This document shows positions 1 to 36,791 of a stretch of 36,791 bases of DNA, piece by piece. The notes beneath the pieces were generated by a model. That model searched no databases. It was not told the origin of the DNA and saw only the letters and a list, made by a program, of their open reading frames with translations. This DNA comes from a virus, in IMG/VR virus record IMGVR_UViG_3300020176_000040, positions 1 to 36,791 of that record; one strand, given 5' to 3'. How positions within the stretch are numbered: position 1 is the first letter of the stretch; each line of letters starts with the position of its first letter. A program made the translations under genes and the position numbers.

Positions 1-60
1 CCGCGACCGCGACCGCGACCCCGACCACGACCGCGACCGCGACCCCGACCACGACCGCGA
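1..60. repeat. Tandem hexamer repeat (CCNCGA)x10
   Basis: Ten consecutive hexamers CCNCGA (N = G, C or A). A higher-order 24-bp period (G, G, C, A at the variable base) is repeated at 7-30 and 31-54. The array is cut by the window edge, so its full length is unknown. Confidence 0.9.
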
Positions 61-87
61 CCGATATTTTTGCTTTAAACCGCGCAT
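1..87 (-). CDS. Partial Ser-Arg/Trp/Gly dipeptide-repeat protein
   Basis: A leftward reading frame opens with ATG at 87, overlapping the TGA of the preceding gene by one base (TGATG), and runs off the left edge of the window without a stop. The visible 29 residues are a short basic leader (MRGLKQKYR) followed by a strict Ser-X alternation in which X is Arg, Trp or Gly. The DNA basis is a hexamer repeat that reads TCG-NGG on this strand. No function can be assigned. It could be a small low-complexity phage protein or a chance frame through a repeat. The translational coupling is the main argument that it is real. No strong ribosome binding site is visible. Confidence 0.4.
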   Translation of the reverse strand, partial: MRGLKQKYRSRSWSGSRSRSWSGSRSRSR

Positions 88-350
88 CACTTTACAACGC
101 CAAATGCTTCAATGGCAGCAGTCGAAATATAAAGATCATTCGGCAGCGTCTGTGCGTCTTTCCACGCCTTATCAGTAAATGCGCCAGTTTCATAAACAAT
201 GGCTGGATCGGACAATTTCACGCAAGTCACGTTCACGCCAACCAGCTTTCCAGTGTAAATGTAATTCATGCAAAAAAGCGTGATCCGTTGGCCCATAAGG
301 GCCTCAAGACCTTCGCCGTCTTTCGTTTCAACAAGAACTTTCATTGTCAT
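87..350 (-). CDS. Small conserved phage protein, function unknown
   Basis: An 87-residue acidic protein with no signal peptide or membrane segment. The central part (FCMNYIYTGKLVGVN) is predicted to form beta strands, and the overall style resembles a small conserved family seen in many tailed phages, recognised from general impression only. Two starts are possible: ATG at 350 and ATG at 344. The Shine-Dalgarno-like AAAGGA upstream is better spaced for the second, which would give 85 residues (MKVLVETK...). It is the first complete gene of the leftward accessory cluster and is coupled to the partial Ser-Arg gene by a TGATG overlap. No function is proposed. Confidence 0.7.
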   Translation of the reverse strand: MTMKVLVETKDGEGLEALMGQRITLFCMNYIYTGKLVGVNVTCVKLSDPAIVYETGAFTDKAWKDAQTLPNDLYISTAAIEAFGVVK

Positions 351-369
351 TTTCCTTTAGATTAATGGT

Positions 370-555
370 TTATTTCACTTTACGCAGTTTAGATTGCTCA
401 ATAACGCCCGTGCTATGTTTAAACGGCCAGCCATCAGACGGCGCGGGGCTGGGATGAGTGTAACGCTGCGCCCATACTAAGCTAATGTAATCGTCCAATG
501 TGCGCCCCTCTGCCAATTCGGCCAAAGCTGCGCGGGCTGTTGATTCGTGCTGCAT
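370..555 (-). CDS. Small hypothetical phage protein
   Basis: The frame stays open upstream to 603, but the best start is ATG at 555, preceded by AGGAG at 7 nt, giving 61 residues (MQHESTARAALAELAEG...). The N-terminal part is predicted helical and the C-terminal part is basic. It lies directly after the 30-residue membrane peptide gene, whose TAG stop forms part of this gene's ribosome binding site, so the two are probably co-translated. No family is recognised. Confidence 0.6.
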   Translation of the reverse strand: MQHESTARAALAELAEGRTLDDYISLVWAQRYTHPSPAPSDGWPFKHSTGVIEQSKLRKVK

Positions 556-565
556 AATGTTTCTC

Positions 566-658
566 CTATCGGATAAAGAGCAAGACAAGATAAGCAACGG
601 CAAGCCAGAAGGCGATCAATCCTAAGCAACCGCCTAATATTGTGCGATCAAACTTCAT
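566..658 (-). CDS. 30-residue single-span membrane peptide
   Basis: A very small gene: ATG at 658, TAG at 566-568, 30 residues. After a short polar start (MKFDRT) almost the whole peptide is one hydrophobic stretch (about residues 7-28, rich in Leu, Ile, Ala and Val), ending in Arg. GGAG lies 7 nt before the start, and the ATG falls inside the last codons of the upstream zinc-ribbon-like gene. The gene fills what would otherwise be a gap in a gapless cluster. The role is unknown; tiny phage membrane peptides can act on host envelope proteins, but nothing here shows that. Confidence 0.55.
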   Translation of the reverse strand: MKFDRTILGGCLGLIAFWLAVAYLVLLFIR

Positions 659-812
659 CGGACTTCTCCATTGTAGCTAATGGGCGCGGGCGGCATATGT
701 GGCAATCGTACCACAGCCGGTCAGCCGCATCCCACCGGGCCGTTGCGCCATTGGGCAGCATGGTACCGCACCGGCAGCGGATAGCGTAAGGGACGGGCTT
801 GAGCTTATTCAT
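648..812 (-). CDS. Small zinc-ribbon-like protein
   Basis: A 54-residue protein with a C-x-C pair (RCRCG, near residue 14) and a C-x2-C pair (CHIC, near residue 37). This spacing is typical of a small zinc ribbon. The start is set at ATG 812 because it overlaps the stop of the preceding gene as ATGA; the frame is open further upstream to 866 but that part would overlap the neighbour. It could bind nucleic acid or a host protein. The fold is inferred only from cysteine spacing. Confidence 0.6.
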   Translation of the reverse strand: MNKLKPVPYAIRCRCGTMLPNGATARWDAADRLWYDCHICRPRPLATMEKSDEV

Positions 813-1060
813 ACACGCCCCGTCTTTTCCGGGCTGGAAATATAAGATTCGTGTTCGATCTCCCATTCCCGATAACGCTCATGTTCTTCCAGCGCATCCA
901 TGACCTGCCTGCTTGCATCAATCCATGCGCTGTTAGGGTGCAGGAAATACACGCCGCAATCGTTTAAACTGAATGCGTCATATTCGATGCTCTCCAGCAA
1001 TTCAGCCAGTGTGTTGAACCATGCCGCCTCGCCGTCAGGATGGGTGACGATGTACATCAT
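809..1060 (-). CDS. Hypothetical phage protein
   Basis: An 83-residue acidic protein (MMYIVTHPDGEAAWFN...) with a Glu-rich C-terminal half. The start is ATG 1060, which overlaps the stop of the upstream membrane-protein gene as ATGA; a second ATG follows immediately. It ends in ATGA with the zinc-ribbon-like gene, so three genes here are translationally coupled. No family is recognised. Confidence 0.6.
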   Translation of the reverse strand: MMYIVTHPDGEAAWFNTLAELLESIEYDAFSLNDCGVYFLHPNSAWIDASRQVMDALEEHERYREWEIEHESYISSPEKTGRV

Positions 1061-1203
1061 AGTGCCCCCACAATGGCGGCAATGATGTGTACTGCAATCC
1101 ATAGCGCGGCGATAAGACCGCCCAGCAGTGCGGCTCCAAGGACCGCGTGAGCGGCGTGGTATAAAATACGCGGGGCAGGCGGCGGCGGTTCATAGCAAGG
1201 CAT
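1057..1203 (-). CDS. Small proline-rich membrane protein
   Basis: Start ATG 1203 is chosen because AAAGGA precedes it at suitable distance; the frame runs open to 1311 but that region overlaps the upstream gene. The 48-residue product begins with a Pro-rich cytosolic-looking segment (MPCYEPPPPAPRI). It continues with one long hydrophobic stretch (about residues 16-46, Ala/Leu/Ile/Gly) that could be one long or two short membrane helices. It is coupled to the next gene by ATGA. The role is unknown. Confidence 0.55.
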   Translation of the reverse strand: MPCYEPPPPAPRILYHAAHAVLGAALLGGLIAALWIAVHIIAAIVGAL

Positions 1204-1225
1204 GGCGGTGATCCTTTCGCTTGGG

Positions 1226-1408
1226 TTAAAAGCAGCTATCGCATGAGCAATGGGCATGGCCGCCGGACTGGCATCTGTCCGATGCATCGTGGCTGGGATG
1301 CCATTCTTCATTTTGCGCCCGCATCCTGTCGCAAAAGCGGCAATCGCCTATCGGGGCCTGATGGCGGCGTTCGCCTGGCTTACTAGGCACGGGGGCGGTG
1401 ATGTTCAT
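1226..1408 (-). CDS. Cys/His-rich small protein
   Basis: A 60-residue protein with CRFC near residue 23 and a C-terminal tail carrying His-Ala-His-Cys-Ser-Cys-Asp-Ser-Cys-Phe. The tail resembles a small family common in tailed phages that ends in an H-C-T-C-D-x-C-F-type motif, here recalled rather than searched. Zinc binding is likely. The start overlaps the stop of the preceding gene (TAATG at 1408). No enzymatic role is evident. Confidence 0.7.
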   Translation of the reverse strand: MNITAPVPSKPGERRHQAPIGDCRFCDRMRAQNEEWHPSHDASDRCQSGGHAHCSCDSCF

Positions 1409-1683
1409 TAGGCCGCCTCCATCACTGTGAAGCTGTCATTGAACTGGCTATGCGGCATGACGCGAACATACACGTTACCACGTTCGCCACCGCCGCCTAT
1501 CCACTGACCATGCCATTGCAGCTTTGTCGCCAGCGCCATAGCAGCGGCCTTGTGGTTTTCTTCCGTGCTGAGTGCAGGGTCATAAGAAATTGTGACCTTT
1601 GAGCGGCCATAGCTAGAACGCGCAATGATGCGCGAACCGCGTGTGTTTGAGGGGCCTTTGTATTCAGTCTCAATGTATTGCAT
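1408..1683 (-). CDS. Hypothetical phage protein
   Basis: A 91-residue protein with a basic N-terminal half (GSRIIARSSYGRSKVTISYD) and a Gly-rich turn near residue 65. AAAGGA lies upstream at good spacing, which supports the ATG at 1683. It is the first gene of the leftward 1683-to-1 operon and is separated by 92 bp from the sliding-clamp-like gene. No family is recognised. Confidence 0.65.
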   Translation of the reverse strand: MQYIETEYKGPSNTRGSRIIARSSYGRSKVTISYDPALSTEENHKAAAMALATKLQWHGQWIGGGGERGNVYVRVMPHSQFNDSFTVMEAA

Positions 1684-1746
1684 TGGATTTGTCCTTTGTG
1701 TGTTGCTTGGCGATTGTGAGACTAGGGCAAGATTAGGGGCGATGCA

Positions 1747-1765
1747 AGGGGGAGGTTAGCCCCCT
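1747..1765 (-). terminator. GC hairpin after clamp-like gene
   Basis: AGGGGG (1747-1752) and CCCCCT (1760-1765) form a perfect 6-bp stem with a 7-nt loop, just downstream of the leftward gene ending at 1776. Only two T residues follow on the minus strand, so this may be a weak or assisted terminator. Confidence 0.4.
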
Positions 1766-1775
1766 GCCCGTCATA

Positions 1776-2438
1776 TTAGGCAGCTTCCCTGGCTTGTTCC
1801 GCCGCATGGGCGGCTTGGGCGCGGGCTTCCCGTTCATCGGGCGAAAGCACAGCAAAAGACGGGTCCCAAGCTGGCGATTCCGTGCTGCTATTCTGGCGAA
1901 GCGGCATAATGATCCCGTAAACCCCCTGGTGGGAATTGAACGTCACGGGCGCGGGCTCGTCGCCATTGTGATGGACATGGAAGTACCCAAGATCCAGCGC
2001 CTTGGCGAATTTCGCCATGGTGCCTGTATAATTGCCGTCATATTGGCCTGGCTTGCCGTCAACAGTCTGAGGCATAATCCGGCGATAGTCCGGGAATGTC
2101 CCGTCAATAGGCGCGGCCATGCCCGTGATCGTGCCGGTGAAGGCAAGCATGGTGCCATTGTCCGGCCCCTGCAGGATGGTCATGCTGGCATAGTTTGTAT
2201 ACTTGACCGGCTTGGCGCTTTTAATGAAATCGGACGGGATAATGTAAGAGCCGGTGAGAGTGTTAGGCTCCGCGCAATCTTCACGCCGCGACAGCAAAAT
2301 ATGCCCGTTTGTTGCGGTATATGTTACTGTTTTTTCAGTGATTTCCACAAAAACCCCACAAAGGTAGTATCGGGTTTGTTCCGTGCTAGCGGCGAGATTG
2401 ATAGCCTTAATGGTGGCAATGTTAATTTCAGCTTGCAT
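1776..2438 (-). CDS. DnaN-like sliding clamp (short form)
   Basis: Sliding clamps encircle DNA and tether polymerase. This 220-residue protein carries the signature stretches of the bacterial beta clamp's middle domain in correct order: TRYYLCGVFVE (about 22-32, like RYYLNGMLFE in E. coli DnaN), ATNGHILL (42-49, like ATDGHRLA), a YIIPSDFIK segment (65-73, like VIVPRKGVI) and IDGTFPDYRRIMP (111-123, like VDGRFPDYRRVLP). Full DnaN is about 366 residues with three domains. Here the first domain is absent and the last is at most partial, ending in a Glu/Ala-rich helix. No phage polymerase is visible, so it would have to work with, or interfere with, the host replisome. GGAG lies 8 nt before the start. 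Confidence 0.75.
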   Translation of the reverse strand: MQAEINIATIKAINLAASTEQTRYYLCGVFVEITEKTVTYTATNGHILLSRREDCAEPNTLTGSYIIPSDFIKSAKPVKYTNYASMTILQGPDNGTMLAFTGTITGMAAPIDGTFPDYRRIMPQTVDGKPGQYDGNYTGTMAKFAKALDLGYFHVHHNGDEPAPVTFNSHQGVYGIIMPLRQNSSTESPAWDPSFAVLSPDEREARAQAAHAAEQAREAA

Positions 2439-2483
2439 GTTACATTCTCCAGGTTAGGTGCTGGTTCCGGCATTATTGCCGCA

Positions 2484-2509
2484 TAAGCCCCCCGGCTAAG
2501 AGGGGCTTA
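2484..2509 (-). terminator. Intergenic hairpin after 2517-2948 gene
   Basis: TAAGCCCC (2484-2491) and GGGGCTTA (2502-2509) form a perfect 8-bp stem with a 10-nt loop in the gap between two leftward genes. It shares the TAAGCCCC arm with the hairpin at 3000-3030. Confidence 0.5.
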
Positions 2510-2516
2510 GACTGCA

Positions 2517-2948
2517 CTAGGCGGCTTTGCGAGCCTGGTTTTCGGCCATCGCCGCAAGGTACAGGCGGCAAAGATGACCTATTTCATCAACGCTGGCGCT
2601 GACATTATCGTAATACCCGTCACAAGTTTCGCTCCAAACGCCGTCGCAATCTTCTGGCATAAGCTCAATGGCCGCGTGTAGTTTCCAGCGTTTCGATAAT
2701 CCGGCCATGCCGTGCAGCGCCTTGTAATAGGCGGCATATGCCGGGTTTTCGGCTAATGCGCGGGCTTGATTTGCCGCCGCTTTGGCAAAGGCCCCTTGCG
2801 GCGTAAAGTTAGGCTTAACTTTGCCGGAAACTTTCCATCCAAAACCTATGTTTTTCAGTACCGTGCCATCGCTCATATAGCGTTTGGCGCTTGTGAGCTT
2901 ATTTACCGTGCCTACTTCCGTGCGACCATATGCAGAGAGTTTTGCCAT
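2517..2948 (-). CDS. Hypothetical phage protein
   Basis: A 143-residue protein. It has a basic N-terminal third (MAKLSAYGRTEVGTVNKLTSAKRY...), an Ala-rich helical middle (AFAKAAANQARALAENPAYAAYY) and an acidic Cys-containing segment (MPEDCDGVWSETCDGYYD). AAAGGA lies about 11 nt upstream of the ATG. The gene stands alone between two hairpins, which suggests a monocistronic unit. No family is recognised. Confidence 0.65.
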   Translation of the reverse strand: MAKLSAYGRTEVGTVNKLTSAKRYMSDGTVLKNIGFGWKVSGKVKPNFTPQGAFAKAAANQARALAENPAYAAYYKALHGMAGLSKRWKLHAAIELMPEDCDGVWSETCDGYYDNVSASVDEIGHLCRLYLAAMAENQARKAA

Positions 2949-2999
2949 TGTGGCGGTGTCCTTTATTAGCTTGGCGTTTCGGGCATTAACCTTCCCGTA

Positions 3000-3030
3000 T
3001 AAACCCCCGCCGGATTAGGGCAGGGGCTTA
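3000..3030 (-). terminator. Intergenic hairpin after 3042-3233 gene
   Basis: On the minus-strand RNA the arms are UAAGCCCC and GGGGUUUA, pairing over 8 bp through one G-U wobble and followed by UAC. The wobble pairs only in minus-strand RNA, which fits termination of leftward transcription. Confidence 0.45.
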
Positions 3031-3041
3031 GGCTGGAGGGC

Positions 3042-3233
3042 TTAGGACAACGACGCGACTATTTTCGGGCCTGACCAACGGGTTGCTTGCCCATTAACTA
3101 GAGTATTGCCGTCGATCACAAAGCCAAGCGCGGCAAAAGATTGTTTCGCCTCTTCATGCGCTTCGATGCTGCGGCGCACAGCAACAACATTACCGTGCCG
3201 GTCTAAAATCGTGTATTCGTCCGCACCTATCAT
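3042..3233 (-). CDS. Small hypothetical phage protein
   Basis: The start is placed at ATG 3233 (MIGADEYTILDRHG...), preceded by AAAGGAA at good distance, giving 63 residues; the frame is open to 3299 but without a comparable signal. The sequence (TILDRHGNVVAVRRSIEAHEEAKQSFAALGF) suggests a small alpha/beta protein. It is the first leftward gene next to the large non-coding region. No family is recognised. Confidence 0.6.
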   Translation of the reverse strand: MIGADEYTILDRHGNVVAVRRSIEAHEEAKQSFAALGFVIDGNTLVNGQATRWSGPKIVASLS

Positions 3234-3455
3234 TTGCTTGTTTCCTTTGCTGCTTGGCAGTGTAAACAGATAGATTATTTGCGCGTGGCGCAATACCATT
3301 GAATGCCTGTCTATTGGGAAAATGGCGGAATATCATGCGGCAGCCTGTCGCATGTGGTAGCGGGATACCGCATTTGAGTATCGGAAAAGTCTGCCTCCCT
3401 CCACGCATGGCCGGGGGTCTGCGATATTGATTTGTTCTGCATGCGTTCTAATTCT

Positions 3456-3480
3456 GGACATTGTCTTTTACGCAATGTCC
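3456..3480. repeat. Inverted repeat GGACATTG/CAATGTCC
   Basis: Perfect 8-bp arms (3456-3463 and 3473-3480) with a 9-nt spacer. The GGACA core recurs in the 10-bp tandem repeat and at 3562-3566. Confidence 0.7.
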
Positions 3481-3510
3481 GGGTGCAATGCAGCATTTAC
3501 CTCTAAAAAA

Positions 3511-3546
3511 ACCAGCTTTGTCCGGCTTTGTCCGGCTTTGTCCAGC
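3511..3546. repeat. 10-bp tandem repeat TCCGGCTTTG
   Basis: Two exact copies (3521-3530 and 3531-3540) flanked by near copies on both sides (CCAGCTTTG at 3512-3520 and TCCAGC at 3541-3546). The layout is iteron-like. Confidence 0.75.
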
Positions 3547-3574
3547 ATCGAAAACTTTGCCGGACAGACAGCCA

Positions 3575-3594
3575 CACAGTATACTTATACTGTG
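3575..3594. promoter_or_regulatory. 20-bp palindrome, candidate operator
   Basis: CACAGTATA (3575-3583), a CT spacer and TATACTGTG (3586-3594) form a perfect 9-bp dyad. Flanking AGCCA and TGGCT extend the pairing with a 2-nt bulge. The length and tight spacer are typical of a dimeric repressor site, though a cruciform at an origin is also possible. Confidence 0.55.
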
Positions 3595-3605
3595 GCTGGC
3601 CGGGT

Positions 3606-3625
3606 GGCTGGCTGGCTGGCTGGCT
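3606..3625. repeat. GGCT tetranucleotide array
   Basis: Five uninterrupted GGCT units, in a non-coding stretch. Confidence 0.8.
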
Positions 3626-3733
3626 GTTTGGGGTTAGGGATGGGGTCAGGCCCCAAGCATGGATCGCCCCGGCATGGGATCGCCCCGCGCCAGGCGACAA
3701 GCTGGCCCGGCATGGCCCCGGCCCGGCAGGGCA

Positions 3734-3809
3734 GGCGGTCATACCATCGCCCCGCCCCTAGCCGCCTGCCTCATGGCCTAGCACGGCGCTAGGCTGGCGG
3801 TCATACCAT
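3734..3809. repeat. Direct repeat of a 14-mer
   Basis: GGCGGTCATACCAT occurs at 3734-3747 and again at 3796-3809, 62 bp apart. Each copy is followed within a few bases by a C-rich CCGCCCC tract. Confidence 0.7.
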
Positions 3810-4020
3810 GCCACCGCCCCATGCCGCACGGCCCGCTAGGATTGCACACCGGCTGGCATGGTAAACATTCGATGTTGGCGCTGGAAACTTTCTTCGACGG
3901 GGTGGGGTCGATATAGACATAGGCCCTCCCCACAAATTGGCCTGCCCTAGCCGGTCTTGCTCAAATCCCAAAATTTGCCGGGAAATCCAAAATCAGTCCT
4001 TGCGCTAGGCACACAAATAT

Positions 4021-4058
4021 GCCTGCAGATTGACTACAGGCTCAAATCCGCCCATATT
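4021..4058 (+). promoter_or_regulatory. Sigma70-like promoter for the structural operon
   Basis: TTGACT (4030-4035) and CATATT (4053-4058) are separated by exactly 17 nt and lie about 30 bp before the first rightward gene. The -35 box is inside an imperfect inverted repeat, GCCTGCAG (4021-4028) and CTACAGGC (4034-4041, 7 of 8 pairs). A repressor bound there would block the promoter. No factor can be named. Confidence 0.5.
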
Positions 4059-4088
4059 TGGCTATATTTCACCTAAATCTGGTGCAAA

Positions 4089-4259
4089 ATGCCTTCCACA
4101 TCTGACAAACAGCGTCGTTTCATGGCTGCGGCGGCCCATAGCCCCGAATTTGCCAAGAAAGCTGGCATTCCGGTTAAAGTTGCCAAGGAATACAACGCGG
4201 CGGACAAGGGGCCTAAGCTGGCCCGCGCGATGAAGAACATGAAGCGGGACGACACATGA
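4089..4259 (+). CDS. Small basic hypothetical protein
   Basis: A 56-residue, Lys/Arg-rich protein (MPSTSDKQRRFMAAAAHSP..., ending in MKNMKRDDT). The N-terminus resembles the short 'MP-S-K-x-Q-x-RFM' phage proteins that often precede packaging genes. It is the first gene behind the promoter at 4030-4058 and overlaps the terminase small subunit candidate as ATGA, so it is probably co-translated with it. The ribosome binding site is weak (GGTG). A role in packaging or DNA binding is only suggested by charge and position. Confidence 0.6.
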   Translation: MPSTSDKQRRFMAAAAHSPEFAKKAGIPVKVAKEYNAADKGPKLARAMKNMKRDDT

Positions 4260-4549
4260 CGCGCTTTACGAAGAATAACACGGCTAGTCGGGGTCGCGGT
4301 CGGCCCAAGGGGTCGAAGGACAAGTCCACAAAGAAAGCCAAGGAGATGATTGCCAGCTTTGTTGATGGCAATGCGGAGCGGCTGAACCAGTGGCTTGAGG
4401 AAGTTTATGAGCAGGACGGCCCCAGGGCTGCGTTTAACTGCTTTTCGGATCTGATTGAGTACCATGTGCCGAAATTGGCTCGCAATGAAGTAACCGGTCC
4501 TGATGAGGGTCCAGTGGAACTCGTGATTTCGTGGCAAGACAAGAAGTAG
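4256..4549 (+). CDS. Putative terminase small subunit
   Basis: A 97-residue protein with a basic AT-hook-like N-terminus (GRGRPKGSKDKSTKKAKEMI, about residues 12-31). A helical region and a segment reading DLIEYHVPKLARNEV follow. Similar short proteins with GRPKGSKN-type starts and an 'EYHxPKLAR' stretch are common just upstream of phage large terminases. Small subunits recognise phage DNA and hand it to the large subunit. The assignment rests on position and the basic start; it lacks a clear helix-turn-helix and is shorter than most. It could instead be a nonessential DNA-binding protein. Confidence 0.55.
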   Translation: MTRFTKNNTASRGRGRPKGSKDKSTKKAKEMIASFVDGNAERLNQWLEEVYEQDGPRAAFNCFSDLIEYHVPKLARNEVTGPDEGPVELVISWQDKK

Positions 4550-4555
4550 GCGGGC

Positions 4556-5053
4556 ATGGCGGACAAAGACGCACAGAAACTGGCTAAAATTCTGGCGTCT
4601 GTCCGGCCCCTGCAGCGTCCCACGCTGCCTACGGACGTAAACCCTGAAAGCAGGCTGACGCCAGAGCAATTGAACGGCTTGCAGTACAGCCGGGATAAAT
4701 ATGCTGACGGCACCTACATGGTTGACGCGCCGCATAGCCAGTACAATCCGGGCGACGAGCCTGCTATTACTAGCTTTATGGGCGCTATTGACCGCGTTCC
4801 AGCGCCGCTAAAGGACGCTGGGCAGTACGTCAATTACCCAACATTTTGGGACGGCGCAGTTGTTGATCCAAACAAGGCCCTGACTAACGCTTTGGCGTAT
4901 GAAGCGCATACTGGCAAGAAATTTGCCCGCTATCCCACGCCGCAGGCTGCAGAATGGGGCGAAATGAAGGTTGTTCACCCAATTATGGATGCTGATGCTC
5001 AGAAGGTATTGGCAACCACAGAAGCACAAAAACGTCTGAGAAATGCGAAATAA
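4556..5053 (+). CDS. Hypothetical phage protein upstream of TerL
   Basis: A 165-residue soluble protein without membrane segments or a recognisable catalytic motif. The middle reads SFMGAIDRVPAPLKDAGQYVNYPTFWDG and the C-terminal third is helical and basic. Its stop overlaps the ATG of the large terminase (TAATG), so the two are translationally coupled. A packaging or head-assembly role is possible from position only. Confidence 0.65.
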   Translation: MADKDAQKLAKILASVRPLQRPTLPTDVNPESRLTPEQLNGLQYSRDKYADGTYMVDAPHSQYNPGDEPAITSFMGAIDRVPAPLKDAGQYVNYPTFWDGAVVDPNKALTNALAYEAHTGKKFARYPTPQAAEWGEMKVVHPIMDADAQKVLATTEAQKRLRNAK

Positions 5054-7176
5054 TGGCTGTAAAGGCTGTCAGCATTGAGTATTCGCCTCGCGATGCGTTC
5101 ATGCCATTTCACAACCGCACGCAGCGGTGGGCTTGCCTTGTGGCGCATCGCCGGGCGGGCAAGACGGTTGCAGCGGTCAATGACATCATACGGGCGGCGG
5201 TCACTTGCAAGTCGCCCAACCCGCTTTTTGGCTACATAGCGCCGTACCGCAGTCAGGCCAAGAGCGTGGCTTGGGATTATCTCAAGCGTTTTAGCAAGCC
5301 AATCGCGAAGGCGGCCAATGAAGCGGAATTGCAGATTGATCTGGTCACAGGCGCACGAATTCGGCTTTTCGGCGCTGATAACGCTGATGCTATGCGCGGC
5401 TTGGGCTTTGACGGCATTTTTATGGACGAGTACGGCGATTTTCGTCCTAGCGTTTGGGGTCATGTCATTCGTCCTACGCTGTCTGACAAGCAGGGCTGGG
5501 CCGTGTTTGGCGGCACTCCGAAGGGCAAGAACCAGTTTTGGGACATTTATCAGACTGCCAAGCTAAGTCCGAAGGATTGGTTCCTTTTGAGGCTGACGGC
5601 GACTGACAGCCAGATATTGCCGCAGTCGGAATTGGATGCGGTTAAGTCCCAGATCACGCCTGACCAGTATATGCAGGAATATGAGTGCAGCTTTGAGGCG
5701 GCGATCCTCGGCGCATTCTACGGTGTTGAGATGCGCGAAGCGGCAGACCAGGGCCGCATCAGCGAAGTGCCTTATGACCCGGCTTTGCCGACATATACGG
5801 CGTGGGACTTGGGCTTTCGGGATGACACTGCAATCTGGTGGTATCAGGTAGCCCGCAATGAAATCCACGTTATCGATTATTACGCTGTTTCCGGCGCTAG
5901 TATTTCTGATATTGCTGAAGTTGTTGTCAATAAGCCTTACCATTATGGCAAGCACTACTTGCCGCATGATGCGCGAGCTAAAACTCTTGCTGCTCAAGGC
6001 AAGTCTGTTATTGAGCAGCTGGCTGAATTTCTTGGGTTAGCCAATATTGCCGTTGTGCCTGATCTTGGCGTTCAGGACGGCATCCAGGCTGTGCGTATGA
6101 CGCTGCCCAAAGTCTGGTTTGACGAACTCAAGTGCAATGAGGGCATTGAGGCTCTTAGGCAGTATGAGCGCGAGTTTGACGAAGACAAAAAGGCATTCCG
6201 CGCGGCTCCCAAGCACAATTGGTGCTTTACCGGCGACACAAAGATATTGACACGTTACGGAACGTATCAGATGATGGACCTGCCGTATAGCGGAGAGGTT
6301 CTGACATCATGTGGCTGGAAGCAATACATCAATCCGCGTGTGACGCGGAAAAATGCCCGTCTTGTGGAAGTAACGTTCAAAGACGGTCTTTTGGTGAAAT
6401 GTACGCCGGATCATACATTCAAAACGGAATTCGGTTGGACATCCGCCGAATCCCTAATGCCGGGTACAGTGATCCAATCTTCCTTGATCCCATCACGCAA
6501 TATTTTGACGGCGGCCTATACCGCATTTGGGAAAGCGATAAATACTTTAAGCGCGGCGGCAAATACTTGCATCGAGATGTCTGGAAGGCTGCATTTGGGA
6601 TTATCCCTGATGGGTGCCACATCCATCACAAAGATAGCAACCGCGCCAACAATCGACTCGAAAATCTTGAATGCTTACCTGCCGCAATACATCTTCGCGA
6701 AACGCTCAGGCTATGGCACAAGCGTCATGCAGAGCGGTCTAAAAGTTGGACCAAATGGAAGCGCGAACCAAAAGAATGCCTTGAATGCAAAAATCAATTT
6801 GACGCATTGGTTCGCAAATCTGGACATGCTCAAAAATATTGTTCATCCGCTTGCAAGGTTAAAGCGTACCGCGATAGAGGCGCTGACAAACAGGCGACTG
6901 CTCGTTATAGAGAGCGTCAAAAATCTAAATGAAACGTCTGACGTTTGGTGTTTGACTGTACCGGGCGCAGAAGAATTTTCGCTGTCTAACGGCGCGATAG
7001 TTCACAACTGCTCTCATCCGGCAGATGCATTCAGAATGTTGGCTATTGCATGGCGCGGAGAAGTTGCGCCGAAAGTTATGGCAAGCGAGCGCCCACTGAT
7101 TGTGGGCAAAGGTAACACGGCCACATTGAATGATATGTGGGCATCACAGAAGACAAAGAGAAGGGCTAGACTATGA
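5053..7176 (+). CDS. terL: Terminase large subunit interrupted by an intein
   Basis: The large terminase is the ATP-driven motor that packs phage DNA into the prohead and cuts it with an RNase H-like nuclease. The 707-residue precursor has a Walker A-like HRRAGKT (32-38) and a Walker B FMDE (catalytic D125-E126). Nuclease acidic residues are at WD252, HD306 and, after the intein, HPAD658. Residues 391-652 are an intein, and its removal gives a 445-residue enzyme, a normal size. The insertion lies between Trp390 and Cys653, directly before the last nuclease motif, so the unspliced protein should lack a complete nuclease site. The next gene starts inside its stop codon (ATGA). Confidence 0.93.
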   Translation: MAVKAVSIEYSPRDAFMPFHNRTQRWACLVAHRRAGKTVAAVNDIIRAAVTCKSPNPLFGYIAPYRSQAKSVAWDYLKRFSKPIAKAANEAELQIDLVTGARIRLFGADNADAMRGLGFDGIFMDEYGDFRPSVWGHVIRPTLSDKQGWAVFGGTPKGKNQFWDIYQTAKLSPKDWFLLRLTATDSQILPQSELDAVKSQITPDQYMQEYECSFEAAILGAFYGVEMREAADQGRISEVPYDPALPTYTAWDLGFRDDTAIWWYQVARNEIHVIDYYAVSGASISDIAEVVVNKPYHYGKHYLPHDARAKTLAAQGKSVIEQLAEFLGLANIAVVPDLGVQDGIQAVRMTLPKVWFDELKCNEGIEALRQYEREFDEDKKAFRAAPKHNWCFTGDTKILTRYGTYQMMDLPYSGEVLTSCGWKQYINPRVTRKNARLVEVTFKDGLLVKCTPDHTFKTEFGWTSAESLMPGTVIQSSLIPSRNILTAAYTAFGKAINTLSAAANTCIEMSGRLHLGLSLMGATSITKIATAPTIDSKILNAYLPQYIFAKRSGYGTSVMQSGLKVGPNGSANQKNALNAKINLTHWFANLDMLKNIVHPLARLKRTAIEALTNRRLLVIESVKNLNETSDVWCLTVPGAEEFSLSNGAIVHNCSHPADAFRMLAIAWRGEVAPKVMASERPLIVGKGNTATLNDMWASQKTKRRARL
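6292..6298 (+). promoter_or_regulatory. Shine-Dalgarno for the nested HNH gene
   Basis: GGAGAGG sits 10 nt before the ATG at 6309, inside the intein codons for Gly-Glu-Val. It is the strongest ribosome binding signal near the nested frame and favours independent initiation. Confidence 0.5.
6309..6932 (+). CDS. HNH endonuclease nested out of frame in the intein
   Basis: A 207-residue protein read in the -1 frame relative to the terminase and lying entirely inside the intein DNA. The core is an HNH nuclease of HNH_3 type. LHRDVW (H88) and CHIHHKDSNRANNRLENLE (H106-H107, N115, N119) form the beta-beta-alpha-metal active site. A C-terminal treble of cysteines (C157, C160, C178, C182) forms a zinc-binding unit, followed by a basic tail for DNA contact. 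The nuclease proper (about 61-207) coincides with the featureless intein linker. Residues 1-55 overlap the conserved intein blocks and look less natural, so a start at M31 (6399) is possible. Likely role: cut intein-free terminase alleles and spread the element (inference). Confidence 0.85.
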   Translation: MWLEAIHQSACDAEKCPSCGSNVQRRSFGEMYAGSYIQNGIRLDIRRIPNAGYSDPIFLDPITQYFDGGLYRIWESDKYFKRGGKYLHRDVWKAAFGIIPDGCHIHHKDSNRANNRLENLECLPAAIHLRETLRLWHKRHAERSKSWTKWKREPKECLECKNQFDALVRKSGHAQKYCSSACKVKAYRDRGADKQATARYRERQKSK

Positions 7177-7496
7177 GCGGCGTTAATAATCCTTATAGGT
7201 ATCAGTATGAGCATGTGGGCGTGTCACAGACTGCCCAGGTGCTTGGCGGGACGGGCGCGGTAGGCGACTACCTGCATCGCATCGTTTGCACTGTCAGCAC
7301 GGCGGCGACGAGCCTTGTGCAGGTTGTTGATGGCAGCGGAGCGGGCGTTCTCACGCATACCGTTCTGCCCAATAACGTGGGCGGCGGTGTTGGCGTTTAC
7401 AACATTGAACTCAATGCTGTGTCGGCTAATGGCGCGTGGAAGATCACGACCGGCGCTGGCGTTGAAGTCATGGCTGTCGGCATCTTCAGTGCGTAA
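7173..7496 (+). CDS. Hypothetical virion-region protein
   Basis: A 107-residue protein predicted mostly beta, rich in Val, Gly, Ala and Thr (TVSTAATSLVQVVDGSGAGVLTHTVLPNNVGGG). This composition is typical of small phage capsid-associated or decoration proteins. It starts within the terminase stop codon (ATGA), so it belongs to the packaging/head operon. No family is recognised; a structural role is inferred from composition and position. Confidence 0.65.
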   Translation: MSGVNNPYRYQYEHVGVSQTAQVLGGTGAVGDYLHRIVCTVSTAATSLVQVVDGSGAGVLTHTVLPNNVGGGVGVYNIELNAVSANGAWKITTGAGVEVMAVGIFSA

Positions 7497-7505
7497 GGCA
7501 TACCA

Positions 7506-7793
7506 ATGACCGCAGCTTGGACACGCAGCGAAGGCAAGAACCCCCAAGGCGGTTTAAACGCCAAGGGCCGTGCGTCTTATCATGCCCAGACTGGCGGGAC
7601 ATTGAAGCCGCCCGTCAAGTCTGGCGATAATCCGCGCCGCGCGTCATTTCTGGCTCGCATGGGCAATATGCCAGGGCCTATGGAAAAAAACGGCAAGCCT
7701 ACCCGCCTCGCATTGGCGCTCAAGGCTTGGGGCGCGTCCAGCAAGGCAGATGCCAAGTCCAAGGCTGCCGCAATCTCTCATCGTAACAAGTAA
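7506..7793 (+). CDS. Small basic protein, DUF6321-like
   Basis: A 95-residue, strongly basic protein. The opening AWTRSEGKNPQGGLNAKGRASY and the later RRASFLARMGNM match, from memory, a widespread small phage family (DUF6321) found among head and packaging genes. Function is unknown; the positive charge suggests contact with DNA or with an acidic capsid surface. It carries one of the seven GTTTAAAC octamers (7552-7559), at which Leu is encoded by TTA. Confidence 0.7.
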   Translation: MTAAWTRSEGKNPQGGLNAKGRASYHAQTGGTLKPPVKSGDNPRRASFLARMGNMPGPMEKNGKPTRLALALKAWGASSKADAKSKAAAISHRNK

Positions 7794-7802
7794 GGAAACA
7801 CC

Positions 7803-8093
7803 ATGCCTATCGACCCACAGAGAATGGCTGCCATTCTGCAGCGCGTACAGTTGGCCCGTCAGGGCGGCGCTGGCGGCCCGCCTCCCAGCGGCCCAATGGG
7901 CGGCCCCCCGCCTGGAATGCCGCCGCAGGGCGCTCCGCAGGGCGTTCCCATGCAGATTCAGGGCGTCATGTCACCTATGCCGGGTGGTCCGCAGGGCGGC
8001 CCGCCTCCGGCTGCTCCGTTTGGTGGCCCCGGTGGTCCGCAGGGCTTGCCTCAGCGTCCCATGATGCCGCCTGGTGGAATGCCGCCGCGTTAA
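7803..8093 (+). CDS. Pro/Gly-rich low-complexity protein
   Basis: A 96-residue protein with a short helical start (MPIDPQRMAAILQRVQLARQ) followed by about 75 residues almost entirely of Pro, Gly, Gln, Met and Ala in PP-G-M-PP and GGP-QG patterns. It is probably disordered. AAGGAA lies upstream at good spacing, and the portal gene follows 23 nt later. It may be a minor virion or assembly factor; no family is recognised. Confidence 0.6.
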   Translation: MPIDPQRMAAILQRVQLARQGGAGGPPPSGPMGGPPPGMPPQGAPQGVPMQIQGVMSPMPGGPQGGPPPAAPFGGPGGPQGLPQRPMMPPGGMPPR

Positions 8094-8115
8094 TACGTTA
8101 TTAAGGAATTAGACG

Positions 8116-10422
8116 ATGGCCTTGGAAAAAGTCGATTCGACCGTCCAGAAGCTGCTGACTGGCATTCATGCGTACAACGCTGAATTCAAGAAGTGGGAAG
8201 CGCGTACTACAAAGATCATTCGCCGTTACCGGGATGACCAGAATACCGGCACCGGGATGACCAATGATGCCGCGCGGTTCAATATCCTCTGGTCCAACGT
8301 CCAGACACTAGTTCCGGCTGTGTATGCCCGTCTGCCCAAGGCCGATGTTTCCCGGCGCTTTGGCGATAATGACCCCGTTGGCCGCGTTGCGTCTTTGCTG
8401 ATTGAGCGGGCGCTTGATTACGAAATTGAGCATTATCCTGATTTTCGTTCAGCCATGCGTCATTCAGTTGAGGATCGGTTCCTTGGCGGGCGCGGCGTGT
8501 CGTGGGTGCGCTATGACCCGCATATCAAACAACAGGACGTACCCGAAGATGGTTACCAAATCACCGAAGACATCGAAGAAGGCGAAGCCAAAGAAGAAGG
8601 CGGCGATGTCCACAATCAAACCGCTGGAAACGATGGCCCCCCTGAAGAAATTGACTACGAGTGCGCCCCCACAGATTACGTTCATTGGCGGGATTTTGGA
8701 CATTCTTGTGCGCGTACTTGGGAAGAAGTAACCCAGGTCTGGCGCTGGGTTTATATGTCCAAGGAAGCCGTTGCGGAGCGGTTTGGCAAAAAGATTGCCA
8801 AGAAGATTCCGTTCAATAGCAGCCCGGACGGTCTGACCAAATACGGCCAGCGCGAAAAGCCCAATGACAAGGCCAAGATTTGCGAACTGTGGGACAAGGA
8901 AACCGGCAAGGTTTACTGGCTCATGGAAAACTGGGTCGATTTGCTGGATGAGCGCGACGACCCGCTTGGCCTTGAAGGCTTCTTTCCGTGCGCCAAGCCC
9001 CTGTTTGCCACGACAACGAGCGATAGCCTTGTTCCGGTGCCTGATTTCATTCTGTATCAGGATCAGGCCAATGAACTCGACATTCTGACTGACCGCATTG
9101 ATGGTCTGGTCAAATCCCTGCGCGTCCGTGGTGTGTACGATGCTTCTCAGCCCGCACTGCAGCGTTTGTTGACGGAAGGGGACAACAATACGTTGATCCC
9201 CGTCGATAAATGGATGGCCTTCAGTGAGAAGGGTGGGTTGAAGGGGTCCATTGACCTTCTCCCCATTGAGACTTTGGCCTCCGCGCTTATCAATTGCTAT
9301 CAGGCTCAATCCAACATCAAGGGGCAGATTTATGAAATCACGGGCATTTCAGACATTCTGCGCGGCGCTGGCGCGGCTTCTGAATCCGCCACGGCCCAAC
9401 AGCTTAAAGGACAATATGCTGGCCTGCGACTGCGAGCTATGCAGGAGAGCGTTGCACTCTTTGCGAGCGAACTACTCCGACTGAAGGCGCAGATTATCTG
9501 CACCAAGTTCCAACCTGAAACTATCCTTCATCTAGCTGCGGCTGAACAAATGTCGCCTGCAGATCAGCAGATGATCCCGCAAGCCTTGCAACTGATAAAG
9601 GATAGCCCACTCCGTTCGTTCCGCATCCAAGTCGCTGCCGATAGCCTTGTTCAGCTTGACGAAAACCAGAACAAGCAGGACCGCGTTGAGTTTCTGACGG
9701 CGTTCAGCAACTTCCTGCGCGAAGCTGTCCCGGCTGGTCAGGCATCGCCGGAAATGGTGCCGATGCTTATGGACGTTATGAAGTTTGGCATTGGAGGGTT
9801 TAAACAGGCTCAGACCATTGAAGGGTCGATTGACGCTGCATTGCAGCAGATGGTTCAGGCCAGCGCCCAAAAGGCTCATAACCCGCAGCCCAGCCCTGAA
9901 ATGATGAAGATTCAGGCTCAGCAGCAGACTGAACAGGCCAAGGTACAGGCTGATGTTCAGAGCCAGCAGGCTCGCGCCCAGGCTGACATGCAGATTGAGC
10001 AGATGAAAGCCCAGATGGAAGCGCAAATGGAAAGTCAGCGCCAACAGCATGAGGCCCAGCTTAAAATGCAGGAATTGGCCGCCAAGGAACAGTTTGACCG
10101 CTGGAAGACTGAACTTGAGGCTGCAACCAAGGTCATGGTCGCCCGCATTGCCGCCAATCCCGGCATGGATTTGCCCATGATCGAAGCTCAGCAGGCGGCC
10201 ACACAGACCATTACCGAAGACTTGGGCCACAACGTCCGTCAGGCTATGGATCATATGGCCGAAGCCCATAACAACATGGCAAACATGCACGGCGAAGCCA
10301 TGCAGAAGCTCCATGATGTCCTTCAGGCGGCCAGTGCGCCCAAGCGGATCGTGCGTGGTCCCGATGGTCGGGCCGTGGGTGTTGAACCTGTTCCGGCCAT
10401 TCCGCAGGGGATTATGCAGTGA
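8116..10422 (+). CDS. Portal protein (P22-like head-tail connector)
   Basis: The portal forms the dodecameric ring at one capsid vertex through which DNA enters and leaves. At 768 residues this is a long, P22-type portal. The N-terminal region (KKWEARTTKIIRRYRDDQNTG; ILWSNVQTLVPAVYARLPKADV) and the central QANELDILTDRIDGL and ITGISDILRG segments are typical of this superfamily. An acidic insertion lies near 140-170 (EEGEAKEEGGDV). The C-terminal part, about residues 590-690, is a long Gln/Ala/Met-rich coiled coil, comparable to the P22 barrel. The gene carries a good ribosome binding site (AAGGA) and is coupled to the next gene by GTGA. Confidence 0.85.
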   Translation: MALEKVDSTVQKLLTGIHAYNAEFKKWEARTTKIIRRYRDDQNTGTGMTNDAARFNILWSNVQTLVPAVYARLPKADVSRRFGDNDPVGRVASLLIERALDYEIEHYPDFRSAMRHSVEDRFLGGRGVSWVRYDPHIKQQDVPEDGYQITEDIEEGEAKEEGGDVHNQTAGNDGPPEEIDYECAPTDYVHWRDFGHSCARTWEEVTQVWRWVYMSKEAVAERFGKKIAKKIPFNSSPDGLTKYGQREKPNDKAKICELWDKETGKVYWLMENWVDLLDERDDPLGLEGFFPCAKPLFATTTSDSLVPVPDFILYQDQANELDILTDRIDGLVKSLRVRGVYDASQPALQRLLTEGDNNTLIPVDKWMAFSEKGGLKGSIDLLPIETLASALINCYQAQSNIKGQIYEITGISDILRGAGAASESATAQQLKGQYAGLRLRAMQESVALFASELLRLKAQIICTKFQPETILHLAAAEQMSPADQQMIPQALQLIKDSPLRSFRIQVAADSLVQLDENQNKQDRVEFLTAFSNFLREAVPAGQASPEMVPMLMDVMKFGIGGFKQAQTIEGSIDAALQQMVQASAQKAHNPQPSPEMMKIQAQQQTEQAKVQADVQSQQARAQADMQIEQMKAQMEAQMESQRQQHEAQLKMQELAAKEQFDRWKTELEAATKVMVARIAANPGMDLPMIEAQQAATQTITEDLGHNVRQAMDHMAEAHNNMANMHGEAMQKLHDVLQAASAPKRIVRGPDGRAVGVEPVPAIPQGIMQ

Positions 10423-10607
10423 TTACAACGACTAAGGGCGATATGGACGAAGCGTTGCTTGAAAGGCGCGAAGGCCAGTTTGAAGATGACAATGAACTAA
10501 CAAAATGGGTGGAATACTGGGATGGCGATGAAATGGTTCATCGTTCGGTCCATGTGCATCTTAAAAAACCCATGATTTCTTTTTCTGAAATTGGAGGCTT
10601 TTCGTGA
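10419..10607 (+). CDS. Small acidic hypothetical protein
   Basis: A 62-residue protein if started at GTG 10419, which overlaps the portal stop (GTGA), or 54 residues from ATG 10443, which has AAGGG upstream. The sequence (ALLERREGQFEDDNELTKWVEYWDGDEMVHRSVHVHL) is acidic and probably beta. It is coupled to the next gene by GTGA. No function is known. Confidence 0.6.
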   Translation: MITTTKGDMDEALLERREGQFEDDNELTKWVEYWDGDEMVHRSVHVHLKKPMISFSEIGGFS

Positions 10608-11059
10608 GCAATACTCAGGCAATGTGTACGTCCTTTAAGGGCGAAATTCTTTCGGGTATTCATGCACTTGGCACGACCGTTACGCGGGCCGGGACCGGGG
10701 CGGATACAATCAAGGCCGCGCTATACCTGGCTTCGGCCACTATTAGCGCTGCCACTACCGCCTACTCCGCTACGGGCGAAGTAACTGGTACGGGCTATTC
10801 GGCGGGCGGCGTTACTGTCACCAATGCCACGGCACCCACGACCAGCGGCACGACCGGCTATTGGACCCCTTCGGCCAGCATTACCTATACGACCGTCACG
10901 CTGACCACGGCCTTTGATTGCGTTTTGATTTACAATTCGACGCAGAGCAATAAGGCCATTTCGGCTCATACGTTTGGCTCGCAGACCGTGACCGCCGGGA
11001 CGTTTACGCTGACCATGCCGACCAATGACGCAACTAATGCCCTTATTCGCATTGCCTAA
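10604..11059 (+). CDS. Thr/Ala-rich virion-associated protein
   Basis: A 151-residue protein starting at GTG 10604 with TTGGAGG upstream. It is rich in Thr, Ala, Ser and Gly with alternating beta patterns (TRAGTGADTIKAALYLASATISAATTAYSATGEVTGTGYSAGG). Such proteins between portal and scaffold in related phages are usually listed as hypothetical and may be minor capsid or decoration components. It ends coupled to the next gene by TAATG. Confidence 0.65.
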   Translation: MSNTQAMCTSFKGEILSGIHALGTTVTRAGTGADTIKAALYLASATISAATTAYSATGEVTGTGYSAGGVTVTNATAPTTSGTTGYWTPSASITYTTVTLTTAFDCVLIYNSTQSNKAISAHTFGSQTVTAGTFTLTMPTNDATNALIRIA

Positions 11060-11802
11060 TGGCCGCGCAGGGTCCGTGGGACACAGGCACATGGGACACA
11101 GCCCTTTGGGATAGCCTCCCAATCACGGGCAATTCCGCTACGGGTTCGCCCGGCAGCGTCAGCGTAGGCGCAATTACCGTTGCCCTGACGGGCGCAGGAG
11201 CCACGGGGGCGGTCGGGACGGTTACCCCGTCTGATACTAAGGCCCTGACCGGAAACGCCGCCACGGGCGCTGTAGGGACCGCCAGCCCCGTCAATACGAC
11301 AACGCTGACCGGCGCACAGGCCACGGGCGCGGTCGGAACTGTTTTAGAGACTGATGCAGACCTGCTAACTGGCAATGCCGCCACAGGCCAAGTCGGAAGC
11401 GTAGGGTTTGGCGGTGTCACGGTAGCCCTGACAGGGGTTGAAGCTACGGGTGCGGTTGGCAATGTTATTTATGTCCCTGCCCCAATCATCATTGTTGATG
11501 ATACCCATGATGGTGATTACCACAAAAAGCTAAAAAAGCGGTTTGACGAGGAAAATCAAAGGCTTGCAAAAAAGCGCGAAGATATTATTGCCGCTTACGA
11601 ACGTATTGTTGAGGGCAAGCCAGACCTTGCGGAAGAACTTACGGCTGGCTTTGAAGTAATCGACAAGCAAAAAGACAATAAAAATCAAGTATTCGGTCCA
11701 ACAATTGATTTTGATAGATTTATCAAAGACTTGGATCGTGTTGAACGGCTTTGGAATGAATATTTAGAAATGGAAGATGAAGATTTGATGGTGCTTCTAT
11801 GA
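11059..11802 (+). CDS. Repeat protein with LTG-x-ATGAVG units
   Basis: A 247-residue two-part protein. Residues about 20-135 contain six consecutive units of roughly 20 residues built on [L/A]TGxxATGxVG, preceded by a WDTGTWDTALWDS start. The repeats suggest an extended beta structure such as a decoration or fibre-like element. From about residue 140 the sequence changes to a charged helical domain (DGDYHKKLKKRFDEENQRLAKKRED...), and base composition turns AT-rich at the same point. The fusion of a repeat head to a helical tail looks like module swapping. No enzyme motif is seen. Confidence 0.65.
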   Translation: MAAQGPWDTGTWDTALWDSLPITGNSATGSPGSVSVGAITVALTGAGATGAVGTVTPSDTKALTGNAATGAVGTASPVNTTTLTGAQATGAVGTVLETDADLLTGNAATGQVGSVGFGGVTVALTGVEATGAVGNVIYVPAPIIIVDDTHDGDYHKKLKKRFDEENQRLAKKREDIIAAYERIVEGKPDLAEELTAGFEVIDKQKDNKNQVFGPTIDFDRFIKDLDRVERLWNEYLEMEDEDLMVLL

Positions 11803-12152
11803 GCAGATACCGCGCTGTATATGACCGCAAAGGCTTGCTGGCTGAGTATCAGGATGAAGAACTCACATGGGTTCGTGAAGAACTCGACAAGACTAGCAAA
11901 GCAAAGCACCAAATAATGCTTGACATTCAACCGTATAAGAGCATGGTTGACGGCAGTATGATTACTTCGCGTTCTCATCACAGGGAACATTTACGCCGTC
12001 ATAACTGCTTTGAAGTCGGAAATGAGAAAATGGAGCCAAAGGTTCCAACCCCGATGTCAAAGGAAAAACGTAGGCAGATTCTGCGGGAACAGCTTTTTAA
12101 TGTTACCGACAGGGAATGCGACAGAGTTTTAGATCAACTTAGGAGACGATGA
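11799..12152 (+). CDS. Conserved hypothetical phage protein upstream of scaffold
   Basis: A 117-residue basic protein, partly helical, with the stretch YKSMVDGSMITSRSHHREHLRRHNC (about 46-70). That stretch resembles a short conserved phage family usually found near scaffold and coat genes. It overlaps both neighbours by ATGA and shares the AT-rich composition of the preceding gene's 3' half. A head-assembly role is inferred from position only. Confidence 0.65.
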   Translation: MSRYRAVYDRKGLLAEYQDEELTWVREELDKTSKAKHQIMLDIQPYKSMVDGSMITSRSHHREHLRRHNCFEVGNEKMEPKVPTPMSKEKRRQILREQLFNVTDRECDRVLDQLRRR

Positions 12153-13144
12153 ACTTGGACACCCAAGATCAGATCATTCCAGAAGACGACAAGGGCATTG
12201 ACCGTAAAGAACTGCTGGCCCAGCAATTTGACGACATGCAGGCTGACGAACAGCCAGAACCCAAAGAATCCAAGCCCCGCGCTTCCAACGGCAAATTTGT
12301 AGCCAAGGAAGAAGCCGAGCCTGACGAGGCCCCGGCGGTTGAAGAACCCGTCTGGAAGCGCCCGCCTTCCTCCTGGAAACCCGATTATCACGAAGTCTGG
12401 CAGAGTGCCGATCCCCGCCTGCAGGAATACGCCTATCAGCGCGAGCAGGAAATGCGGGCTGGCATTGAGCCGCTGCGGTCCAAAGCCCAGTTTGCCGACC
12501 AGATCAACGAGGCTATTCAGCCTTATATGACCACAATTCAGGGTCTTGGTATTGATGCCCCTCGCGCCATCAAGGCGCTCATGGAGGCAGACCACGCCCT
12601 TCGCTATAGCCCGCCAGAACAGAAACGGGCCTATCTTGCCAATCTGGCAAGTCAGTACGGAATTAATTTGGGTGAAGTCGATCCTTACTCACAGGTGGGA
12701 CCGGTTGACCCAAATTATTATGCTCTCCAGAACGAATTAAACAGCGTTCGCGGCGAGATTATAAGTTTCAAACAGCAGCAGGAACAGGCTGAAAACCAAT
12801 CTCTGCTGGGTGAAATCAATAATTTTGCGACCAAGGCAGAGTATTTTGAAGAAGCGCGTCCGACCATGATTCAGCTCCTACAGAGCGGCGTGGCGGGTAC
12901 GTTAGAAGAAGCCTATGAAAAGGCTATTCGCCTTAACGATGATCTTTTCCAGCAGACCCAGCAACGCTCACAGGCAGAAGCTGCGGCTCAAAAAGCATCA
13001 TCGGCCAATCGGGCTGCGAAAGCGGCTAAGGCGGCAGCGGTTAGCGTCAAAAGTTCCACACCCGGCACCAAGACTACGACCAAAGCGCAAGATAGACGCT
13101 CTATGCTGCTCGAACAATTCGACAGTGTGAACGAGCGTTTTTGA
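12149..13144 (+). CDS. Capsid scaffold protein
   Basis: Scaffold proteins template prohead assembly and leave before DNA is packaged. This 331-residue protein lies directly before the coat gene. It is highly charged, Gln/Glu/Ala-rich and mostly helical, with an acidic disordered N-terminus (about 1-65) and a basic Ala/Lys-rich C-terminus (about 270-320) ending in RRSMLLEQFDSVNERF. Central helices (EAIQPYMTTIQGLGIDAPRAIKALMEADHAL) fit a known phage scaffold pattern. The position, charge layout and length support the call; no protease is visible nearby. Confidence 0.75.
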   Translation: MNLDTQDQIIPEDDKGIDRKELLAQQFDDMQADEQPEPKESKPRASNGKFVAKEEAEPDEAPAVEEPVWKRPPSSWKPDYHEVWQSADPRLQEYAYQREQEMRAGIEPLRSKAQFADQINEAIQPYMTTIQGLGIDAPRAIKALMEADHALRYSPPEQKRAYLANLASQYGINLGEVDPYSQVGPVDPNYYALQNELNSVRGEIISFKQQQEQAENQSLLGEINNFATKAEYFEEARPTMIQLLQSGVAGTLEEAYEKAIRLNDDLFQQTQQRSQAEAAAQKASSANRAAKAAKAAAVSVKSSTPGTKTTTKAQDRRSMLLEQFDSVNERF

Positions 13145-13167
13145 TAAACTGATGAAAGGACTACCCA

Positions 13168-14169
13168 ATGGCTTTCGCCAATAGTTCGATCAGTGACATC
13201 ATTGCGACCAATATTCAGAGCCGCAGCGGTGAACTGGCCGACAACGTGACTAACAACAATGCCCTCCTTCGTCGTCTGAAGGACCGGGGCAACGTGAAGA
13301 CCTTCAGCGGCGGTAACGTCATTCTGCAGGAAATCATGTACAATGACAGCACCACGAACAACACCAACAGCTATTCTGGCTATGAAGTGCTGAACGTGTC
13401 GCAGAACAGCCCCATTTCGGCTGCTCAGTTCTCCATCACCCAGTACGCCTCGGCAATCACCATTTCCGGCCTGGAAATGATCCAGAACTCCGGTAAGGAA
13501 GCGATTATTGACCTGTTGGATGGCCGTATGAATGTTGCGGAAGCCCAGTTGGCTAACCGCATCGGCAGCGACATCTACCTGGACGGCACTGGCAACAGCG
13601 GCAAGAACATCACCGGCCTCGGCGCTGCTGTTCCTGACGCCCCGACCAGCGGAACGTATGGCGGCATCAACCGCGCTTCGTTCTCGTTCTGGCAGTCGGT
13701 TGCCTACTCTGGCGTGACCAACGGCGGCTCGGCTGTTACTGCCTCGAACATCCAGCAGTACATGGATGCTCTGGCCGTTCAGCTTATCCGTGGTACGGAC
13801 AAGCCTGACCTGATCGTGGCCGACAACAACTACTATCGCCTGTATCTGCAGTCGTTGCAGTCCATCCAGCGCATCTCGGACTCCGGTTCGTCGATGGCTG
13901 GCGCTGGCTTTGCCTCGCTGAAGTATTACGGCGCTGGTATGGCGTCGGACGTTGTGCTTGACGGTGGTATCGGCAATGCCGCGACTGCCAACCATATGTG
14001 GTTCCTGAACACCAAGTACCTGATGTTCCGCCCGCATGTGGACCGCAACTTTGTTCCGATTGGCGGCGAGCGCCAGGCGGTTAACCAGGACGCTATCGTG
14101 AAGCTGATCGGCTGGGCGGGCAATCTGACCTGCTCCGGTTCGCAGTTCCAGGGTGTTCTGATTGCCTAA
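13168..14169 (+). CDS. Major capsid protein
   Basis: A 333-residue coat protein expected to have the HK97 fold. It begins MAFANSSISDIIATNIQSRSGELADNVTNNNALLRRLKDRGN, a typical N-arm, with ISAAQFSITQYASAITISGLEMIQNSG (E-loop region) and LIVADNNYYRLYLQSLQSI (P-domain helix) following. The C-terminal part ends in AWAGNLTCSGSQFQGVLIA-like strands. The codon use is the most GC-rich and regular of the window, as expected for a highly expressed gene. It follows the scaffold and has its own GAAAGGA signal. Confidence 0.88.
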   Translation: MAFANSSISDIIATNIQSRSGELADNVTNNNALLRRLKDRGNVKTFSGGNVILQEIMYNDSTTNNTNSYSGYEVLNVSQNSPISAAQFSITQYASAITISGLEMIQNSGKEAIIDLLDGRMNVAEAQLANRIGSDIYLDGTGNSGKNITGLGAAVPDAPTSGTYGGINRASFSFWQSVAYSGVTNGGSAVTASNIQQYMDALAVQLIRGTDKPDLIVADNNYYRLYLQSLQSIQRISDSGSSMAGAGFASLKYYGAGMASDVVLDGGIGNAATANHMWFLNTKYLMFRPHVDRNFVPIGGERQAVNQDAIVKLIGWAGNLTCSGSQFQGVLIA

Positions 14170-14183
14170 GAAGGAAATTCAAC

Positions 14184-14720
14184 ATGGCTTATTCATTTAC
14201 TGAAAATCGCGCTGGTCTTCTCCAGATTGCGAATACTGACTCCGGCGTGACGATGGCGAATGGCACTTCTGCCATTCCCACGCCCCCGGCGACTCTCGGC
14301 ATGGTTTGCCGCGCGTTTGACCCGACCTATGGCGAAGGCGAATTTATCCTCCTTGTTGGCGTTGCCAGCACGGTGGTTGGCTCGCTTGTCAGCTACAATG
14401 CCACGACCTACCAGACCGCCCTGTCGGCCAATACGGCCAATCAGGCGACCCCGGTGGCCGTTGCGATGTCGGCTTGCACTGCCGGTTTGTTTGGCTGGTA
14501 TCAGATTGGCGGCCTCGCGGTTGTCAAGAAGACCGCCGTTGCCGTCAATGCCCAGGTTGCCGTTTACCAGTCTGCCACCACGGGCCGTATTATGCCCACG
14601 GCGGCTTCTGGCAAGCAGCTCCTCGGCGCTCGTTCGGCCAACCTTGCTACCGTTGCCTCGACTGTTTCGACCGTTGTTGTGTCGATCAATCGTCCGCATC
14701 TGCAGGGTCAGACCACCTAA
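14184..14720 (+). CDS. Putative capsid decoration (cement) protein
   Basis: A 178-residue small-residue-rich beta protein (VGVASTVVGSLVSYNATTYQTALSANTANQATPVAVAMS) directly after the coat gene. Position, size and a DUF2190-like pattern of short strands suggest a cement protein that binds the outside of the shell. AAGGAAA is present upstream. Its TAA overlaps the ATG of the next gene (TAATG). The assignment is by context and composition. Confidence 0.6.
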   Translation: MAYSFTENRAGLLQIANTDSGVTMANGTSAIPTPPATLGMVCRAFDPTYGEGEFILLVGVASTVVGSLVSYNATTYQTALSANTANQATPVAVAMSACTAGLFGWYQIGGLAVVKKTAVAVNAQVAVYQSATTGRIMPTAASGKQLLGARSANLATVASTVSTVVVSINRPHLQGQTT

Positions 14721-16066
14721 TGATCGTACCGTCCAACCTTGACGATACGATTCCCGTTGTGTGCAACACGGAGGATCACGAGATTTTCGGCAATATAACT
14801 GCTGCCGTTACTCGTGATCTTCCGTGGTTGCAGCTTTCTGAGCCACATGACGGGGTAGCTGTGATTGTGGGGGGCGGTCCTTCTATGAAGGCCCTGCTCC
14901 CCATGATTGCCGCCCATAAAGCCGCTGGTCAGGCCATTTTTGCTGTAAATGGCACTATTCCGTCTTTAGCTAGCGTCGATGTAACCCCTGACTATTTCGT
15001 GCTTCTGGACGCTAGGGCGCACAATCAGGGCTTTGTTCACCCCAATAAGGCTACCAAGTACCTCATCGCGTCCCAGTGTTCTACGGGCGTTTTTGAGGCT
15101 CTGGAAGGCCATGACGTTACCTTGTGGCATCCGGCCTATCCGGGCATTCAGGACTATATTGGGGACCGCGTTTGTGCTTTGATTGGCGGCGGCACCACCG
15201 TTGGCCTTCAGGCCATGAGCATCGCTTTTGCGATGGGTTATCGAAATATTCACCTTTATGGCTTTGATTCCAGCTATTCCAAGGCTGGCGAAGGTCATGC
15301 TTACGATCAGGCGGCCAATGCCGAAGACCCCCGCGAAGGTTATTGGGTAAACGGCAAGGAATATATCGCCGCCCCTTGGATGGCCCGTCAGGCTATGGAA
15401 TTTCAGACCGCCGCCCAGCAACTTGCTGATGAGGATGCGGTCATTCATGTCCACGGCCATGGCCTTCTTCCCGCAATTGCGAAGGCCATGTCTGAGCCGC
15501 CGCCCGATCTGTCGGAAGTCCAAAAATATGAGGCTATGTGGCAGACCCCGCTTTACCGGGAAGTGGCTCCGGGCGAGATGTTTGCCGATCATTTTATCCA
15601 GATTGCCGATCCCAAACTGTCCGACGTTATCGTGGACTTTGGCTGCGGTACGGGCAGAGGCGGTAAAAAGATTGCCGATTTGACCCATTGCAAAGTGCAA
15701 CTCGTTGATTTTGCTGATAATTGTCGGGATGAAGGCAATGATTTGCCCTTTACCGTAGCCGATCTGACCAAGCCCATCGGGATCAGCGGCAATATTGGCT
15801 ATTGCACCGATGTCATGGAGCATATCCCGCCGGAGGATGTGCCTGATGTCATTAAAAATATTATGGATTGTGTCGATAGTTGCTATTTCAAAATAGCCCT
15901 ATTTGACGATAGTATGGGAAAGCTGATCGGTCACCCGCTTCATCTATCCGTGTTTCCTAGCGTATGGTGGCAAGAAAAATTCTCTGCATATGACATTGAG
16001 TACGAGCATTCGGATAATGGCGCAGCCTGTCCATATGCTACGTTTTACGTTAAAAACCTGAAATAA
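14720..16066 (+). CDS. DUF115-like and methyltransferase fusion protein
   Basis: A 448-residue two-domain enzyme. The N-terminal half (about 40-235) has VAVIVGGGPSMKALL (47-60), AVNGTIPSL and PDYFVLLDAR, the pattern of DUF115/MAF-flag10-type proteins linked to glycan or nonulosonate transfer. The C-terminal half is a class I SAM-dependent methyltransferase: motif I VDFGCGTGRGGKK (305-317), an acidic strand end QLVDFAD, and a DVMEHIPPEDVPDVI motif IV-V region. The start is ATG 14720, overlapping the previous stop; the frame is open to 14474 but that part lies inside the decoration gene. A role in decorating virion or host glycans is inferred. Confidence 0.78.
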   Translation: MIVPSNLDDTIPVVCNTEDHEIFGNITAAVTRDLPWLQLSEPHDGVAVIVGGGPSMKALLPMIAAHKAAGQAIFAVNGTIPSLASVDVTPDYFVLLDARAHNQGFVHPNKATKYLIASQCSTGVFEALEGHDVTLWHPAYPGIQDYIGDRVCALIGGGTTVGLQAMSIAFAMGYRNIHLYGFDSSYSKAGEGHAYDQAANAEDPREGYWVNGKEYIAAPWMARQAMEFQTAAQQLADEDAVIHVHGHGLLPAIAKAMSEPPPDLSEVQKYEAMWQTPLYREVAPGEMFADHFIQIADPKLSDVIVDFGCGTGRGGKKIADLTHCKVQLVDFADNCRDEGNDLPFTVADLTKPIGISGNIGYCTDVMEHIPPEDVPDVIKNIMDCVDSCYFKIALFDDSMGKLIGHPLHLSVFPSVWWQEKFSAYDIEYEHSDNGAACPYATFYVKNLK

Positions 16067-16077
16067 AGGATTAAATC

Positions 16078-16461
16078 ATGCCCATTCCCTCACGAATCCT
16101 CGCCTCTGGTAATTCTCCGCTGGCGACTACCTCCATTGCCGGTGATGGCGCGACTGGTCTGGTTGCTACCGGCACCACCCAGACCGACGCTCTGCAGCTT
16201 TCGGCTGTTTTTAACGCCATTACTACTTCTTCGGCTTCGACCGGCGTTAAGCTGCCCCCCTGCGAGGCTGGCGCGGTTGTGTATATCTACAATCTGAGCG
16301 GTCAGACTCTGCAGATTTACACCAAGGAAACCAGTGGCGTTACCTTAAACGCCGCCGTCCCCGGATCGACCGGCGTTGCCCTTGGCAATACCAAGACTGG
16401 AATCTGTTATGGCACTTCCGCCACCACCTGGGCTATTACTGCGGCTCTGTCTTCAACGTAA
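16078..16461 (+). CDS. Hypothetical virion-associated beta protein
   Basis: A 127-residue protein of short strands and small residues. The stretch VKLPPCEAGAVVYIYNLSGQTLQIY (about 60-84) is the kind seen in small phage head-fibre or decoration proteins. AAAGGA lies before the ATG. It sits between the glycan-methyltransferase gene and the tail genes. The function is inferred weakly from composition. Confidence 0.6.
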   Translation: MPIPSRILASGNSPLATTSIAGDGATGLVATGTTQTDALQLSAVFNAITTSSASTGVKLPPCEAGAVVYIYNLSGQTLQIYTKETSGVTLNAAVPGSTGVALGNTKTGICYGTSATTWAITAALSST

Positions 16462-16471
16462 GGAGTAATTT

Positions 16472-17047
16472 ATGCCTTTGGATAGTGATATTTCCAATGC
16501 CGATTCTCACCTGCATGTAGAGTTCTACATGTTCGATAAGGCTCCCTACAAGGATACGCCTTTCGTGAGAATCATGGTGCCTGGAGATAAGACTAACATC
16601 ATTGAGCAGCCCGCCCGCGAACATCACAAGGAGCGGTTTATTCGTCAGTGGCTCCATTTCCAGTCCCAGAATAGTGATGGTCAGGTGATCGGCACCAAGC
16701 TGGAGCAGTGGAATCAGGACAAGCCTGAAGATTTCAATGAACACCAAATGGCTGAATTGCAGATTTTGAAGTTTCAGACCGTCGAGCAAGTCGCGACGGC
16801 CACGGACGCCCAGTTGCAGCGTATTGGCATGGGTGCCGCCGGTCTTCGCGAACGTGCCAGGACGTATCTGTTGCAACGGAATCAGTCCGAGAGCAGTTCT
16901 GAATTGGCTAAGACCCGAAGCGAGCTAGATGAGTTGAAGGCCCAGATGGCTATGCTCATGTCGCAGCGCAAGCCGGGGCGGCCACGCAAGGAAGATGTAG
17001 ATGTCCAGTACGACGATGCTTCAGTTGGTGCAACAGGTCACCAATGA
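16472..17047 (+). CDS. Hypothetical protein with coiled coil and AT-hook-like tail
   Basis: A 191-residue protein. Residues about 10-80 form an alpha/beta region (FVRIMVPGDKTNIIEQPAREHHKERFIRQWLHF), then ATDAQLQRIGM (a helix-hairpin-helix-like short region). A coiled coil follows (SSSELAKTRSELDELKAQMAMLMSQ), and the C-terminus carries RKPGRPRKE, which resembles an AT-hook. It has AAGGAG upstream and overlaps the next gene by 47 nt in another frame. A head or tail completion role is possible from position. Confidence 0.65.
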   Translation: MPLDSDISNADSHLHVEFYMFDKAPYKDTPFVRIMVPGDKTNIIEQPAREHHKERFIRQWLHFQSQNSDGQVIGTKLEQWNQDKPEDFNEHQMAELQILKFQTVEQVATATDAQLQRIGMGAAGLRERARTYLLQRNQSESSSELAKTRSELDELKAQMAMLMSQRKPGRPRKEDVDVQYDDASVGATGHQ

Positions 17048-17909
17048 ACTAGGCGTTCCAACACCGACAACGGTAGCGGGAAATACGAACCAAGACGTTA
17101 CCCAGATTTTGGCGTTGATGAACGCTTCTGGGTACGAATTGTTGCGTAAAGCCGACTGGCGCGAACTGACCAAAACCTACAGCTTCTTTACGTCCTACAC
17201 GACCACGACGGGTAATTATACCACTAGCGCATTGACCATCACCGGCATCCCGTCCACTGCCGGGTTGGACACGACTTACATGGTTGTCGGCACGGGCTTC
17301 CCGAATGCCACATTCATCACCAGCGTAGATTCCAGCACTCAGGTCACAATTTCTAACTATTCGACCAGCGCCGTGACAGGCGGGACGATATATTTTCAGA
17401 AGGTCAAATACGCCCTTCCTAGCGATTATGACAGCATTGTGCCGCGTACTCAGTGGGACAAAAGCAAGCATTGGGAAATGCTCGGCCCCGAAAGCGCCCA
17501 GCAATGGGAATGGCTTCTCAGCGGCTTTATCAGCACTGGCCCGCGCATCCGCTGGCGTCTGTTGGGCAACTATTTCCAGATTTGGCCGGGTAACTCGACC
17601 AATGAAAACCTTGGCTTTGAGTACCGCAGCAAGGGATGGGCGCTGTCTGCCGCTGGCGTAGTGCAGAACAGCTTTACGGCTGACAACGACACTTGCATAT
17701 ATCCTGACCGCCTTATGGTGCTATCAACCAAGCTGAAATATTTCCAAGCCAAGGGCTTTGATACGACGGCCATTTACCGCGATTACCTAACTGAATTTGA
17801 GACTTCTGTGGCGCAGGATACGTCGGCGGCCAATCTATCGTTCGCCCCGCGTCCTGGTACTGTGCTGATCGGCTGGGATAACATACCGGATACCGGATAT
17901 GGGAATTAG
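17001..17909 (+). CDS. P22 gp4-like tail accessory / head-completion protein
   Basis: A 302-residue protein opening with TMLQLVQQVTNELGVPTPTTV and NASGYELLRKADWRELTKTY, the start pattern of podoviral adaptor proteins of the gp4 type that dock under the portal. Aromatic motifs later (WEMLGPESAQQWEWLL, RIRWRLLGNYFQIWPG) fit this family. It has AAGGA 8 nt upstream of ATG 17001, and a second ATG at 17016 lacks a signal. The gene position between coat and gp10-like hub agrees with the assignment. Confidence 0.7.
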   Translation: MSSTTMLQLVQQVTNELGVPTPTTVAGNTNQDVTQILALMNASGYELLRKADWRELTKTYSFFTSYTTTTGNYTTSALTITGIPSTAGLDTTYMVVGTGFPNATFITSVDSSTQVTISNYSTSAVTGGTIYFQKVKYALPSDYDSIVPRTQWDKSKHWEMLGPESAQQWEWLLSGFISTGPRIRWRLLGNYFQIWPGNSTNENLGFEYRSKGWALSAAGVVQNSFTADNDTCIYPDRLMVLSTKLKYFQAKGFDTTAIYRDYLTEFETSVAQDTSAANLSFAPRPGTVLIGWDNIPDTGYGN

Positions 17910-19473
17910 CCCTGGCTCCATGATCCAGCGTAATGCGGCTAAGGTTCAGTCGCTGCCCGCCCCGTTGGGCGGTTGGAACGCGCGTGACAGCCTTGCCAAT
18001 ATGGACCCGGCTGACGCCGTTACTATGGTCAATATGTTCCCTACCGTCAGCAATTTGACCATGCGCGGCGGCTATACCAAACACGCCACGGGACTGAACG
18101 GCAAAGTTCAGACCATCATGGTCTATAATTACGGCAACAATTCCAAAATGTTTGCCGCCACAAGCACAGGTTATATTTACGACGTTACGGCGGCGGGCGC
18201 AGTGGGAGCAGCCAAAGTTTCTGGCCTGACCAATGGCATTTGGGAATATATCAACATAACCACCGCTGGCGGCAGTTATTTGATGGCTGTTAACGGCGCA
18301 GACAAGCCTTTGCTTTATGACGGTGCCACTTGGACTTCGATTGACGGCGCTTCCACTCCGGCCATTACAGGCGTTACCACTACCAAGCTATGCAATATTA
18401 CTTTGTTCAAGAACCGCATTTGGTTCATTGAGCAGTATACCCTAAAGGCTTGGTATCTGCCTACTAGCTCCATTGGCGGCGTGGCTCAATACATTGACAT
18501 GAGCGCCATTTGCCGCTTTGGCGGCCATTTGGTCGATCTAGATACATGGACGATTGATGCCGGATATGGCGTTGATGACAATCTGACGTTCATTACCAGC
18601 ACGGGCGAAACTATCGTTTATCGCGGCACTGACCCTGCCAGCGCAGCCACATGGTCGCTTATTGGTGTCTGGAAGTTAGGCTCCCCAATCGGAACGCGAG
18701 CCATGCTCAAATGGGCTGGCGATCTGCTGATCCTGACATATGACGGCCTAATGCCTATGGCCGCGTCCCTGCAGTCTAGTCGCCTGGACCCGCGTGTTGC
18801 CCTGTCCGACAAAATTCAGGGCGCTATTACTCAAGCGACAACTCAATACGGCGGCGACCATGCGGCTGTTGGGTGGCAAATTACATATACGGCCAAGTAT
18901 AACGCGGTTTGGATCAATATTCCCGTTGGGGACGGTCAGCAGCAGCAATATGTGATGAATACCATCACAAAGTCATGGTGCCAGTTTACCGGCTGGGCGT
19001 CCTATTGCTGGGAAATTTACAACGATGACCCGTATTTTGGATCAGATGGCTATGTTGCCCATGCTTGGGACGATAATTATGCGGATGATGTAAGCAATAT
19101 CACCACGCAGACGCTCCAGGCGTTTGACTACTTTGGCGAGCGGGGCGTTAAGAAGTATTTCACCCGCGCCCGGCCCAGCATCTTTAGCAATGGCGATCCG
19201 ACCATTAGCGTGGGCATGAATATCGACTTTGATACGTCTGATACCACGGCTCCAGTAACATTTACTGGCTCGGCTTATGGCGTTTGGGATGCTGTTACAA
19301 GTACATGGGATGTTGCCATTTGGGGTGCCGATTTGGGCATTCAAAACACTTGGCTTGGTATTACGGGCATTGGCTATTGCGGCGGTCTTCAGATGAAAAC
19401 CGCCAGCAGTGGCATTCAGATTCAATGGGCATCAACTGACGTGGTGTATCAGAGCGGATGGGCAGGCGTATAG
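17899..19473 (+). CDS. P22 gp10-like tail hub / DNA stabilisation protein
   Basis: A 524-residue beta-propeller-like protein with repeated W/Y/G strands. The opening LPAPLGGWNARDSLANMDPADAVTMVNMFPTVSNLTMRGGYTKH resembles hub proteins of podoviral tails that seal packaged DNA and hold the needle. It overlaps the gp4-like gene's end, matching the gp4-gp10 order of P22-type tails. The start at 17899 has a weak ribosome binding site; ATG 17920 is an alternative. Confidence 0.7.
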   Translation: MGISPGSMIQRNAAKVQSLPAPLGGWNARDSLANMDPADAVTMVNMFPTVSNLTMRGGYTKHATGLNGKVQTIMVYNYGNNSKMFAATSTGYIYDVTAAGAVGAAKVSGLTNGIWEYINITTAGGSYLMAVNGADKPLLYDGATWTSIDGASTPAITGVTTTKLCNITLFKNRIWFIEQYTLKAWYLPTSSIGGVAQYIDMSAICRFGGHLVDLDTWTIDAGYGVDDNLTFITSTGETIVYRGTDPASAATWSLIGVWKLGSPIGTRAMLKWAGDLLILTYDGLMPMAASLQSSRLDPRVALSDKIQGAITQATTQYGGDHAAVGWQITYTAKYNAVWINIPVGDGQQQQYVMNTITKSWCQFTGWASYCWEIYNDDPYFGSDGYVAHAWDDNYADDVSNITTQTLQAFDYFGERGVKKYFTRARPSIFSNGDPTISVGMNIDFDTSDTTAPVTFTGSAYGVWDAVTSTWDVAIWGADLGIQNTWLGITGIGYCGGLQMKTASSGIQIQWASTDVVYQSGWAGV

Positions 19474-19871
19474 TTTCCGGTCCAGAAGTGGGCCATTGGG
19501 TAGCAGATAAAATGAACGGTTCGTTTAGCAACGCGACGGGAACGGCAATCGGCCTTGAAAGGGACGGAAGCCTTATTGCTGGCGTGATGTATGAAAACTG
19601 GAACAAGCGGTCTATTACCGCCCATATGGCTATCACAGGCCAGCTTACGCGGTCATTCCTTGGTGCAATCTTCCGCTATGCTTTTGAGAAGTGCGGCGTT
19701 CATAAGGTCATTCTGCCCATTAGCAGCGGCAATGCCAAAAGCAGCAAATTTGCTCAAAAGCTAGGGTTTACCGAAGAAGCCCGCATTCGTGATGCAGCCC
19801 TGGATGGGGACATTGTAATTTTCAGCCTCGTTAAAAACGAGTGCAAATATCTTGGTAAGGAGTACGCATAA
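19458..19871 (+). CDS. GNAT-family acetyltransferase-like protein
   Basis: A 137-residue protein of GNAT size. GTAIGLERDGSLIAGVMYENWN (strands 2-3), ITAHMAITGQLTRSFLGAIFRYAFEKCGVHKV (strand 4 and acetyl-CoA-binding helix region) and NAKSSKFAQKLGFTEEARIRDA (the S-x-x-x-x-x-KLGF helix that precedes strand 6) are visible. The classical Q/R-x-x-G-x-G/A pyrophosphate loop is weak. Similar proteins recur next to ejection proteins in T7- and P22-like phages. The substrate is unknown. Confidence 0.72.
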   Translation: MGRRIVSGPEVGHWVADKMNGSFSNATGTAIGLERDGSLIAGVMYENWNKRSITAHMAITGQLTRSFLGAIFRYAFEKCGVHKVILPISSGNAKSSKFAQKLGFTEEARIRDAALDGDIVIFSLVKNECKYLGKEYA

Positions 19872-21334
19872 TGGGTAAACCCAGTCCGCCCCCAGCACCA
19901 GATTACGCCGCCGCCGCAACAGCGCAGGGCGTTGCCAACCTGAAGGCTGGTCAGCAGACCGCTGTTCTAAATAACCCTAATGTCATTAGCCCGTATGGCA
20001 ATCAAACGGTTACGTTTAATCCGTCTAAAACAGTAGATCAGGCTGGTTATGACCGGGCTATGCAGAATTATCAAAATCAGCAAGGCCAGACCGATGAATA
20101 TGGAAATTCTATGGGCGGATCAGCCCCGGATATTTCCCAGTATACCACTACTGGCGATATGCAGCCTACTGTTACCCAGACCCTGACGCCAGAAGCCCAA
20201 GCCACGCTAACTGCCCAGCAAGCCACACAGCGTAGGCTTGCCGATCTTGGCACACAGGCGGCTGATACAGCGTCAAACGTCATGGGGACGCCATTTAATT
20301 ACAATGGCCCCCAAATCCAGACTTCTTTGGGCCAGAATATGCCGGTCAATTATGGCCCCGCTATGGGCCAGTACGGCACGGCTGGCGGCATAAATGCTGG
20401 TCAATACGGCAATCTCAAAAGCAGTGCGGATATGTCTGGCGTCGCTGCCATGCCGGTTAATGCGGGCATGACAGGCCAGCAGGCGATCATGAACCGCCTT
20501 CAGCCCCAGCTTGCTCAGCAGTCTGCGGCTACTGCCCAGCAGCTTGCCAATCAGGGCATCACGCCGGGGTCTGAGGCGTGGAATAACGCCATGCGCGAAC
20601 AGCAGCAGGGCCAGAATGACCTTCTCAGTCAGGCCGCTTTGCAGGGCATTGGCCTTGACATGAGCGCCAACCAGCAGGGCTACGGTCAGGCTATGGGTCA
20701 GGCGGGGCTATACAACACGGCTATGGGTCAGGGATATAGTCAGGGTCTAGGCGCTCAAGACCAAGCTAACGCCGCTATGGCTCAGAACTACGGTCAGGCC
20801 GGTACTTCGGCTGGGCTGTATAATCAAGCCGCTGCCCAACAGTTTAACCAGAACCTTGGTGCGGCCCAGTTTGGCAATACCGCTACGCAGCAAGCTTACC
20901 AGCAACAGCTTGCCCAGTATAATCAGCCTCTTAACCAGATTGCCGCGCTTATGGGCGGCTCGCAGATACAGGCCCCGCAGTTCCAGCAGTACAGCGGCGG
21001 CGGTCAGATTGGCGCGGCCCCTGTGGCTCAGGCGGCAACCAATCAAGGCAATTACCAGACGGCGGCGTATAATGCCCAGATGGGGGCGCTTGGCGGGCTG
21101 TATAGCGGGCTTGGAAGCATTGGGGGCGGCGCGTTAGCAAAATATTCTGACATTCGCCTCAAATCCAATATTGTCAAAGTTGGCGATCACCCCAAGGGCT
21201 TTGGCATCTACGAGTATGATATATTTGGCCGCCGTGAGCGTGGCGTCATGGCGCAAGAAGTTGAAAAGATCATTCCTGAAGCTGTTCTGGAACACCCGAA
21301 TGGCTACAAGATGGTCAACTACGGAGCATTGTGA
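19871..21334 (+). CDS. Gln-rich ejection-type protein with C-terminal S74 domain
   Basis: A 487-residue protein. Residues about 1-430 are rich in Gln, Ala, Gly and Asn with irregular YGQAG/YNTAMGQGY repeats, typical of internal virion proteins ejected with phage DNA. The last 65 residues (SDIRLKSNIVKVGDHPKGFG through GVMAQEVEKIIPEAV to the end) are a compact Peptidase_S74 intramolecular chaperone domain. That domain usually trims itself off trimeric fibres. The Ser at the domain start (SD-x-R-L-K) is present. Whether it cleaves or trimerises an internal protein is open. Confidence 0.7.
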   Translation: MGKPSPPPAPDYAAAATAQGVANLKAGQQTAVLNNPNVISPYGNQTVTFNPSKTVDQAGYDRAMQNYQNQQGQTDEYGNSMGGSAPDISQYTTTGDMQPTVTQTLTPEAQATLTAQQATQRRLADLGTQAADTASNVMGTPFNYNGPQIQTSLGQNMPVNYGPAMGQYGTAGGINAGQYGNLKSSADMSGVAAMPVNAGMTGQQAIMNRLQPQLAQQSAATAQQLANQGITPGSEAWNNAMREQQQGQNDLLSQAALQGIGLDMSANQQGYGQAMGQAGLYNTAMGQGYSQGLGAQDQANAAMAQNYGQAGTSAGLYNQAAAQQFNQNLGAAQFGNTATQQAYQQQLAQYNQPLNQIAALMGGSQIQAPQFQQYSGGGQIGAAPVAQAATNQGNYQTAAYNAQMGALGGLYSGLGSIGGGALAKYSDIRLKSNIVKVGDHPKGFGIYEYDIFGRRERGVMAQEVEKIIPEAVLEHPNGYKMVNYGAL

Positions 21335-22890
21335 TGGCATATATTGACGACATCGGAAGCGCCCCCGGACAGGCTTATGATTGGGCTAAGAGGCAGTTTA
21401 TCAGCCTGACTAAGCCCAACGAGGACGACGGCGATTATACCACGCGCTCGGCTGCCATTGCCCGCCAACAGAAGCTGGCTGAAGCCCTGTCCCAGATGGG
21501 CAATCAGGAGCAGGCCGTTTATACGGCTGGCGGCATTACCGCGCCTATGTCCCCAATGGGGGCGCTGGCTCGCGGGCTGAGTAGCTTCGGCGGGTCTTAT
21601 CTGGCTGGCAAGGCTGCGGGTGATGAGGCGGCGGCGAAGAAGGCTGCAAAGACTGAAGCGGTTACTGCCCTTGAATCGCTTTATAAGCTGCCTGATACGA
21701 CTGGCCTTGTTATGTCTGCCGCAGATACGGGCGAAACTAAAATGCCTATTACTGCGCCTGCATTTACAATTCCCGGTAGTAATATTCCAAATGCTGCTGT
21801 TACGGGTTATGGCATGATGCCAAATGCACCTCGTACCGAAGTTGGCACAATACCTGGCGCAGATCGTCCATATGCTGAACAGCAGAAAATGCTTAATCAG
21901 TGGGCTTTGAGCGATAACCCCAATCTCGCTGCCCTTGCGCCTGTTCTTGCGGCGCAACTTAAGCCTGAATACAAAGAGGTCGGTGCTGGCGGGCTTGCTC
22001 GTATAAACCCCAATGGAACAGTTTCTTCTGTAGTTGGTCCAAAACCAACAAAAGAATTTAGGCAATTGACACCGCAAGAAGTAGCTCAAAGCGGCCTTCC
22101 TAAAGGTACGCTTGCAGTAATCGGATCTGATGGAAATTTAGAAGTTAAATATAATCCTACTGCTAACGCTATTTCTGAAAGCATGTTAGGTATTGCTCAA
22201 GCAAATTTGGCACTAAATCAAAAAAGACAAAATGGGCAATTTGGTCTTAACGATCAAGAAAATGATGCTTTGTTTGGTCCTAATGGAGCAGTGGCTCGCG
22301 GACTCGTTAATCCAGATAGGATTAATTCGAGAACGGCGCATATTCTTGCTAAAGCTGCCATGGCAAATCCAGATTTGAACATGGTGAACGCCGCTGGCGT
22401 AGCGGCCATGATGAAAAATCCTACATTTCAAAATAAAGCTATGGTTGCTGATACGCTTCCTGCAATTATTGAAAATGTTAAAGAAGCCGGACAAAAAGTT
22501 GATTTTAGCAATGTAGCTTTTGTTGGAAAGCTGCAAGCATTTACCAAAGGTCAGCTTAACGATCCTGATTTTATTAGTTACATGGCTCAAAGAAATGACG
22601 CAATTCAAGCAATTACAAATGTTATGCGCGGCGTCGGCATGAGCGACAAATCAATTGAATTGGAACTTAAAGCAGCCCCTGAGACAATGTCTCCAAAAGC
22701 ATTTGAAGCATGGGCGCAATCACAAAATGCTATGCTTGCGCCTCGTTTGCATAAATACCAAGGAATTATATTGAATACAAATGCTCCGGGCGGTCAAAAT
22801 ACTGCTATGCCTCAAAATAATAAACCCGTATCCGGAACTCCAGAATACGTTCGTGGTGCCGATGGCAAGTTAAAGCTAAAGGGGACGTAA
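21331..22890 (+). CDS. Putative internal virion (ejection) protein
   Basis: A 519-residue protein following the S74-tailed gene and preceding another large protein, the usual place of podoviral ejection proteins. It is helical, with a small-residue region near 60-95 (GALARGLSSFGGSYLAGKAAGDEAAAKKAAKT). Base composition breaks inside the gene, at about 21700-22000, from about two-thirds GC to about one-third GC, indicating that the 3' two thirds have a different history. The gene starts inside the previous stop (TGATG) and has no catalytic motif that I recognise. Confidence 0.65.
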   Translation: MMAYIDDIGSAPGQAYDWAKRQFISLTKPNEDDGDYTTRSAAIARQQKLAEALSQMGNQEQAVYTAGGITAPMSPMGALARGLSSFGGSYLAGKAAGDEAAAKKAAKTEAVTALESLYKLPDTTGLVMSAADTGETKMPITAPAFTIPGSNIPNAAVTGYGMMPNAPRTEVGTIPGADRPYAEQQKMLNQWALSDNPNLAALAPVLAAQLKPEYKEVGAGGLARINPNGTVSSVVGPKPTKEFRQLTPQEVAQSGLPKGTLAVIGSDGNLEVKYNPTANAISESMLGIAQANLALNQKRQNGQFGLNDQENDALFGPNGAVARGLVNPDRINSRTAHILAKAAMANPDLNMVNAAGVAAMMKNPTFQNKAMVADTLPAIIENVKEAGQKVDFSNVAFVGKLQAFTKGQLNDPDFISYMAQRNDAIQAITNVMRGVGMSDKSIELELKAAPETMSPKAFEAWAQSQNAMLAPRLHKYQGIILNTNAPGGQNTAMPQNNKPVSGTPEYVRGADGKLKLKGT

Positions 22891-24572
22891 TGACTAAGCC
22901 AATTATAGTTGAAGGCAAGACTGTTCTTGTCCCCGACGACGCAACACCAGAAGAAATGTTGCAGATAGCCAATGAACATGCTGCGCCAGTTAAGGCTGCG
23001 CCTGCTGCAAAACCGCAAGGCGAGCCTAGCATATTCAATAACCCATTTTTGACTGGCGTAAAAGAAGCAGCAGAACCTATGGGGTCTTTTGTTGGTGGCA
23101 TAGGCGATGTAATGGGCGCGGGGATGCGAGCTATGGGAATACCCACTCGCGATACATCAAAGCCATTGCCTCGTAATGTCACTGTTCCGGGGCAATTTTT
23201 GACGCCAGGGACCGTTGCAGAAGATAGTTATAAACCTACAACGGCTGGAGGCCGATACATTGAAACTTTGGGTCAATTCGCGCCAACGGTGGGACTTGGC
23301 CCTGCTGGAGCGGCTGGAAAAATCATCTCTGTTGCGCTACCAGCAATTGCTTCTCAAACAGGACGAGAACTTTTCAGGGGAACATCAGCAGAACCATATG
23401 CTGGAGCTGTTGGTGCGCTTATTGGTGGTCTTCCTGTTGGCGCTGTTAGTAGGGGTGCGAAATCATTAGCTAACGCACTAGAAATGGGTGCGCCTGTTGT
23501 TTCCAAAACAACAGTTGATGAAATTGCGCCCACTATTGAAGATATTCATAATACTGCAACTACAAATTACAATGCTTTGCGTGATCCAGAAAAAAACCCG
23601 ATCATTAAAACTGACAAATTAAAAGAGTTAAAAACTCAAATTAGAGATGTTTTGGCGGAAAATTCTTTTAGTTCAGCTAATCATCCGCAAACTGCAAGGC
23701 TTTGGAAAACCGTACAAGGTCTTCCGCAGGGAAAAGCAATCGAAGTCGATCCTGCGCTTCAAGATGAAATTGAAAGCATTTTTGGTCCTGGAACTGCTAC
23801 GCCAGAAGAAAAAATCCCTGCTATCAATGGATCAACTTTGCGAGGTTTGGAAACTGTTAGACAGCAAGCTGTAAATGCTGGCCGAGATTTTCGCAGCGGC
23901 GATGGCTTTTTGGCTAATAAAGTCAAAGGCGTAATTTCAAAATTTATGTCTGATCTTGACCCACAAACGGATATTATTGGAACAGAGGCCACGGGTCCAA
24001 TTTCTGAGGGTGCCACTAATATTCCGGGGTTAGCTAATCTTCAAGAAGCTCGCAGCGCCTGGTCAACAATGAAAAAGGCGCAAACCATTCAAAGCATTAT
24101 TGATAATGCTGATATACGGGGCGCTGCCAATTATACCCAAGCAGGAAGCGATACTGCGCTCCGTCGCGGATTTGCCAATTTGGCAACAAACTCAAAGAAA
24201 ATGGCTCAATTTTCTCCGGAAGAACAAGATGCCATCATAAAGGTCGCCAAGGGCGGGCCCATGACCAATATTCTGCGCGGCATTGGTAAGTTTGCTATTC
24301 GTGGGCCTGTATCTGGATTTGCTACTCATGCGGTAGGAAGCGTTCTTGGGCCGCTTGGCCCATATGTTCTTGCGGGCGCGGCTGAAGCCGCAAAAGCGGG
24401 CGGAGCCAGCGGTACAGAAAATAGCATAAATCAATTAAATGCTTTGGTTAGAGGTGGCCCGGAATCTTTGACGCGATTGAAGGATTTGAAGAAAAATCTT
24501 CTTGTTGAAGGTCTTAAAAATTATCTTCCTGCCTCAATGGGCGCAGCCGGTTTGATAGGCCAGCAACAATGA
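22890..24572 (+). CDS. Putative internal virion (ejection) protein
   Basis: A 560-residue protein with a short N-terminal segment (IIVEGKTVLVPDDATPEEMLQIANEH). A glycine-rich hydrophobic region suited to membrane contact follows (about residues 105-200, including VGLGPAGAAGKIISVALPAIASQTG and YAGAVGALIGGLPVGAVS). A helical body comes next, then a second hydrophobic part near 470-505 (GPVSGFATHAVGSVLGPLGPYVLAGAAEAA). Two hydrophobic stretches fit a protein that inserts into the host envelope during ejection. Most of the gene is AT-rich; the last 330 bp return to GC-rich usage. The antisense HNH gene begins its 3' end 11 bp after the stop. Confidence 0.65.
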   Translation: MTKPIIVEGKTVLVPDDATPEEMLQIANEHAAPVKAAPAAKPQGEPSIFNNPFLTGVKEAAEPMGSFVGGIGDVMGAGMRAMGIPTRDTSKPLPRNVTVPGQFLTPGTVAEDSYKPTTAGGRYIETLGQFAPTVGLGPAGAAGKIISVALPAIASQTGRELFRGTSAEPYAGAVGALIGGLPVGAVSRGAKSLANALEMGAPVVSKTTVDEIAPTIEDIHNTATTNYNALRDPEKNPIIKTDKLKELKTQIRDVLAENSFSSANHPQTARLWKTVQGLPQGKAIEVDPALQDEIESIFGPGTATPEEKIPAINGSTLRGLETVRQQAVNAGRDFRSGDGFLANKVKGVISKFMSDLDPQTDIIGTEATGPISEGATNIPGLANLQEARSAWSTMKKAQTIQSIIDNADIRGAANYTQAGSDTALRRGFANLATNSKKMAQFSPEEQDAIIKVAKGGPMTNILRGIGKFAIRGPVSGFATHAVGSVLGPLGPYVLAGAAEAAKAGGASGTENSINQLNALVRGGPESLTRLKDLKKNLLVEGLKNYLPASMGAAGLIGQQQ

Positions 24573-24583
24573 CCCGCCTTGCA

Positions 24584-25195
24584 TCAGGATTTGTGCTTCT
24601 TTCGCCATGCGGCCATCCGTATGCGGGCGCACGGCTTGCAGTATTTCCTGATTTCCTTGCCGTTTTTGATCTCGACAACGACATTCTCAGGCGTCCGTTC
24701 ATGGCCGTATTTGCAGAGCGGCTTGTTCTTGCGTTTATACGCGCTGGTAAGGCCGCCCAAGAAAAGGCCGCTGTAGTCCTGCTGGGAGTCGGGCGACAGC
24801 ACCCGTTCCGGGGGCCAGCCAAGCTTGTGGCGTCCCAGCACGGTGCTGTAGCTGATGCCAGACTTTTCGGACCACTGCATCAGGCTCATGGTAAGCCCTT
24901 CATGGGTCATATAGATGTTGCGGGCGGTATTGTTGGCTTGCTCTTTCCTAGTCGCCCAGTGGCAGTTCTCAGGGCTGTAGGGGCCGTTATTATCCGCGCG
25001 TTCAAGGGTGTATTTGTCCGGCGGGTGGCCCAAATCGGCCAAGAAGGCGTTAAAGTCGTCCCAAGCTGGGCAAACTTTGATGCCCCTGCCGCCGTAGCGG
25101 TCATAATGGGCGGCTTTAGGGTTATTGCAACGATTCTTCATTGCAACCCAAATATGATAAATTCTAGAATAGGACAGTCCGTGTCTTTTTGTCAT
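24584..25195 (-). CDS. Free-standing HNH homing endonuclease-like protein
   Basis: A 203-residue protein encoded against the structural operon. The N-terminal domain has YHIWVAMKNRCNNPKAAHYD, YGGRGIKVCPAWDDFNAFLAD (35-54) and LERADNNGPYSPENCHWAT (64-82), the pattern of a common phage HNH homing endonuclease family. Residues about 95-134 (THEGLTMSLMQWSEKSGIS...GWPPERVLS) form a NUMOD-like helix-turn-helix for DNA recognition. The end is a zinc knuckle CKYGHERTPEN...KYCKPC. Such enzymes cut DNA of related phages lacking the gene. It has its own upstream promoter. A full open frame on the other strand is a shadow. Confidence 0.85.
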   Translation of the reverse strand: MTKRHGLSYSRIYHIWVAMKNRCNNPKAAHYDRYGGRGIKVCPAWDDFNAFLADLGHPPDKYTLERADNNGPYSPENCHWATRKEQANNTARNIYMTHEGLTMSLMQWSEKSGISYSTVLGRHKLGWPPERVLSPDSQQDYSGLFLGGLTSAYKRKNKPLCKYGHERTPENVVVEIKNGKEIRKYCKPCARIRMAAWRKKHKS

Positions 25196-25201
25196 GAGCC
25201 T

Positions 25202-25229
25202 GTTATAACATATCGCAAGGAGTTGTCAA
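25202..25229 (-). promoter_or_regulatory. Near-consensus sigma70 promoter for the HNH gene
   Basis: On the minus strand TTGACA (25229-25224) and TATAAC (25207-25202) are 16 nt apart. The -10 ends only 6 nt before the HNH start codon, so transcripts may be leaderless. The -35 overlaps the translation start region of the fibre gene on the other strand. Confidence 0.6.
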
Positions 25230-26369
25230 ATGGCCTATAACGGAAGTGGCACGTTCAACATAACCACGGCAGGCCAGCCAGTCGTCACTGGCACGGTCAT
25301 ATCATCCACAGCGTTTAACGCGCTCACGGCGGACTTGGCTACGGGCTTGTCCACGGCAATCACGAAGGACGGGCAGACCACGACCACGGCCCGCATCCTG
25401 TTCGCGCAGGGTATTAGCTCCACGCTGGTCACGGATGCTACGTCAGCCACGACAGGCTCGATCATCACGGCGGGCGGTATATCCACGCAAAAGGCGCTGT
25501 GGGTGGGGACGACCAGCAGGCTTGTGGGCAATGTACAGGCTGATGGTTTGCTCGGCATTGGCATGACGCCGAGCAACATTCTGGATATTACGCAGAACCA
25601 GAACGCTGGCTCATTTATAAAACTGTTAAATAATAACGCAAGCACAGCCGCCAATTCTCAATTGAGATTGTCCAACGGGACAAATTCAGCCGATTTGTTG
25701 ATGCTTGGAACAGGATACACAACTAGCGGAATGTTCCAGCAAGGCGGTGCAATGCTGAGGTGTGATGGCCCCGGTGGCCTTACTATTGTGACGCAGGCGG
25801 TCCAGCCAATTTACTTTGGCATCAACAGCAGCGAAGTCGCCCGCTTCGACACCAGCGGCAGACTGCTTTTAAACACAACGGCTACACTCTCAATCGACAG
25901 GAACGAAGCCGCATTTCCGGGCAGCACGGCCAATGGGTTTGGCTTTAACGACACAACCGCCACTACGGGCTCCAACTTCCTTGTGTTTAGGTCTAACGGC
26001 ACGGCTATCGGAACAATATCCAATAACGCTAACACGGGCGTTTTGTATAACGTCACGTCCGATAAGGAACTGAAAGACTTCGTTAGCGTCCACGACAACG
26101 GCGACACCCTAGACCGCATTGAGTGGAACGACTTTACTTGGAAGTCACACCCGGATAACGGCATTAAAGTCGGTGCGTTCGCGCAGGACATTTACAAAAT
26201 TCTGCCGGATGTTGTTACGCCCGGAAGGGGTACGGTTGGCGAGGAAGATTTCATTCCTTGGCAGGTCGATTATACCGGCCTAGTCCCCTATCTCGGCGCT
26301 GAAGTTAAATCGCTACGCGCTCGCGTTGCCACACTCGAAGCCCGCTTAACCGCACTGGAGACTAAATAA
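25230..26369 (+). CDS. Tail fibre with S74 chaperone domain
   Basis: A 379-residue protein of receptor-binding fibre type. The N-terminal part (GSGTFNITTAGQPVVTGTVISSTAFNALTADLATGLSTAI) is a frequent phage tail-fibre start. The middle is beta-repeat-like. The last about 110 residues (SDKELKDFVSVHDNGDTLDR..., GAFAQDIYKILPDVV, ending in a coiled coil) form an S74 intramolecular chaperone that helps trimer folding and then normally cleaves itself off. The Ser-Asp pair at the domain start is present. AAGGAG lies 8 nt before the ATG. Confidence 0.82.
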   Translation: MAYNGSGTFNITTAGQPVVTGTVISSTAFNALTADLATGLSTAITKDGQTTTTARILFAQGISSTLVTDATSATTGSIITAGGISTQKALWVGTTSRLVGNVQADGLLGIGMTPSNILDITQNQNAGSFIKLLNNNASTAANSQLRLSNGTNSADLLMLGTGYTTSGMFQQGGAMLRCDGPGGLTIVTQAVQPIYFGINSSEVARFDTSGRLLLNTTATLSIDRNEAAFPGSTANGFGFNDTTATTGSNFLVFRSNGTAIGTISNNANTGVLYNVTSDKELKDFVSVHDNGDTLDRIEWNDFTWKSHPDNGIKVGAFAQDIYKILPDVVTPGRGTVGEEDFIPWQVDYTGLVPYLGAEVKSLRARVATLEARLTALETK

Positions 26370-26515
26370 TGCAACTCGACCTTACCATCGACCAGATCAA
26401 CGTCATCATGTCCGCGCTGGGCAATGCCCCGTTTATACAGGTCGAAGGCATCATCAACGAAATCCGCAAGCAGGTTCAGCCGCAGCTTGCTCCACAGGAA
26501 GCCCCGCCGACATGA
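26369..26515 (+). CDS. 48-residue hypothetical protein
   Basis: A short gene linked to both neighbours: ATG in the fibre stop (TAATG) and stop overlapping the next ATG (ATGA). The product begins MQLDLTIDQINVIMSALGN and is helical. It resembles short phage proteins of the type 'L-T-x-x-x-x-N-x-I-L-x-A-L' found after tail or lysis genes, with no known role. Confidence 0.6.
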   Translation: MQLDLTIDQINVIMSALGNAPFIQVEGIINEIRKQVQPQLAPQEAPPT

Positions 26516-26694
26516 GCAACCTTTTGAGCGAGGCGGAAATGAACGCCATTGCCGAACGCGCGGCAGACCGGGCAATTGAAAAGGTCTATGAGCAGATCGG
26601 CAAATCCGTTGCTCAGAAGGTATATTGGTTCATTGGCGTGGTCGTGGTGGGGATGCTGTTCCTGCTGGCCGGACATGGGATAACAAAGTCATGA
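26512..26694 (+). CDS. Small single-span membrane protein (holin-like)
   Basis: A 60-residue protein with a charged helical N-terminus (SEAEMNAIAERAADRAIEKVYEQIG) and one membrane helix near the C-terminus (about residues 38-55, VYWFIGVVVVGMLFLLAG). Its place before the lysis genes makes a holin or holin regulator possible. Overlaps on both sides (ATGA) show tight coupling. The true holin cannot be singled out among the small membrane proteins here. Confidence 0.55.
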   Translation: MSNLLSEAEMNAIAERAADRAIEKVYEQIGKSVAQKVYWFIGVVVVGMLFLLAGHGITKS

Positions 26695-27044
26695 TTGAAG
26701 ACCTAGTCGCGCGTGTATTCGCGCTCAGAAACGCCGTCCATCTAGCTCACTGGGCGTCCAAGTCTTATTCGGAGCATAAGGCGCTTGGTAAGTTCTATGA
26801 AGCCCTGATTGACGGCATCGACGGCATCATTGAGGCTTATCAGGGCTATTATGGCCTGATTGGCGAGGTGCGGACGATCCAGATGCCCAAGACGGATATT
26901 ACAGCCAAGATTCACAGCGAACTGGCCTATCTGGTCAATAACCGGGACAAGATTTGCCAGAAGAACCCCATGCTGCTCAATTTGTTCGATGGGTTCACTG
27001 CTGAATACTCGACTACCCTGTATAAGCTCGTCAACTTGAAGTAG
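26691..27044 (+). CDS. DUF5856-like helical protein
   Basis: The start is ATG 26691, overlapping the previous stop; the frame is open upstream to 26625 but inside the neighbour. The 117-residue helical protein has RNAVHLAHWASKSYSEHKALGKFYEALIDGIDGIIEAYQGYYG. This is the signature of a phage family of unknown function (DUF5856), with a His/Glu-rich helix bundle that recalls Dps-like four-helix proteins. The function is unknown. It is not obviously a lysis protein despite its neighbours. Confidence 0.65.
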   Translation: MIEDLVARVFALRNAVHLAHWASKSYSEHKALGKFYEALIDGIDGIIEAYQGYYGLIGEVRTIQMPKTDITAKIHSELAYLVNNRDKICQKNPMLLNLFDGFTAEYSTTLYKLVNLK

Positions 27045-27053
27045 GAGAATACA

Positions 27054-27209
27054 ATGTTTGCAGGCAAAAAGACGTATATCACTGCCGCTGTTGCCGTTAT
27101 TACCGCTGTGGCGGGCTATCTGACGGGCGAGGCTACTGTCGCCCAGACCGCCCAGCTGGTGTTTTCGGCTCTGTTCGCGGCGTTTATTCGCAACGGCATC
27201 TCGGCCTGA
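27054..27209 (+). CDS. Putative two-span holin
   Basis: A 51-residue protein, starting after GGAGAAT, with two hydrophobic segments: about residues 7-22 (TYITAAVAVITAVAGYLTG) and about 32-48 (QLVFSALFAAFIRNGIS). The small size and two-helix layout, directly before spanin and endolysin genes, fit a class II-type holin that opens the membrane for lysis. Its stop overlaps the next start (TGATG). The other candidate is the protein at 26512. Confidence 0.6.
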   Translation: MFAGKKTYITAAVAVITAVAGYLTGEATVAQTAQLVFSALFAAFIRNGISA

Positions 27210-27433
27210 TGTTGGCCTTTCTGGCCCCGTTCTTTCAGCTTCTGAGCGGCCTTATGGGCTATTTTCGGGATAAAAAGCTGACGGACGGGGCGGTGGCTGA
27301 AGCTAGGGTCGAATCATTACAGGCGCAATTGCATGAAATACGGCAGGCAAATCAGGCTAGGGATGCTGTGCGGGCTGCTGCTACCGCTGATCCAGGCGTG
27401 TTGCGGTCCCCAGACCCCGATAGCCGGGACTGA
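27209..27433 (+). CDS. i-spanin (Rz-like)
   Basis: A 74-residue protein with an N-terminal membrane anchor (about 1-18, MLAFLAPFFQLLSGLMGYF). A charged helical stalk follows (RDKKLTDGAVAEARVESLQAQLHEIRQANQARD). This is the layout of an inner-membrane spanin subunit. A lipoprotein gene is nested in its 3' end in the +1 frame, the classic Rz/Rz1 arrangement. Spanins disrupt the outer membrane at lysis. The stalk is shorter than in lambda Rz (153 residues). Confidence 0.65.
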   Translation: MLAFLAPFFQLLSGLMGYFRDKKLTDGAVAEARVESLQAQLHEIRQANQARDAVRAAATADPGVLRSPDPDSRD

Positions 27434-27551
27434 CTTTTGTGCAGTTGCGAAGGTTATTCAGTTTTCCCGGCTGCATGACACGCTAGAGACAATTGAGGCC
27501 GTAAAAGAGCATAATGCGGTCTATCACACGCTTTGCCCGAAGGCCCCATGA
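27333..27551 (+). CDS. o-spanin (Rz1-like lipoprotein)
   Basis: A 72-residue protein read in the +1 frame relative to the i-spanin gene, overlapping it by 101 nt and extending beyond it. A basic start and hydrophobic core end in a lipobox LLLPLIQA-C (Cys23), indicating lipidation and an outer-membrane location after signal cleavage. The mature part ends in TDFCAVAKVIQF...EAVKEHNAVYHTLCPK, a pattern I recall from small phage lysis-region proteins. The stop overlaps the endolysin start (ATGA). Confidence 0.65.
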   Translation: MKYGRQIRLGMLCGLLLPLIQACCGPQTPIAGTDFCAVAKVIQFSRLHDTLETIEAVKEHNAVYHTLCPKAP

Positions 27552-28069
27552 ACTCGACTTTTGAATATGCCATGCGCCTCTTGCTTCGCCATGAGGGCGG
27601 TTTTGTCCATCATCCCCAAGACCCCGGCGGGATGACCAATCTAGGCGTCACCAAGGCCGTCTGGGACGCCCACACGGGCAAGGATGCGTCTGAGGCGGAT
27701 ATGAGGGCCTTGACGCCGGAAGCCGTCCAGCCGGTCTATAAAGCCCGCTATTGGGACGCTATCCACGGGGACGCCCTGCCGCACGGGGTGGACTATTGCC
27801 TGTTCGACTGCGCGGTCAATTCTGGCCCCGGCAGGGCTATCAAGCTGGCCCAGTATGTCCTGCACCAGAAGGTTGACGGCAGCCTTGGCCCCAAGACTCT
27901 GGCGGCCATCCATGAGGCCGATCCTGTCGAGTTTATTGAGGATTACAGCCAGCGCCGTTTGGACTTCCTCAAATCCCTGCCTACTTGGGCGACTTTCGGC
28001 GGTGGCTGGAGTAGGCGGGTGGGCGAGGTTGAGATCGAGGCGAAAAGAATAGCATATTTCCAGACCTAA
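27548..28069 (+). CDS. Endolysin, glycoside hydrolase family 108
   Basis: A 173-residue muramidase from ATG 27548; an upstream in-frame ATG at 27533 lies inside the spanin gene and is less likely. The active-site motif RHEGGFVHHPQDPGGMTNLGVT (14-35, catalytic Glu16) is diagnostic of GH108. The C-terminal half (YCLFDCAVNSGPGRAIKLAQ, VDGSLGPKTLAAI) matches the family's peptidoglycan-binding domain 3. There is no signal peptide, so export depends on a holin. It is the last lysis gene, with 15 bp before the phosphoesterase gene. Confidence 0.88.
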   Translation: MNSTFEYAMRLLLRHEGGFVHHPQDPGGMTNLGVTKAVWDAHTGKDASEADMRALTPEAVQPVYKARYWDAIHGDALPHGVDYCLFDCAVNSGPGRAIKLAQYVLHQKVDGSLGPKTLAAIHEADPVEFIEDYSQRRLDFLKSLPTWATFGGGWSRRVGEVEIEAKRIAYFQT

Positions 28070-28084
28070 AAAGCAAGGAATCTT

Positions 28085-29137
28085 ATGGCTAATCCCGGTA
28101 CACCAGACGAAGAATTGCTGCATTGCCTTAAAATATACGAGCGTTTCAACGGAAATCAGGTCCAAGCCGGTAACTTCCTTGGCCTTGAAAGGCGTACCCT
28201 AGCCAAGCGCATTGTGACGGCCAAAAGCAGGATTGCAGACGGTACGCTGCGCCGCGATAAGCCCTTTACCGTCGAACACACTGAAGACGGCCAAGCTACA
28301 GCCGCAGACCTTTTGGAGCGCCGCAAGAGGGACTTTGAGCGTACCAAGCGGGCCAAGAACGGTAAAAAGCTGATAGGCGTCAACGTGCATATGGACGGCC
28401 CTATCGGGATTGTTCATTTTGGCGACCCCCATGTTGACGATGACGGTACCGATATTGGCCTGATTGAAGACCACGTTAAGATCGTCAATAAAACCGAAGG
28501 GCTTTTTGGGGCCAATTTGGGCGACATCCAGAACAATTGGATTGGCCGTCTTGCCCGCCTTTATGGCGAACAATCAACGTCGCATTCTGATGCCTGGGTG
28601 CTGACTGAATGGTTGGTTAGCTCGGTCAACTGGCTGTACCTGGTGGCTGGCAACCATGATTGCTGGTCTGGCGTGGGCGACCCTCTGAAGTGGATAGCCA
28701 AGCAATCGGGCAACAATATTGAATATCATGGCTGCCGGTTAAACCTTAATTTTCCCAATAAAAAGGAAGTCCGCATTAATGCCCGCCATGATTTTGGCGG
28801 CCATAGCATGTGGAACCCGGCACATGGCCCCATGAAGGCCGTGCAAGGCGGCTGGCGCGATCACATCCTAACTTGCGGCCATAAGCATGTATCTTTCATG
28901 GCTGGCCCCCTGAAAGATCCGGCGTCTGGGTTGCTTTCTTGGACTATACGCTGCGCGGGCTACAAAACATATGACCGCTATGCAGAGGAAAATGGGCTTC
29001 CTGACCAGAATGCCTTTGCGGCCTGTGTGACCATCATTGACCCGCAATACGCTGATGATGACCCGCGCTTGATAACTGTCATCCCAGACGTTCAAGAAGG
29101 CGCTGAATTTTTAAAGTTTAAACGGCGCAAAAGATGA
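28085..29137 (+). CDS. HTH-metallophosphoesterase
   Basis: A 350-residue protein. Residues 21-46 (FNGNQVQAGNFLGLERRTLAKRIVTA) resemble a Fis-type helix-turn-helix. The C-terminal domain is a calcineurin-like metallophosphoesterase with all motifs: GDPHVDDDG (D114, H116), GDIQNN (D147), GNHDCW (N190-H191-D192) and CGHKH near 262-266. Such phage proteins are related to the Mre11/SbcD nuclease fold and may process DNA ends, though the substrate is not shown. AAGGAAT precedes the start. Confidence 0.8.
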   Translation: MANPGTPDEELLHCLKIYERFNGNQVQAGNFLGLERRTLAKRIVTAKSRIADGTLRRDKPFTVEHTEDGQATAADLLERRKRDFERTKRAKNGKKLIGVNVHMDGPIGIVHFGDPHVDDDGTDIGLIEDHVKIVNKTEGLFGANLGDIQNNWIGRLARLYGEQSTSHSDAWVLTEWLVSSVNWLYLVAGNHDCWSGVGDPLKWIAKQSGNNIEYHGCRLNLNFPNKKEVRINARHDFGGHSMWNPAHGPMKAVQGGWRDHILTCGHKHVSFMAGPLKDPASGLLSWTIRCAGYKTYDRYAEENGLPDQNAFAACVTIIDPQYADDDPRLITVIPDVQEGAEFLKFKRRKR

Positions 29138-29280
29138 GTTCTATTTTAGTTGGCTTGGTGGCAGTAATTTACGCGGCTGTGGCATTGAACCAGCTAAGTC
29201 AGAAGAACTATGCCGACTGCATAATTTGGACTGGGTATGTACTTGCAAACATTGGGTTTATTTGGAAATACTCCCAATGA
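29134..29280 (+). CDS. 48-residue two-span membrane protein
   Basis: A small gene coupled to both neighbours (ATGA at 29134 and at 29277). Two hydrophobic stretches, SSILVGLVAVIYAAVALNQ (2-20) and CIIWTGYVLANIGFIW (about 29-44), are separated by a polar loop. No family is recognised. The coupling on both sides supports it being a real gene. Confidence 0.55.
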   Translation: MSSILVGLVAVIYAAVALNQLSQKNYADCIIWTGYVLANIGFIWKYSQ

Positions 29281-29621
29281 CACTAAAATTGCACCCAGAA
29301 ATGATTGCTGCTGGGTACGATTACCTCTGTCAAACAGAGCCATTTTGTTATTGGAAATTGCCTGAATCAGATGAAATAGGGTTTTCCGTAGTCCGCGACC
29401 CTAAAATGTTTGCTGATTTTTTGGTCCAAAATGGAACGCCCGTGATCCGGGTTAGCGCCGCTAGAAATGGCCATACAGACACACTTATGGCAACTATAGC
29501 ACATGAAATGATACATTTATACCAAGAACTTACCGGCGACAGGGAAACGCACGGGCCGCGTTTCAAGAAAATGGCCGCTAAGGTTTGCAAGGCCCACGGC
29601 TTTGATCCCGCCGCGTTTTAA
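29277..29621 (+). CDS. SprT-like metalloprotease
   Basis: A 114-residue protein starting at ATG 29277 (ATGA overlap). The zinc-protease motif HEMIHLYQ (HExxH, about 75-82) is followed by ETHGPRFKKMAAKVC, the usual third-ligand region of SprT/Wss1-type proteases. The fold is minimal; the C-terminal zinc ribbon of many SprT proteins is absent. Cellular SprT relatives (SPRTN) remove DNA-protein crosslinks, and here a role in processing a phage or host protein is inference. Its last 44 nt overlap the convergent GcrA-like gene. Confidence 0.78.
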   Translation: MTLKLHPEMIAAGYDYLCQTEPFCYWKLPESDEIGFSVVRDPKMFADFLVQNGTPVIRVSAARNGHTDTLMATIAHEMIHLYQELTGDRETHGPRFKKMAAKVCKAHGFDPAAF

Positions 29622-30054
29622 GAATTGGCTCTCTTGGGGGCATATAGCAAATCTTGGAATGATCCGCGCAATAAGGCGGTATTCCGTCTTGCAACCGACC
29701 ACAAAATAACATTTCTTCTTTGTTGTCAATAGGATAGCGGCAATGCTCATCCTTTAATTGCATCATGGTGACCAGTTGCATATCTGCCACAGGCACGGCT
29801 TTGGGCGGCGTGAGCGGGACAATCTTGGTCTGGATGGGCTTGCGCTTGGCGGGCTTGGGCGGCTTGGGCGTATATACGGACTTTTTGTATTTGATAGGCG
29901 TGGACGAGGCCGGTGACTTCTGCAAGTTTAAACGCCGCGCCTTGCCAATGGCCGCGTTCTTGCTGATGTGCATTTTCTGGCCGATGATCGTGTAGCTGAT
30001 CCCTGTGGCGACCAGCTCGGTCAGCCTGGCAATGGCTTTATCGTCCCAAATCAC
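29578..30054 (-). CDS. GcrA-like cell-cycle regulator
   Basis: GcrA is an alphaproteobacterial sigma70 cofactor that activates promoters carrying CcrM-methylated GANTC sites. This 158-residue protein has the GcrA N-terminal helix-turn-helix (MIWDDKAIARLTELVATGIS..., SKNAAIGKARRLNL, about 1-44). A Lys/Pro-rich linker (about 55-90) follows. The C-terminal sigma-binding-type domain has CRYPIDNKEEMLFCGR...GIPPYCADHSKICYMPP (105-140). It starts at GTG, overlapping the upstream stop (GTGA). It probably redirects host transcription or serves phage promoters. Confidence 0.85.
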   Translation of the reverse strand: MIWDDKAIARLTELVATGISYTIIGQKMHISKNAAIGKARRLNLQKSPASSTPIKYKKSVYTPKPPKPAKRKPIQTKIVPLTPPKAVPVADMQLVTMMQLKDEHCRYPIDNKEEMLFCGRLQDGIPPYCADHSKICYMPPREPILKTRRDQSRGPCKP

Positions 30055-30206
30055 GAATAGCTCCGCGTCTGGACAATCTTAACCGTGTCCATATCAATTT
30101 CCATGTTCAGCAATTCATCGACAATCGCCATAGCAAAGTTGAATGCCCCAGGCTCTGTGTCGTCATATTCCACGTCAAAATCTATGGAAACGCGGATGGT
30201 TTTCAT
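30051..30206 (-). CDS. 51-residue acidic hypothetical protein
   Basis: A small gene between the RuvC-like and GcrA-like genes, overlapping the first by ATGA and the second by GTGA. The sequence is very acidic (ISIDFDVEYDDTEPG-like start, MAIVDELLNMEIDMDTV middle) with a beta-alpha pattern. No family is recognised. It fills the only gap in this part of the leftward operon. Confidence 0.6.
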   Translation of the reverse strand: MKTIRVSIDFDVEYDDTEPGAFNFAMAIVDELLNMEIDMDTVKIVQTRSYS

Positions 30207-30670
30207 GTCTGCGACCCATACTTGGCAATCAGGGCCGCGTCAGACCGACCATCGTCCTTCTTGCGCTGGAATAGCTCCGCGCTGGCCGGGAATAGCTGCA
30301 TAGCCCGCTCCCGGCTGCCGTCCTTGCCGTCCCTGACGCCCATAGCCTTCTGCCAAGCCTGTGGCGTGACTAGCGTGGTTGGTATGTCGAACGCCGCCAG
30401 GACGCCCTCTATGATGCCCGCAGAGCGTCCAAAGCTAAAAACTGACGACACGCCCTGACCGGCCATTGCGTTGACCTTCTCTAGGAATGCCGCCTCAACA
30501 TGGCGTTTAACCACTATGGCCGCGACTAGCTGGGCGCTGACTTCCCGCTTTTCCTTGCGGTTTCGCATGACTGTGACTGTAGGCATGTCCTCGACGGCTA
30601 TCATGCCGGTCTTGGTGTCGAGGAACGCCAACGCGCCTGACAAGCCGGGGTCTATGCCTAAAATAATCAC
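30203..30670 (-). CDS. RuvC-like Holliday junction resolvase
   Basis: A 155-residue RNase H-fold nuclease of RuvC type. It has GIDPGLSGAL with D7, FLEKVNAM with E64, and the C-terminal DDGRSDAALIAKYG with D140/D144, matching the acidic catalytic set. It starts at GTG 30670 with AAGGAG at 7 nt. Phage RuvC-like enzymes cleave branched DNA made in replication and recombination before packaging. It fits with the recombination genes transcribed from the same operon. Confidence 0.85.
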   Translation of the reverse strand: MIILGIDPGLSGALAFLDTKTGMIAVEDMPTVTVMRNRKEKREVSAQLVAAIVVKRHVEAAFLEKVNAMAGQGVSSVFSFGRSAGIIEGVLAAFDIPTTLVTPQAWQKAMGVRDGKDGSRERAMQLFPASAELFQRKKDDGRSDAALIAKYGSQT

Positions 30671-30683
30671 ACCGGCTCCTTAT

Positions 30684-30800
30684 TTAATCAATCCAGCCGT
30701 CGCCTTGGCACCAATGCCAGAGCCTATGACGGAACACAGCTAACAACAGCCCGCGCAAGGTGTCGTGTTCGTACCAGTAATCACCAATTACTAACTTCAC
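30684..30800 (-). CDS. 38-residue basic/aromatic peptide
   Basis: GTG start at 30800 with AAAGGAG 6 nt upstream. The product (MKLVIGDYWYEHDTLRGL through FRHRLWHWCQGDGWID) is rich in Trp, His and Arg. It fills the gap between two genes and ends 14 bp before the next start. It is too short to classify, and the ribosome binding site is the main support. Confidence 0.45.
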   Translation of the reverse strand: MKLVIGDYWYEHDTLRGLLLAVFRHRLWHWCQGDGWID

Positions 30801-30811
30801 GCCACGCTCCT

Positions 30812-31099
30812 TTATTTCTCATCAGGTTTCGTAGAACATTCCAGCGCGGCGTCGATCATGGCTTGCCAAACCGTCTTGCTGTCAAAATAATCAAGGTATC
30901 CGCCGATGCTGCCCATGTGTTCAACCTTTGCGTTTTCCATCTCCTCCGTAGGCTCCCGCATGGCGGCAATGGCGGCGCGGGCCATTTTATTGACCTGCGT
31001 CTTTTGGAACGTGTTCAGCAAATCAAAATCTTGATGCGAAAACCCTTCGACCTTAAGCGATGCGTAAACGGCTCGCTCTACTTGTTCGATCATGTCCAT
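30812..31099 (-). CDS. Small paralogous hypothetical protein A
   Basis: The start is ATG 31099, overlapping the upstream stop (TAATG); the frame is open to 31150 inside the neighbour. The 95-residue helical product has DMIEQVERAVYAS, AIAAMREPTEEM and VWQAMIDAALE. It shares all three with the next upstream gene, so the two are tandem paralogues. The A-M-R-E-P-T and A-M-I-D-A-A-L-E boxes recur in small phage proteins of unknown function. Confidence 0.68.
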   Translation of the reverse strand: MDMIEQVERAVYASLKVEGFSHQDFDLLNTFQKTQVNKMARAAIAAMREPTEEMENAKVEHMGSIGGYLDYFDSKTVWQAMIDAALECSTKPDEK

Positions 31100-31332
31100 T
31101 ACTTTTCCTCCAGCGCGGCGTCGATCATGGCGCGGTACACGTTGCAACACAAAAATCCGGTCTGCCGTTTATCATAAACCGCAACAGTGCCTTTTTCGGC
31201 CATGCTTTCCGTAGGTTCCCGCATGGCTTTGATGACGGCTATGGCAAAGACCCGCGCGTGAAATTCATTGATTATGCCTTCGCGCTCTTTGGCAAGAATG
31301 GCCTGTGTCGCCCGCTCAATCATATCGCTCAT
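31099..31332 (-). CDS. Small paralogous hypothetical protein B
   Basis: A 77-residue product aligned end to end with the downstream gene: SDMIERATQAILA, VIKAMREPTESM and VYRAMIDAALEEK. Between the shared boxes the two differ strongly. It is coupled to both neighbours (ATGA upstream, TAATG downstream). The function is unknown. It may be a duplicate kept for dosage or for partner specificity. Confidence 0.68.
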   Translation of the reverse strand: MSDMIERATQAILAKEREGIINEFHARVFAIAVIKAMREPTESMAEKGTVAVYDKRQTGFLCCNVYRAMIDAALEEK

Positions 31333-31565
31333 TTCGCTGCCTCATGTCCCAATACCAGGTTAAGCAACTTCTCAGGCCAGATACGCGCCATAGCCGCACG
31401 GCTCATGCCCCGGCTTGCATTGTACTGGATTAGCTCAACTGATTTGGCATGATGATTCAGATATAGCGTATCCTCATTGCGGGCTTGCCGTTCCAAGATC
31501 AGGGCGTGTAACGCGCTCTCGCGCTGGCTGACTAGCATGTGGTGCCTAAAAGGGTATGTCGTCAT
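31329..31565 (-). CDS. Hypothetical helical protein
   Basis: Up to 78 residues from ATG 31565, whose first codons overlap the nuclease gene's end by 20 nt; ATG 31538 (69 residues, MLVSQRESALHAL...) is an alternative directly after that stop. The C-terminal half (QYNASRGMSRAAMARIWPEKLLNLVLG) could form a helix-turn-helix. No family is recognised. Confidence 0.6.
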   Translation of the reverse strand: MTTYPFRHHMLVSQRESALHALILERQARNEDTLYLNHHAKSVELIQYNASRGMSRAAMARIWPEKLLNLVLGHEAAK

Positions 31566-32571
31566 TTAAATCATCCGTCGAAATTTCAGGCCCCAAATCA
31601 ACAGCGGCCTTCTTCTTGCGTCCACGCCTGACAACTTCCTTGCTGGGCGTATGAGCAGGGCCGTTCTTGAATGTCTCGCCCGTGCTTTCAACAAAATACT
31701 CAACGAAATTCGTACCGCCGTCAACGGGCGTTCCATGCACAAGCGCCGGAATGAATATATGGCTCCCGCAGCCTTTGCGCTGATCCTCAACCGACAGGTC
31801 TTTGTCGTACTCATGGCAATGCCATTTGCCGTTAACCGTGGGCGTGGAATGGCAGCATGTCCGGCAATTGGCCTCGGCTGGCTCTGCCTGGTGGCATAGC
31901 TTGTACATATCGCACATCTTGCACAGCCAGTTGGCTGGGTCTTGGCTGATCTTGTCGGCAGGCTCAGGGCGTTTAACCGTGCGCTGCGCCTTATGCAGCA
32001 AGTCGCCGTAAGCCTGCTTATCGAAATGCACCCATTCGGTGTAAAGGTCGTCCGTGTCCTTGTTCACGCAGATATACATAGCCCGGTCCAGCTTCATCAT
32101 GCCCATGTAGGTCTGCATCTGGGCGTAATGCTGGGGCTTATCGGCTTGTACGCCCTTGGCCTTCAAGCTGGTAAATGCCTTGTTGTTGGCGGTCTTTATC
32201 TCCAGTACGGCCCACGACTTCGGCGCTTCAGGGAAGCCCAAACCCACGCCGTCAAGGCTCCCGCCAAAGTGGCCGGTACTATCACGGCAAGTGATTTGCT
32301 TACCGCCGTCCTCAGTGTGCAGTTCAACACCGATTGCACGAAGTTCCTCATAAACACGCGCCTCCTCGCGCTTGCCAGTATTGAACAACCGAAGGACGCG
32401 CCCCTCAAAATGAGGGGACGCAGCCCAGCGGAATGTTAGCCAAAGAAAACGGTCACAGTGATGCCCGATCAATGACGCACCAAGATGCTCGCGGTGGCCT
32501 TCTTGTTTGCTTTCGTACCACTCGTAAATTTTGCGGGCCGTGGTGTGCATGGATTCGGGCAGTGGGGGCAT
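31546..32571 (-). CDS. Fe-S RecB/Cas4-like nuclease with SSB-type C-terminus
   Basis: A 341-residue PD-(D/E)XK nuclease. It has SLIGHHCDRFLWLTFRW with C39, E-rich GKREEARVYEEL, GGSLDGVG (D107), LEIKTANN (E124-K126) and AQMQTYM (Q151, Y155), the RecB/Cas4 exonuclease motifs. C39 together with C217-x2-C220-x5-C226 matches the 4Fe-4S cluster arrangement of AddB/Cas4 nucleases, and further cysteines (C236, C239, C240) follow. The final residues NDDIPF copy the acidic tip of bacterial SSB, which recruits repair proteins. It likely resects DNA ends for the adjacent ssDNA-binding and RecA/Sak4-like proteins. Confidence 0.8.
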   Translation of the reverse strand: MPPLPESMHTTARKIYEWYESKQEGHREHLGASLIGHHCDRFLWLTFRWAASPHFEGRVLRLFNTGKREEARVYEELRAIGVELHTEDGGKQITCRDSTGHFGGSLDGVGLGFPEAPKSWAVLEIKTANNKAFTSLKAKGVQADKPQHYAQMQTYMGMMKLDRAMYICVNKDTDDLYTEWVHFDKQAYGDLLHKAQRTVKRPEPADKISQDPANWLCKMCDMYKLCHQAEPAEANCRTCCHSTPTVNGKWHCHEYDKDLSVEDQRKGCGSHIFIPALVHGTPVDGGTNFVEYFVESTGETFKNGPAHTPSKEVVRRGRKKKAAVDLGPEISTDDLNDDIPF

Positions 32572-33020
32572 TATTTACGCTCCCAGGGCTTTTTGCCGGA
32601 AGTCACGGCAACGGCAGGGCGCGGGGCCTTGGACGCTGACGTATATCCCATGATCTTGTTGCGGGTCGGATCGCGGCGGTCAATGTCTAGCGACATGACA
32701 AAAGGCACGTCATGCAACTGCTCGCTGGCTTCCAGCTTGTCGATGTTGCAAGCCGCCTTGATGCCGTTAAGCTGGCTGCGAGCAATCTCCTCGGCCACCT
32801 TGTTGGCATTCACGACATTCAGGCGTTCCCAGATGCGGCGGCCAGAATGAGCGCCGTCGATGACCTGAATGGTAAGCTCCAGGTATTCGCCAGTCCCGGC
32901 CTTGGTAATCTTCATCTGGCTGTCGGTAATCATGGCATTGTAGTCACCGGGCGGCAGCGGTTCAAAGCTGGTGCGCTTGGGGGCTTCGTAGGTCGAAACG
33001 TCAAAATCAAATACAGGCAT
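32571..33020 (-). CDS. DUF669-type putative ssDNA-binding protein
   Basis: A 149-residue protein with FDVSTYEAPKRTSFEPLPPGDYNAMITDSQMKITKAGTGEYLELTIQVIDG (an OB-like beta start) and GRRIWERLNVVNANKVAEEIARSQLNGIKAACN. This pattern is typical of DUF669 proteins, which sit beside Sak4-like ATPases and nucleases in phages. A single-strand-binding role is inferred from that neighbourhood. It ends in KKPWERK, without the SSB acidic tip that the nuclease next door carries. It has AGGAG upstream and is TAATG-coupled to the nuclease. Confidence 0.75.
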   Translation of the reverse strand: MPVFDFDVSTYEAPKRTSFEPLPPGDYNAMITDSQMKITKAGTGEYLELTIQVIDGAHSGRRIWERLNVVNANKVAEEIARSQLNGIKAACNIDKLEASEQLHDVPFVMSLDIDRRDPTRNKIMGYTSASKAPRPAVAVTSGKKPWERK

Positions 33021-33035
33021 TAGTCTTCTCCTTGG

Positions 33036-33764
33036 TTAGCTGATGGCTTCTGCAAATGCGTCCCACGACAACGGGATGCTCTCAGGCATGTTATAGCGGT
33101 TCTTCGCCATGTAAGCGGGGCGCTCGCTGGTAAACAACAACCGCTCGCCCGTCGAGATGCCGCGATTGTTGGTCTGGTTGAAGCCCACATCGTCCTTCTT
33201 AACGATGGTCTTGTAATTGGCGAACAGGACAGCATCGGCCCACTCACGGACAACAGCATTGCTGCGTTCCTGTAGCTTGGGCTGGTAGCGGTCATAAGGT
33301 TCGACTTCAGGGCTATCAAAGCGTTTAATCGTTGTGTGCGCGATCAGGATGATCGCCATGCCCTTGTCATTACGCAAGGCGTTCAGCCCGTCCAGTATCT
33401 CGCGCCATTTCTCGGCAGCGATAAGACTGCCCTTGCCGTAAGCCAAATCCTTGGCATCGTATTTCTGCTCAATCTCGCGCTGGATGATAGCCTCAAGCCA
33501 GTCCAGACTGTCGATCACCACAGTCTCGAATGCGTGGTTCTCTTTGTAAAGCGTGGAAATGGCATCCATCACATCCTGAAACGATGTCGCCAGCGGGAAG
33601 TGATTCACATTCAGCGAGCCAAGGCCGTCTTCAGTCAAGATATAGATGGGATTAGGCGCACCAGCACCAAATGTTGATTTGCCGATACCTTCAACGCCGT
33701 ATACCATGATGCGGGGCGCGGCCATTGCATCGTTCTTGCGAATGCTTTTCAGATCGAAAGCCAT
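33036..33764 (-). CDS. RecA-like ATPase, Sak4-type annealing/recombination protein
   Basis: A 242-residue ATPase: Walker A GVEGIGKST (23-31), Walker B TVVIDSLD (81-88), and IILIAHTTIKRF (sensor-like strand) further on. Size and motif order match the Sak4/AAA_24 group of phage proteins, which promote single-strand annealing with help from an SSB. Neighbours (DUF669, RecB-like nuclease) complete a recombination module. It is coupled to the upstream gene by TAATG. Confidence 0.8.
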   Translation of the reverse strand: MAFDLKSIRKNDAMAAPRIMVYGVEGIGKSTFGAGAPNPIYILTEDGLGSLNVNHFPLATSFQDVMDAISTLYKENHAFETVVIDSLDWLEAIIQREIEQKYDAKDLAYGKGSLIAAEKWREILDGLNALRNDKGMAIILIAHTTIKRFDSPEVEPYDRYQPKLQERSNAVVREWADAVLFANYKTIVKKDDVGFNQTNNRGISTGERLLFTSERPAYMAKNRYNMPESIPLSWDAFAEAIS

Positions 33765-34162
33765 TATTCAGTCTCCTCAATGGTAACGCTTGTTTTCATG
33801 GGTTTAACGGTAATTGCCTGTGCCAGACGCTTCCACAAATCCGGGCGATTGGCCCGAATGAACTTGAGCGCCGCCTCGTCAGCCTTGGTTTCTGTCTTGA
33901 CGGGCTTCTGACCTTCCGGCCAATTGGTAGTTAATTCCAATAACTTGTCCAAGTCGGCCTTGTAGGACAGCTTGCCCGTAGTTGTCAGTTTATAGCCGTT
34001 CGTCAATGTCCGGCTAGACGATCCTTCTTCCTTGGCTGGGGACAAGGACAGAATCTTGTCTTCAATCCGCAGGCGTTCAGCATTAGCCTGCTTTTCGGCA
34101 TCCTTGACGATCAGCCAACGCTCGGCCAAATGTTCCAGTTCTGCTTCTGTGTTTGATGTCAT
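33764..34162 (-). CDS. Helical protein, first gene of the recombination operon
   Basis: The start is ATG 34162 with GGAG 7 nt upstream, giving 132 residues; the frame is open to 34249 through the control region but that part is not credible. The N-terminal half is a charged helix (EAELEHLAERWLIVKDAEKQANAERLRIEDKIL). A beta segment (GSSSRTLTNGYKLTTTGKLSY) and a basic end follow. It resembles small phage proteins listed as DUF7173. A Gam-like role in the recombination block is possible but not shown. Confidence 0.65.
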   Translation of the reverse strand: MTSNTEAELEHLAERWLIVKDAEKQANAERLRIEDKILSLSPAKEEGSSSRTLTNGYKLTTTGKLSYKADLDKLLELTTNWPEGQKPVKTETKADEAALKFIRANRPDLWKRLAQAITVKPMKTSVTIEETE

Positions 34163-34212
34163 GGCGGTTCTCCAAATCACTCCGCTAGGCGTATCACCCC
34201 CTTTGCGGTAGC

Positions 34213-34252
34213 TGCAAGATGTTTTTTTATGAAAATGTATCTTGCACAAGAT
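34213..34252. promoter_or_regulatory. Switch-region operators
   Basis: ATCTTGCACAAGAT (34239-34252) is a 6-bp-arm dyad with a CA centre. TGCAAGAT (34213-34220) repeats one arm upstream and pairs perfectly with ATCTTGCA (34239-34246). The arrangement of one full site plus a half site between divergent operons suits the Cro-like protein encoded next door. Confidence 0.6.
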
Positions 34253-34270
34253 TAACAGCCGTGCATATTA
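34243..34270 (+). promoter_or_regulatory. Rightward promoter of the regulator/replication genes
   Basis: TTGCAC (34243-34248) and ATATTA (34265-34270) are 16 nt apart, and the -35 lies inside the dyad operator. A GAATC (a GANTC site, 34274-34278) falls 3 nt after the -10, where GcrA/CcrM control acts in alphaproteobacteria. Confidence 0.45.
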
Positions 34271-34298
34271 GGCGAATCACTACCTAAAGGGATTTTTT

Positions 34299-34526
34299 AT
34301 GGCACACATTAAAGGCCGTTGTGAACCGGCCTATTCCATTGTCCGCCGCCTTGGCGGCGTAACGCCCACAGCCAAAATCCTCGGAATCGGTCCTAGCTCA
34401 GTCAGCCGCTGGTTAGTTGAAGACGGTACAGCCGGTAAAATCCCCCAAACCCATTGGACAGCCCTTATAGCCCACGCCAAGAAGCGCAAAATCAAGATCA
34501 GCCTGGAAGACCTTTTCGGCATTTAA
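34299..34526 (+). CDS. Cro/CI-like small HTH regulator
   Basis: A 75-residue DNA-binding protein. YSIVRRLGGVTPTAKILGIGPSSVSRWLV (about 12-40) is a helix-turn-helix with the Ser/Ser/Arg recognition helix start seen in Cro-type proteins; the rest is a short basic dimer region. AAAGG lies 8 nt before the ATG. It is the first rightward gene behind the operator region, so autoregulation through the dyad at 34239-34252 is likely. No integrase or second repressor is visible. Confidence 0.75.
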   Translation: MAHIKGRCEPAYSIVRRLGGVTPTAKILGIGPSSVSRWLVEDGTAGKIPQTHWTALIAHAKKRKIKISLEDLFGI

Positions 34527-34535
34527 GGGGCTATT

Positions 34536-36452
34536 ATGAAAAACTCTGAGTTCCTGTCTGCCGTCTATGGCAGGCTGCGGGACGATTACGGCTGGACTAC
34601 ATCATTCGCAAGCGATCCCGGCGAGGCCGCACCCACAGTCTGGACGGGCAGCTCATGGGCCGGGACGCAAGCCCAAAAGACGGTCATCGACCAGCGCGGC
34701 GAGGATAATAATTATTACTCGGTCGGGGTCATGTATGCCCGCGAAGGCGACAAGCGCCGGTCCAAGGAATGCTTTGGCCGTCTTGCCGTCCTGCTGGCTG
34801 ACGATTTATCACCTGACGGTTTAAACGACCTTATAGGCGGTTATTCCTATGCCTTGGAGACATCAAAGGCGAACTACCAAGTCGGAATCCTGCTAGACCC
34901 TGCCGATCCTGATACTCGCAATTTGCTTCTCATAGATGCCGTCCTTCATGCTATGGGCGCGAGCGGCTATGTAAAGGCCGATAGCAGCGGCAATAATCCT
35001 GTCCGCTATGCCCGGTTGCCGGTCGGCACCAATACAAAGCGCCGGGAAACGGGCCTGTGGGCCACACGGCTGCTATTCTGCGATTTAAGCGAGGTTTACA
35101 GCCTTGCCGATGCCGTCGCCACATTCGGGCTGGACCTGGACGCTCTCAAGCGCGGCCTAGCTGCACCCAAGCCCAAGCCCGAAGGCACGGGCGATGCCGT
35201 CGAGCTATTCAAGGCCATCATTAATCCCAATCTTGAAGAACGGTCATATCACGATCCGCTTATGAAGCTGTCGGCCAGCCTGGTCGCCAGCGGCCTCAAG
35301 ACGGGGGCTACGGTAAACGTCCTGCGCTCCATTATGCTGGCCTCCAAGCCAGAAGAAGAAGGCCCGGAGCTAGACCGCTGGCGCGAGCGGTTTGGGCCTG
35401 AATTGGTCCGCATGGTGCAGGGGGCGGAAAAGTACACGCCCAAGCCAGAAGAACCGCTTAATGTTGCCGGGTATTGGAAAACCATCCCGCAGCTTGGCGA
35501 AAGCACCAAGAATATCAAATGGTTAGTCAAAAACCTGATCCCGGCTGACAGCATGGGCATGATCTTTGGCGCATCCGGCACGTTTAAATCATTCCTTGCC
35601 CTCGACCTTGGCCTGTCTGTCGCCAATGGCAAAGCCTGGACTAATCGCAAGACCGACTTTGGGGCCGTGGGATACATGGCCGCTGAAGGTGGCGCGGGCA
35701 TATATAAGCGCATCGTCGCGTGGCAAAATAACATTCCACCGCCGGACAATTTCCACGTTTGCACGGTGCCGTTGCTGCTATCAGCCAAAGATGAAGTTGC
35801 TGCGCTGCGGCAATCCATTATTAACCTGCCCGAAATACCCAAGCTGATCGTCATTGACACATTGAGCCAGACCTTTGCCGGGGACGAAAACAGCTCCAGC
35901 GACATCGCCAGTTATCTCCGCATGATAAACAGCGAGATACGCGAGCCATTCGGGGCAACTGTCCTGGTCATCCATCACAGCGGCCATAGCGCCAGCGAGC
36001 GGCCCCGTGGTTCGAGCGCCATCACGGCAAACGTGGACTTCCTGCTCGGCTGCTTTCGCTCGGACCCTGAAGCCCTGAACGCCCGCCTTGAAGTCACAAA
36101 GCAAAAGGACGGCGACAAGGTTAAGGGCCTTTACTTCGATCTTGAACGCCGGGTTATAGGCAAAGACGAGGAAAACGAGGAAATTAGTTCGCTTGTGGCT
36201 GTTTACCATGATGCTGTTGCGTCGATCCGCACGAACGCGATGGGTAGCAAGTATGATGTCCTGATATTGAAAATGCTCAAAGAGGCCAAGGGCGGCCAGG
36301 TGCTGGAAGAAGCCATGCGTCAAGCGGCCATGTCCATCAGCGGCGGGAGTCGGGACAATGCCTCGCGCGGTATCAGGCGTTCATTGAAAGAATTGAAGGC
36401 GGCCTTGCGTATCCGCGAGGGCATCACAGGGACATGGATGCTGGAAGAATAA
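34536..36452 (+). CDS. Primase-helicase (RepB-type primase / RepA-like AAA_25)
   Basis: A 638-residue replication protein. The N-terminal part (about 1-200; YSVGVMYAREGDKRRSKECFGRLAVLLADDL, SKANYQVGILLDPAD) matches primase-like domains of archaeo-eukaryotic/RepB type. The C-terminal part is a RecA-fold hexameric helicase: Walker A GASGTFKS (345-352), Walker B KLIVIDTLSQT (436-446, D441), and VLVIHHSGHS. A winged-helix-like end follows. Such fusions unwind the origin and prime synthesis. AAGGGG precedes the start. It is transcribed with the Cro-like gene. Confidence 0.82.
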   Translation: MKNSEFLSAVYGRLRDDYGWTTSFASDPGEAAPTVWTGSSWAGTQAQKTVIDQRGEDNNYYSVGVMYAREGDKRRSKECFGRLAVLLADDLSPDGLNDLIGGYSYALETSKANYQVGILLDPADPDTRNLLLIDAVLHAMGASGYVKADSSGNNPVRYARLPVGTNTKRRETGLWATRLLFCDLSEVYSLADAVATFGLDLDALKRGLAAPKPKPEGTGDAVELFKAIINPNLEERSYHDPLMKLSASLVASGLKTGATVNVLRSIMLASKPEEEGPELDRWRERFGPELVRMVQGAEKYTPKPEEPLNVAGYWKTIPQLGESTKNIKWLVKNLIPADSMGMIFGASGTFKSFLALDLGLSVANGKAWTNRKTDFGAVGYMAAEGGAGIYKRIVAWQNNIPPPDNFHVCTVPLLLSAKDEVAALRQSIINLPEIPKLIVIDTLSQTFAGDENSSSDIASYLRMINSEIREPFGATVLVIHHSGHSASERPRGSSAITANVDFLLGCFRSDPEALNARLEVTKQKDGDKVKGLYFDLERRVIGKDEENEEISSLVAVYHDAVASIRTNAMGSKYDVLILKMLKEAKGGQVLEEAMRQAAMSISGGSRDNASRGIRRSLKELKAALRIREGITGTWMLEE

Positions 36453-36455
36453 GGT

Positions 36456-36488
36456 GCCCCCCGGACACTGCCAAGCAATCCGGGGGGC
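36456..36488. terminator. Bidirectional hairpin between convergent genes
   Basis: GCCCCCCGGA (36456-36465) and TCCGGGGGGC (36479-36488) form a perfect 10-bp stem with a 13-nt loop. It lies between the rightward helicase gene and the leftward gene at 36523. There is no T-run on either side, so termination would be factor-assisted or by stem strength. Confidence 0.55.
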
Positions 36489-36522
36489 CGCGCATAGCCC
36501 AAAAGGAATAAGGGCAGCGCGT

Positions 36523-36783
36523 TTAGTCTGTAATGATTTCAGATAGCAAGGCGATATATCCCGCGATGTCCTGCAGGCTGTCAAGGTGATGCGGGCTAGC
36601 TTTCAAGCGGGACAGCTTTAAATCCACCATACACATAGCGACTTGAGCGGGCGTGACTTTATGGCCTAACGTGGCGCTCCAGCGGGCCGCTGTATCGCCA
36701 AGATTAGCGCGGGCATCGCCATACACTTCGCCACGCTCGCGCACGATCAAGGCGACCTGGGATAGGAAATCGGCGGCTTTCAT
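36523..36783 (-). CDS. DUF6378-like small phage protein
   Basis: An 86-residue protein, MKAADFLSQVALIVRERGEVYGDA followed by ARWSATLGHKVTPAQVAMCMVDLKLSRL and DSLQDIAGYIALL. RGEVYGD and DLKxSRL...D-x-x-x-D-x-x-GY resemble a widespread phage family (DUF6378) that may be related to MazG-like nucleotide-binding helical proteins. It is complete, with its start 8 bp from the window's right edge; its leftward operon may continue beyond the window. Confidence 0.7.
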   Translation of the reverse strand: MKAADFLSQVALIVRERGEVYGDARANLGDTAARWSATLGHKVTPAQVAMCMVDLKLSRLKASPHHLDSLQDIAGYIALLSEIITD

Positions 36784-36791
36784 ATTGCCGA

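Follow-up and report, generated by a model that had tools for sequence, protein, structure and literature searches.

A phage terminase intein with an HNH endonuclease-like gene in a second reading frame

Introduction

In classical mobile inteins, such as PI-SceI and the inteins in the terminase large subunit (TerL) of mycobacteriophages (PMC5050341), a Hint splicing domain interrupts an essential DNA enzyme at a conserved motif, and an endonuclease lies between splicing blocks B and F, normally in frame and as part of the excised intein. In collaborative homing, the endonuclease is a product distinct from the splicing element and is encoded outside that element, which is an intron (PMC10448857). 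In addition, an out-of-frame HNH gene has been described in actinophage DNA methylases, in the ShiLan domain and the Pacc40 insertion (PMC11855218). The HNH has zinc motifs, the insertion is open in the host frame, and its distribution is sporadic and homing-like. There is no intein and there are no splicing motifs, and the authors predict that the insert stays in the methylase; the HNH begins with GTG and has no detectable ribosome binding site (PMC11855218).

Here we analyse an insert in a terminase gene of a 36.8 kb IMG/VR virus record, the whole of which (36,791 nucleotides) is referred to as the window. Like classical mobile inteins, the insert has a Hint domain that breaks an essential DNA enzyme at a conserved motif, with the endonuclease between blocks B and F; however, the endonuclease would here be a separate protein read from the −1 frame. 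The mycobacteriophage TerL inteins are in the ATPase domain (PMC5050341), whereas the window intein is near the C-terminal nuclease end. As in collaborative homing, splicing element and endonuclease are predicted to be separate products, although the endonuclease gene is inside the intein and overlaps it. Free-standing HNH proteins encoded by terL in phages PAE1, SN1, PhiSTP1, CL2 and BP10 are homologous, have zinc-type cysteine motifs and adjoin the same target gene, but they have their own intergenic seat, no intein, and 1–14 stops in the frame that corresponds to the intein's. The nearest published case that we found is the hidden HNH of ShiLan (PMC11855218). The window element shares with it an HNH read from another frame within an insertion that is open in the host frame, and differs from it in that a Hint intein surrounds the HNH, the host genes are terminases, and the HNH has a Shine-Dalgarno (SD) sequence and ATG. 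Our literature search turned up no intein containing an HNH in another frame; related cases may be reported in a preprint about non-canonical inteins of actinophages that was outside its reach (10.1101/2025.01.02.630785, cited in PMC11855218).

We hold with good confidence that the insert is a two-frame mobile intein, in which a putatively self-splicing Hint in TerL is accompanied by a separate −1 frame HNH that would give mobility, with splicing, cleavage and homing predicted from protein families and from the distribution of the insert.

Results

The terminase gene and its overlapping frames

The features of the locus are as follows.

5053–7176, + strand: TerL gene, interrupted by an intein
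5053..6222, + strand: TerL N-extein (Terminase_6N and Terminase_6C/RNase H-like, Pfam; PHROG_2 terminase large subunit, 2.7e-34)
6223..7008, + strand: class-1-like Hint intein of 262 aa, with Cys1, TPDH block B, C-terminal His-Asn and Cys+1
6292..6298, + strand: SD-like GGAGAGG inside intein Gly-Glu-Val codons (GAG bias; SD/ATG co-occurrence)
6309..6932, + strand: HNH homing-endonuclease-like gene of 207 aa in the −1 frame (ATG 6309, stop 6930–6932), wholly inside the intein
6354..6443, + strand: doubly constrained stretch, HNH residues 16–45 (CPSCG..GEMYAGS) over intein block B (KCTPDH)
6483..6929, + strand: HNH residues 59–end, with the HNH frame alone conserved and the intein frame mostly a stop-free linker (steps/site)
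6561..6695, + strand: HNH_3 core (HIHHKDSN..NNRLENLECL), the Pfam stretch 85–129
6707..6708, + strand: junction of a 75-nt deletion removing 25 HNH residues (..EARTSAAEWHRSDAG in related locus L007), in frame for both readings
7009..7173, + strand: TerL C-extein (CSHPADAFRM...), continuous with the relatives' intein-free site HNW/CSHPADAFRML

The initial annotation, made without database searches, reported an HNH endonuclease out of frame inside a terminase intein. Separate profile searches of the two frames bear this out, and the coordinates proved exact. The intein frame matches Pfam Intein_splicing (E = 2.9e-10) and NCBIfam intein_Nterm (3.3e-6, above cut-off), and the HNH frame matches Pfam HNH_3 (1.3e-15 over residues 85–129) and PHROG_15471, a phage HNH family (4.5e-24). 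All the class-1 residues (Cys1, TxxH in block B, C-terminal His-Asn and a +1 nucleophile) are present in the window intein, with the Cys1 codon at 6223, the last Asn codon ending at 7008 and the +1 Cys at 7009. Among 17 aligned inteins, Cys1 and the block B Thr and His are invariant, and the C-terminal HN is nearly so. From these residues, we infer that the window intein splices itself from TerL. The G+C content of the insert is lower than that of the extein (0.47–0.50 versus 0.54).

In the predicted structure of the intein, the Hint halves mostly have pLDDT values of about 80–97, and linker residues 90–182 fall below 50 and are predicted to be disordered. The linker had been called featureless and put at about 165 residues; in this copy it measures about 140. 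In the HNH frame, the catalytic His and Asn of HNH_3 are present, and the HIHH..N..N columns are invariant in the alignment. The top match of the HNH model against the PDB is I-HmuI, which is not significant (E = 0.32); the model itself is of modest confidence (mean pLDDT 64). Elsewhere in the window, on the − strand at 31546–32571, is a homologue of a Cas4-domain exonuclease (PHROG_1990, 1.5e-99).

Related inteins

Relatives were gathered by scans with the HNH, the whole intein or the Hint N-part only, taking the best 80 loci per scan. There are at least 99 distinct related terminase inteins, and 97 of the 99 listed carry the HNH in the −1 frame with the intein frame open. No intein-frame stop codon occurs among the 99, and every HNH-bearing relative listed has its HNH in the −1 frame, with no in-frame version among them. 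The relatives thus keep both frames, which supports the earlier proposal that one stretch of DNA serves as inter-block linker of an intein and as a separate HNH gene. The only inteins listed that combine a broken HNH with a conserved intein frame are the deletion derivatives L299 and L315, in which the HNH core is deleted and the intein kept; L315 additionally lacks the ATG, the SD and CPxC. These two exceptions look like an ordinary stage of decay, namely mini-inteins formed by deletion of the HNH core. Two other apparent breaks of the HNH frame were rejected: that of L165 is its natural stop, and that of L187/L246 is a stop that precedes a displaced ATG.

The two-frame layout extends to 10 divergent loci, whose host genes are mostly recognisable as TerL (Terminase_6, Terminase_3 and T7-like families). 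It is found in terminase inteins of Tetrasphaera phage TJE1, a Rhodobacteraceae phage, Acinetobacter phage Highwayman and a human faecal phage, and in contigs of Frankia, a Selenomonadaceae and a gammaproteobacterium. When phage records were searched with the intein frame, the sole match was L001, a mini-intein without HNH at a similar TerL site.

Chance and selection in the two frames

A chance of about 5 in 100,000 had been put forward for the openness of the second frame, but this figure comes from the wrong test. When synonymous codons were drawn at random with the HNH protein held fixed, and stops were counted in the overlapping frames, the intein frame was left open with a P of 0.15–0.38 for the window sequence (median 0.06 over relatives). 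The openness of this single sequence is therefore unremarkable; the shuffle is a weak test for the window alone, and the evidence beyond chance is comparative. The choice of frame is explained by the same shuffle: with the frame in use, the linker has hardly any stops, against about 12 expected in the other overlapping frame, so that no other frame is practicable.

A tree built from 77 distinct inteins gave the rates of change at codon positions, expressed as steps per site. Over HNH residues 59–232 there were 12.4, 10.0 and 23.8 steps per site at the first, second and third HNH codon positions, respectively. The last of these is the second codon position of the intein, for which the value in the Hint-only parts is 6.5 rather than 23.8 (P = 4e-17, with sites treated as independent). 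It follows that the amino acids of the HNH protein are conserved but those of the linker are not: in the intein frame, the linker is kept merely free of stops, and selection acts on the HNH protein. The situation is different in HNH residues 16–45, where intein third positions have 8.8 steps per site versus 22.0 in Hint-only parts (P = 4e-7, again treating sites as independent) and intein second positions are still low, at 7.7. Both frames are constrained over these approximately 30 codons at intein block B. HNH residues 1–15 show little HNH constraint. The initial annotation's suggestion that both frames are under constraint is thus correct for residues 16–45, but from residue 59 onwards it applies to the HNH alone, with the intein only free of stops. 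Likewise, it had placed the intein blocks and the HNH core in different parts of the overlap; this separation is incomplete, because the constraint overlaps where block B overlies HNH residues 16–45.

The HNH of the window had been described as a full nuclease wholly inside the intein. It matches HNH_3 and is inside the intein, but it is not complete when compared with the HNH proteins of relatives: it lacks 25 residues holding WHxSxxGxxWH, a segment retained by the other 96 of the 97 HNH-bearing relatives listed. The window HNH may therefore be altered, impaired or inactive. Despite the deletion, its substitutions still show the pattern of purifying selection, since the changes unique to the window branch in HNH residues 59–end number 1, 0 and 16 at codon positions 1, 2 and 3 (16 of 17 at the third).

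The missing segment of the window copy raises the question of whether the HNH frame is a relic, left from a free-standing HNH that once entered a mini-intein, such that most copies are passive and the intein alone matters. The losses in L299 and L315 and the existence of mini-intein L001 would fit such a history. On the other hand, purifying selection on the HNH codons is strong, both over the 77 inteins and on the window branch; in addition, the HNH is intact in 97 of the 99 inteins listed and its start signals are kept. A relic is disfavoured by the codon-position rates, and we regard it as unlikely.

Translation start of the HNH

The two-frame intein that we favour would require that the HNH be translated separately. 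The HNH start is 86 nt past the first intein base in 86 of the 97 HNH-bearing inteins, and several of the 11 without an ATG at this position have an ATG or GTG a few codons later. The SD is present in 84 of the 86 inteins with the ATG at +86, versus 4 of the 11 without it. In the window, the codons for intein Gly-Glu-Val 5′ of the HNH ATG are GGAGAGGTT. The Glu at the SD is encoded by GAG rather than GAA at 27:1 in related inteins versus 448:334 in their exteins (P = 5e-6, a value that ignores relatedness). The pair of SD and ATG inside the intein supports separate translation of the HNH.

A different source of the protein would be −1 ribosomal frameshifting from TerL, which would yield a fusion of TerL, Hint and HNH and no separate protein. 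That every HNH-bearing relative listed has its HNH in the −1 frame relative to TerL is what such frameshifting would give, but that frame is already accounted for by the avoidance of stops. No canonical slippery heptamer was found at 6223–6500, the SD and ATG are co-conserved, and in L044 and L187/L246 a stop directly precedes the displaced ATG. Because SD and ATG co-occur, the Glu codon is biased to GAG and the heptamer was not found, independent initiation is preferred, and frameshifting appears quite improbable.

Distribution and mobility

Among the 80 best-matching TerL relatives, 76 score as being without the window-type intein. Three of these end at a contig edge, and in a fourth, L065, another type of intein is inserted 3 residues downstream; most of the remainder have the uninterrupted site, in sequences up to 96% identical. 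Because most of these TerL relatives are without it, the insert is sporadic and probably mobile.

The second type of intein (CLVAG...VSN/C), 3 residues downstream of the window-type site, is present in close TerL relatives L065 and L102, and in both it has a −1 frame HNH with its own SD and ATG (HNH at 3946–4509 and 2854–3417, respectively). More broadly, homologous inteins occupy four points in the TerL motif HDW-x-S-H-x-A-D-A, at offsets of 0, +1, +3 and +4 residues past HDW (36, 12, 24 and 25 cases, respectively; e.g., L030, L034 and L037). The matching terminase motif in the window is around 6214–6222 and 7009–7030. It is as if the intein insertion point had slid or been re-chosen within the motif.

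Several unrelated phages have a free-standing HNH homologue adjacent to terL or close by (L049–L053, L055–L058 and L005), which suggests that these proteins target the terL region. In free-standing homologues, the frame corresponding to the intein's contains 1–14 stops. In a tree, the free-standing HNH of Acinetobacter phage BP10 groups with the nested HNH of Highwayman; the tree requires the HNH to have switched at least twice between the nested and the free-standing state, without fixing the number of independent origins.

Discussion

We suggest the following scenario for the two-frame intein. The terminase mRNA would be translated in two frames across the insert. The terminase frame would give TerL with an embedded Hint, whose inter-block linker is meaningless and probably disordered, and the intein would then excise itself and rejoin TerL, as its conserved splicing residues imply. 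In the −1 frame, translation would begin independently at an ATG that, like its SD, is inside the Hint coding sequence; the product would be a distinct HNH_3 endonuclease bearing zinc-type cysteine motifs. This enzyme would cut terL copies that lack the intein, at the insertion point or close to it, and repair would copy in the entire element. Cutting and homing are the most likely role of the HNH because of its homology, the sporadic presence of the insert at one short terL motif, and the free-standing relatives beside terL. An implication is that the intein may let the HNH gene reside in an essential gene without harming it, while the HNH may make the intein mobile.

Two further explanations dispense with this scenario. 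Group I introns commonly carry HNH genes, and the insert might accordingly be removed as an RNA intron, with the intein-like frame incidental. However, there is no Rfam intron match in 5000–7400, none of the relatives listed has a stop in the intein frame, and the Hint, which is under strong selection, has the conserved residues for splicing and precise junctions at Cys1 and Asn-Cys+1, so that an intron is highly improbable. A sequencing or assembly frameshift that split one in-frame intein-endonuclease, a danger already named in the initial annotation and for which no support was found, is refuted by the two-frame layout that about 100 distinct inteins and 10 divergent loci share and by the location of both intein ends in one frame, and its probability is negligible.

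Besides inteins with an in-frame endonuclease and mini-inteins, it seems reasonably likely that phage terminase inteins have taken up a third architecture, either repeatedly or anciently and stably, which is undescribed in the literature that we found. It would consist of an independently initiated −1 frame HNH, with ribosome binding site and start inside the Hint and approximately 30 codons of dual coding for block B and the nuclease N-terminus.

Finally, we note what such an organization would mean for inteins and their nucleases. Inteins are classically described with a homing nuclease fused in frame, whereas here the selfish parts would share DNA but not protein. The two-frame intein would illustrate how a splicing element can be invaded by a nuclease gene whose product need not fold inside it, why the nuclease takes one particular frame, and how both parts spare the essential gene. 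It also provides a natural system of overlapping genes with about 100 diverged variants. Inteins scored as mini-inteins, or as having a featureless linker, may have nucleases that were overlooked because the host frame alone was read.
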